Source: Chloroherpetonaceae bacterium (GTDB lineage: Bacteria > Bacteroidota > Chlorobiia > Chlorobiales > Chloroherpetonaceae). Taken from it: a stretch of DNA of 44,888 bases. A program made the translations under genes and the position numbers. The DNA is taken from the NCBI GenBank assembly GCA_028277445.1, contig JANQGG010000026.1:1-44888 (forward strand), written 5' to 3'. This document shows, piece by piece, positions 1 to 44,888 of the stretch; the stretch's first letter is position 1; the number at the start of each line of letters is the position of its first letter. Under the pieces are notes generated by a model. That model did not search any database, was not told the origin of the DNA, and was given only the letters and a program-made list of their open reading frames with translations.

Positions 1-510
1 CCAATTTTGATATTGCCCTCAATGCTATGGGATATGCTTATTCAAAAAAAGAAGACTATGACAAAGCGATTGAATGCTATCAAAAAGCTATAGACATTAA
101 TCCCAATTTTGATATTGCCCTCAATGCTATGGGATATGTTTATTCAGAAAAAGGAGTGTATGAAAAAGCGATTGAATATTATAAAAAAGGCATTGACATT
201 AATCCCAATGACGACGAGGCCTTCTACAACATGGGAAATGCTTATTTAAAAAAAGGAGTGTATGAAAAAGCGATTGAATGTTATCAAAAAGCCATTGACA
301 TTAATCCTAATGATGATCGGGCCTTCAACAACATGGGAACTGCTTATTCAAAAAAAGGAGTGTATGAAAAAGCGATTGAATGTTATCAAAAAGCTATAGA
401 CATTAATCCCAATGATGATCGGGCCTTCACTAACATTGGGTGGTTATATCTGACTTTATTGAATTATGATAAAGCAATCACTTGTTTTTTCAAAGTATTG
501 GAACTAACAA
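1..510 (+). repeat. Tandem 102-bp repeats within the TPR gene
   Basis: Units start at about 0/1, 102, 204, 306 and 408, a strict 102-bp period equal to 34 codons. Each unit ends in a conserved stretch encoding A-I-E-x-Y-x-K-A-I-D-I-N and the next begins with CCC/CCT-AAT. Units at 306 and 408 share most bases, as do those at 1 and 102. The fifth unit decays after about 440. Confidence 0.9.
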
Positions 511-740
511 AACAACATGAACATGCTGCCATGAACTTGGGCCATGCATTTTTATTAACAGAGAAAAAACCGGAAAAAGCGCTATCGTGGTATCATAAAA
601 GCCTGCCATTGTGGGAAGAAGCCAATGAGTTTTTTAATGGAATGGAAAGCGATTTTCTTGAGCTTAAAATGGAGGAAAAGGGCATTGCCAAAAATGATTT
701 TGATACTATCATTGTGGAATTGAAAAAAAGTATATCCTAA
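1..740 (+). CDS. TPR-repeat protein, 3' part (5' end outside window)
   Basis: The reading frame is open from the first base, so the gene begins upstream; the Met at 27 is inside a repeat and is not a convincing start. The visible protein is a run of 34-residue tetratricopeptide repeats of the form A-x-x-x-M-G-x-x-Y-x-K-K-x-x-Y-x-K-A-I-E-x-Y-x-K-A-I-D-I-N-P-N. The first four units are almost identical in DNA as well as protein, followed by diverged units and a non-repeat C-terminal tail of about 60 residues ending near KKSIS. TPR arrays form right-handed superhelices that bind partner proteins. Nothing here names the partner. The near-identity of the units points to recent tandem expansion. 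No signal peptide can be judged because the N-terminus is missing. Confidence 0.9.
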   Translation, partial: NFDIALNAMGYAYSKKEDYDKAIECYQKAIDINPNFDIALNAMGYVYSEKGVYEKAIEYYKKGIDINPNDDEAFYNMGNAYLKKGVYEKAIECYQKAIDINPNDDRAFNNMGTAYSKKGVYEKAIECYQKAIDINPNDDRAFTNIGWLYLTLLNYDKAITCFFKVLELTKQHEHAAMNLGHAFLLTEKKPEKALSWYHKSLPLWEEANEFFNGMESDFLELKMEEKGIAKNDFDTIIVELKKSIS

Positions 741-789
741 TAAATGAGACTGTAAAATAAACTCTGTCTGGTATGGAGATAATTTGAAT

Positions 790-996
790 CTAAGCAGATT
801 TGGTTGAGATTTCTTGAAGTGAAAATTCCGAGAGCATTGCATTTGCTTTGGCATGCTCAATCGTCATGCTAACTAGGTTTCCCTTGTCATCAATATCAAT
901 GTAGATATTTTCACTGATTTCCTTTGTTTCCTGAACGTCACTATCTGTAAATTCTATAAGCGCCGTATCTGTATCTGAAAAATATTTTACTCTCAT
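790..996 (-). CDS. DUF2283 family small protein
   Basis: This 68-residue acidic protein begins M-R-V-K-Y-F-S-D-T-D-T-A-L-I-E-F and contains Y-I-D-I-D-D-K-G-N-L-V-S-M-T-I-E-H-A. This matches the pattern of the DUF2283 family, small proteins of about 60-90 residues with a Y-D-x-x-D-A-x-Y-I-type start and an I-x-I-D-x-D-x-x-G motif. The start codon overlaps the stop of the upstream gene at 993-1238 by four bases (ATGA), so the two are translationally coupled. The pair is common in bacterial genomes and is often regarded as toxin-antitoxin-like, but a function has not been established that I can cite, and the role here is unknown. Confidence 0.75.
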   Translation of the reverse strand: MRVKYFSDTDTALIEFTDSDVQETKEISENIYIDIDDKGNLVSMTIEHAKANAMLSEFSLQEISTKSA

Positions 997-1238
997 ATTT
1001 TTTTTCCTCTTTTGAACGATCTATCAAAAAATGCATTATGCACTGTTTCTCCATCTTCCAATAGCACAACTCTCAAGTATTTTTCAACTTCTTCAATATA
1101 AGACCATTTTCTAATCCTGCCATCTTTTTGTTTTTCCGTTAGAATGGCTGAATTAATTGTTGTCTTAATCCATTCATCCTTAATGATTGCTCTATCAGGC
1201 TGTTGCCTTACAAACTCAAAATAGTTTGTCGTTTTCAT
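993..1238 (-). CDS. Small DUF4258-like protein paired with DUF2283
   Basis: The 81-residue protein has the pattern D-G-R-I-R-K-W-S-Y-I, Y-L-R-V-V-L-L-E-D-G-E-T-V-H-N-A-F-F-D-R-S-F. It resembles the short DUF4258-like proteins usually encoded just before a DUF2283 gene. The fold of that group is expected to be a compact alpha/beta domain, and a ribonuclease-like toxin role has been suggested for relatives by analogy only. It is the first gene of a two-gene unit and overlaps the DUF2283 gene by four bases. The domain assignment is from memory of the sequence pattern and needs a profile search. Confidence 0.65.
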   Translation of the reverse strand: MKTTNYFEFVRQQPDRAIIKDEWIKTTINSAILTEKQKDGRIRKWSYIEEVEKYLRVVLLEDGETVHNAFFDRSFKRGKKI

Positions 1239-1624
1239 GAATCAATCCAATGTTTAATAAAGATTTTGGGTAAGACTAACATCGTTAAAAATTGAGTAAA
1301 GGGTAAAAACAATATTTAAGGGTAGTTTTTTATGCATCTGATTTATGTAAGGTAACAGAACCTTGCAAATTGAAAAGTCTTCCGCAACCTCGCCCCGTGC
1401 TATCCCACAAGGAGAGCGTAAAAAGGTAACAATCTTAATGTTCCTGTTTATTTTTACCATTTGATAAAGTGAGATCAAAGGGCAATTTGTACATAAAAAA
1501 ACCACTGAGACTGTCCTCAATGGTTCTTAATAATCTTTCAAACACTGTCAACCTATTTTAGGACGACTGACCTATCCCTTTTGAGACGGCTTATAATCTG
1601 GAATGAATAAAATAAGGTAAGGCG
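1239..1624. other. Intergenic region with a terminator, no credible gene
   Basis: This stretch of 386 bases lies between the DUF4258-like/DUF2283 pair and the Nif11-like gene. It contains the minus-strand terminator hairpin at 1495-1526. An 88-codon open frame on the minus strand (1254-1520) runs through the terminator hairpin, has no recognisable domain and is probably not a gene. Nothing else was recognised. Confidence 0.5.
1495..1526 (-). terminator. Rho-independent terminator downstream of the Nif11-like gene
   Basis: Read on the minus strand, AACCATTGAG, a short loop (GACAGT) and CTCAGTGGTT form a stem of nine to ten pairs with one mismatch. It is followed directly by a run of T residues (complement of 1495-1500). 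The hairpin lies about 100 bases after the stop of the Nif11-like gene and would end that transcript. Confidence 0.7.
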
Positions 1625-1843
1625 TTAGATCCAGATATCTTTTTTTGGCGGGTTGCCGTTCGACTCAAACGTATCGCCATTTTCTCTGATCACTTCTTTT
1701 AACTCTTCAGCGGTAAAATCATAACCATCAGCTTTTGCGAGTTCAATAAACATATCTATGGATAAGGCATTATCGTACTTGATACGAAACCGTTTATCAT
1801 CGCCGCCTCTTGAGAGCAAGTCTACAACAATTTTCTTGGACAT
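1625..1843 (-). CDS. Nif11-like small protein / candidate RiPP precursor
   Basis: The 72-residue protein starts M-S-K-K-I-V-V-D-L-L and contains F-I-E-L-A-K-A-D-G-Y-D-F-T-A-E-E-L-K-E-V-I, which is the hallmark of the Nif11 domain (A-x-x-x-G-Y-D-F-T-x-E-E-L). Nif11 domains occur as leader regions of ribosomally made modified peptides and also in stand-alone small proteins. After the domain comes a 20-residue tail (about 53-72) rich in N, G, P and K and ending in D-I-W-I. There is no Gly-Gly cleavage site before the tail and no Cys, Ser or Thr cluster like that of lanthipeptide cores. No modification enzyme or peptide exporter is encoded in the window. The gene is monocistronic with its own terminator. 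It may be a diverged precursor or a non-RiPP Nif11 protein. Confidence 0.7.
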   Translation of the reverse strand: MSKKIVVDLLSRGGDDKRFRIKYDNALSIDMFIELAKADGYDFTAEELKEVIRENGDTFESNGNPPKKDIWI

Positions 1844-2174
1844 CTTTGTTTTATTATAACTTTTTAATTAACGATATTATCTGGATAAAATTAATTTTTT
1901 TAGGATTTTTATTTTATTTTCCTGAATATATAAATATTTACTGAAAATAAAATTATTTATTTAATATTTTCCCTCTCACTCTCCTTAAAGAAAAACCATT
2001 TGGTGGTGCAAAATTATCCGGTAGAGGTTTTTCGTAACAATGATCCGATCATTTCTTTTTAAGGCTAATACCCTATATTTGGCATTTCAGGTCTTAGATC
2101 ACCCGAGGTTTGTGATTGCAGCTTAAGCGTACACCTCCGGAATTACATCAACACATTTTATAGTCAATTATCCT
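1844..2174. other. AT-rich divergent promoter region between Nif11-like gene and ilvA
   Basis: This 331-base spacer must carry the promoters for the two diverging genes. The half near the Nif11-like gene (1850-1970) is extremely AT-rich. At 2039-2053 there is a near-perfect palindrome, AATGATC-C-GATCATT, which could be an operator or a small hairpin in the ilvA leader. No leader peptide with a run of branched-chain codons and no T-box were recognised. No strong Shine-Dalgarno sequence precedes ilvA. Confidence 0.35.
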
Positions 2175-3425
2175 ATGACATACATACCATCAGTTCCCGA
2201 CATTGTTCAAGCCAAGTCTATTCTTAATGAAATCATAGAGTCAACGCCGTTGCAGTTAAATCGCCGTTTATCTGAGAAGTACAACGCCAATATTTATTTG
2301 AAACGAGAGGATCTTCAGATCGTGAGGTCTTACAAGATCAGAGGCGCTTATCATAAAATGCGTACCCTGGAAAAGGCACAGTTAGAGGCCGGCATTGTAT
2401 GCGCCAGCGCAGGGAATCACGCACAGGGCGTGGCGTATTCATGTCAGATATTGGGTGTTAAAGGACTGATCTATATGCCATCGACCACCCCAAAACAAAA
2501 GCTGGGACAGGTAAGAATGTTTGGGAAAGATAATGTTGAGATTGTGCTCACCGGCGATACTTACGATGATTCTTACAACGCTGCTATGGAAGACTGTATT
2601 AAAAACAACAAGACATTCATACACCCGTTCGACGATCCTAAAGTCATCGAAGGCCAGGCAACTGTTGGCCTTGAGATCGATCAGCAAATGGATGAACCCA
2701 TTGATTTCGTGTATGTACCTGTTGGGGGTGGTGGCCTTATTGCCGGTATTGAGAGCTACTTCAAACAGGTTCATCCCGAAACACAGATCATTGGCGTTGA
2801 ACCCGAAGGCGCCCCTTCCATGAAAAAATCACTGGAGGAGGGTAAAGTTATCACCTTGGAGAGTATCGATAAGTTTGTCGATGGCGCTGCGGTTCAACGG
2901 GTTGGCGAGATCACATTTGAGATATGCAAAAACTATGATGGCAGGGTTGTGGTTGTTCCTGAAGGAAAAATCTGCACGCATATTCTGGAATTATACAATC
3001 TGGATGCCATTGTGGTTGAGCCTGCCGGAGCTCTCAGTATGGCTGCTCTGGATTGTTGCATAGAGGATATTAAAGGCAAAAATGTGGTGTGTATTTTGAG
3101 CGGCAGCAATAACGACATTACACGAACCGAAGAGATCAAAGAGCGATCGATGCTCTACGAAGGCTTAAAACATTACTTTATTGTCCGCTTTCCTCAACGT
3201 TCAGGCGCGTTACGAGATTTTGTGGATAAGGTATTAGGCTTAACGGACGATATTACACTCTTTGAATACCAAAAGAAAACCAGCCGCGAAACCGGCCCGG
3301 CATTAATTGGCGTTGAGCTTCAAAAGAAAGAAGATTTTGAAGGCCTGCAAAAACGCATGAAAGAGAATGGGTTTATGGTGGAGTATTTAAACAAAAAGCC
3401 CGACTTGTTCCAATATCTGATTTGA
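2175..3425 (+). CDS. ilvA: Threonine dehydratase (threonine ammonia-lyase)
   Basis: This PLP enzyme of the fold type II family deaminates L-threonine to 2-oxobutanoate, the first committed step to isoleucine, in the cytoplasm. The PLP lysine is K54 in S-Y-K-I-R-G-A-Y. The S-A-G-N-H-A-Q-G-V motif is at 78-86 and the phosphate-binding glycine loop V-G-G-G-G-L at about 183-188. After the catalytic domain (to about 320) there is one ACT-like regulatory domain (about 335-416, beginning Y-F-I-V-R-F-P-Q-R-S-G-A-L). At 416 residues with a single regulatory domain it matches the shorter IlvA type rather than the ~514-residue E. coli enzyme. Feedback control by isoleucine is expected from the family. 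It is a single gene, convergent with ftsK. Confidence 0.95.
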   Translation: MTYIPSVPDIVQAKSILNEIIESTPLQLNRRLSEKYNANIYLKREDLQIVRSYKIRGAYHKMRTLEKAQLEAGIVCASAGNHAQGVAYSCQILGVKGLIYMPSTTPKQKLGQVRMFGKDNVEIVLTGDTYDDSYNAAMEDCIKNNKTFIHPFDDPKVIEGQATVGLEIDQQMDEPIDFVYVPVGGGGLIAGIESYFKQVHPETQIIGVEPEGAPSMKKSLEEGKVITLESIDKFVDGAAVQRVGEITFEICKNYDGRVVVVPEGKICTHILELYNLDAIVVEPAGALSMAALDCCIEDIKGKNVVCILSGSNNDITRTEEIKERSMLYEGLKHYFIVRFPQRSGALRDFVDKVLGLTDDITLFEYQKKTSRETGPALIGVELQKKEDFEGLQKRMKENGFMVEYLNKKPDLFQYLI

Positions 3426-3511
3426 AAAGGATATTGTTTCAGTTCACATTATTAGTCACACTAAAAGTACACTGCTTCGTGACGCTATCAAAAATTGCGC
3501 CGTCTCCGATA

Positions 3512-6298
3512 TCAATCCAGATTGTTCAGCAACAAATCCAGTGCATCTTCATTATCTACTAGAACCTCACGTGCTTTACTGCCATCGGGAGGGCCAACAA
3601 TACCGTTTTGTTCCAACTGATCCATTACGCGGGCGGCACGGCTGAAGCCGAGTTTCAAACGTCGCTGTAAGAGCGATACACTTCCCTGCTGATGCCTGAC
3701 CACAAGCCGTGCGGCATCTTCAAACACACGATCGCGACTTTCTGCGCTTTCACTATCAAACGAAACTTTATTGCTATCGCGGCCGTTTTTTGTTTTCATG
3801 TTTGGCGCCGGAAGCTCGTAACATGCCTTAAATCCGGTTTGCTTGTAAATAAAATCGGTTAAGCGCTCGACTTCGGCTGTTGAAATAAACGCGTTTTGAA
3901 TGCGAACCGGTTTTGGCTGGGTGCTTGCCTGGTAGAGCATATCGCCGTTTCCAAGCAATTGATCTGCGCCAACGCTGTCAAGAATGGTTCGGGAGTCCAC
4001 TTTACTGGCAACTTGGTAGGCGATTCGTGCAGGGAAATTCGCCTTGATAATCCCTGTAATCACATCCACCGACGGCCGCTGTGTTGCAACAATGAGATGA
4101 ATACCTACAGCGCGGGCCAGCTGCGCTAATCGTACAATCGGCTCTTCAACTTCTTTTCCTGCCGTGATCATCATATCGGCAAGCTCATCAATCACCACCA
4201 CAATGTATGGCAATGCTTCATCAGGAAACCGTTCATTGAAATCTTTGATATGCCTCACCCCGATCTTTGCCAATCGCTCGTATCGCATATCCATTTCCTT
4301 TTCAACCGATTTAAGCGCATAAACCGCTTTGGAAGTATCGGTAATAATCTGCTCTTCCAAATCTTTGTATTTGACCAAAAAGTGAGATTTTAACTTTTGA
4401 TAGGGAAACAGCTCCACACGCTTTGGATCAATGAGTAAAAACTTCACTTTTTCCGGGCTACAAAAATAAATGAGGCTGGCAAGTATGGTATTGATCCCGA
4501 CCGACTTACCTGAGCCTGTTGCGCCGGCCACCAGCAAATGGGGCATTTTGGCCAGATCATCAATGTGAATTTCATTGGAGATGGTTTTTCCAAAAGCGAT
4601 GGGCAATGTGTATTTGGAGTTTTTAAACTTCCTGGATTGCAACACCGATTTTATCCTGACAATTTTTGGCTTGCTGTTTGGAATTTCCACGCCCACCGCA
4701 TTTTTTCCGGGAATGGGCGCAATGATACGAATGCCTCTTGCGGCCATTGCCATCGCCAAATCATCTTCCAGGGCAACAATTTTACTGACTTTGACATCCG
4801 GGGCAAGCTCAAGCTCAAACAGCGTAACTCTCGGGCCAACCGTGGCTTCAATTTTAACCACTTCAATTTTATAGATTTTAAGCTTATCGAGCAGCTTGCG
4901 CTTGTTTTCTTCAAGCTCTTCAAGAGAGATTAAATCCGTTTCATCTTCAGGCTCTTCCAACAGATCGACTGAAGGAAATTGATACGGGAAAAGCTCTTTG
5001 GTCTGTACCTTTAAATTACGATCGTCCAAATTCGCTTTAGCTTCTTTGACGGCTTCTTTAAGCGTGATATCCGGCTCGTGGGTTTCTTCTTCTCCGTTCG
5101 CAATACGTTCATTGCTTTTCTGTGGCGAGGTTAAATCATCGGGATTGGCATCCTTTGTATACGCTGAAATTAAGTCATCAATCGTTTCTTCATCGCTCAG
5201 TTCCACGTAATTTTTTGTGGTGGGGATAGCCGGCGGCTCATTCATATTTAAATCCACATAGCTGGGGGTGATCAGTTCATCTTCTCGCCCTGGCAAACTG
5301 CTCTCGGTTTCTGGCTCAGGTTTTTCTTGGGATTGCTTTGGATCTGCATCAATGCCTTCACGTTGGATCATTTCATCTTCAGGAGTGATTGGCGGTAATT
5401 CCTGTTCATTTATCCCATGCCCCTGTTTGATCTCAAGCGGTGGTTCATCATCAGACCGGCTTAACTCGGAAAATGGCTGAGATTGACTTTCATGACTTGG
5501 TTTTGGCTCAAAATGGCGATCAACATCTTCGGGCGTAGATTTCATGGGTTGAACCTGGCTATAGGAACTACCTTCATTTTCCTTTTCATGCTCTTCCGAA
5601 TCCATCATTTGCCGTTCCTCTTCACGACGCTCTTTTCGCTTCTGATGCCATTGTGAAAATTTCAGGCTGGCTTCTGTTGCTTTATCCCGAAACAAGAAGG
5701 CAATACGATCGATGGTTTTTTGAATATCCAGATCAATAGCCAGGATAATGGTAATCAGGAGTAATACGACCAAAACCGACCAGGCGCCAAGTTCACCGAC
5801 GATGGTTTTAAGAATGGTGGCGTTAAATCGTCCAATCGCGCCCGACATGCTTTCACTGATCTCGAAATAAGTCAGGCCAAAAAGCGAGGCGGTTAACATT
5901 GAAAATAAGATCGCATAAATGGTTGCATAGGTCGGCTTTTCAAGATCGCCACCGCGAAAAATCGTCCATCCCCAAAACCCTGAAACCACGAGCATAAATG
6001 CCGTTGGATAGCCTAAAACGGCTTTAATCAGTATGGCCGAAATTTTTGCGCCGAGCAGTCCCAAAGGATTAACCAAACGCTCGGAAGCAAGGCGGGCATA
6101 ATCGGAAAAAAAATCCAAAACGGACAAATTTTCTATAATGGAATCATCGTGGGGCGAATACGAAAAAATAGCAACAATAAACAACGCTGAAATCAGCATG
6201 ATTGCAGCGCCTAAAACTTCGTGCTTTCGTCTGAAAAACGCACGCTGCAGAATTGAGTTGGTGCGTTTTTTCTTTTTTCTTTTTGAACTAACCGGCAA
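3512..6298 (-). CDS. ftsK: DNA translocase FtsK/SpoIIIE
   Basis: FtsK pumps chromosomal DNA through the division septum and helps resolve dimers at dif. The N-terminus (about 20-190) carries four hydrophobic segments, consistent with the septal membrane anchor. Residues about 200-440 form a long, acidic, low-complexity linker rich in E, D, P and S. The RecA-like motor follows: Walker A G-A-T-G-S-G-K-S at about 591-598, then L-L-I-D-P-K-R-V-E-L and the Walker B region V-V-V-I-D-E-L-A-D-M-M. A C-terminal winged-helix gamma domain (about 865-928, S-L-L-Q-R-R-L-K-L-G-F-S-R-A-A-R) would read the polar KOPS sequences. The length of 928 residues is normal for the family. It is the last gene of a gcvT - comB-like - ftsK run on the minus strand. 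Confidence 0.95.
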   Translation of the reverse strand: MPVSSKRKKKKRTNSILQRAFFRRKHEVLGAAIMLISALFIVAIFSYSPHDDSIIENLSVLDFFSDYARLASERLVNPLGLLGAKISAILIKAVLGYPTAFMLVVSGFWGWTIFRGGDLEKPTYATIYAILFSMLTASLFGLTYFEISESMSGAIGRFNATILKTIVGELGAWSVLVVLLLITIILAIDLDIQKTIDRIAFLFRDKATEASLKFSQWHQKRKERREEERQMMDSEEHEKENEGSSYSQVQPMKSTPEDVDRHFEPKPSHESQSQPFSELSRSDDEPPLEIKQGHGINEQELPPITPEDEMIQREGIDADPKQSQEKPEPETESSLPGREDELITPSYVDLNMNEPPAIPTTKNYVELSDEETIDDLISAYTKDANPDDLTSPQKSNERIANGEEETHEPDITLKEAVKEAKANLDDRNLKVQTKELFPYQFPSVDLLEEPEDETDLISLEELEENKRKLLDKLKIYKIEVVKIEATVGPRVTLFELELAPDVKVSKIVALEDDLAMAMAARGIRIIAPIPGKNAVGVEIPNSKPKIVRIKSVLQSRKFKNSKYTLPIAFGKTISNEIHIDDLAKMPHLLVAGATGSGKSVGINTILASLIYFCSPEKVKFLLIDPKRVELFPYQKLKSHFLVKYKDLEEQIITDTSKAVYALKSVEKEMDMRYERLAKIGVRHIKDFNERFPDEALPYIVVVIDELADMMITAGKEVEEPIVRLAQLARAVGIHLIVATQRPSVDVITGIIKANFPARIAYQVASKVDSRTILDSVGADQLLGNGDMLYQASTQPKPVRIQNAFISTAEVERLTDFIYKQTGFKACYELPAPNMKTKNGRDSNKVSFDSESAESRDRVFEDAARLVVRHQQGSVSLLQRRLKLGFSRAARVMDQLEQNGIVGPPDGSKAREVLVDNEDALDLLLNNLD

Positions 6299-6416
6299 TG
6301 GCGTTTCGTAGATGAGGCGTTAATGAAAAAGATTCTTCAACACATCTGGTAAAAATTACCTTAATATTTTCAAATGCTTTTAAAAATGCAATAACCTTTT
6401 TGGATTTCAATAACCG

Positions 6417-7193
6417 TTAATTTACGCGCTTGAACTTTTTTGTTTCAACTTTGTATTGCTTGATGACGCCATTTTCAAGTCTGGGTAATATTTGGGATGA
6501 GTCTATTTTTGAGCAGATTTCAACATCTTTTTCAAATCCGAGAGAGATTAAAAATTTTCCATGTTCACTTTCCATTAAGGCATTGGTTTCATTACCACGG
6601 TACTGTTCAAAAAGCATGCGGGCTGCTTTAGCGGTATCGGAAAGTAAATAGGTTATTTCGGTTTTCTTATCAATGGCAATTTTCTCAATTAACAATCCTG
6701 CACAAATGACATCTTCCAGAGAAAAACGATTGTTTTTTCCAGAGCATATGATGGCAAGATTATGCTCAATGTTTTCAGGTTTTAAAATGTATTCTTTAAC
6801 GATAGATACATTGTTGAACGAGGCAACAATTAAATCGTGTATTTTTGCCTCTTTTGCCTGATTAAGCGTTTTAACGCCATTGGTTGTAGAAAACACAATG
6901 GATTTATCTTTGATTTTCTCTTTTACATATTCTTGCGGAGAGTTGCCAAGGTCGAATCCCTCAATGATCTGCCCCTGCCTTTCGCCACAAAGTAATGCCT
7001 GACCCTTTGCCAAACTGGACGCAATGCTGATGGCTTTTTCCACTTCGTTAACAGGGATAATTTCCTTAGCCCCATTTTCAAGAGCGGCTATCATGGTAGT
7101 ACTGGCTCTTAAAACATCAATCACAACTACCGATTTATCCCGAATTGCTTGTTCGTCCAATCCGGCAGGTGTAAAGAATACGTCAATTTTCAT
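6417..7193 (-). CDS. comB: 2-phosphosulfolactate phosphatase (ComB) family protein
   Basis: The 258-residue protein has the conserved ComB signatures: V-V-V-I-D-V-L-R-A-S-T-T-M near the N-terminus (about 22-34), the G-E-R-Q-G segment with G-F-D-L-G-N-S-P, and S-T-T-N-G-V-K. ComB is a magnesium-dependent hydrolase that converts 2-phosphosulfolactate to sulfolactate, a step of coenzyme M synthesis in methanogens. Family members are widespread in bacteria that do not make coenzyme M, and their substrate is often uncertain. No other CoM-pathway gene (ComA, ComC) is visible here, so the name gives the family and not a proven pathway. It sits 38 bases after gcvT and 118 bases before ftsK on the same strand, so a shared transcript is likely. 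Confidence 0.85.
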   Translation of the reverse strand: MKIDVFFTPAGLDEQAIRDKSVVVIDVLRASTTMIAALENGAKEIIPVNEVEKAISIASSLAKGQALLCGERQGQIIEGFDLGNSPQEYVKEKIKDKSIVFSTTNGVKTLNQAKEAKIHDLIVASFNNVSIVKEYILKPENIEHNLAIICSGKNNRFSLEDVICAGLLIEKIAIDKKTEITYLLSDTAKAARMLFEQYRGNETNALMESEHGKFLISLGFEKDVEICSKIDSSQILPRLENGVIKQYKVETKKFKRVN

Positions 7194-7231
7194 TCGCTGA
7201 GATAAAAGAAAAAGTTAACTCTTACAATAAT

Positions 7232-8329
7232 CTATTTCGTTTTTTTCGGTAAAAATGGAGGTTTTTGTATGTCTGCTTTTACAGCTTTCTTTCGGATATC
7301 AACATATATTTCATCTGAAGCGTCACTATAACTTGCATCAATCAACGCGGTTGCTATAGGGTAGTTTAATGAAGGCGAAAGCGTTCCACTACAAATCTGA
7401 CCGACCTTTTGTTGATTTGAATCCAGCACGCTATAACCCTGGCGTGGTATATTTTTACCGGGTAATTTTAAACCCACCAATTTACGCTTAAGGTTTGCCT
7501 TTTCTGAAAGGCATGCTTGTTTTCCAATAAAGTCGCCTTTCTGTAATTTAACAATCCACCCCAAACCGGCTTCCAATGGATTAACATCGTCATTGATCTC
7601 ATGGCCATATAAGCTATATCCCATTTCCAAACGCAAGGTATCACGAGCTCCCAATCCGATTGGTTTTATGCCATATGGCTCTCCGGCTTCCATTAAAGCT
7701 GTCCATATTAATTCGGCATGTTCATTTGGCACACATAATTCAAAGCCTTTTTCGCCAGTATAGCCGGTTCTTGAGACCAAAATGTTTTTCCCAAAAACCT
7801 CGCCATATGCAAAATGATAAAACGGTAACGTTGAAAGGGATAAGGGTGTAAGTTTACTCAGCACATCTTCGGCTTTAGGCCCCTGAACTGCAAGCAACGA
7901 ATAAGCATCGGATTGATCCTTAATTTCAACACTTTCAGTTTGATGCGCCTTTAACCAATTTATATCTTTTTGACGATTACTTGCATTAAGAATTAATAAA
8001 AATTCGTCATCAGAAATTTTGTAAATGATCAAATCATCAATAATGCCCCCCTGTTCGGTCAGCATCACGGTATATTGTGCCTGTCCTGCAATAATCTTCC
8101 CAAGATCATTGGTTGTAAGCATTTGTAAAAACTCCCCTGCAGCCGGACCTTTTACAAATGCCTCACCCATATGCGACACATCAAACAATCCCACGTTGTT
8201 CCTAACCATCAAATGTTCGGCAATAATACCCTCATAATGTACAGGCATCTCATAACCGGCAAACTCAACTAACTTAGCGCCCAACGCCTTATGAATGGCA
8301 TAAAGCGGGGTACGCTTTAAGTCGTTCAT
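7232..8329 (-). CDS. gcvT: Aminomethyltransferase, glycine cleavage system T protein
   Basis: GcvT transfers the aminomethyl group from the lipoyl H protein to tetrahydrofolate, releasing ammonia and giving 5,10-methylenetetrahydrofolate. The sequence begins with the typical T-P-L-Y-x-x-H-x-x-L-G-A-K-L-V-E-F-A-G-Y-E-M-P-V. It contains N-N-V-G-L-F-D-V-S-H-M-G-E, the folate-binding stretch L-L-I-L-N-A-S-N-R-Q-K-D, and S-R-T-G-Y-T-G-E-K-G-F-E followed by G-L-G-A-R-D-T-L-R-L-E-M-G-Y. The length of 365 residues is standard. The other glycine-cleavage genes (gcvH, gcvP) are not in the window, so the complex is encoded at scattered loci. It is the first gene of a probable run with the comB-like gene and ftsK. 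Confidence 0.95.
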   Translation of the reverse strand: MNDLKRTPLYAIHKALGAKLVEFAGYEMPVHYEGIIAEHLMVRNNVGLFDVSHMGEAFVKGPAAGEFLQMLTTNDLGKIIAGQAQYTVMLTEQGGIIDDLIIYKISDDEFLLILNASNRQKDINWLKAHQTESVEIKDQSDAYSLLAVQGPKAEDVLSKLTPLSLSTLPFYHFAYGEVFGKNILVSRTGYTGEKGFELCVPNEHAELIWTALMEAGEPYGIKPIGLGARDTLRLEMGYSLYGHEINDDVNPLEAGLGWIVKLQKGDFIGKQACLSEKANLKRKLVGLKLPGKNIPRQGYSVLDSNQQKVGQICSGTLSPSLNYPIATALIDASYSDASDEIYVDIRKKAVKADIQKPPFLPKKTK

Positions 8330-8503
8330 TATTGCATCCTTTCATCAGGGATTTTTTAAAAAGAACTGAAAGATATGAAAATTAATCCTAAAGACCTTAA
8401 ACCTAAACGCGTTTCCTTTCAATTTCTTTTGAAGATCGCTTGAAGACTAACCGTGGAGTTTGTAATTTTCAGACTTGTTTTACTGATAAAAAACCCCGTT
8501 GCT

Positions 8504-9613
8504 ATGAATTTTCGTTTTTGTTTCACAGTACCAATAATACTGATAGTCTGTGCGAATTATTCTAATGCCGCCTTTGAGAAATTCACTATCGGCGCGCGTC
8601 AAATTGCACTAGGCGGCTCTTATACTGCGCTGGCTCATACGGCATTCGGACAATACCAAAATCCTGCGGGTTTATCGCTGAGCCAGACTCGTCACGTTGA
8701 ATTTTTTTATTCTCAACCATTTGGCTTCGAGGAGCTAAAGCAGCAATCCATAGCCTATAGCGATCCGTATTTAATTCAACCCTATGGAGCTTTAGGACTA
8801 GGTTTAATCGCTTACGGATTTGAACTTTACAAAGAATTGCGTCTTCAAGCCACGTTTTCAAGCGCTCTTCATTCCAAAATTCATTACGGCGTATCCATAA
8901 AGTATAACAGCCTAAGCATAAAAAACTATGGCAGCACAGAGTGTATCGCTTTTGATCTCGGCCTGCTAGCGCTTCTTCTCCCCAACCTGACGACAGGTTT
9001 TTCAGTTTTCAATATCAATGAACCCCGGATTGGCAGTACTGATGATGCACTACCTTTAACCTATCAACTTGGGCTGGCTTATATGTTGAACACTCAAGCG
9101 CGGGTGCTATTAGATGTTGAATATGATCCGGAATTTGAACTCTCTCTTAAATCCGGCCTGGAATACGATCCGGTTGATTACTTCACGATAAGATTAGGAT
9201 TTTCAAACGAACCCTCCCAATTTTCAGGAGGCTTTGGGTTTCATTACAGTATTTTGGATTTGGATTACGGGGTTTCGTCTCATAAAGATCTGGGGTTGAG
9301 CCATGCATTGACATTAGGATTTCGTTTTGGCAAGAAGTCTTCATCTAAGCCCGGCTATATCCAAGATCAACACCGATTTCAAGAAGAATTATCATTGGCG
9401 TTTGGCCAAAAACGCAGGTTACCGCTTCAACTTAACACCGCCAGCGCCGAAGAGCTGCAAACCTTGCCCGGTATAACCAAACAGGTTGTGAGTAATATTT
9501 TACAGTATCGTAATGATTACGGCAAATTTTTAAGTCTGGAGGAATTGCTGGATGTTAAAGGCGTAAATGAGGCGTGGTATAATAAAGTGGTAAATTTACT
9601 CACATTGGAGTAG
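8504..9613 (+). CDS. Outer-membrane beta-barrel protein with C-terminal helix-hairpin-helix domain
   Basis: From the ATG at 8504 the protein has a clean signal peptide (M-N-F-R-F-C-F-T-V-P-I-I-L-I-V, cleavage near S-N-A-A). The frame also opens at a GTG at 8453, but that adds 17 residues in front of the signal peptide, so I prefer 8504. The middle resembles the PorV/PorQ and UPF0164-type barrels: F-x-I-G-A-R-Q-I-A-L-G-G-S-Y-T-A-L at the start, N-P-A-G-L, and alternating amphipathic strands ending in a G-F-R-F-G-K turn. The last ~60 residues are a ComEA-type helix-hairpin-helix DNA-binding domain (L-N-T-A-S-A-E-E-L-Q-T-L-P-G-I, then L-L-D-V-K-G-V). The combination suggests DNA binding at the inner face of the outer membrane, possibly in DNA uptake; this is inference. 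It is convergent with relA/spoT, with only seven bases between. Confidence 0.75.
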   Translation: MNFRFCFTVPIILIVCANYSNAAFEKFTIGARQIALGGSYTALAHTAFGQYQNPAGLSLSQTRHVEFFYSQPFGFEELKQQSIAYSDPYLIQPYGALGLGLIAYGFELYKELRLQATFSSALHSKIHYGVSIKYNSLSIKNYGSTECIAFDLGLLALLLPNLTTGFSVFNINEPRIGSTDDALPLTYQLGLAYMLNTQARVLLDVEYDPEFELSLKSGLEYDPVDYFTIRLGFSNEPSQFSGGFGFHYSILDLDYGVSSHKDLGLSHALTLGFRFGKKSSSKPGYIQDQHRFQEELSLAFGQKRRLPLQLNTASAEELQTLPGITKQVVSNILQYRNDYGKFLSLEELLDVKGVNEAWYNKVVNLLTLE

Positions 9614-9620
9614 CGTAGGA

Positions 9621-11825
9621 TCAATCGTTGGTAAATCGCTCAACAGAAAAGACGCCGCTAACGCGTTTGAGCTTTTCAACCAACTTATTGAGAACCATGA
9701 CATTTTTAACAAACACCACCAAATGGCCATCAAATAATCCGTCTTTGGCGTTTAGTGAAATCCCCCGAATGTTGATATCCGATTTTAATATAACCTGGGT
9801 AATGGTATTGGTTATTCCGATTCTATCTTCGCCTTTAATATGAACGCCGGCCATAAATTGATCGCTGCTTCCCTTTTGCCACGAAACATTCACCAATTTT
9901 TCGCTTTTCATGATCTTTTCATTGGTGATGTTTTTGCAGTTTCGACGATGTATCCGAATCGAACCGGAAGCCGTAACAAATCCGATAATATCATCACCCG
10001 GTACCGGATTGCAACACTTTCCATAACTGTAATTGATATTCTCTAAACCTTCCACAACAATCGCGCTTTTTTTACTGGTTTCTTTAATATCGGGCAGAAC
10101 AGCATCGCGCGCATCGGCTAAAAATTGATTGTAATCTTTGTTGATATCAACTTCAGTTTTGCCATTCTTTTCATGCTTTTTATTTAAGAAGGCTTTTATG
10201 ATATCATCGCCATTAACCTGCTGGTTGGCTAACGCTTTAAAGAAATCGGCCGGGGTGTTTATGCCGTGTTTGCGGGAAAACTTAACAATATCCGATTCGC
10301 TAATTATGGTTTTTGTTTTGGAGGCCAGTTTATTCCATATGCTTTTACCTTCTTCAATTTGTTTGCGTCGTTCTTCATTGATCGCCTGACGAATTTTGGC
10401 TTTTGCTTTATGCGTGACGGCATATTTATCCCAATCCGGCTTAGGTCTCTGGTTCTTCGAGGTTATGATTTCAACCTGATCGCCGGATTTTAACCGAGTA
10501 TTTAGCGACACAATTTTACCATTGACTTTTGCTCCAATACAATGCGTGCCCACTTCGGTGTGGATTTCAAATGCAAAATCTATTGGTGTGGCATTTCTTG
10601 GCATCACTTTCATATCACCTCTTGGCGTAAAGATGTAAATCTCATCCTGGTACAAATTCAGCTTAAAGCCTTCCATAAAGGAAGCGGCCGTATCACTTTC
10701 TTCAATCAGTTCGCGCGCCCACTTCAACAGCTGATCTATAACCACATCGCGTTTGGAAACCTTTTCTTTGTATCGCCAATGCGCCGCCACACCGGTTTCG
10801 GCAAACTCGTGCATTTGCTTTGTGCGAATCTGCACTTCAATCATCTTACCAAGCGGCCCGATAATGGTTGTATGAAGCGATTGATACCCGTTATTTTTCG
10901 GTACGGAGACATAGTCTTTGAATCGTTCGGGAACCGGCGGAAAAATTTGTGTGATATGCCCATAGGCGGCAAAACAGTCGGAAGGACTTTCCGAGTCTAT
11001 AATGATGCGAATGCCATAAAGATCAAAAATCTCATCAAAAGACTTCTGACGGGTTCGCATTTTTTTATAAATGGAGTAAATATGTTTAGGGCGACCGGTT
11101 ATATCGTATTGAAATTGATGCGCTCTTAAAACACTTCGAATCGGCATCATCACTTTTTCAAGATAATCCTCACGTTCTTTACGTGTCATCTTAAGCTGTT
11201 CAATCAGGTAATCAAACGCTTCTCGATCAATGTATTTCAGCGATAAATTTTCAAGCTCTACTTTTATGCGCCCCAAACCAAATCGATGTGCGAACGGGGC
11301 ATATATATCTCGGGTTTCAATCGCAATGCGCATTTGTCGGTGAGCCGGGAGCGCATCAAGCGTTCGCATGTTATGCAAACGATCGCAGAATTTAATGAGA
11401 ATAACCCGAATATCATGAATCATTGAAAGAAGCATTTTCCGAAAGGTTTCCGCTTCTTTAATTTCACGATTATCAAAAATGCCGGATATCTTGGTTAAAC
11501 CGGCAACAATTCCGGCAACTTCTTCGCCAAACTCATCCCGTAAATCTTCGATGGTGTAATCGGTATCTTCAACAACATCATGCAAAAGCGCGGCAACTAC
11601 GGAAATGTCATCAAGGGGTATTTCGGTAAGCAAAATTTTGGTGACTTCAACAGGATGATAAAAAAAAGGCTCGCCGGAGGCACGCCTATCCTGACTGTGC
11701 GCTCGGTAGCAAAGAAAAAAAGCTTTCTTAATAAGATTTTCATCGTACCGCAGCAACTTGGTTCGACACAACTCTAAAATCTCATTGAGCTTTATATAAT
11801 GATCCTCTTCAATTTGCGTGAGCAT
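9621..11825 (-). CDS. relA/spoT: Bifunctional (p)ppGpp synthetase/hydrolase, RelA/SpoT family (Rel)
   Basis: The enzyme makes and degrades the stringent-response alarmone (p)ppGpp. Domains in order: an HD hydrolase (about 35-190) with H57 and the H-D pair at 82-83 in L-L-H-D-V-V-E-D; a synthetase (about 240-360) with D-L-Y-G-I-R-I-I and S-L-H-T-T-I-I-G-P followed by E-V-Q-I-R-T-K-Q-M-H; a TGS domain (about 395-460, I-F-T-P-R-G-D-M-K-V); a Cys-containing conserved region (K-C-C-N-P-V-P-G-D); and an ACT domain at the C-terminus. At 734 residues with the H-D-x-x-E-D motif intact it should be bifunctional, as in most Bacteroidota with a single long Rel. A stand-alone gene, about 440 bases downstream of the cydAB end. 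Confidence 0.95.
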   Translation of the reverse strand: MLTQIEEDHYIKLNEILELCRTKLLRYDENLIKKAFFLCYRAHSQDRRASGEPFFYHPVEVTKILLTEIPLDDISVVAALLHDVVEDTDYTIEDLRDEFGEEVAGIVAGLTKISGIFDNREIKEAETFRKMLLSMIHDIRVILIKFCDRLHNMRTLDALPAHRQMRIAIETRDIYAPFAHRFGLGRIKVELENLSLKYIDREAFDYLIEQLKMTRKEREDYLEKVMMPIRSVLRAHQFQYDITGRPKHIYSIYKKMRTRQKSFDEIFDLYGIRIIIDSESPSDCFAAYGHITQIFPPVPERFKDYVSVPKNNGYQSLHTTIIGPLGKMIEVQIRTKQMHEFAETGVAAHWRYKEKVSKRDVVIDQLLKWARELIEESDTAASFMEGFKLNLYQDEIYIFTPRGDMKVMPRNATPIDFAFEIHTEVGTHCIGAKVNGKIVSLNTRLKSGDQVEIITSKNQRPKPDWDKYAVTHKAKAKIRQAINEERRKQIEEGKSIWNKLASKTKTIISESDIVKFSRKHGINTPADFFKALANQQVNGDDIIKAFLNKKHEKNGKTEVDINKDYNQFLADARDAVLPDIKETSKKSAIVVEGLENINYSYGKCCNPVPGDDIIGFVTASGSIRIHRRNCKNITNEKIMKSEKLVNVSWQKGSSDQFMAGVHIKGEDRIGITNTITQVILKSDINIRGISLNAKDGLFDGHLVVFVKNVMVLNKLVEKLKRVSGVFSVERFTND

Positions 11826-12265
11826 TTTTAACCCCTGTAATTAACTTCACACATCTTACGCCAAAATCAACACAACCAGCGCTAACTTAATACGTAATAA
11901 AATGTGGGTGCAAAAGCAACAAAATAAAGCCTTTTACCAAAAAATTCCCCCGTTTTACCGTTCATTTTTCTTCTTATAAACAACCAAAGCCATTCATTGA
12001 TTTTAAAGGCAAAACATAATGCTGTAAAACATTTACCCAAAGGGGATTTCTCAAGTAAAGTGCGTGGCCTAATAATCGGTAGTGATAAAGATTTACTGCC
12101 AATAAACATGCTTATTTATAACGCGTTTTGGAATTCAAGACGTTTGATTGGCGGATTTTTTCTGCGAATTAGTGTTTTGATGTTCACTGTGAAAAAAGGG
12201 GATTTCCAAATGTTGCACTTAAGATTTAAGAAACCCCCAAAAATACTGATGAAGCTGAGATGATA
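11826..12265. other. Intergenic region without a recognisable gene
   Basis: This stretch of 440 bases separates relA/spoT from cydB; both genes lie on the minus strand, so it holds the relA/spoT promoter and the cydB 3' end. Two short open frames (11882-12109 minus, 11997-12263 plus) overlap each other, show no domain or signal peptide and are probably chance. I saw no hairpin with a T run behind cydB. Confidence 0.4.
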
Positions 12266-13342
12266 TTAATACCCCTGGGTAGGAATAACGGTTTTTCCCC
12301 TAAATACCCAATAAATACTTATGGTGTAGGTCAGCACCAAAGGCATACCAATTAATGCCATGATCAACATAATCCCTAATGTGCCTTGCGATGAAGCTGC
12401 ATTGTAAATGGTTAAGCTATATTCCGGATTTATTGTTGATGTTATCATATTTGGAAACACGCCAATGGCGAATAAAAAGATCAATGCGGCAATGGTGCAC
12501 GCCGAAGAAAGAAAGCACTGTAATTCTTTACCCTGAACCAATGTTCTTGGAATGTTGGCAATGGCAAGTCCATTTAAAATTACAACAACCCAGGCAAAGG
12601 AGGATATAACGATTTGATTGGATTGAACCAGCTCCATTGGTGCGCTTTTATGCACCATCTGGCCGAATGAAAAATTTGCAATCATTTCGGGCTTAAAATA
12701 CAAGGTGGTTGATGTAAGAACAAGGTATAAGAACAAAAACACCCAAAACGCCTTCAATGCCCACGATCTCACCTTCTTTTGGAGCTGGCCTTCGGTTTTA
12801 TAATTTAAAAAAATGGCGCCATGGAGTGTAAATAACGAAAGATTAAAGACGCCTGTAAGAAGAGTGTATGGTGTGATGAGGTCAAAAAAGCTACCAGCAT
12901 ATTCCATATCCGAGCCAATCTTCATACCAAAAACCATGTTGCCGATAGCCACACCAAATAATACTGTTGAAAGTATTGAACCGACACTGAAACTATAGTC
13001 CCAGAAATTTCGCCAGGCACGGCCTTCACGTTTGCTTCGAAACTCAATTGAAACCGCTCTGAAAATCAGCGCCACCAAAAGCAGCATAAATGCCAGATAA
13101 AACCCAGAAAATGCCGTAGCATACGCGTGAGGAAATGCCGCAAACAACGCTCCGCCAGCGGTGATCAGCCATACTTCATTTCCATCCCATACCGGGCCAA
13201 TGGAATTTAACAGCAATCTGCGCTCTTCATCTCCTTTTGCAAAAAGGTGCAGTGCGCCCACACCCAGATCAAAGCCATCTAAAATGGCATATCCGATCAA
13301 TAGTACACCGATTAAAAGATACCAAATGACATTAAGGTCCAT
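12266..13342 (-). CDS. cydB: Cytochrome bd quinol oxidase subunit II
   Basis: CydB is the partner subunit of the bd-type terminal oxidase, which oxidises quinol and reduces oxygen to water with high affinity. The 358-residue protein begins with W-Y-L-L-I-G-V-L-L-I-G-Y-A-I-L-D-G-F-D-L-G-V-G, the signature G-F-D-L-G-x-G of the family. It contains G-P-V-W-D-G-N-E-V-W-L-I-T-A-G-G-A-L-F-A-A-F-P and has eight to nine hydrophobic segments. It follows cydA by 30 bases and is clearly in one operon with it. No cydX-like short frame or cydCD transporter genes were seen in the window. In an otherwise anaerobic lineage the enzyme would serve oxygen scavenging or microaerobic respiration. Confidence 0.95.
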   Translation of the reverse strand: MDLNVIWYLLIGVLLIGYAILDGFDLGVGALHLFAKGDEERRLLLNSIGPVWDGNEVWLITAGGALFAAFPHAYATAFSGFYLAFMLLLVALIFRAVSIEFRSKREGRAWRNFWDYSFSVGSILSTVLFGVAIGNMVFGMKIGSDMEYAGSFFDLITPYTLLTGVFNLSLFTLHGAIFLNYKTEGQLQKKVRSWALKAFWVFLFLYLVLTSTTLYFKPEMIANFSFGQMVHKSAPMELVQSNQIVISSFAWVVVILNGLAIANIPRTLVQGKELQCFLSSACTIAALIFLFAIGVFPNMITSTINPEYSLTIYNAASSQGTLGIMLIMALIGMPLVLTYTISIYWVFRGKTVIPTQGY

Positions 13343-13372
13343 AACACGACATTTTAAGTTGAAGGTTTGTCA

Positions 13373-14758
13373 TTAATTTTTTCGGAACTGTGGCAGTATT
13401 TCCGCGCCACCGGCTGTTAAGATCGGGATTTCATCGCTATCTTCAGGCCCAGCCTTGATTTTTCTATCCATAATAAACAACCAAACAAAGAGCAACAACG
13501 CGTATAAAATGCCAAATAATATAAGGCTTATGAGAACTTCGGCGCCGGAAACCGATTTTGAAGCGGCATCAGCTGTACGAAGCAAATTCCAGACAATCCA
13601 GGGCTGGCGACCAACTTCGGCGGCAATCCAACCAACTTGATTAGCTACATATGGCCCAATCACCGAAAAAACCAATACCCATAAAACCAGCTTGTTTTCA
13701 AACAATTTTCCCCGCCAGTACAAAAATACACTCAGCAATGAGATGAAAATAAAATACATGCCCAAGGCAACCATTAAATGATAGGATTGAAATGTAATCC
13801 ACACAGGCGGTCTGTCGTTTTCATTGAATTGATCCAATCCTGTGATCACGGCATCGAAATCCCTATGAACTAAAAAGCTTAAAAATCCGGGTATCGCTAT
13901 ACCATAGGTCTTTTGAGATTCTTCATCAGGATGGCCTAAAATGTACAGCGGGGCGTTGGACTGCGTTTCAAACAACCCTTCCATAGCAGCCAGCTTTGCC
14001 GGTTGGTACTTTGCAACGATTTCAGCGCTGGTATGACCTTGAACCAATTGTAATACTGAAAATACCGCTGTAAAAAACAATGCAATAACCATTGATTTTT
14101 TTGCAAATTCCAAATGTCTATTTCTAAGCAGGTAATACGCCGAAATGCTCATAACAAAGAAGCCGCCTTCTAAAAACGAGCCGATAATCACATGGGCAAA
14201 TCGGCTCACTGCCGAAGGATTAAACACCATCGCCCAGAAATCCACAATTTCAGCACGCATCATTGAACCCGTACCTACAATATGATAGCCTGCAGGCGTT
14301 TGCATCCAGGAATTGGCAACGACAATCCAAAATGCCGACATAATGGAGCCGATCAAGACCATATAGCTGGAAAATAAATGCATTTTGGGTGAAACCCGAT
14401 CCCAACCGAAAAGTAAAACCGCTAAAAAGCCCGATTCCAGGAAGAAGGCAAAAATACCTTCGGCAGCAAGCGGTGAACCAAAAATATCGCCAACAAAGCG
14501 GGAGTATGTCGCCCAATTGGTTCCAAATTCAAACTCTAGGACAATTCCGGTTGCAACGCCGATTGAAAAGGTTGCCGCAAAAAGCTTTATCCAAAATTTT
14601 GCCATCATTAAATAAAACTTGTCACCGGTTCGAACATAGATCGTTTCCATGATGACCATAATTGCGGCTAATCCGATGGTTAATGGTGGGAATAAGAAGT
14701 GAAATCCTGCAGTGAAAGCAAATTGAATTCGCGCGAGCAAAACAGCATCTAACTCCAT
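13373..14758 (-). CDS. cydA: Cytochrome bd quinol oxidase subunit I
   Basis: CydA binds hemes b558, b595 and d and the quinol. The 461-residue protein has H20 in A-G-F-H-F-L-F-P-P (equivalent to E. coli His19, heme ligand). The pair E100 and E108 lies in [14 protein letters not shown], matching Glu99/Glu107 of the proton path. The C-terminal G-R-Q-P-W motif ([10 protein letters not shown]) is present. The overall length and the modest loop between the quinol-side helices suggest the short Q-loop class rather than the long E. coli type; this needs an alignment. It is followed by cydB and preceded, 90 bases upstream on the same strand, by a ferredoxin gene. Confidence 0.95.
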
Positions 14759-14848
14759 AAGTTCAATGTGTTTAATGGTAGACTGAAGCGTGCAAACAAC
14801 TAGTAAATGTAACTTTTATCAATTAATTCTCCTAAAACTCCTAACGCA

Positions 14849-15196
14849 TTACTGGGTTTTTATGATGGTTTCTGCCGTAACCGGTCCTAATAGAATGGAC
14901 TGACATGCTAAACGAATTGAAGGATTTGTTTTATGTTTAATGTGATCATAATAGCCATGCGAGACTAATGCTTCTATTTCTTCTTCTTCAATGGGAGATA
15001 TGTTTTCAGCGCCTTGAAGTATCCTGATTTTACATGATCCGCATAACGCATGCCCATAACATGCAGAGCATATCATAATTCCTGATTCTCTTGAAATTGA
15101 TAGTATATCGTGACCGCAACTACCTACTTCAATCATCTTTCCATTTAGCTGCAAACAAAGACTGCTGGATAACATCGGGTTTAGGGGCATCTTCAT
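14849..15196 (-). CDS. [2Fe-2S] plant-type ferredoxin-like protein
   Basis: The 115-residue protein has the plant-type cluster motif C46-x5-C52-x2-C55 (A-C-Y-G-H-A-L-C-G-S-C) and the fourth ligand C98 in R-L-A-C-Q-S. The I-R-I-L-Q-G-A-E-N-I-S segment after the third Cys is typical of ferredoxins and of chlorosome or adrenodoxin-like relatives. An extra Cys at 43 lies near the cluster. It is an electron carrier in the cytoplasm; its partners are not shown by sequence. It lies 90 bases upstream of cydA on the same strand, so it may be cotranscribed with the oxidase, which does not itself need a ferredoxin. In Chlorobi a related [2Fe-2S] protein group is found in the chlorosome envelope (CsmI/J/X), an alternative worth testing. 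Confidence 0.8.
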   Translation of the reverse strand: MKMPLNPMLSSSLCLQLNGKMIEVGSCGHDILSISRESGIMICSACYGHALCGSCKIRILQGAENISPIEEEEIEALVSHGYYDHIKHKTNPSIRLACQSILLGPVTAETIIKTQ

Positions 15197-15820
15197 CTCC
15201 CTTCAATCATGATTCACCACTATTAAAGATAACACCAAATTCCAGGAATGATACTTAATGACCCCACAAATTTTTACTCAATGTCGTTTTGAGTGGAGTT
15301 GATTCAAATAATTGAGGGTAATTCACTAAAATGTATTTGTTAAGTATTATTTTTAAATTAAATTTAGCTATGGGTAGAAGAACATTTTATTTGCTATCAT
15401 GATGGCAAGTAAAAAATCCGAAGCCCTTTTGTCGCTTTATGCGACAGTTTTATTGATTTGTTAAGGGGAAGACAGGAAAAACTCAAAGTCCTGTAATTTA
15501 TATACGTTGGTAAGAAATTACCTTCCAAAGCTTTGAGATTTTCATGCACGTCTCTTTTTCAATCAACTATGACAAATAACTTTACATTAGTTGTACATTA
15601 ATTGAGACCTGACTTATTATTTTAATAATCAGAGTTTTTCGATGAATTAAAAAAGCAATTTAGTGATTTAGAGCACTAAATTGCTTTTTTATTTTTATTT
15701 AAACCCATTCTATTTTATATTCACTCACGAAATTATGCCTAAGTCCTTATGTTTTAGTCATTTATTATCGAACCATATTAAATTCACTAAAAAGTTTTTT
15801 GATTCATAACTTCGTTCTTA
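15197..15820. other. 624-base non-coding region with several potential RNA hairpins
   Basis: No protein gene was found between the ferredoxin (minus) and dacB (plus), which diverge. Within 15430-15690 there are several inverted repeats: TGTCGC-TTTAT-GCGACA at 15430-15446; ACAGGA...TCCTGT at 15472-15494; CTCAAAG (15482-15488) with CTTTGAG (15531-15537), which competes with the previous pair; GGTAA-GAAA-TTACC, a GNRA-type loop, at 15509-15522; CTGA(c)TTATTA...TAATAATCAG at 15609-15632; and a strong terminator hairpin at 15649-15690. A terminator with no upstream gene suggests a small non-coding RNA on the plus strand, or a premature-termination leader for dacB. Confidence 0.45.
15649..15690 (+). 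terminator. Strong bidirectional hairpin terminator with no gene in front of it
   Basis: A perfect 15-base inverted repeat, AAAAGCAATTTAGTG at 15651-15665 and its complement at 15674-15688, with an eight-base loop, is followed by a T run on the plus strand and preceded by an A run. It can therefore end transcripts in both directions. On the plus strand the nearest upstream gene is on the opposite strand, and the dacB start lies 131 bases downstream. Confidence 0.75.
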
Positions 15821-17239
15821 ATGAAAACATCAGGTTACTATTATTCAAGATTAGCTCTAATTCTGTTTTTTAGTATTATTGTTACCATGTTGAGCGATGA
15901 AGGTTTTGCCAAATCTTCGTCAAAGACCGGTTCGTCTAGTTCTCTTTCCACATTAGATAAAGCCGAACGTAAAGACATTTATTCCTCGTACGCTAAAAAG
16001 ATCCATCGCACCACTAAAAACGGCTATGCCAAATATGCCAGCTTCGGTATAGCGATCCATACTGCAGAAGGCGAAATAATTTATGAACAAAACTCCCAGC
16101 GTCCGTTTAAGCCAGCTTCGAACATGAAGCTCATTACTTCTGCGGTTGCTTTAGAAAAACTTGGACCTGATTTTAGATTTCAAACCGATATTTTTATAGA
16201 TGGGTATCTTCAATATGGCGTTTTGCATGGCAACTTGATCATCAGCGGCTCTACCGATCCTATTTTATCGGGGTATTTTGACAGCCGAATCAACGATATT
16301 GTTAGACAATGGGTAGATACGCTTTACACGTTGGGAATTCAACAAATCCGTGGCGAAGTCATTCTGGATAACAGCTATTATGTTGGTAACGAAGTTGATA
16401 TTTCTGACGATGAAAATTACGTGCCCATCAACTTTTCAACCGTTGCAAGCTTTTCCAATGCCAGTTCCGAACAGCTCAACAAAGTATCCAGAGTAAGGGT
16501 TATTCGAACACACAAGGGCGCCAAACAGGTTATTCGAAGAGGATTTCGTAGAGGCAGCAAGCTCAAACGTGTACAAATTGAACCCAACGCCTATTTGAGC
16601 GATGCTTTGTTTGAAGAGTTCAAAACGAGAAATATCATTTTTACCGAAGGTATTGAAAAGATCAACTACTCCCATAATGTGGATCGGACACGATGGAAGC
16701 ATGTCTATTCGCACTACTCAAGCGCTCTTTCAAAAATCTTAGGTCGCACCAATAAAAACTCAGATAACTTTTACGCCGATCAATTGTTAAGAACATTAGG
16801 CGGGGAATACCGTGGTGAAGCCACAATGAAAAAAGGCGTGGAAGTGGTCAAGGACTTTTTAACGTATACAATAGGCGTAAGTTGCACGGATTTTGTTATG
16901 GTTGATGGCTCGGGTTTATCGCACGATAATAAAGTAACGCCAACCATTTTGGTTAAGGTCATGAAATACATGAAGCGACGCAGCGATCATTTCAACACGT
17001 ATTATGAATCGCTTTCCATACCAACCGTGGATGGCACGCTGAGTAGCCGTATTCACCACGAACTTGCTACAAATATAAGGGCTAAAACCGGATCAATTAG
17101 CGGCATTATTTCGCTTTCGGGTTATTTAACCAGCCGTAGCGGGCTCGATATCTATTTCTCCATTATCGGTAACAGCTATCGCAAAAAAACGCTTAAACGG
17201 GTTGAAGATAAAATCTGCAAGATTTTGCTGGATATTTAA
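15821..17239 (+). CDS. dacB: D-alanyl-D-alanine carboxypeptidase/endopeptidase (PBP4, peptidase S13)
   Basis: This periplasmic low-molecular-mass penicillin-binding protein removes terminal D-Ala from peptidoglycan stem peptides and can cut D-Ala-meso-DAP cross-links. A signal peptide (about 1-30, ending G-F-A-K) leads the protein. The three active-site motifs are present: S100-N-M-K103 in K-P-A-S-N-M-K-L-I-T, S314-D-N in the N-S-D-N-F-Y-A-D-Q segment, and K422-T-G in R-A-K-T-G-S-I-S-G. The ~200-residue insert between the first two motifs is characteristic of the S13 family. The length of 472 residues is normal. It is a single gene preceded by a long non-coding region with a terminator-like hairpin. 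Confidence 0.92.
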   Translation: MKTSGYYYSRLALILFFSIIVTMLSDEGFAKSSSKTGSSSSLSTLDKAERKDIYSSYAKKIHRTTKNGYAKYASFGIAIHTAEGEIIYEQNSQRPFKPASNMKLITSAVALEKLGPDFRFQTDIFIDGYLQYGVLHGNLIISGSTDPILSGYFDSRINDIVRQWVDTLYTLGIQQIRGEVILDNSYYVGNEVDISDDENYVPINFSTVASFSNASSEQLNKVSRVRVIRTHKGAKQVIRRGFRRGSKLKRVQIEPNAYLSDALFEEFKTRNIIFTEGIEKINYSHNVDRTRWKHVYSHYSSALSKILGRTNKNSDNFYADQLLRTLGGEYRGEATMKKGVEVVKDFLTYTIGVSCTDFVMVDGSGLSHDNKVTPTILVKVMKYMKRRSDHFNTYYESLSIPTVDGTLSSRIHHELATNIRAKTGSISGIISLSGYLTSRSGLDIYFSIIGNSYRKKTLKRVEDKICKILLDI

Positions 17240-17267
17240 GCTAAATATTGAATTTTTGCGATATCTA

Positions 17268-17292
17268 CCAACAAACAGCAATTATTTGTTGG
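17268..17292 (+). terminator. Hairpin just downstream of dacB (possible terminator without a T run)
   Basis: CCAACAAA at 17268-17275 and TTTGTTGG at 17285-17292 form an eight-pair stem with a nine-base loop, 28 bases after the dacB stop. There is no T tract behind it, so it may be a 3' stabilising structure rather than an intrinsic terminator. Confidence 0.35.
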
Positions 17293-17429
17293 CTCATTGA
17301 CTGATTGACGCTTATATCCAATTTTTAATCATTGAAACTACAAATTGCGTTTTGGAATGAGCTTCTAAAATCAGCTTGGTTTCTTAAAACAATTCAAAAC
17401 ATATTTTTAAACAAAACACCTATTTCATT

Positions 17430-17864
17430 ATGAGTAAAACCGACTTAATGAACAAGTATGTGGCCAATTGTGCCGTTCTGAATGTAAAACTTCATAATCT
17501 ACATTGGAATGTTATCGGGCAACAGTTTATGGCCATCCATAAGTTCACCGAAGAATTGTATGATGATTTTTTTGAAAAATTTGATGATGTTGCTGAAAAA
17601 ATAAAAATGACCGGCGAAATGCCCGTTTCAACCATTAAAGAATACATGAGCCTGGCAAGTATTGAAGAAGTTTCGCCAAAAGATTTCTCTACACAGGAAG
17701 TTCTTAGTATTGTCAAATCCAACCTTGAGCATATGAGAGAGCTAGCGATGGAAATTCGTGAGGCTGCTGATAAAGCGGATGATTTTGGCGCTGTTGCCAT
17801 GTTTGAAGATCATGTTTCAGGCTACGATAAGAATCTTTGGTTTATTTCGGTAATGTTAAAGTAA
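17430..17864 (+). CDS. dps: Dps/ferritin-like DNA-protection protein
   Basis: Dps proteins form 12-subunit shells that oxidise and store iron and protect DNA from hydrogen peroxide. The 144-residue protein has the ferroxidase ligand pattern at the subunit interface: H25 in L-H-W-N-V, H37 and E41 in H-K-F-T-E-E-L-Y, and D52/E56 in F-D-D-V-A-E-K-I. The length fits the compact Dps class without a long lysine-rich N-terminal DNA-binding tail, so DNA binding is uncertain. It is a single gene, transcribed towards uvrB and followed by a clear terminator. Together with cytochrome bd it points to exposure to oxygen. Confidence 0.92.
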   Translation: MSKTDLMNKYVANCAVLNVKLHNLHWNVIGQQFMAIHKFTEELYDDFFEKFDDVAEKIKMTGEMPVSTIKEYMSLASIEEVSPKDFSTQEVLSIVKSNLEHMRELAMEIREAADKADDFGAVAMFEDHVSGYDKNLWFISVMLK

Positions 17865-17874
17865 ACGAATTAGA

Positions 17875-17906
17875 AGGAGCTCCTGCCAAAGGGGCTCCTG
17901 TTTTTT
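17875..17906 (+). terminator. Rho-independent terminator of dps
   Basis: AGGAGC at 17875-17880 pairs with GCTCCT at 17894-17899, and a G then a six-base T run follow (17901-17906). The T run overlaps the stop codon of the convergent uvrB gene. Confidence 0.75.
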
Positions 17907-19947
17907 ATTGACCTAAAGCATCCTGAAGCCTGCGAATTTCATCTCTTAAATAGGCGGCTTTTTCATAATCCATATTATCGGCCGCTTCCATCATTTCTGT
18001 GGTCATTTGATCAATCATACTTTCTTTTTCTTCAACGGTCATTTTTTCAATCACATCTTCCATCAACGATTCAATACCCGATTCAACCTGTAGTTTTGTG
18101 CGGCGCTGTTTTCTGCTTGAATCAGCAACACTTGTTGAAGTCATGACTTCTTCAATAGATTTAATCACGGTTTTCGGCGTAATGCCATGCTTTTCGTTGT
18201 ATGCCTGCTGTATCGCCCGCCGCCGGTTTGTTTCATTGATCACAGCCTGCATGGATTCTGTGATTTTATCGGCATAGAAGATAACTTTGCCATTGACATT
18301 TCGCGCTGCACGGCCTGAAATCTGAAACAACGATTTTTTATCGCGTAAAAAGCCTTCTTTATCGGCATCCAGAATAGCCACCAAGGAAACTTCGGGTAAA
18401 TCCAATCCTTCCCTTAATAAATTGACGCCAACAAGCACATCGAACTCGCCGATCCTCAAGTCCCTGAGAATTTGAACGCGTTCCAAGCTTTTGATCTCGG
18501 AATGCAAATACTGGCATTTTACCCCAAGCTTATCAAGGTAATCCTGCAAATCTTCCGACATGCGCTTGGTTAAGGTCATGGTTAAAACCTTTTCATTAAC
18601 CTTTGTTCGCAATCTGATTTCAGCCAGCAAGTCATCAATCTGATTTTTAACCGGACGGACTTCAATTTCAGGATCCAGCAAACCGGTTGGTCTAATGATT
18701 TGTTCGACAATTACCCCGCCGCATTGCTGAAGCTCGAAATCTCCCGGCGTGGCCGAAACATAGATGGTTTGTGGGGTTTGTGTCTCAAATTCTTCATACT
18801 TTAACGGTCGGTTATCCAGGGCGGAAGGCAAACGAAACCCGTGCTCAACCAGCACCATTTTCCGGGAGCGATCCCCTGCATACATGGCGCGAATTTGAGG
18901 CAGCGTAACGTGCGATTCATCGATGATCACCATGTAATCATCCGGGAAATAATCCAGCAAACAAAATGGCCGATCCCCTTCGCCACGCTGGGTTAAATGC
19001 CTGGAATAATTCTCAATCCCCGAGCAATAGCCTAGTTCTTTCATCATTTCAATATCATAACGGGTTCGCTCTTCCAAACGCTGTGCTTCAACAAATTTAT
19101 CTTCCTTACGCAGAATATTTAACCGCCAGGCCAATTCTTTTTCAATGCGCTTAATGGCTTCCTGAAGATTTTCTTCCGATGTTACAAATTGTTTAGCCGG
19201 ATAAATGGTAAAATCACTAAGCTGTTCAAAAACCTCGCCGGTTTTCAGATCAAATGCCTGAAGTTGCTCAATTTCGTCGCCAAAAAATTCAACGCGAATG
19301 CCATAATCCTCATAAGCCGGAATAATGTCGATAACATCGCCCCTGACACGAAACCGCCCCCGCGTTAAATCAACATCATTTCGCATGTAATGAATGCCGA
19401 TCAGCTCCCTTAGAAACGCTTTACGTACTTTTTCCTGGCCAACCTGCAAATAAATAACCTGTGTGAGCCAATCGCTGGGCGCGCCCAAACCATAAATACA
19501 ACTAACCGAACTGACAATAACCACATCTTTTCTTCCGCTCAACAAGGCGCTGGTTGCCCTGAGCCGCAGACGATCAATTTCGTCGTTGATCCTGAAATCT
19601 TTGGCAATGTATTTATCCGATGATGGGATATAGGCTTCGGGCTGGTAAAAATCGTAGTAACTGATGAAGTACTCAATGGCATTATTGGGAAAAAACTGTT
19701 TGAGTTCGCCATATAGCTGCGCTGCCAGGGTTTTATTGTGGCTGATCACCAATGTGGGTTTGTTTTGCCCGGCTATGACATTGGAGATTGTATAGGTTTT
19801 TCCCGAACCGGTTACCCCAAGTAAGGTCTGATAGCTGTCGCCTCGCTGAATACCTTCCGAAAGCTCATGAATGGCTTTGGGCTGATCGCCGGTTGGCGCA
19901 TAGCTGCTTTGAAGTTCAAATTTATCGGGTATTGTTTTTATTCCCAT
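17905..19947 (-). CDS. uvrB: Excinuclease ABC subunit B
   Basis: UvrB is the damage-verifying helicase-like subunit of nucleotide excision repair; it is loaded by UvrA and recruits UvrC. Walker A is G-V-T-G-S-G-K-T at 44-51, followed by the family's beta-hairpin region with [14 protein letters not shown]. Later motifs include [28 protein letters not shown] and [11 protein letters not shown]-terminal UVR domain (about 640-675, [13 protein letters not shown]) would contact UvrC. The 680-residue length is standard. uvrA and uvrC are not in the window. Confidence 0.97.
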
Positions 19948-20150
19948 TATTACTAGTAGTTGTGGCGAATTGTTGAATCCGGAATGGTTTACGTTTTCTT
20001 TTCTTCCAATTAGTCGTCATCAGCATACAATATATTGAAGATCGGGAGATAATTTTTCGTTTCAATTGCTGTTCGGATGGAATTTTAATTCTGCATTCGA
20101 AGGTTTATCTTCATGACACAGAAATTTCTCTAACACCATTCAAAGTAACT

Positions 20151-20687
20151 ATGCTTGAACCTCAAAAACAAATGAATCCGATTTCGGTTTGGACATGGAT
20201 TTGGGTTACACTCATGTGGGGCTCAGTTTTTTATTTTACCTCGATTTTTAACCTAAAGCTTTCAAGCACATTATTTCAATTCAAGCCATTCGATCCTGAA
20301 TTTTCAGACGTTTTTACAATTTATGGATTCTTCATCATTGTAATGGTTATTATAGCCCTTGTATCGATGGTCATCAAACGCCAACTTGACCCAAACGGCG
20401 AAAAACAAATTCAACGCCAAAAAGAAGTCTTCGAAGGAAAACGCGAAAAGCTCTTTGTATCATTTACAGGAAGCCTTGCAACAAGTTTTGGATTTGGCGT
20501 GCTTACGGCTTATAGTTATATGTATTTAAGTTCACTTTTAGGATTTGCCGCAACTTTTGAAATTGCACACGTATTATATGCTTCGGGTTTAAACTTAATT
20601 GCTGGTATTCTGGCTTCAATTCTGGTTGGCATTATTTTTTTCAGCCTAAAAATGCTCGGTAAATTACCCACACCGCAACAAGTGTAA
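20151..20687 (+). CDS. Small integral membrane protein of unknown function
   Basis: The 178-residue protein has four hydrophobic segments, at about 12-30, 58-80, 100-128 and 138-168. A charged loop (about 82-103, rich in K, E, Q and R) lies between the second and third. A pairwise 2+2 arrangement with both ends in the cytoplasm is likely. The overall pattern recalls DUF4199-type membrane proteins of Bacteroidota, but I cannot confirm the family. It is 81 bases upstream of an M16 peptidase gene on the same strand and may be the first gene of that transcription unit. Confidence 0.7.
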   Translation: MLEPQKQMNPISVWTWIWVTLMWGSVFYFTSIFNLKLSSTLFQFKPFDPEFSDVFTIYGFFIIVMVIIALVSMVIKRQLDPNGEKQIQRQKEVFEGKREKLFVSFTGSLATSFGFGVLTAYSYMYLSSLLGFAATFEIAHVLYASGLNLIAGILASILVGIIFFSLKMLGKLPTPQQV

Positions 20688-20768
20688 TCCTTTATCAGTA
20701 CATAGTTTTTCAAAGCCGCCTGAGCCGCTTTATTTTGTTCAATATCGTTTTACCATTTCTAACACACC

Positions 20769-23708
20769 ATGAAAAACCGTTCCATTTATTTTCTTCTAGC
20801 CTTGGTTTTTTGTTTAACTACCATTGCTGATGTTTCAACAAATCATAGTTTTGCCAAGTCATTACCATCTAACCTTTCGGATAAATCACCCCACAAAGAC
20901 CTTTTAGATGCTAAAATACATACGCTTGAAAACGGGCTGAAAATCTATATGACGGTCTATAAAAATGCACCCCGAATACAAACCTACTTCGCTGTAAAAG
21001 CAGGCAGCAAGCACGATCCACATGATACCACCGGACTTGCACATTACCTGGAACACCTTTTGTTTAAAGGCACAACTCATTTCGGGACGCTAAATTATGA
21101 AAAAGAAGCCCCTATTTTACAACAAATTGAAGATGCCTTTGAACGCTATCGGCAAACGACCGACACCCTTTTAAGACAGTCCATTTACCAAACCATCGAT
21201 AGCCTTTCCTATGAAGCCTCCAAATATGCGATCCCGAACGAATACGATAAAATGACGGGACTACTTGGCGCTAAAGGAACGAATGCTTATACCTGGGTTG
21301 AGCAAACCGTATATGTCAACGATATCCCTTCCAACCAATTGGAAAACTGGCTTAAAATTGAACGCGATCGGTTTGAAAACCCCATCATGCGTTTGTTTCA
21401 TACCGAACTTGAGGTGGTGTATGAAGAAAAAAACCGCAGCATGGATAACGACAATAAAAAAATCTGGGAAACGCTCTTTGCAGGTTTGTTTGAAAAGCAC
21501 CCTTATGGCACGCAAACAACGCTTGGCGCTGCCGAACATTTAAAGAACCCTTCATTAAAAAAGGTAATTGAGTATTTCAGGACGTATTATGTGCCTAACA
21601 ATATGGCCATTTGCCTCTCAGGCGATTTTGATCCTGATGAAGCCATCCGATTGGTTGAGACCTATTTTGGCAGCTTAAAAGCAAAACCTGTTCCTGAGTT
21701 TAAAGCGGTAAAAGAAGAAAACATAGCATCAGCAAAAAGATATGATATTTATGGCCCGGATGCAGAAGATATGATCATTGGGTATCGATTTGATGGAGCC
21801 AGTTCTGAGGAAGTCGACTACATCACCCTGATTGATAAAATTCTCAGCAACGGTTCGGTTGGCATTATTGACCTGAACTTAAATCAAAACCAAAAAGTCC
21901 TGGGCGCTACGTCGTTTACGCTTCCCATGAAAGACTATTCGGTGCATGTCTTAAGCGCCCAACCCAAAGAAGGCCAAAATCTTGAAGAGGTGCGTTCGTT
22001 GCTTTTGGATCAGTTGGATTCCTTAAAACAAGGGCGTTTCCCGGATTGGTTAATTGAAGCCACCATCAATAACATGAAGTTGGATGAGATCAATGCCTAT
22101 GAATCCAACAGCCATCGTGCCAGTGCACTTGTTCAATCGTTTGTTTGGGATATGCCGTGGGATCATTATTACTCTCAACTGGAGCGACTGGCTAAAATTA
22201 CCAAAGAGGATTTGGTGAAATTTGCCAATGCTCATTATAACGATAATTATATCGTCATTTATAAGCATACCGGCGCTGATACAACCGTTAAAAAAGTTCA
22301 AAAACCTAAAATCACGCCTGTGGTTCTAAACCGCGATTCGGTCTCGGCTTTTGCCAAAGCCATTTTTGAATCCAAAGCCGATCCGATTGAACCGGTTTTT
22401 CTGGACTACAAAAAAGACATTGAGTCGTTCAACATCCAGCAAGATATACCGGTGTTTTATAAGAAAAACACTGAAAATGAATTGTTTAATTTGTTTTACA
22501 TTCTGGATATGGGCACAAAGGATGATAAAGCCATAGGTTTAGCCCTGGATTACTTAAGTTATTTAGGAACCGAGAGATTGACGCCTGAAGAGCTTAAACA
22601 AGAATTTTACAAGCTCGGTTGCTCTTATTCGGTTTTCAGCTCTCACGATCGGGTGTATGTTAGTTTGTCGGGTCTTTCTTCCAATATGAAACCCGCGCTT
22701 AAGTTATTGGAAGAGCTTTTAAAATCGCCGAGAGCCAATCCGGAAGCCTTAAAAAATTTAGTTTCGGATATTAAAAAATCCAGAAAGGATGCCAAACTTT
22801 CCAAGCGAGTGATATTATGGAGCGCGATGTACAATTACGGGAAGTTTGGGCCTGAATCACCCTTTACCCATATCCTTTCCGATGCTGAACTTGATGACAT
22901 TTCGTCGGAAGATTGTCTGAAGAAAATTAAGGCTTTAACGAGTTTCAACCATCGCGTGCTGTATTATGGCCCATTAGGCCAAGGCGAACTTGGCGATATC
23001 TTAAGATCAAATCACCAAGTTCCAAAAACGCTTAAAGACATTCCAACCCATGAAGATTTCAAAGAGCGCTCAATCAAAACCAGCGAGGTTTTCGTGGTTG
23101 ACTATGACATGAAGCAGGTACAAATTCTACTGCTTTCAAAAGCCGGCGCGTTCCAGGAATCGTTAGTTCCAAAAATTAATTTGTTTAATGAGTATTTTGG
23201 ACGCGGGATGTCATCGGTGGTTTTTCAGGAAATGCGCGAAGCAAAAGCATTGGCTTATTCGGTATATTCCGGTTATCAAACCCCGAAAAAGCTAAGCCGT
23301 TCACATTATATTGTCGGCTATATTGGCACCCAGAACGATAAATTGCCTGAAGCCATTAAAGGCATGCTTGATCTTTTAAATGATTTGCCAAAATCCGAGC
23401 GATTGTTTAATTCGGCAAAAACATCATTAATGCAAAAATTACGAACGGAGCGCATTACAAAATCTTCAGTTTTGTTTAATTTTGAAAATGCAAAAAAACT
23501 GGGTTTGGAAACAGATATCCGACAAGCCATTTTTAACGATGTTCAAAATTTCTCATTTACGGATATTTTAGATTTTCATAACACGTATGTAAAAGGCCGT
23601 GACTACACCATTCTTGTATTGGGAAAAAAATCCGATTTGGATTTAGAAACCTTAAAAAAATACGGTAAGGTTAATTTTTTAACTCTTGAAGAAATTTTCG
23701 GATATTAG
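20769..23708 (+). CDS. Secreted M16 family zinc metallopeptidase (two-domain, PqqL-like)
   Basis: The 979-residue protein carries a signal peptide (about 1-29, ending S-F-A-K), so it acts in the periplasm or outside. The inverted zinc motif H-x-x-E-H is H92-Y-L-E95-H96, and the third ligand Glu lies in E-L-E-V-V-Y-E-E about 120 residues later. An insert of about 60 residues after the zinc motif lengthens that spacing. A second, catalytically inactive M16 half occupies about residues 560-960, with the R/Y-type motif region A-L-A-Y-S-V-Y-S-G-Y. Substrates of such enzymes are short unfolded peptides, but none is shown here. It is followed at 49 bases by an SPFH protein gene on the same strand. 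Confidence 0.9.
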   Translation: MKNRSIYFLLALVFCLTTIADVSTNHSFAKSLPSNLSDKSPHKDLLDAKIHTLENGLKIYMTVYKNAPRIQTYFAVKAGSKHDPHDTTGLAHYLEHLLFKGTTHFGTLNYEKEAPILQQIEDAFERYRQTTDTLLRQSIYQTIDSLSYEASKYAIPNEYDKMTGLLGAKGTNAYTWVEQTVYVNDIPSNQLENWLKIERDRFENPIMRLFHTELEVVYEEKNRSMDNDNKKIWETLFAGLFEKHPYGTQTTLGAAEHLKNPSLKKVIEYFRTYYVPNNMAICLSGDFDPDEAIRLVETYFGSLKAKPVPEFKAVKEENIASAKRYDIYGPDAEDMIIGYRFDGASSEEVDYITLIDKILSNGSVGIIDLNLNQNQKVLGATSFTLPMKDYSVHVLSAQPKEGQNLEEVRSLLLDQLDSLKQGRFPDWLIEATINNMKLDEINAYESNSHRASALVQSFVWDMPWDHYYSQLERLAKITKEDLVKFANAHYNDNYIVIYKHTGADTTVKKVQKPKITPVVLNRDSVSAFAKAIFESKADPIEPVFLDYKKDIESFNIQQDIPVFYKKNTENELFNLFYILDMGTKDDKAIGLALDYLSYLGTERLTPEELKQEFYKLGCSYSVFSSHDRVYVSLSGLSSNMKPALKLLEELLKSPRANPEALKNLVSDIKKSRKDAKLSKRVILWSAMYNYGKFGPESPFTHILSDAELDDISSEDCLKKIKALTSFNHRVLYYGPLGQGELGDILRSNHQVPKTLKDIPTHEDFKERSIKTSEVFVVDYDMKQVQILLLSKAGAFQESLVPKINLFNEYFGRGMSSVVFQEMREAKALAYSVYSGYQTPKKLSRSHYIVGYIGTQNDKLPEAIKGMLDLLNDLPKSERLFNSAKTSLMQKLRTERITKSSVLFNFENAKKLGLETDIRQAIFNDVQNFSFTDILDFHNTYVKGRDYTILVLGKKSDLDLETLKKYGKVNFLTLEEIFGY

Positions 23709-23757
23709 CAGGAATTGGCCTAAGCAAAATTTTATAACCTTAAACTTTTAACAAATT

Positions 23758-24666
23758 ATGTCATTACTTTTTTTAGGCTTTGTTTTATTACTCATAGGTT
23801 TTTTCTCAGGGGCGTTCAACCCTGCATTGCAAAAGTTTTCAGGCCTGTTTAAACTTGGCGGTATTGCAATATTGATCGCAGGCTTTCTTTCGGCATGTAT
23901 AAAAGTTATTGAGCCCGGTAAAGTAGGCGTTCAGGTGCTGTTTGGAGAAGTTCAGGAAGAAATTTTAAGCAGCGGTTTAAACGTGATTAATCCCTTGATG
24001 AAAATCGAAGAATTTGATATCACCACGCAAACCTATACCATGTCGGGATCGGAAATTGAGCAATCTCAAATTAGCGACGCGGCAATTCGGGTGTTAAGCG
24101 CCGATGGTTTGGAAGTGACGATTGATATGACGGTTTTATACCGTGTTGATCCCGCGAAATCGCCTAATATACGTGCGGAAATCGGCCCCGGACGGTCATT
24201 TATTGATAAAATTGTTCGGCCTACCGCTAGAACCAGGATTAGGGACAATGCGGTAATTTATAACGCGGTTGATCTTTACTCCAACCGTCGTGAAGAATTC
24301 CAACAAAAAATATTTGGCAGCATTAAAGAAGATTTTGAAAACAGGGGCATTATTTTAGAAAATTTACTGGTGCGCAATATTTCACTGCCTCAATCGGTGA
24401 AAAATGCCATTGAAGCTAAAATCAATGCAGAGCAGGAAGCGCAAAAAATGCAATTCGTTCTTCAAAAAGAAGACCAGGAAGCCGAGCGTAAACGCGTAGA
24501 AGCCAAAGGTATTGCCGATTATCAAAAAATCATCAGTAGCACGTTAACAGAAAAGCAGCTGAAATACGAGCAAATCAAAGCGCTTCAGGATTTGGTTAAA
24601 TCAGGCAATTCTAAAGTGATTGTGTTGGGAAGCAGTAAAAATGCCAACCTGCTCATTGGTAATTAA
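23758..24666 (+). CDS. SPFH/prohibitin-family membrane protein
   Basis: The 302-residue protein begins with two hydrophobic segments (about 1-20 and 32-48). The SPFH (band 7) domain follows, starting I-E-P-G-K-V-G-V-Q-V-L-F-G and including L-E-V-T-I-D-M-T-V-L-Y-R-V-D-P. A long alpha-helical coiled region rich in E, A, K and Q (about 215-270, E-A-K-I-N-A-E-Q-E-A-Q-K) precedes the short end. These proteins assemble into large rings or cages on the membrane and often control membrane proteases such as FtsH. The neighbouring M16 peptidase and LptF/G-type permease suggest an envelope quality-control role, which is inference. The gene lies 49 bases after the M16 gene and 24 before the permease gene. 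Confidence 0.88.
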   Translation: MSLLFLGFVLLLIGFFSGAFNPALQKFSGLFKLGGIAILIAGFLSACIKVIEPGKVGVQVLFGEVQEEILSSGLNVINPLMKIEEFDITTQTYTMSGSEIEQSQISDAAIRVLSADGLEVTIDMTVLYRVDPAKSPNIRAEIGPGRSFIDKIVRPTARTRIRDNAVIYNAVDLYSNRREEFQQKIFGSIKEDFENRGIILENLLVRNISLPQSVKNAIEAKINAEQEAQKMQFVLQKEDQEAERKRVEAKGIADYQKIISSTLTEKQLKYEQIKALQDLVKSGNSKVIVLGSSKNANLLIGN

Positions 24667-24690
24667 GGCCAGGGGTTTCGCTAAACTTAT

Positions 24691-25773
24691 ATGAAAATAC
24701 TTGATCGGTACATTTTCCTGGAGTTTTTAACCACATTAAGTTTTGCGAGCCTATCTTTTATTTCGATCTTTGTTCTGGTTGATCTGATTGAAAAGATTGA
24801 TGATTTTATCGATCATAACGTCACTTACACTCAGATCGCGCAGTATTATTTGTACTTTACACCGGAAATCATAAAGCTTACAGCGCCCATTAGCACACTT
24901 CTTTCATCGTTGTTTGTGACCGGGCGCTTAAGCAAATACATCGAGCTTTCGTCCATGAAAGCCAGCGGCATAAGCTTATATCGATTGCTTGTGCCTTTTT
25001 TTTTGGTTGGTATTCTCATCACCGGTTTGGATTTTTATCTCTCGGGCTGGATCGTTCCTGACTTTGAAAAACTTAAAACCAAATTTGAAGCGGCATATTT
25101 AGGCAAAGTCAATAAAAGCTCCGGTAAAAACGCCAACATATACCTTCTTGAAACGCCAACGCGTATCGTTAAAATCCGGTATTTCAATGAGCATGCCAAT
25201 ATCTGTTACAATGTTGAAGTCCAAAACTATGAAGGCTCATCGCTTCAGTGGCGAGTGGATGCCGATCAAATGACCTACGATACCACTTCGGGTAAATGGG
25301 TCTTAAAAAAGGTCGTCTATCGTGATTTTTCGAATGGCGCCGAACGCTTTGCTTCTGCCGCTGAAGTTGATACCGTTCATTTTTCATTTAACCTCAAGCA
25401 GCTAAAAGCCTCCAACGCCGATCTGGATCAGATGACATTAACCGAGCATGGCGATTATATTGATTCTCGCAGAAAAGCCGGCTTTTCTACCATTAATGAA
25501 GCATTGGTGAAATACCATTTAAAAATTGCGTTTCCATTATCGTGCTTGATTGTTATTCTGATCGGCGTGCCGTTATCGGCTCAAAAAAAGCGCAGTGGCT
25601 TGGCTTTGGAAGCCGGACTGAGTATTGTCATCGGATTTATTTATATCGGTTTGCAAAAAACGTTTTCAACATTGGGTTATAAAACCACGATTGATCCAAT
25701 CTTTGCAGCTTGGTTTCCTGACTTGTTTTTCTTAGGCGTTGGCTTGTTCATGCTCGTTAAAGCAAAAAAATAA
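24691..25773 (+). CDS. lptG: LptF/LptG (YjgP/YjgQ) family permease
   Basis: LptF and LptG are the membrane subunits of the LptB2FG transporter that extracts lipopolysaccharide from the inner membrane. The 360-residue protein has the family layout: three N-terminal membrane segments (about 10-32, 52-75, 98-122), a large periplasmic beta-jellyroll-like domain (about 130-265) and three C-terminal segments (about 275-355). The conserved I-L-D-R-Y-I start, the A-P-I-S-T-L-L motif and the G-V-P-L-S-A-Q-K-K-R-S-G loop before segment five are present. Which of F or G it is cannot be decided; the symbol is by family. Only two bases separate its stop from the start of the SAM hydroxide adenosyltransferase gene. 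Confidence 0.88.
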   Translation: MKILDRYIFLEFLTTLSFASLSFISIFVLVDLIEKIDDFIDHNVTYTQIAQYYLYFTPEIIKLTAPISTLLSSLFVTGRLSKYIELSSMKASGISLYRLLVPFFLVGILITGLDFYLSGWIVPDFEKLKTKFEAAYLGKVNKSSGKNANIYLLETPTRIVKIRYFNEHANICYNVEVQNYEGSSLQWRVDADQMTYDTTSGKWVLKKVVYRDFSNGAERFASAAEVDTVHFSFNLKQLKASNADLDQMTLTEHGDYIDSRRKAGFSTINEALVKYHLKIAFPLSCLIVILIGVPLSAQKKRSGLALEAGLSIVIGFIYIGLQKTFSTLGYKTTIDPIFAAWFPDLFFLGVGLFMLVKAKK

Positions 25774-25775
25774 TT

Positions 25776-26573
25776 ATGACTCAATCCACTATTGTACTGG
25801 CAACTGATTTTGGAATTGAAGATACCTTTGTTGGCGTTATGAAAGGGGTAATTTCCTATTATGCGCCAAGAAGCCGGGTCATTGACCTTACTCATCATAT
25901 CAGGCCGCAAGATATCGTGCACGGCAGCTACAGCCTGCGCATTGCCTTCCCATACTTCCCGAAACAAACGATTTTTGTTTGTGTGGTCGATCCTGGCGTT
26001 GGCTCGGAGCGAAGCGCCATTGCATTAAAAGCCTCCGATAAACTTCTCGTGCTTCCAAATAATGGACTTTGCAGCCTAATCTTAAATGATTACGATCTCC
26101 AGGAAGCGGTATATTTAAGCAACGCCAAGTATCATTTATCCGAAGTTAGCTCCACGTTTCACGGGCGAGATATTTTTTCGCCGGTTGCCGCCCATCTTGC
26201 CAGCGGCGTTCCTTTAGAAAAACTCGGCTCAAACATAGAGCCAAAAGATATAATCAGACTGAACCAAGTTTCCAATACCCTTCGGGAAGATGGCGCTATT
26301 CAAAGCCGGATCATCCATGTTGATCATTTTGGCAATTGCATTACGGCGATTCAGAAAGACTCTATAACGTTGGAGGCAATAAACTGGAAAGTCAGGGTAA
26401 AGAACACCGAAATCTCAAGCATTTCCAAAACTTATAGCGATGTCAGCCAAGGAGAGCTGCTTGCCTATTTTGGCAGCGACGGTTTTTTGGAAATTGCTCT
26501 AAGAAATGGCAATGCAAGCCAGGCTCTGGGCGCAAGCATTGGCGAGACAATCCAATTAATACCTGTCATTTAA
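25776..26573 (+). CDS. SAM hydroxide adenosyltransferase family protein (DUF62)
   Basis: Members of this family hydrolyse S-adenosylmethionine to adenosine and methionine and are related to the fluorinase/chlorinase enzymes. The 265-residue protein has the family signatures: T-D-F-G-I-E-D-T-F-V-G-V-M-K-G near the N-terminus, I-D-L-T-H-H-I-R-P, V-V-D-P-G-V-G-S-E-R, F-H-G-R-D-I-F-S-P-V-A-A and H-V-D-H-F-G-N-C-I-T. The hydroxide-activating Asp/Arg/His set of the family appears to be in these segments. It starts two bases after the permease gene and is convergent with the next M16 gene, with 16 bases between stops. The physiological reason for SAM hydrolysis is unknown. Confidence 0.9.
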   Translation: MTQSTIVLATDFGIEDTFVGVMKGVISYYAPRSRVIDLTHHIRPQDIVHGSYSLRIAFPYFPKQTIFVCVVDPGVGSERSAIALKASDKLLVLPNNGLCSLILNDYDLQEAVYLSNAKYHLSEVSSTFHGRDIFSPVAAHLASGVPLEKLGSNIEPKDIIRLNQVSNTLREDGAIQSRIIHVDHFGNCITAIQKDSITLEAINWKVRVKNTEISSISKTYSDVSQGELLAYFGSDGFLEIALRNGNASQALGASIGETIQLIPVI

Positions 26574-26589
26574 ACCCATCTTGGCAACA

Positions 26590-27849
26590 TCAACCGGTTG
26601 TATGTTCAGGTATCCACTCTAAGGTTACCGAAGGTTGATCCACAAAATAACGGTGAGCCACATCCTGTATATCTTGTTTGGTGATGCGCTCAATTCGGTC
26701 TATTTCTTGATTGATCTCCCCGGCATCGCCATAATACGTCTCAAAAAACGCCAGATTTTCAGCCACGCCCATCATGGATGAAAAATTCTGTGTAAGCATC
26801 ATGGCATAATTATTTTTTGCTTTTTCAAGCTCGCGATCCGATATACCTTCGGAAGCAATGGTCTTAATTTCTTGGGTGATCTTTTCCCGCACCATTCCAA
26901 AATCTACATCGGGCGCGCCAACGGCGCTGATCAAAAATAATCCGGGATGTTCCTTGGGTACGGCGTGGGTATCAACGGTTTTTAAGAGCTGCGATTCATA
27001 CACCATCGAATTATAGAGCCTTGAACTTTTTCCATCCGAAAGTAAGCTGCTTAAAATGGATAAGGGATCGGCATCTTTATGATTGATCTCACAAATCCTG
27101 TAGGCTTCAAATAAACCGGGCAATTGAATGTGATCGGTTAATGTCTCATAGATGGATTCTTTTAAGGGCAATGAACCGGCATCGGGCCGTTTAAACTCAG
27201 GCCCTCGGTCGATATCGCCAAAGTATTTTTCAACAAGCTCTTTAGCCTCATTGCTCTTTAGATCGCCGGCAAGAATCAAAGTGGCATTGTTCGGGGCATA
27301 ATAGGTTTGATAAAACGCTCGTGCGTCTTCCAGGGTGGCTTGTTCAATATGCTTTAATGATCCGATTGGAATCCAGCGATACGGGTGATCCAAAAATGCG
27401 CGTTTATGCAATTCTTCATACACCCTGCCGTACGGACGATTGTCGTAATTCATCCGCCTTTCTTCCATGACAACCTGTCGCTGATTTTCAAAGTTCTCTT
27501 CATTAACGCTTAACGCGCGCATTCGGTCGGCTTCCAACCACAAGCCCAACTCCAGGTGATTTGAGGGAAGGGTTTCATAATAATTGGTTCGATCTTCACT
27601 GGTTGATCCGTTCAATGTTCCTCCGGCGCTCTGGACATAGGAAAAATGTTGGGTTTTTCCCACGTGTTCCGAGCCTTGAAACATCATATGTTCAAATAAA
27701 TGGGCAAATCCTGTTTTATTGGGGTCTTCATTTTTAGAACCCACATGATACCATAGATCGACCACCACAATCGGCGCGCGATGATTTTCATGAACAATAC
27801 AATGCAACCCGTTATCCAGCGTAAATTCATTAAATGCAATCGTTTTCAT
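26590..27849 (-). CDS. M16 family zinc metallopeptidase (single-module processing-peptidase type)
   Basis: The 419-residue protein has the inverted zinc motif H50-L-F-E53-H54 (in T-G-F-A-H-L-F-E-H-M-M-F) and the third ligand Glu in V-V-M-E-E-R-R-M at 129/130, the normal 76-residue spacing. No signal peptide is visible, so it is probably cytoplasmic, unlike the large M16 protein at 20769-23708. Single-module M16 peptidases usually form dimers resembling the mitochondrial processing peptidase. It lies convergent to the SAM hydrolase-like gene and downstream of the sigma-factor gene, from which a strong terminator separates it, so it has its own promoter close to 27850-27870. Confidence 0.9.
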   Translation of the reverse strand: MKTIAFNEFTLDNGLHCIVHENHRAPIVVVDLWYHVGSKNEDPNKTGFAHLFEHMMFQGSEHVGKTQHFSYVQSAGGTLNGSTSEDRTNYYETLPSNHLELGLWLEADRMRALSVNEENFENQRQVVMEERRMNYDNRPYGRVYEELHKRAFLDHPYRWIPIGSLKHIEQATLEDARAFYQTYYAPNNATLILAGDLKSNEAKELVEKYFGDIDRGPEFKRPDAGSLPLKESIYETLTDHIQLPGLFEAYRICEINHKDADPLSILSSLLSDGKSSRLYNSMVYESQLLKTVDTHAVPKEHPGLFLISAVGAPDVDFGMVREKITQEIKTIASEGISDRELEKAKNNYAMMLTQNFSSMMGVAENLAFFETYYGDAGEINQEIDRIERITKQDIQDVAHRYFVDQPSVTLEWIPEHTTG

Positions 27850-27867
27850 AACTTAACAATCGAAGGT

Positions 27868-27907
27868 TAAAAAAAGCCGGCTAAGCGCTTTTGTGCTTAA
27901 CCGGCTT
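27868..27907 (-). terminator. Strong Rho-independent terminator of the sigma-factor gene
   Basis: Read on the minus strand, AAGCCGG-T-TAAGC pairs with GCTTA-G-CCGGCTT around an eight-base loop. This is a stem of twelve pairs with one internal mismatch, followed by seven T residues. It lies 25 bases after the sigma-factor stop. Confidence 0.85.
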
Positions 27908-27931
27908 AGCGACTACGCAGAAAAAGCGCGA

Positions 27932-28831
27932 TCAATGCCCAATATACTCTTTGAGAACATTGCTGTATGGTGAGTGACGAAGACGGCGTATGGCCTTTTC
28001 TTTGATCTGGCGAACACGCTCGCGGGTGAGTTTGAATCGTTCACCGATTTCTTCCAGGGTTAACGGATTTTCCATACCGATCCCAAAATACGACCGGATC
28101 ACATCGGCTTCACGCGGCGAGAGCGCCGAAAGTGAACGCTCAACTTCCAGCTGCAACGATTCTTTCAACAAGCCCTGATCGGGTTTATGAGTATCGTTTT
28201 GCAACACATCCAACAAGCGGTTATCATCACCCTGAGCAAACGGGGCATCTACGGAAATATGCCGCCCGGCAATCTTCAGGGTGTCGTTAATTTCGTTGGA
28301 GTTCATATCCAACAAATTGGCCAATTCATCGGTGCTAGGATCGCGCTCGTATTCCTGTTCGAGCTGTGAAAAAGCTTTACCGATCTTATTTAATGTACCA
28401 ACACGATTCAAGGGCAAGCGCACAATACGCGACTGCTCGGCCAGCGCCTGCAAAATGGATTGGCGAATCCACCAAACCGCATACGAAATGAATTTAAAAC
28501 CACGGGTTTCATCAAATCGTTTGGCGGCTTTAATCAAGCCTAAATTCCCTTCGTTAATTAAATCGCCAAGCGATAATCCCTGATTTTGATATTGTTTGGC
28601 TACCGACACTACAAAACGCAGGTTCGCTTTAATCAACTTTTCCAGGGCACGACGAGCCTGTCTATACTCCTTGGAATCAACCGGTTTACCCTCACCTTTC
28701 TTTATGCGCCGTGTCAGTTCAATTTCTTCCTGAGCGGTTAATAATTCAAATTTACCAATCTCTTGTAGATACCGATCAAGCGATTGACTTTCACGATTGG
28801 TAATTTGTTTACTTATTTTTAATTGCCTCAT
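27932..28831 (-). CDS. rpoD: Primary sigma-70 factor, Bacteroidota/Chlorobiota short type
   Basis: This RNA polymerase sigma factor directs housekeeping transcription. At 299 residues it lacks region 1.1 and begins almost at once with region 1.2 ([12 protein letters not shown]). Region 2 includes [12 protein letters not shown] and [13 protein letters not shown]; region 3 follows (S-T-D-E-L-A-N-L-L). Region 4.2 is a helix-turn-helix with [20 protein letters not shown] that would read the -35 element. Short primary sigma factors of this form are typical of Bacteroidota and Chlorobiota. It ends at a strong terminator. A gap of 56 bases separates it from the upstream GAF-GGDEF gene on the same strand. 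Confidence 0.95.
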
Positions 28832-28887
28832 GTAATACCTGCCTTCATTATTGAATTGTAATATCCCTTAGCGGAGTCAATTTGTTA

Positions 28888-30531
28888 CTAAAAAACTTTA
28901 ACACTATTGCCCGTTTTCAAGGCATGTTCTAACGCGGTTTTAGCGCCTTCAAACAAGTGTTCAATATCCGGATTGCTCAAGCGAAGTTCGGCCAATCCCA
29001 CACTAACCGATGCCACAATGGTTTGGAATTCTTCGCCGGTTTCAAAGGGGGAGTTTAAGATTTGCTCACGAATTTTATCGGCCCATTGCCGGGCGTTTAA
29101 CTCAGAAATGTTGATTAAACAAATCGCAAAACTGTAATTATCGAAACGTGAAATTAAATCGTAATTTCTCATATTGGCAACAATCAAACGCGCAGTCGAC
29201 TGCATAATTTTCATCATCAATTCTTTTCCATACCGGCTAAGCAGGCTCGCTTCATCATCAAAAGCCACCATCATCAGCATCAAGTTCTGTTTTTCCCGCG
29301 AAGCCCGATTAACTTCATGACGCACCCTGGAAACAAAGTGCTTTCTTGCCATAGTCCCGGTTTCTTCATCCAAAGGTCGCTCAATTTTTAACTGTTCTTT
29401 GAGCAGACGGGTATGCAACACCATCGAAAGGCTTTCGGCAAAAAAACGCACTTTCGTAAAATTATCTTTGCCAAAATTCCGTTTTTGCTCCGTTTGTAAG
29501 GTTAATGCACCTGCATACATATTCTGAAACTTCAGCAACACAATCAGCATTGAGCCTTTTGGCGGCGCTTGGTCGTCTTTAAGCTCACCCTTGAAAAAAC
29601 GCGGCAACTCGCCAATGGATTCCAAATCGTCTATGGTGCCATCCTGACCCGAGTTAAATGCCAGACCAACTGCCGAATTCTCCAAATCCACAACATTACC
29701 TTCCGCAATTGCATCGGAATCACTAACGACTTTCTTAACAACAAGTTCCGATTTTGAGTTTAAAAGCGAAATTGTTAACTGTTCAAAATCCAACACTTTT
29801 TGAAGATGCATTGAAAATGTATCGATACTTTCTTCAATGGTTGATTCTTTTTGAAGATCGTGCATCAATTGAATGGCCGGATCAACAAAACGAACGGCTT
29901 CTATATGCTTGGATTTCGATGCATAATTTTCTATTAACGCCGAGCAAATCTTGCCAAACCGGTTTAAGAGCTTTACATCATCCGGGCCAAACGCGCTTTT
30001 GGCGATGCTATCGGCAAACAAAATGCCATAAACCCGATCGCCATGAAAAACAGGAATTCCGATAAAGGAGCGAATTGCATTCGGCTCATCGTAGTAACGC
30101 AGGATTTTCGGTTCATCCTGTGAGGTAATATCGGTATAAAGCTGGGCGTTGCGCGCCACAAAAATTTGCGTTAAGGCGTCGCCACTGAAGGGTATGGCTT
30201 TTTTTGCGGTAAATGATTTCGAATCGCTAAGATGAGCTGCAAAAAAAAAGATTTTTTTGGATTGGCTCGCCCAGCTAAAGGCGGCCGTTCTGGCCTGCAA
30301 GGTGTCTTTAACCGTCGTTAAAATTTCTTTAAGAACCGCGTTGAGCTCTTGTTCAACAAGGCGTTGCTTTGAAGTTTGCTCTGAAGATGTTAACTCGGAA
30401 AAACTTTCTAATTTCAGATCCTGAAGCTTTGAGTTTTCACCGCTACTTTCGGGAGTGTATTTTCGAACGTTGATCACGCCTTCTGAAGATTCTGAAATAT
30501 GTTTAAAGATACCTTCTTTTTCCAAAACCAA
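28888..30531 (-). CDS. GAF-GAF-GGDEF-like protein with degenerate GGDEF motif
   Basis: The 547-residue protein has no membrane segment. Two GAF-type sensor domains lie at about 65-205 (with F-I-G-I-P-V-F-H-G-D-R-V-Y-G-I-L-F) and 225-375 (V-G-L-A-F-N-S-G-Q). The C-terminal ~160 residues have the GGDEF fold pattern (D-E-E-T-G-T-M-A-R-K-H-F, later A-S-V-S-V-G-L-A). At the active-site hairpin, where R-x-G-G-D-E-F is expected, the sequence reads R-F-D-N-Y-S-F (about 462-468). The residues needed for metal and GTP binding are therefore missing, and cyclase activity is unlikely. It may bind a nucleotide or act as a protein-interaction output. The gene is upstream of the primary sigma-factor gene on the same strand and may be cotranscribed with it. 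Confidence 0.82.
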   Translation of the reverse strand: MVLEKEGIFKHISESSEGVINVRKYTPESSGENSKLQDLKLESFSELTSSEQTSKQRLVEQELNAVLKEILTTVKDTLQARTAAFSWASQSKKIFFFAAHLSDSKSFTAKKAIPFSGDALTQIFVARNAQLYTDITSQDEPKILRYYDEPNAIRSFIGIPVFHGDRVYGILFADSIAKSAFGPDDVKLLNRFGKICSALIENYASKSKHIEAVRFVDPAIQLMHDLQKESTIEESIDTFSMHLQKVLDFEQLTISLLNSKSELVVKKVVSDSDAIAEGNVVDLENSAVGLAFNSGQDGTIDDLESIGELPRFFKGELKDDQAPPKGSMLIVLLKFQNMYAGALTLQTEQKRNFGKDNFTKVRFFAESLSMVLHTRLLKEQLKIERPLDEETGTMARKHFVSRVRHEVNRASREKQNLMLMMVAFDDEASLLSRYGKELMMKIMQSTARLIVANMRNYDLISRFDNYSFAICLINISELNARQWADKIREQILNSPFETGEEFQTIVASVSVGLAELRLSNPDIEHLFEGAKTALEHALKTGNSVKVF

Positions 30532-30663
30532 GACGTATATTTAGGGTTAATCAGTGTTTGAATTAGCGGTTTTTAACCAATCTTTTAATATAAGCATTTT
30601 TCAAACAATTAAAACCGTTTCCTCTAAGAGGCTTGTTACTGATCTTATTTTTTTAGGTACATT

Positions 30664-31575
30664 ATGAATCCACTTCTTGATTTCTCTCAAAAGCTTTTTG
30701 ATATACTGGAAAATTTGTGGCGTCATAAAAAAACCTCACGGTTTATTGCCAATCTTTTAATACTCACCTTCGCAGGTTCATTGATCCTCATTGAAATGGC
30801 CCGGCAGGGATGGCTTCCCGAACCCTTGAACGCACAGTTTCCGAAAAGTCATTATTATGCGGTCAATATTGCGCTTTCAATGCTTTTGGGCATTGAAATA
30901 TTGAGCCTGATTTTTGGTCTCTCTAAATCTGTGGCCGATTCTCTCGGTACTCAATTCGAAATTCTTTCACTGATTTTCCTCAGGCAGTCGTTCAAAGAAT
31001 TTATTTATTTCGATGAACCGCTTCAGTGGGAACAAGCCTCCAAACCGGTTCTGTACATTTTATCGGATGCCGGCGGCGGTCTGTTAATCTTTTTATTGCT
31101 GGGCATATATTATCGTATTCAGCACCATCGCACCATCACCGACGATCCTCAAGCCCTGAAAAATTTTATTGCCTCCAAAAAATTGGTCGGGTTAGTTTTG
31201 TTAGTACTTTTTACAACCATCGCTATTGATGACGGCATAAACTTACTTTTTGGTAAGCCGGTTTATGATTTTTTTGCCACATTTTATACCGTCTTGGTTT
31301 TTTCAGACGTTTTATTGGTGCTGATTTCACTGCGTTACAGCTCCAGTTACCAGGTGGTGTTCCGAAATTCCGCATTTGCTGTTTCGACCGTGCTTATTCG
31401 TCTTGCTCTAACTGCGCCGCCATATTATAATGTTCTGTTAGGATTAGGCTCAATGGTTTTTGCCATCGGGATTACCTATGCTTACAATTTGTTTGAAACT
31501 CGCGAGCAAACCGAAAAACAACTGAGTAAAGAAATTGAGGATGTCAGCTTGGAACGCCACGATAAAGCCAAATGA
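30664..31575 (+). CDS. Integral membrane protein of unknown function
   Basis: The 303-residue protein has six or seven hydrophobic segments (about 25-46, 62-85, 120-145, 172-196, 205-226 and 240-278, the last perhaps two) and a charged cytoplasmic-type tail (T-E-K-Q-L-S-K-E-I-E-D). No transporter or enzyme motif was recognised. It diverges from the GAF-GGDEF-like gene over a 132-base promoter region and is followed at 62 bases by the LigT-like gene. The start at 30664 is the first ATG before a good membrane protein N-terminus. Confidence 0.75.
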   Translation: MNPLLDFSQKLFDILENLWRHKKTSRFIANLLILTFAGSLILIEMARQGWLPEPLNAQFPKSHYYAVNIALSMLLGIEILSLIFGLSKSVADSLGTQFEILSLIFLRQSFKEFIYFDEPLQWEQASKPVLYILSDAGGGLLIFLLLGIYYRIQHHRTITDDPQALKNFIASKKLVGLVLLVLFTTIAIDDGINLLFGKPVYDFFATFYTVLVFSDVLLVLISLRYSSSYQVVFRNSAFAVSTVLIRLALTAPPYYNVLLGLGSMVFAIGITYAYNLFETREQTEKQLSKEIEDVSLERHDKAK

Positions 31576-31637
31576 TCCTTGGATTGAAATATTGTATACG
31601 AAACTTCACTTATTGCTAATATTCCAAGTCAACGGCT

Positions 31638-32189
31638 ATGGCTGATTTAAATTTTTATTTCATCGCGCTTGTCCCCGAAAGCGGGTTGCTAGAGGAGGTG
31701 AAACGTTTAAAAGAGATGTTCCGAGAGCGGTTTCATGCCAAACATGCCTTGAAATCACCGGCGCATATTACCCTTCGGATGCCGTTCAGATGGCCTTCGG
31801 CAAAAGAACATGAGTTGATTTTGGCATTGGATGAATGCGCTTATGTTCAGCGCCCATTTGCAGTAACACTGTCGGGGTTCGGCTCTTTTCCTCCAAAGGT
31901 GATTTTTATTAAAGTGAAATCACCTGAACTTATCATTGAGCTTCATGATCATTTAAAGTTATATTTAATTGAGCGGTTGGGGTTTAAGACCGAAGAAATT
32001 CCGAAACCTTTCCGACCACACATGACCCTTGCCACACGCGATCTTAGCAAACCGAATTTTCGAAAAGCCTGGAATGAAATGAAAAACCAAGCATTTGAGT
32101 CGGAATTTTATGCCAGCCGTCTCGTCCTATTGAAACACAACGGAAAGTTTTGGGAGATTTTTCATGAAAGCTTGTTTGAGAATATCTAA
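31638..32189 (+). CDS. 2'-5' RNA ligase family protein (2H phosphoesterase, LigT/ThpR-like)
   Basis: The 183-residue protein carries the two H-x-T/S motifs that define 2H phosphoesterases: H43-I-T-L in S-P-A-H-I-T-L-R-M-P-F, and H-M-T-L at about 128 in F-R-P-H-M-T-L-A-T-R. Each half of the protein contributes one motif to a symmetrical active site. Family members act on 2',3'-cyclic or 2'-5' phosphodiester bonds in RNA; the cellular substrate is usually unknown. It follows the membrane protein gene on the same strand and is convergent with the lipoprotein gene, with 32 bases between stops. Confidence 0.88.
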   Translation: MADLNFYFIALVPESGLLEEVKRLKEMFRERFHAKHALKSPAHITLRMPFRWPSAKEHELILALDECAYVQRPFAVTLSGFGSFPPKVIFIKVKSPELIIELHDHLKLYLIERLGFKTEEIPKPFRPHMTLATRDLSKPNFRKAWNEMKNQAFESEFYASRLVLLKHNGKFWEIFHESLFENI

Positions 32190-32221
32190 TAATCCGATGA
32201 CCGTCCTTTCATAACGCCGTA

Positions 32222-33154
32222 TTAATCTTCATCGCCGCCTTCCAAACCTAACGCTTGAATTTTATCTTCTATTCGATCGATATAAAGCCGTGTGTCTTTG
32301 TAATCGGCGTTGATGATGGATTCAAAATGAATTTTAGCATCCAAAAAACGTTTTTTTCGATACGCTTGTACCCCTTTTACATAAAGCACTTCGGCTTCAC
32401 GTTTGGTTTGAACCTGGATCACCGGTTCTTTTTCCTCAAGCTCTTTGATTGCGGCTTCTTTTTTCTTTGCCGCTCGTTTCAACGCCAACTGACGCTGTTT
32501 TTCCAGAGCCTTGCGCCGTTTGGCGCGCGCAATTTGACGACGTTTTTTCAGGATTTGCTTTTTTTTCAGATAGCGCGCCTCGGCAATTCCGTCGATGGCT
32601 TCATTATTGCTGGGATCATAATTTAAAATCCGCCGATAAACACGAATGGCCGAATTATAGCGCTTTTGCCTGAGGTACTTTTTGCCAATTCGCAAGTTGG
32701 TTTCGTACCGTTTTTCAATGTTCTGTTTGTTTTCTCTAAAAAAGCGCAAGGCATTCGGATCGTTAGGAAACATCTTCTGAAGACGTTTATAATAGCCTGC
32801 CGTTGTGAAAATAAAATTTTTAGCTTTGGCGTTCTTAATCAACTCATCATAGTACGTGTAATATGCGGTGTAAAAACTATCAATTTCAGCCAGCCATTCT
32901 TTGGCCTTAACACTCTTGTATCTCTGTTCAATAAAATGCAACCGGGTTTTTGCATATCGCAACAACGAGTCGCTGGCCAGCTTTTTACCCAAGCTGATTT
33001 TGGGCTTTAAATGATCCAGGGTAATCTCAACTTTATCTTCGTTTGTGAAGAAATTACCCCACGCTGTTGTGGATTGGGTTGAACTGCACCCCCAAACGAG
33101 CGTTAGGCTAAGCATTATAGCGCCTAAAGCAATGGTTTTATTGATATAAAACAC
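32222..33154 (-). CDS. TPR-like lipoprotein with a basic/coiled central segment
   Basis: A signal peptide ends in a lipobox L-V-W-G-C with the lipidated Cys at 23, so the mature protein is membrane-anchored, probably in the periplasm. TPR-like helical pairs lie at about 150-190 (Y-L-R-Q-K-R-Y-N-S-A-I-R-V-Y-R-R-I-L-N) and near 255-290 (A-Y-R-K-K-R-F-L-D-A-K). Between them is a very basic, coiled-coil-like stretch (about 195-245, rich in K, R, A and Q). The gene overlaps the 3' end of the nucleotidyl cyclase gene by 17 bases, so the two are translationally coupled and probably work together. The function is unknown. Confidence 0.8.
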   Translation of the reverse strand: MFYINKTIALGAIMLSLTLVWGCSSTQSTTAWGNFFTNEDKVEITLDHLKPKISLGKKLASDSLLRYAKTRLHFIEQRYKSVKAKEWLAEIDSFYTAYYTYYDELIKNAKAKNFIFTTAGYYKRLQKMFPNDPNALRFFRENKQNIEKRYETNLRIGKKYLRQKRYNSAIRVYRRILNYDPSNNEAIDGIAEARYLKKKQILKKRRQIARAKRRKALEKQRQLALKRAAKKKEAAIKELEEKEPVIQVQTKREAEVLYVKGVQAYRKKRFLDAKIHFESIINADYKDTRLYIDRIEDKIQALGLEGGDED

Positions 33155-34490
33155 GATAAAGTGGTATGGATTTTTGTTTGTTTTTCATTGAAATGGTGAA
33201 GCTATCACTAAACTTGCTTGTCTTATCGGCCAAATTATTTTTTATGGTTTCTGAAATTAAAATTTCTTCGGCATTTGCGGCCGAACACATCCGAGCTGCC
33301 GTATTAACGGCATCGCCGATCGCTGTGTAATCAAGTCGATTTTGCGCGCCAATGTTGCCGGCAACAACCTTTCCGGTATGAATGCCGATCCCTAGCCTTA
33401 GTGATTTAAACTCCTGATTTTTTTCTATATATTCGTTGATTTTTTTCTGAATTTCAATAGCTGATTTCAACGCGCGGTCTTCTTTAAAAGTACCCCTGAA
33501 AATGGCCATAATTTCATCGCCGACAAACTTATCGATATCACCGCGATTCGCCGTTATAATTTCCACCTGAAGATTTAAAAGCTGGTTCAAGAGCCTGACC
33601 ACATATTCGGGTTCATGGTGCTCGGCAAATGTTGTAAATCCTCGAACATCTGAAAAAAACAGGCACAACTCTTCATTTTTGCCTTTCAAAAATGATGTTT
33701 CATCCACTGAGGATTTGATATGGGCAATGGTGGAATCCGAAACATATCTCGACATTTGAATGCGCTCTTTCACCGAAATAATCATCTGGTTGTAGGCCTT
33801 GGTTAAATCGGCAATTTCATCATTACCTTTTACCTGAAGCTCTTCAAACTTTTCTTCAGCCAGTCCCTGAATACCCTGATGGAGATTTTGTATTCGCCTG
33901 TTGAGCAGCTTGGTTATTAACGAAATCACAACCAAGGCAACACTTAAGGCTGCGGCGCCGAAAATTAGCGTGGTCTTTTGTTTGTCGGCGATCTTTTTGT
34001 GGATATGATCCAGCGAATACCCAAGTTGCACATAGCCTAAAAAGATAGATTTTCCCGGAATTTCATAACGGATCGGACTTGTAAGCAACACCAAATTACC
34101 TGTTTCCAACCGTTTGCCAACACTGTTTTCCATTGTTGACCACATGGTTTCTTCAATCACCTGCTCTATGTACTCATTGCCGTATTTATCCAGGTAGTAG
34201 TAATACATTTTATCTTTTGTCACGAAAAATATTCGCTCCAAGCCCCGGATATTTTGTCCAAAAATCCCTTGTATGATGCTTTGAACGGCCAACTTATCAC
34301 TTTCACCCACCGATAATGCTTCCGTACCAACCGTTTGAACGGTCTTAAAAATGGCTTGAAATTGTTGGTTGGCTTGTTCAATCAACTCAGTTTTTTCATC
34401 TTGAAACAAATTGAACATCACATACCACAATAAGGTGCCAAAAAGCATCGAGAACGAAATAACATATTTAGCCAGCAGATTTACTCTCAC
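33138..34490 (-). CDS. Membrane-bound class III adenylate/guanylate cyclase with HAMP domain
   Basis: The 450-residue protein has a membrane segment near 8-28, an extracytoplasmic sensor region (about 30-170), and a second membrane segment (about 172-192). A HAMP linker follows (about 193-245), then a class III cyclase domain (about 265-445). The two metal-binding Asp residues are in F-F-S-D-V-R-G-F-T-T-F (about 280) and D-K-F-V-G-D-E-I-M-A-I-F (about 324). The D-Y-T-A-I-G-D-A-V-N-T-A-A-R segment holds the transition-state Asn/Arg region. Substrate choice (ATP or GTP) is not settled by inspection. It probably makes cAMP in response to an envelope signal. The downstream lipoprotein gene overlaps it by 17 bases. 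Confidence 0.9.
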   Translation of the reverse strand: MRVNLLAKYVISFSMLFGTLLWYVMFNLFQDEKTELIEQANQQFQAIFKTVQTVGTEALSVGESDKLAVQSIIQGIFGQNIRGLERIFFVTKDKMYYYYLDKYGNEYIEQVIEETMWSTMENSVGKRLETGNLVLLTSPIRYEIPGKSIFLGYVQLGYSLDHIHKKIADKQKTTLIFGAAALSVALVVISLITKLLNRRIQNLHQGIQGLAEEKFEELQVKGNDEIADLTKAYNQMIISVKERIQMSRYVSDSTIAHIKSSVDETSFLKGKNEELCLFFSDVRGFTTFAEHHEPEYVVRLLNQLLNLQVEIITANRGDIDKFVGDEIMAIFRGTFKEDRALKSAIEIQKKINEYIEKNQEFKSLRLGIGIHTGKVVAGNIGAQNRLDYTAIGDAVNTAARMCSAANAEEILISETIKNNLADKTSKFSDSFTISMKNKQKSIPLYRVLYQ

Positions 34491-34925
34491 ACCAAACCGA
34501 TTAAAACGATGTTGATTTAAATGTTACCTGTTAGTACTTACCTGTAGTCCATATTCTACCACAGTGTTAGCGACTTGTTCAATCATGCCTATTTGTTACA
34601 AAAACATGATCCTGAGGGCACGTTTTACGAAAGGAGCTATAGCCACCCATAAACTTAAGGAAAATGGCAAAGTTATGGAAGCGGCTGTGTGAAGGTTAGT
34701 ATAAAAAAAGGTGGATTTATAACTTTTTTAAAAAAGAAAGTTGAAAGAATAAAAAAGGTGTGTAAATTGCATCTAAATTTGCAGAGTCAGTCCTTTCCAT
34801 AAGCTTTTGGTTCGTCGAATGATAATGCACGTTTTGCTCATTTGAATATATCACTTAAAGACGGTATGCGTTGGCCTCCTTTTTGTGTTTTCTCAGACAA
34901 CGCGGCAAATAAACAAATAACTTGT
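34491..34925. other. Divergent regulatory region and long leader of the RRM-protein gene
   Basis: This region of 435 bases has no recognisable gene. It holds the promoters for the cyclase gene (minus) and the RRM gene (plus). A weak sigma-70-like pair, TTGAAA at 34741-34746 and TAAATT at 34763-34768 with a 16-base spacer, could start the RRM transcript and would leave a leader of about 150 bases. The open frame from 34842 only reflects the absence of stops in that leader. Confidence 0.3.
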
Positions 34926-35213
34926 ATGAAAATCTACGTAGGTAATCTGTCTTACGGACTGACAGATGATGAGTTAAATGATATTTTTTCTGAATATGGC
35001 CAAGTTGCTAGCGCGAACATCATTTTTGACAAATTTTCCGGAAAATCAAAAGGTTTTGGTTTTGTTGAAATGCCTGATGATGCCGAAGCCGAGCGCGCCA
35101 TTGAATCTTTAGATCAAAAAGAAGTTGAAGGTCGGTCTATAAAAGTTAGTCAAGCCCGTCCCCCGCAGCAAAATTCATTTAATAAACAACGAAATATGAA
35201 GCCTCGATATTGA
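34926..35213 (+). CDS. Single-RRM RNA-binding protein
   Basis: The 95-residue protein is one RNA-recognition motif. RNP2 is K-I-Y-V-G-N-L at 2-8 and RNP1 is K-G-F-G-F-V-E-M at 42-49, followed by a short basic, glutamine- and asparagine-rich tail. I place the start at the ATG at 34926 because the fold begins there with M-K-I-Y-V-G-N-L. The frame runs back to 34842, but those 28 residues are unlike the family. Such proteins in cyanobacteria, Bacteroidota and Chlorobiota bind RNA and are often induced by cold. The long untranslated leader and dedicated terminator fit a separately regulated gene. Confidence 0.9.
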   Translation: MKIYVGNLSYGLTDDELNDIFSEYGQVASANIIFDKFSGKSKGFGFVEMPDDAEAERAIESLDQKEVEGRSIKVSQARPPQQNSFNKQRNMKPRY

Positions 35214-35219
35214 TCGCTT

Positions 35220-35249
35220 AAAGGGTCGCCCAAGAGCGGCCCTTTTTTT
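35220..35249 (+). terminator. Rho-independent terminator of the RRM-protein gene
   Basis: AAAGGGTCGC at 35220-35229 pairs with GCGGCCCTTT at 35236-35245 (ten pairs including one T-G), with a six-base loop and a seven-base T run ending at 35249. Confidence 0.85.
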
Positions 35250-35362
35250 GATGCAATTAAAACGTCGGCAAGTTTTACCGGATTAAAAAGTTTTTTTTTA
35301 TCTGGCTAATACGTGTTTTTATTTAAACGGTTTTCTGAAGAACGTCACACTAACCAAAAGAA

Positions 35363-36100
35363 CTAACTGGCTTTTTTCAAGCGAACAAAAATTAATTTGT
35401 GGCGACTTTTTGGGCTATCGCGTTGCTCAATTTCAAACCGGCCAACGGATTTAATGAGCGGGGTTAATTTTTGAAACCCGTAATTGCGCGGATCAAAATT
35501 GGGCTGTTTCTTCTGCAATAAACTCCCAACATCGCCTAAAAATGCCCACCCTTCATCATCCGAGAGGGCATCAATCGTCGATGCGATGAGTTTGATTTCC
35601 TTTGGGGTGATTTTATCTACTGATTCCCGGGCTTTTGCTTTTTTCGGTTCAGCGTCGCTCTCCGCCGACTGGTTGGCTAAAATTTCCACATAAATAAATT
35701 TATCACACGCCACAATAAAAGGATCAGGGGTCTTTTTTTCACCAATACCGATCACCTGCATGCCAGCTTCCCGCAACCGGGTGGCAAGCCTTGTAAAATC
35801 ACTGTCGCTGGAAACGATGCAAAACCCGCTCACTTTCTCGGAATAAAGGATATCCATGGCGTCTATGATCATGGCGGAATCCGTGGCATTTTTGCCGGTG
35901 GTGTAGCTGTATTGCTGAACCGGGGTTATGGCATGCTCCAGAAGCATCTTTTTCCACTTGCTAAGCCGTGGTTTTGTCCAATCCCCATAAATGCGCTTAA
36001 TGGTGGGATCGCCATATTTGGCAATCTCTTCCATCATTTCTTTTACATGGGCCGAAGGAATGTTATCCCCGTCTATCAAAACAGCCAGTTTAATGCTCAT
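35363..36100 (-). CDS. NYN-domain nuclease-like protein with C-terminal LOTUS (OST-HTH) domain
   Basis: The N-terminal ~145 residues form a NYN/PIN-type domain (LabA/DUF88 group): L-I-D-G-D-N-I with its acidic pair, T-D-S-A-M-I-I-D-A-M-D, and S-S-D-S-D-F-T-R-L-A, which together supply the metal-binding Asp residues. The C-terminal ~80 residues (from about 165) match an OST-HTH/LOTUS winged helix, an RNA-binding fold that prefers structured or G-rich RNA. A role in RNA processing or decay is likely. The frame opens with a GTG at 36106, two codons before the ATG at 36100; I use the ATG. The gene is convergent with the RRM-protein gene. Confidence 0.85.
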   Translation of the reverse strand: MSIKLAVLIDGDNIPSAHVKEMMEEIAKYGDPTIKRIYGDWTKPRLSKWKKMLLEHAITPVQQYSYTTGKNATDSAMIIDAMDILYSEKVSGFCIVSSDSDFTRLATRLREAGMQVIGIGEKKTPDPFIVACDKFIYVEILANQSAESDAEPKKAKARESVDKITPKEIKLIASTIDALSDDEGWAFLGDVGSLLQKKQPNFDPRNYGFQKLTPLIKSVGRFEIEQRDSPKSRHKLIFVRLKKAS

Positions 36101-36258
36101 AACCACGCCTGTTAATGTTTAAAAATGTTTTTCAATATAAGTTGATTTAAGACGAATGATTGAAAAATTGTTGTTATTAACTCACACTGATCCATTCGAT
36201 GTGAGTATGATCATTTTGTTGGATTGTTATAAATAATGATTAAAAAGCCTCCATCCTG

Positions 36259-36292
36259 GTCATACTCCGATTTAGTCGGGGTATCCAGAAAC
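36259..36292 (+). repeat. Hairpin end repeat, left end of the deleted unit
   Basis: The 34-base element is GTCAT, stem ACTCCGA, loop TTTAG, stem TCGGGGT, ATCCAGAAAC. The stem has one T-G pair. It is the same element as at 36462-36495 and, in inverted orientation, 36780-36813. Confidence 0.75.
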
Positions 36293-36374
36293 CAACTTTT
36301 CATAAACATCCTCCCAAATAGGGTTATCTTTTTCAATCAAATTGAGTTTCCACTTTCGGGGACATTTTTTTAAT
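36272..36374 (-). pseudogene. C-terminal remnant of a GIY-YIG nuclease gene
   Basis: On the minus strand this segment encodes I-K-K-C-P-R-K-W-K-L-N-L-I-E-K, then D-N-P-I-W-E-D-V-Y, then L-V-S-G-Y-P-D and a TAA stop. It aligns without gaps to the end of the intact GIY-YIG protein nearby (K-K-Y-P-R-K-W-K-L-N-L-I-E-K ... L-V-S-G-C-P-D). The GIY and YIG motifs and everything upstream are missing, because the coding part joins directly to the right-hand hairpin. It was not detected as an open frame of useful length and is not functional. Confidence 0.8.
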
Positions 36375-36380
36375 CGTTAT

Positions 36381-36408
36381 GGATCACCCGGATAAACCGG
36401 GTGATGAC
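36381..36408 (-). repeat. Hairpin end repeat, right end of the deleted unit
   Basis: Read on the minus strand this is GTCAT, stem CACCCGG, loop TTTAT, stem CCGGGTG, ATCC, followed by ATAAC instead of AGAAAC. The altered flank marks the internal deletion junction. Confidence 0.75.
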
Positions 36409-36461
36409 ATGTTTATGAGAGATTTCTTTAGTTATAAAAATTTTTAAATAACCCGATCCGT

Positions 36462-36495
36462 GTCATGCCCCGATTCAGTCGGGGCATCCAGAAAC
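36462..36495 (+). repeat. Hairpin end repeat, left end of the intact unit
   Basis: GTCAT, stem GCCCCGA, loop TTCAG, stem TCGGGGC, ATCCAGAAAC. The stop codon of the GIY-YIG gene (TGA, complement of 36475-36477) is in the loop. Confidence 0.8.
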
Positions 36496-36888
36496 TAGCC
36501 GGTTATAAAAATCCATCCAATTGGGATTATGTTTTTCAATTAAATTGAGTTTCCATTTACGAGGATATTTTTTTATGCGCTTTTCCCGCTTGATGGCGTG
36601 TTCAGGATCATCAAATTGCTCAAAATAGACAAGTTTATCCACCACATATCTCTTTGTAAATCCATCTATCATTTTCTCCTTATGCTGCCAGACACGCTTT
36701 ATGATGTCTGAAGTGACGCCAACATACAACGTGCCATTTGGCTTGCTTGCCAGAATATAGATGTAGTATTTTTTTCCATGTTTCTGGATCACCCGGATGA
36801 ACCGGGTGATGACATGTTTATGAGAGATATCACTTATTATTAAAACTTTTTGATGCCTGTTATTAAGGTTCAGGGTTAGTACAGGCAA
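36475..36888 (-). CDS. Small GIY-YIG endonuclease-domain protein
   Basis: The core is a single GIY-YIG domain: Y-Y-I-Y-I-L-A-S-K-P-N-G-T-L-Y-V-G-V-T-S-D, where Y-I-L and Y-V-G are the two name motifs, then R-V-W-Q-H-K with the catalytic Arg. The conserved Glu lies in the Y-F-E-Q-F-D-D-P-E-H-A-I-K-R-E-K-R segment. This subgroup of about 90-100 residues relates to the UvrC nuclease domain. The frame opens at an ATG at 36888, but the first ~36 residues are the translation of the right hairpin repeat and flanking DNA. Relatives begin right before the first Y, so a GTG at 36792, inside the hairpin, is an equally good start. The last residues (V-S-G-C-P-D) are encoded by the left hairpin. The cellular target is unknown. 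Confidence 0.85.
   Translation of the reverse strand: MPVLTLNLNNRHQKVLIISDISHKHVITRFIRVIQKHGKKYYIYILASKPNGTLYVGVTSDIIKRVWQHKEKMIDGFTKRYVVDKLVYFEQFDDPEHAIKREKRIKKYPRKWKLNLIEKHNPNWMDFYNRLVSGCPD
36780..36813 (-). repeat. Hairpin end repeat, right end of the intact unit
   Basis: Read on the minus strand this is GTCAT, stem CACCCGG, loop TTCAT, stem CCGGGTG, ATCCAGAAAC. It is the inverted counterpart of 36462-36495 with compensating stem changes, and it overlaps the 5' part of the nuclease reading frame. Confidence 0.8.
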
Positions 36889-36995
36889 ATACTATAAATG
36901 CTTATCCAAAAGTTAAAATCTGCATTTTAAAAACGCTATCATCATTATACCACTGATCTCTCTATATACGCTTGTTAGGAGCCTGCCATTAATCA

Positions 36996-38045
36996 TCACT
37001 CAACGTAAGTCAATATGTCCAGCACCTGCCCGGTTTTGGTGTCTGTTCGGAGGGCAAAAAGGAAGACCTGAATGGGAATGCTTCTAAATTCAGCTTTTGT
37101 GGATAAGAAAATATAGGTCTCACTGCCTTTAATGTAGATACCTCTTGCGGTAAGCGCCTCTTTTTCCATAAGCTCACTGGCATTGAGTGTGCGCTCAGAA
37201 TTGCCATTCTCCGACATATAGGACAAAAGCAAGTCATGCTCCCCATACAAGGCCCTTTGGTGCACCACCCAGAGTTTATCGTTATGGTTTTCTGTGGAAA
37301 AGGAAGGATTCAGTTCAGGGATAAATTTTGGATTTAAAAGCGTGGTGCAGCTATCACCAGCGTAGGAACTCCCAATTTTGTGGACATGCTTCCCTTTGCT
37401 GTGCTTCAGACTAAGAAACTGCCAGCTCAACTCTGCTCTGCCTGTAGCTTTATTATGGTTTTCATGCGGTACGCTCAAGGCCTTTTCAATAGAAAGATCT
37501 TCTAATACACGGAAAAACAAGCCGCTGGCTGTTTTCAGATACAATCCGCGTTGATCGGGGGATACGCGACCTTTATAACCCATACATTTAAATCCGTCTG
37601 CTAAAATCGGGTGTTTATCAAGTATTTGTGCTTGATCAGCTAAAACAGAGGGTTTAGATAGGTCCATGAGCAATAGACCTCTGTTTCGGCTGCAGCCCCA
37701 GGCTTTGTTTTCATCCGCACGAAACAGGCGGTAGTCATTTTCATAAGTCTTTTGTTCAAGCTGAATCACGCCAGTATTTGCCGTAGTTTTCAGATCGAAC
37801 GTGTGCAGAAACTGCTCATAATCACTGCCGACTTTTTTACCATGATATTTTGTCATCCAAAGCCCTACCCGGGCCTGTTCCTTTGTTTCAATGATAAAAA
37901 CCTCTCGAATATCCTCATTTTTTTGGGTCGCTATCTCCCAAACTAAAAAACCAACGCCACTCAAAAGGGTCACTAAAACCAGTATCATCCCAATTAATGC
38001 CTTCGTTCCTGATTTGTTTGCGGAGCTATCCTTTTCAGCCGTCAT
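36996..38045 (-). CDS. Membrane-anchored protein of unknown function, paralogue A
   Basis: A single membrane segment (about 17-38, A-L-I-G-M-I-L-V-L-V-T-L-L) follows a short polar N-terminus; the remaining ~310 residues should be outside the cytoplasm. The large domain is beta-rich with repeated patterns (A-W-G-C-S-R-N-R-G-L-L-L-M-D-L, V-L-A-D-Q-A-Q-I-L, R-G-L-Y-L-K-T-A-S-G-L-F-F-R-V). It aligns by eye with the next gene (38064-39062): both have A-W-G-x-S, G-L-L-x-L-D, V-L-A-D-Q, G-L-Y-L-x-x-A-S-G and H-N-K-A-T in the same order. A beta-propeller-like fold is possible. No enzyme motif was recognised. It is the last gene of a three-gene operon, 18 bases after its paralogue. Confidence 0.75.
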   Translation of the reverse strand: MTAEKDSSANKSGTKALIGMILVLVTLLSGVGFLVWEIATQKNEDIREVFIIETKEQARVGLWMTKYHGKKVGSDYEQFLHTFDLKTTANTGVIQLEQKTYENDYRLFRADENKAWGCSRNRGLLLMDLSKPSVLADQAQILDKHPILADGFKCMGYKGRVSPDQRGLYLKTASGLFFRVLEDLSIEKALSVPHENHNKATGRAELSWQFLSLKHSKGKHVHKIGSSYAGDSCTTLLNPKFIPELNPSFSTENHNDKLWVVHQRALYGEHDLLLSYMSENGNSERTLNASELMEKEALTARGIYIKGSETYIFLSTKAEFRSIPIQVFLFALRTDTKTGQVLDILTYVE

Positions 38046-38063
38046 ATGAAGCGGGGTATTATT

Positions 38064-39062
38064 TTAGAAGTAATCTACAACACCAATAATCTTGCCGGTA
38101 CTTGCATCGGTTCGGATGGCCGATAGCCTGTAGTTTTCCAAGCTTGTAAAAAGCCACACTTCATCTTTTAAACGAGCCGCTGCATAAAGAAAACGGTTGT
38201 CATCAAAGAGAGCATCAATATCTATTGTGCTCATAATTTTACCGGATTCATTGCGAAACTGTAGAAGTTGTTTGCGGGCTTTATTTACTGACCAGCCTAC
38301 CGGGGAGTTCTTAATATCTATAAAACGGGCCTCTTGCTGGCAGACTGCACAGGTTGCCTTGTTATGGATTTCTTTGCTGTAGTCAATTGACGCGGTATGC
38401 GTTGCGTTTAGATCAGGATCCAGCCGGAAGATATCGCCTGAAGCCGCACTTAGATACAGCCCATAAGTAACAGGATCAAACCAATAGTTGGTCGGGCCTT
38501 TGGTTATGCGCACCTCTTTGCCCAATTCAGGATTTTGCGACAGAACCGACTGTTGATCGGCCAGTACCTGCGCGTCAAACATATCCAGGAATAACAGTCC
38601 CTCTTTAGCCGAATACCCCCAGGCATGCTCATTAAACGGGCCATATATGGCGAAATCATTCGATACATGACGATTTGTGAGCGTGAGTCTGCCACTAGCC
38701 TCCCCAGTTTGTAAATCAAAGCTTTTAATCCGGTGTGAATAAACCTCTGAAAAACCGGACGGTTCATCTTCTCTTTGAAAGAAGACCACTAAACGAACAT
38801 CATCATTTTTCTGGACCAGGTATATGTTTTTAAAATGGCCGTCGTTCAAATAGTCGGGTAGAGGCACTAAAACCAGGTAAAAGCTAATAGCTGCAACTAA
38901 AATGGAGAGAGTTGTAAATAGCGAGCGTTTTTTATTCTCCCACCCAAAACCCGTATTGGCCCAGTCGGCAGTGAGTAGCACTATCGCAAGTACAGTCCCA
39001 AAAATAAGCCCGCCTGCAATAAGGCTTATCAAAATATCGTAAGTATCCAGGTAATAGCTCAT
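38064..39062 (-). CDS. Membrane protein of unknown function, paralogue B
   Basis: The 332-residue protein has two membrane segments (about 10-32 and 45-68) and then a beta-rich extracytoplasmic domain related to that of the neighbouring gene. Shared landmarks are H-A-W-G-Y-S, G-L-L-F-L-D-M, Q-V-L-A-D-Q-Q-S-V-L, G-L-Y-L-S-A-A-S-G-D-I-F-R-L and I-H-N-K-A-T. A C-A-V-C pair follows that last motif and could bind metal or form a disulfide; it is absent in the paralogue. The gene overlaps the stop of the upstream secreted-protein gene by four bases and precedes paralogue A by 18. A possible match to the PA2928 protein family came to mind but is unconfirmed. Confidence 0.75.
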   Translation of the reverse strand: MSYYLDTYDILISLIAGGLIFGTVLAIVLLTADWANTGFGWENKKRSLFTTLSILVAAISFYLVLVPLPDYLNDGHFKNIYLVQKNDDVRLVVFFQREDEPSGFSEVYSHRIKSFDLQTGEASGRLTLTNRHVSNDFAIYGPFNEHAWGYSAKEGLLFLDMFDAQVLADQQSVLSQNPELGKEVRITKGPTNYWFDPVTYGLYLSAASGDIFRLDPDLNATHTASIDYSKEIHNKATCAVCQQEARFIDIKNSPVGWSVNKARKQLLQFRNESGKIMSTIDIDALFDDNRFLYAAARLKDEVWLFTSLENYRLSAIRTDASTGKIIGVVDYF

Positions 39063-39571
39063 GGCAGATTCCCTGTTTGGTTCACTTTAACATAAAACGC
39101 AACGTTTTTCTTTTGCGCCTTATCCACCCAGCATCCTTTAATTTCCCCGTTTTTCATGATGCCATGAAAAACATACCGGCTTTTCCCGGTTGATGCAATT
39201 TCTTTCAGCTCAAAATTCCCCTCAAGATCAGACCTTGCCGTCACCTTAATTTTTTTGTCGGGATTGGCTATGAACCAATAAGAACCCTGTTTTCTATTGC
39301 CTGCATAGGTTATTTTCATGGCTATCGGATGGCGAAGTTCGGCATCACGTGTGTCTCCGCACCAGCCGCTGTAATCAACAGTATGTAACACTTTATAGGG
39401 GAAGTTTTTGACAATGGGGGTGTAATCGCTTGCAGCCAATTTACATTCAAGAGTCAGTTTTTTTAAATCAACCGCCTGCATTGCCCCGATTGTAAAACTG
39501 AAGGCTAAACCCATACAAAGACAAAAAAGAAATTTGTTTCTCATGTTCTTGTTTTGAGTCATTAAAATCAA
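39059..39571 (-). CDS. Small secreted protein of unknown function
   Basis: The protein has a signal peptide whose hydrophobic core is F-L-F-C-L-C-M-G-L-A-F-S-F-T-I-G-A, with cleavage near M-Q-A. The best start may be the third Met (ATG at 39544), which places M-R-N-K directly in front of the core; the first Met gives 170 residues and that one 161. The mature part (about 140 residues) is beta-rich with two conserved-looking Cys (S-G-W-C-G-D and G-C-W-V-D) and a G-x-x-K-G-C-W end, reminiscent of small extracellular barrels or inhibitor folds. It is the first gene of a three-gene operon and overlaps the next gene by four bases. The function is unknown. Confidence 0.75.
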   Translation of the reverse strand: MILMTQNKNMRNKFLFCLCMGLAFSFTIGAMQAVDLKKLTLECKLAASDYTPIVKNFPYKVLHTVDYSGWCGDTRDAELRHPIAMKITYAGNRKQGSYWFIANPDKKIKVTARSDLEGNFELKEIASTGKSRYVFHGIMKNGEIKGCWVDKAQKKNVAFYVKVNQTGNLP

Positions 39572-39889
39572 TTCTCAAAGCAACGGACAAATGCACAACA
39601 ACTTCTGAACCTTGGGAATGAACCTTCCAATGACGAATTAGCAAATGAGTTAATATAAGGATATAGTGGGCATATTTTTCCACCTCCTGCTTCTTCGAAG
39701 CCACCTCCCAGAGCGTGAGGATAACTTATTGAAGTCACAAATTCTAATACCGAATTGTGCTTTATTGTCCCTCTCTCTGAGAGGGTGGCCGATAGGCCGG
39801 GAGAGGAAAATTCGTCATTCTCTGTTTGTATTTTTGGCTATTCATACCAAAAATTTCCGATTGCTAATGGCTTGAGTACAGGATGAATT
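39572..39889. other. Intergenic region with a palindromic repeat, no credible gene
   Basis: These 318 bases lie between the DJ-1 gene and the secreted-protein operon. Apart from the palindrome at 39769-39806 nothing was recognised. A 69-codon plus-strand frame (39666-39875) runs across the palindrome and has no domain. Confidence 0.4.
39769..39806. repeat. Palindromic intergenic repeat of the CCCTCTC...GAGAGG type
   Basis: The 38-base element is CCCTCTC, TCT, GAGAGGG, then TGGCC, GAT, AGGCC, then GGGAGAGG. It can fold either as two side-by-side hairpins (CCCTCTC/GAGAGGG and GGCC/GGCC) or with the outer CCTCTC pairing to the final GAGAGG. Similar elements occur between genes in many unrelated genomes. 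Confidence 0.65.
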
Positions 39890-40423
39890 TCATGATGATG
39901 CTGCCTCTTCTACCAACGCAGCAACCAGCTCACGGCAGAAATCCGGAATATCTGCCACTACGCGTCCCCAAATGAGGTGTTCATCCCGAAACGCCGCTTT
40001 ATCCACCCACGTGGCCCCGGCATTGATCAAATCATCTTTAATACCGAGCGATCCGGTTGCTTTTCGCCCGTTTACAATACCGGTTGAGATGGCCACCGAT
40101 CCACCGTGGCAAATAATGCCAATCGGCTTTTTTTGAGCGTCCATCTCTTTAACCAGCCGTTTAACACTCTCATAACGGCGGAGCTTATCCGGCGCCCAAC
40201 CTCCGGGGATAATTAACGCAAATAAATCTTCACACTGAAGCGATTCTATAAGCGTAGTTGGGGTTATAGCTAATCCACTCTTGCCACGTATCGTTTTGAG
40301 TTCTTTTGCAGCGCCAATAACTTCAGCTCCCTCTTCCTGCAATCGCATATATGGAACATAGAATTCCAGGTCTTCAACGCCTTCAGCTAGTAAAATGGCA
40401 ATTTTTTTATCTTTTAATCTCAC
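39890..40423 (-). CDS. DJ-1/PfpI family protein
   Basis: The 177-residue protein has the PfpI-type nucleophile elbow G-I-I-C105-H106-G-G and the conserved acidic residue in A-E-G-V-E-D-L-E (about 14-17). The I-I-P-G-G-W-A-P-D segment completes the active-site loop. Family members include proteases, glyoxalase III-like deglycases, chaperones and amidases; the sequence alone does not choose between them. The adjacent Cys-His pair fits the PfpI/YhbO subgroup linked to stress resistance. It lies downstream of the hydrogenase operon, from which a terminator separates it, so it should have its own promoter. Confidence 0.9.
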   Translation of the reverse strand: MRLKDKKIAILLAEGVEDLEFYVPYMRLQEEGAEVIGAAKELKTIRGKSGLAITPTTLIESLQCEDLFALIIPGGWAPDKLRRYESVKRLVKEMDAQKKPIGIICHGGSVAISTGIVNGRKATGSLGIKDDLINAGATWVDKAAFRDEHLIWGRVVADIPDFCRELVAALVEEAASS

Positions 40424-40473
40424 CGGGTCTCCTTTAATTTTTTAAATCAATCCAATTTAGACGTTCAGACCAA

Positions 40474-40506
40474 AATGAAAAAGCTGCCCGGTGTTGAGCA
40501 GCTTTT
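40474..40506 (-). terminator. Rho-independent terminator of the hydrogenase operon
   Basis: On the minus strand, AAAAGCTGC (complement of 40498-40506) pairs with GCAGCTTTT (complement of 40479-40487), a nine-pair stem with a ten-base loop and a short T-rich tail. It lies 30 bases beyond the hydA stop. Confidence 0.75.
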
Positions 40507-40535
40507 AGAAATGCATGTATGTATCAGGCTCTGAC

Positions 40536-41825
40536 TTAATGCACCGAGCAGGAAATACAGGGGTCATAAGAGCGAACTAACATTTCGCACAGTTTGGTGA
40601 TGTCTTCTTCGCTGCGACCTTTGCTTACTTCAAGCTTTACAAGCTCGGGCAAATCGTGATGAATATTGGCATTGTTTTGCGTGGTAGGAATAATGCAATT
40701 GGCTTTTTGCACCACGCCTGTGTCGTCCAATTCATAGGAGTGATATAAAATGCCTCGCGGCACTTCAACCGCGCCTACGCCTTTGCCGGCTTTGATCTCA
40801 AACGCAGCGCGAACGTCGCTAAAATCATCATCCAACAGCTCGTTAATCATATCGATGGATTCAAGCATCACATGGTACGATTCAACAATCTGCGCCACAT
40901 TGTTCATAAACGGATTGTGATTGACTGCCCGAAGGCCCAGGTCTTCGGCCATTTCACGCGCCTCCGGATACAAATAATGATGATTGTTGTTGAACCTAGC
41001 CAAAGCTCCGGCTGCAAAAGACTCACGGCTTAACTTAGTAAATTTGGTTGTTGTAAAATCAACCACATATTCGTTGGTCATGGCCAGGTAATCGTTTTCG
41101 GGCTTTACCACGCCATCCGTAGAAATTAAATCGCCGCCTATCCACGGATAATGATTTACGCCCCTGAGCGAAACAAACTCTGTTTCCCTGACAAAATCAG
41201 GCATAGGGATGGTTTTAAAGAACTCCGCCGTTGTAACAATTTCGGGCAATGTTTCTTTTATTCGATCTCTAAGGGATTCCAAGCTTTCTCTTTTTGGAAC
41301 GCTAGAAAATCCGCCGATGGCGATGCTAACCGGGTGCGTGGTGCGTCCGGCGATCAAATCGCACATATCATTAGCCAGTCCCTTAAGCTTTACAGCAAGC
41401 GCGGCGACTTCAGGATGAGATTTTACAATTGGCAACACGCTGCCAACATTCATAAAATCAGGCGCGGCAAGGAAAAACACATGTAAAATATGGCTTTGAA
41501 GCGTTTCGCCATGTTTAGCCAGCAGCCTTAATTTTTGCGCAAGTTTAGGAACTTCAACGCCCATTGCACGCTCAATAGCGCGGAAACTGGCAAGCGCATG
41601 ACCAATGGAGCATATCCCGCAAATTCGAGCGGTTAATATTGGCGCAAGATCAATCGAAAGTCCCTTTACCATGGCCTCAAAATAACGCGGCGTTTCAACC
41701 ACTTGCCATTTTGCTTCCACCAACTTTCCGTTTTTCACTTTAACATGAATATCGCCATGACCTTCAACGCGCGTTAAATGATGAACATCTATGTTCAAAT
41801 CGCATTTAGACATCTTTAACCTCAC
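40536..41825 (-). CDS. hydA: NiFe hydrogenase large (catalytic) subunit, group 3b
   Basis: This subunit carries the NiFe active site of a cytoplasmic NAD(P)-linked hydrogenase (sulfhydrogenase type). The four Ni ligands are C69 and C72 in [10 protein letters not shown] and C423 and C426 in D-P-C-I-S-C-S-V-H. The stop codon follows the terminal His429 directly, so the usual C-terminal extension that a maturation endopeptidase removes is absent. The rest is normal in length for the group (429 residues). It is the last gene of hydB-hydG-hydD-hydA, the order known from Pyrococcus sulfhydrogenase I, and overlaps hydD by 20 bases. Hydrogen may be taken up to reduce NADP, or evolved to dispose of reductant. 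Confidence 0.93.
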
Positions 41826-42609
41826 TAAAAGCGTTAAAAAAGCTTAATCTTTCTTTGATATAATCTTTGGAAAATCCTTTTTCTTTAGCAATGTCAAAAA
41901 AAGCTTCAAAATTCGGGGCTTCGAACGGCCCGCGGCAACCCAAACATCCCATCTTGCCCGAGGTGCATACCGCATCGCAGCCGGCTTGCGTGACCGGGCC
42001 CAAGCAAAATTGCCCTAAATCAAACAAACAGGTATTAATATGTTGCTTGCATTCGACGCATACCGGATATTTTGGAAACTTAATTTCTGCTTTGGTAACC
42101 ACATCGACAATAATTCGCTCGACTTCCGCCTTATTGATCGGGCAGCCTGGAATGGCAAGATCAACCTGAACATATTCTTTCACCGGCTTTACTTCAAGCG
42201 TTTCTTTTGGCATTTCGCCATAAACCTCTCGATTCACCTCATCAATCGGATAGCGATTTTTCAGGCTATTAATGCCGCCGAAGCAAGCGCATGTGCCAAT
42301 TGCAACCAATACTTTGGCGCGCTCGCGAATTTTTTTCAAGCGCTCAATTTCGTCGGCTCGCGAAATACTACCCTCAATTAAAGCAATCTCGTAATCATCG
42401 CCTTTATCGGATGAAATTTCCCGAAAATTTACAATCTCCATTAATGAAAGAAAATCCACCAATGTAGTTTCTTTATTGGCGAGTTGCAGCTCGCAACCTT
42501 CGCAACATGTGAAATCAAAAACCCCAACTTTAGGTTTTTGCGGTCCTAATCCAAGGTATTTCATACTAAAAACGCTTAAATCGCTTCCTTTAAATTTAAC
42601 ACCGACCAA
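41806..42609 (-). CDS. hydD: NiFe hydrogenase small subunit, group 3b
   Basis: This subunit holds the electron relay from the NiFe site. The proximal cluster ligands are in C-C-E-G-C-E (35-39), I-G-T-C-A-C-F-G-G (about 103-110) and I-P-G-C-P (about 158). A Cys-rich C-terminal part (C-V-E-C, C-L-F-D, C-L-G-P, C-D-A-V-C, C-L-G-C) supplies the other iron-sulfur clusters. The length of 267 residues is typical. The frame overlaps hydG by 34 bases if the first Met is used; a later Met (codon 16, 42564) would leave no overlap and still precede the first cluster motif, so the start is uncertain. It is cotranscribed with hydB, hydG and hydA. Confidence 0.92.
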
Positions 42610-43490
42610 TAGTCAAACACCGGCCCATCAACGCAAGTAAAGGTTGATCCAACCATACACCGGCAGCATTTACCCATACCGCAATGCATGCGTCTCTCCA
42701 GAGAAACAAACATTTTGTTCATCGGGATGCCGATTTTATCTAAACGATTGCAGACAAACTTAAACATTACCGGCGGGCCGCATACAATGGCATACGTATT
42801 TATGGGATCTATTTCAATTTCATCAAGCAACTCGGTAATCATTCCAACCCGACCGTTCCAATTTTCATCCGGATTTTCAACAATGGAAAGCATATTAATG
42901 TGGTTAACCTTTTCCCATTCGTTGTATTGATAGGTAAATAACATCTGAGAGGGTTCTTTGGCGCCATACAGCACATGCACGTCTTTATACAAATCGCGGT
43001 ACTCGCTGACCCAATACAGCGGCCCTCGAAGCGGCGCAAGCCCTAAACCACCGGCAATCAATAGCACATTGTTGCCTTGCATTTTTTCCATAGGGAAGGA
43101 GTTGCCAAAAGGGCCTCTAAGCCCAACATAGGCGCCAACGCTGGCTTCATGCAACACGTTGGTGGTTCGTCCGGTTTTCCTGATGCAAAGCTCAATGTAC
43201 TCGTGGTTGTTTGTAGAACTGGATAACGAAATAGGAACTTCCCCATAACCCGGAACTTCCAGCATTACAAACTGACCCGGCCGAAATTGAAAAATCTTTC
43301 GTTCAACCCGATCCAGAATTTTGAGATGAAAGAGTTTCTCGTATTCGGTTAAATCAATCACGTTGATAATTTTGCACTTATAAACCTTGTCGGTCTTCAT
43401 CAGAACCTTCTTGCGAGTGTATTGAGGCGGCGTAGCCATAAATGGCTCGAGGTTTACATCCTGTACCGGAAGTTTAAGATCGTTCTTCAT
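42576..43490 (-). CDS. hydG: Hydrogenase gamma subunit, FAD/NAD(P)-binding reductase
   Basis: HydG is a ferredoxin-NADP reductase-like protein that passes electrons between the hydrogenase and NAD(P)H. The FAD-binding half has [12 protein letters not shown] and P-I-S-L-S-S. The nucleotide-binding half has [10 protein letters not shown] and, near the C-terminus, V-C-G-P-P-V-M. The last ~35 residues carry the [2Fe-2S] motif [11 protein letters not shown] with a further Cys in F-T-C-V-D-G-P. The length of 304 residues fits the group. The start codon overlaps the 3' end of hydB by 17 bases. Confidence 0.92.
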
Positions 43491-44523
43491 TATCTAACCT
43501 TAAATCGTTAATAACATCTTTTGGATTTATATCGGCTAAACAAGCCCGTCCGCATCGATTGCATCCCACGCAAATTGGTTCTTTGGCATTTTCTTCAAAA
43601 CCTCTGTAATGATGGTAATATCGATATTTTAAACGGTCTTCTTTTTTTGGTCTGAAATTATGGCCGCCGGCGACTTCGGCAAAATCAAGGATTGTGCACG
43701 AGTAAAGCATCATGTCTTTTGAGGCTTTCTTGAGATTTACGGCGATATTTTCTTCAACCTGATAGCAATAACACGTTGGACAGACCATAGCGCATGTGCC
43801 GCAATTGAGGCATTTATCGCCCCACTTTTTCCAAATGGGAGAATCGAACTCGATATCCAAAAAGCTTGGCAAACTGCCAATTTCAACATTAGTTTTAAAG
43901 CTTTTCTTAATAAACTTTCGCCGCTCGATGTAGCTTTTATCATCCTCATCGGTTGGAACGGTCACTTGAAATTTTTTCAAAAAATCAAATGCCGGGGATG
44001 AATTAATAGCCAGATAGTAACTATCGCCAATATCCGAGCAAAACACATCAAATCCCTCGGTTACCGTATGGTGATTCATTGAACTGCAAAAGCAATCCGG
44101 TAACGGCTCATGATCCAAACCAATAATAAACGTGTTTTTCCGACGGGATATATAATACGGCGAAGGATACGTGCCTTTGTAAAAAATGCGATCTAAAATA
44201 TTTAGCGCATTGATATCGCACGGCCTAAGCCCAACAAGTACCCTTGGATGAACCCGATATTCAATGGTTTGATCCCAATCGTCGTCGGTAAATGTATATT
44301 CGGATAGCTTTTCGCGATAAGGAAGAAAGAAGTTTTTTACAGCCGTGTAGGAGATGGTGTAGTCCAATTCAATCTCATCAGCCGAATGAACTTGCTGAAA
44401 TTTGTAAATCGGGTCATTGTTTCGATCCACATCGGATTGAACCGGCCCTATGGTTACATTTGATTCAATGAGGGACTCCAGAAATTTTCTGAACTCACTT
44501 TTAGAGATAACTCTATAAATCAT
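43474..44523 (-). CDS. hydB: Hydrogenase beta subunit, [4Fe-4S] protein (sulfhydrogenase HydB/AsrA type)
   Basis: HydB relays electrons between the reductase and hydrogenase subunits and is related to the A subunit of anaerobic sulfite reductase. Two [4Fe-4S] motifs lie in the C-terminal third: [12 protein letters not shown] (about 239-250) and [11 protein letters not shown] (about 319-329). An upstream R-P-C-D-I-N-A-L segment (about 100-107) and Cys residues near D-C-F-C-S are typical of the family. The length of 349 residues is normal. It is the first gene of the operon. In Pyrococcus this enzyme can also reduce sulfur to sulfide; whether that matters here is unknown. Confidence 0.92.
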
Positions 44524-44654
44524 ATTTTACTCCCAAAAACGATTAAAAATTAAAACAGGGAGCGATGATGCACTCTAATCGAACCTTTTATTTGAACATT
44601 TAGCTATATTGCCACTATATTCAAATCTGATTCTGCATTAAAGTTAACTAGAAA

Positions 44655-44706
44655 AAATCGTATTACCAATAATAACTAGTATTGATTCTTTAAATTTATA
44701 CGATTT
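44655..44706. promoter_or_regulatory. Nested inverted repeats between the maturation protease gene and hydB
   Basis: AAATCGTAT at 44655-44663 is the exact inverted complement of ATACGATTT at 44698-44706. Inside lies a second inverted pair, CAATA at 44667-44671 and TATTG at 44680-44684. The set sits in the 212-base gap upstream of hydB and may be an operator, an RNA hairpin in the hydB leader, or the end of the protease transcript. It lacks a GC-rich stem and a T run, so an intrinsic terminator is not favoured. Confidence 0.4.
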
Positions 44707-44735
44707 AACATTCGTTACGATAAGTATGAAATACG

Positions 44736-44888
44736 TTAGTTGCTATTTTCGTTGATCCAATCATCTAAAATCGCTTGTCCTTTTGAAACCGCATCATCCA
44801 TAAGCGATTCCACTTCGGGACTCAGGCCAATATCCATATCCAATTTTTGAGGCGGAATGCCAATCAAGGCAATGCGTTCAGGAAGCTT
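44736..44888 (-). CDS. Hydrogenase maturation protease, C-terminal part (cut by window edge)
   Basis: The minus-strand frame is open at the window edge and ends with a TAA at 44736-44738, giving the last 50 residues of a protein. They read K-L-P-E-R-I-A-L-I-G-I-P-P-Q-K-L, then G-L-S-P-E-V-E-S and a helical tail. The I-G-I-x-P-x-x-L ... G-L-S-P-E-V pattern is the C-terminal signature of the HybD/HycI/HyaD family of nickel-dependent endopeptidases that trim hydrogenase large subunits. It lies 212 bases upstream of hydB on the same strand, the expected genomic position. The catalytic nickel-binding residues are outside the window. Confidence 0.8.
   Translation of the reverse strand, partial: KLPERIALIGIPPQKLDMDIGLSPEVESLMDDAVSKGQAILDDWINENSN

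Follow-up and report, generated by a model that had tools for sequence, protein, structure and literature searches.

How does a [NiFe]-hydrogenase large subunit mature when its gene encodes no C-terminal tail, and which enzyme does a maturation protease gene beside it serve? Both questions are raised by the hyd locus of a Chloroherpetonaceae bacterium, which encodes such a subunit, HydA, near the end of a HybD-type protease gene. In Pyrococcus furiosus, sulfhydrogenase I (SHI) is made with a four-residue tail (-VVRL) that FrxA must remove for activity, and the enzyme shows no activity without FrxA or HycI (PMC2865534), which agrees with the short cleaved tail that a preliminary description of the locus had mentioned for this enzyme. 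In a model proposed for the tailed group 3b enzyme HyhL, pairing between the C-terminal peptide and an N-terminal strand leaves the site accessible to HypA until nickel has been inserted (PMC12134894). The purpose of the tail is still argued because engineered removals gave contradictory results: genetic removal leaves Ralstonia eutropha SH and Escherichia coli Hyd-2 without nickel or the full cofactor, whereas pre-cut R. eutropha MBH matures with lower yield and full specific activity (PMC7294309).

Some hydrogenases are naturally tailless, and canonical machinery is presumed to mature them (PMC7294309; PMC12134894). A 2019 paper names only sensory and Ech enzymes (PMC6769069), a 2020 paper lists groups 2b, 2d, 4c, 4e and 4g (PMC7294309), and a 2025 review lists 2b, 2d, 4c and 4e (PMC12134894). 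Tailless group 3b enzymes are named in none of these three accounts, and in the open-access literature a search on C-terminal extensions of group 3b led to a paper on hydrogenase-4 proteases and to nothing else; a report in a subscription journal is possible.

HydA is encoded without a C-terminal tail

The window, by which we mean the whole stretch of DNA analysed (44,888 nucleotides), is an entire contig (C47) and contains these features:

40479..40506, minus strand: terminator-like hairpin of 11 bp that closes the hyd operon, about 30 nt downstream of the hydA stop
40536..41825, minus strand: hydA, group 3b-type [NiFe]-hydrogenase large (alpha) subunit, 429 aa, no C-terminal extension
40536..40565, minus strand: D-P-C-I-S-C-S-V-H and the stop codon TAA, the spot where a tail would start
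41806..42609, minus strand: hydD, small (delta) subunit
42576..43490, minus strand: hydG, FAD/NAD(P)-binding diaphorase (gamma) subunit
43474..44523, minus strand: hydB, iron-sulfur (beta) subunit
44736..44888, minus strand: 3' end of a HybD-type (HyaD/HybD) maturation protease gene, which leaves the right window edge

The minus-strand frame from 41825 to 40536 agrees with the earlier reading that HydA ends in DPCISCSVH followed by TAA, and its real start is likely Met5. Sulfhydrogenase (group 3b) NCBIfam models match all four hyd genes at scores below their equivalog cut-offs (HydA: ShyA, E=2.6e-76, and HydA, E=3.8e-74; HydD: ShyD, E=1.8e-55; HydG: ShyC, E=6.4e-72; HydB: ShyB, E=1.1e-65); HydD also matches Pfam Oxidored_q6, and HydG matches NCBIfam PRK08345 (E=7.9e-83). 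The hydB-hydG-hydD-hydA set, the placement of HydA on a tree of large subunits and its CxxC ligands identify it, as far as sequence can, as an NAD(P)-linked sulfhydrogenase type of group 3b. P. furiosus SHI (HydBGDA) and the Thermococcus kodakarensis HyhL enzyme share the same four-subunit operon content, and their large subunits can be aligned with HydA over the whole length.

In an end-to-end alignment, the encoded end of HydA falls at residue 424, the mature end of the P. furiosus SHI alpha subunit, so that the encoded end matches a mature end, as in naturally tailless enzymes. The two marks of a protease-processed [NiFe]-hydrogenase, an extension beyond DPCxxCxxH and a cognate PF01750 protease in the genome, are lacking for HydA, unlike P. 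furiosus SHI with its cleaved tail. An AlphaFold model of HydA (mean pLDDT 91.8) has P. furiosus SHI as its top PDB match, and the NiFe-site ligands C69, C72, C423 and C426, which form the N- and C-terminal CxxC motifs, are invariant in HydA homologues. The other hyd genes are the sole strongly conserved neighbourhood of tailless hydA, with hydB at 51, hydD at 50 and hydG at 49 of 63 loci, the remainder of which includes truncated contigs. Beyond the terminator hairpin lies a gene (39890-40423, minus strand) that we named DJ-1/PfpI-like by reading its sequence.

Tail loss marks one subclade of group 3b

The same terminal histidine is followed by a stop in every Chlorobiales genome whose HydA C-terminus could be read, 75 of 75; two further Chlorobiales HydA genes are cut by contig ends and lie outside this count. 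It also ends HydA at 58 loci outside Chlorobiales, in Nitrospirota, Thermodesulfobacteriota, Planctomycetota, Marinimicrobia, Auribacterota, Spirochaetota, Myxococcota and other phyla, and in a homologue with 77% identity (L082). The comparison of C-termini that the preliminary description had proposed thus found every close homologue ending at one residue, and its thought that all close group 3b homologues might end there holds across these 75 genomes and 58 loci.

This distribution bears on whether the TAA is a true end. The preliminary description had considered a sequencing error as its source, but a base error or local mutation is ruled out for practical purposes by the homologues, which end identically in the 75 Chlorobiales genomes and at the 58 loci with three different stop codons (among 93 tailless loci, TGA 47, TAA 28 and TAG 18). 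A hidden tail reached by recoding or readthrough of the stop is scarcely more credible. In-frame TGA is used in some hydrogenases of related genomes, which lends the idea some footing; against it, the codon here is TAA and elsewhere may be TGA, TAA or TAG, the loci inspected hold no conserved in-frame sequence past the hydA stop, and here the terminator hairpin follows after about 30 nt. We rejected readthrough based on the mixed stop codons and the unconserved downstream sequence.

In-frame TGA codons of a different kind were observed in group 1 large subunits. In nine from Nitrospirota (L199-L206 and L255; genomes G130, G114, G133, G148, G108, G132, G136, G131 and G127), both cysteines of the N-terminal RxCGxC ligand motif are replaced by in-frame TGA (RI*GV*), and the C-terminal DPCMACAVH is normal and followed by a 15-aa tail. 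By its sequence, the RI*GV* motif looks like a double-selenocysteine UxxU nickel site; in the part of a 2026 selenoproteome review on which we draw, hydrogenase alpha subunits have a single selenocysteine only (UxxC). In two other group 1 subunits, L217 (G137) and L220 (G116), only the second cysteine of that N-terminal motif is replaced by an in-frame TGA (RFCGV*).

Tailed group 3b enzymes carry tails of 4-19 residues. Conventional 3b enzymes of the same phylum have tails of 7-19 aa in 20 of 20 cases, and the nearest tailed relatives have 8-9 aa in Bipolaricaulota, 8 aa in Thermoplasmata and 5 aa in one deltaproteobacterial MAG. These relatives make up a sister lineage (L059-L069) whose HydA is 46-50% identical to the one studied here and is the nearest tailed form on the tree, yet it has 5-9-aa tails (e.g., HLDVEFVE, YLNVEWKR, MVKVD) and usually a protease gene just downstream.

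We built the tree from 80 rows of large subunits with the tail columns left out, using a quick search with SH-aLRT and no bootstrap. All 43 tailless rows group together with an SH-aLRT support of 99, and their clade sits within the tailed 3b enzymes, which makes the trait a single change on the tree and suggests that the tail was lost once. A split with a support of 100 separates seventy rows, P. furiosus SHI among them, from 3c/3d-like rows with long tails; the branch to P. furiosus is long, and the exact position of that row is unsure. Because conventional enzymes of the same phylum, archaeal enzymes and the sister lineage are all tailed, taillessness appears as a trait of a subclade, neither peculiar to the Chloroherpetonaceae genome nor general to group 3b. 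At twelve positions (e.g., R82, T108, E243, S266), the tailless clade has a fixed residue that tailed 3b enzymes rarely carry; no mechanism could be read from these twelve.

Two incomplete large-subunit sequences were also seen. One of them (L260, 528-938; G129:C232) comprises the C-terminal 136 aa of an additional group 3-like subunit; it too is tailless (AMDPCITCAVH-stop), and its sequence suggests that taillessness may extend past the clade described here. At L259 (2560-4101; G126:C237), the N-terminal half of HydA is in frame with LysR-type regulator-like sequence, which represents either a broken second hydA copy or an assembly chimera.

The protease gene closes a group 1 hydrogenase cluster

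The preliminary description had noted the 3' end of a HybD/HycI-type protease gene just upstream of the operon, and this was borne out for a gene of the HyaD/HybD type at 44736-44888, with its end about 210 bp upstream of hydB. The last 99 nt of the window (44790-44888) lie inside this gene and recur, without a mismatch, at the right end of contig C40, an exact overlap at which the two contigs can be joined. The complete protein that results matches E. coli HybD along its length (1cfz, E=1.5e-27), and its DEGFG, IFDS and SSHQ stretches align over the HybD metal-ligand positions Glu16, Asp62 and His93 (PMC2670836).

On C40, a group 1 cluster runs in the order small subunit, large subunit, cytochrome b, a gene on the opposite strand and, last, the protease. 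Judging by its sequence, the opposite-strand gene between cytochrome b and protease (L005, 9216-9641, minus strand) encodes a PIN-domain (VapC-like) protein. The HyaB-like group 1 large subunit continues past DPCLACASH with IFDMNGNEITTVKIV, a 15-residue extension of the standard kind. Only one PF01750 gene was found in the genome, which is this protease, and the group 1 subunit and HydA are the only PF00374 large subunits. The search for a second hydrogenase that had been recommended therefore found one, with a tail of 15 aa, and the earlier suggestion that the protease serves another hydrogenase gains from both the adjoining group 1 cluster and the co-occurrence pattern described below, in which protease presence tracks tailed subunits. 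Gene order after joining C40 and C47, together with this co-occurrence, supports assignment of the protease to the tailed group 1 large subunit and not to HydA; the same two lines of evidence rule out the candidate reading that the protease matures HydA.

Protease genes follow tailed subunits across genomes

Among 98 Chlorobiales genomes, 79 have a group 1 large subunit together with the protease and the other 19 have neither; no genome is discordant. Five of these genomes have group 1 and the protease without HydA, and three (G056, G089 and G090) have HydA without group 1 and without the protease; G056 is 95% complete and has HypD, and G089 and G090 are less complete. In 73 of the 79 genomes, the protease gene follows the group 1 large subunit on the same strand at a distance of up to 3 kb, and in the nearest relative (G001) it is more than 1 Mb away from hydA.

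A similar association was found in 44 non-Chlorobiales genomes with tailless HydA, where a tailed large subunit is present in all 31 protease-positive genomes versus 1 of 13 protease-negative ones (Fisher p=6e-10, from counts uncorrected for relatedness). HypD is present in all 13 protease-free genomes, 12 of which have no large subunits besides the tailless HydA and tailless types of another sort (sensor-like ...DPCLACAVH-stop, Ech-like DPCISCMER-stop). Protease-free genomes are mostly MAGs, from which genes could be missing; in one of them, G106, a gap is an unlikely cause because the record is 5.57 Mb long and titled 'chromosome'. The single exception left is G127, a fragmented MAG with a tailed group 1 subunit in which no protease was found. 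Two apparent exceptions were explained: in G123, the protease gene lies next to a third large subunit, partly masked, whose tail is 25 aa long, and in G103 the contig with the protease also encodes a group 4-like subunit extended by 38 residues.

The position after hydA gives the same picture. A protease motif lies about 1 kb or less downstream of hydA at 16 of 21 tailed Bacteroidota loci and 8 of 11 tailed sister loci versus 0 of 59 tailless loci, and tail and protease slot are thus missing together in the tailless clade, which, unlike P. furiosus SHI, has no protease gene after hydA. No substitute gene is conserved near tailless hydA beyond hydBGDA among 63 loci, where the commonest extra neighbour is a response regulator (14 of 63). 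A 2009 protease phylogeny placed putative 3b proteases scattered around group 1 proteases (PMC2670836), a scatter that possibly arose from group 1 proteases misassigned to tailless 3b enzymes.

Other tailless large subunits were seen in these genomes. Those of about 500 aa ending in DPCxACxVH or DPCLACAIH (L172, L173, L214, L218, L221, L222, L224, L226 and L258) are probably group 2-type sensors, and G129 and G149 have sensor-like tailless large subunits and no protease at all.

These results bear on two further explanations of the locus. The group 1 protease might act on HydA as a non-cutting chaperone or checkpoint that is still needed despite the missing tail, an idea prompted by the roughly 210 bp between the protease gene and hydB and by a Salmonella maturation protease that can bind a large subunit without the peptide, for which a wider role was suggested (PMC7654741). 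The genomes that pair HydA and HypD with no PF01750 gene, G056 in Chlorobiales and others including G106 in other phyla, argue against this, as does the usual placement of the protease downstream of group 1 and, in G001, far from hydA; we therefore consider a chaperone role improbable. Somewhat more doubtful still is the reading of HydA in this clade as a sensor or degenerate protein and not a working hydrogenase. Group 2b and 2d sensors are tailless (PMC7294309), which fits that reading, but so are the catalytic groups 4c and 4e, and HydA keeps all four Ni/Fe cysteines and many other positions invariant, belongs to a complete and strongly conserved hydBGDA set that supplies iron-sulfur and FAD/NAD(P) subunits, and has a predicted fold that matches catalytic P. 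furiosus SHI.

Maturation of a tailless group 3b enzyme

We consider it very probable that the tail was lost once in a 3b subclade, that HydA is translated at its mature length and matures in a Hyp-dependent manner without a protease, and that the neighbouring protease processes the group 1 subunit. The ordinary Hyp pathway without proteolysis is most likely the route that HydA takes, judging from gene content: the preliminary description had offered maturation without proteolysis as one option, and we infer support for it from the protease tracking tailed subunits and not HydA. In this pathway, NiFe(CN)2CO would be assembled and inserted by the Hyp machinery in the normal way, after which the C-terminal segment, with the last two cysteine ligands and the terminal histidine, would close over the site without an endopeptidase. 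The HybD-type protease would cut the tailed HyaB-like group 1 subunit.

Such a pathway has no endopeptidase step, and it would fall to folding and subunit assembly, in place of cleavage, to register that the site is correctly filled. The tailless clade may replace the role of the tail in another way, or it may tolerate a less strict check. Compensating changes were probably needed, because pre-cut R. eutropha SH and E. coli Hyd-2 stay without nickel or the complete cofactor. The R. eutropha MBH variant whose HoxG lacks residues 604-618 takes up the cofactor without a tail, as HydA presumably does, but it is engineered and gives about 45% lower yield (PMC7294309), whereas the tailless state here was fixed by evolution. 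It seems likely, if less certain than the pathway itself, that a multi-phylum clade of soluble, putatively catalytic 3b enzymes dropped the proteolytic checkpoint by losing the tail and the adjacent protease gene together in one step, and that an intrinsic folding or assembly checkpoint serves in its place.

Large subunits of groups 2b and 2d (sensors), 4c (CooH), 4e (Ech) and 4g are likewise encoded at mature length. Those enzymes are sensory or membrane-bound and energy-converting, whereas HydA is of the soluble NAD(P)-linked 3b type; tailless maturation, already on record for sensors and group 4, is not categorically new, and our comparisons would extend it to a soluble 3b clade of NAD(P)-linked type. 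If so, this multi-phylum clade is a tailless group absent from published lists. For the assignment of proteases, the locus is a caution that proximity alone can mislead when a neighbouring HybD-type gene is given to a 3b enzyme. Tailed and tailless members of one subgroup are adjacent on the tree; among the tailed ones is T. kodakarensis HyhL, and the HyhL-HypA complexes (5yxy/5yy0) provide the apo-large-subunit structures that underlie the current tail model. A single loss would thus provide natural pairs for probing how cofactor filling is checked without a cut, and an NAD(P)H-linked hydrogenase of the tailless 3b type could be produced in a foreign host with one gene less.
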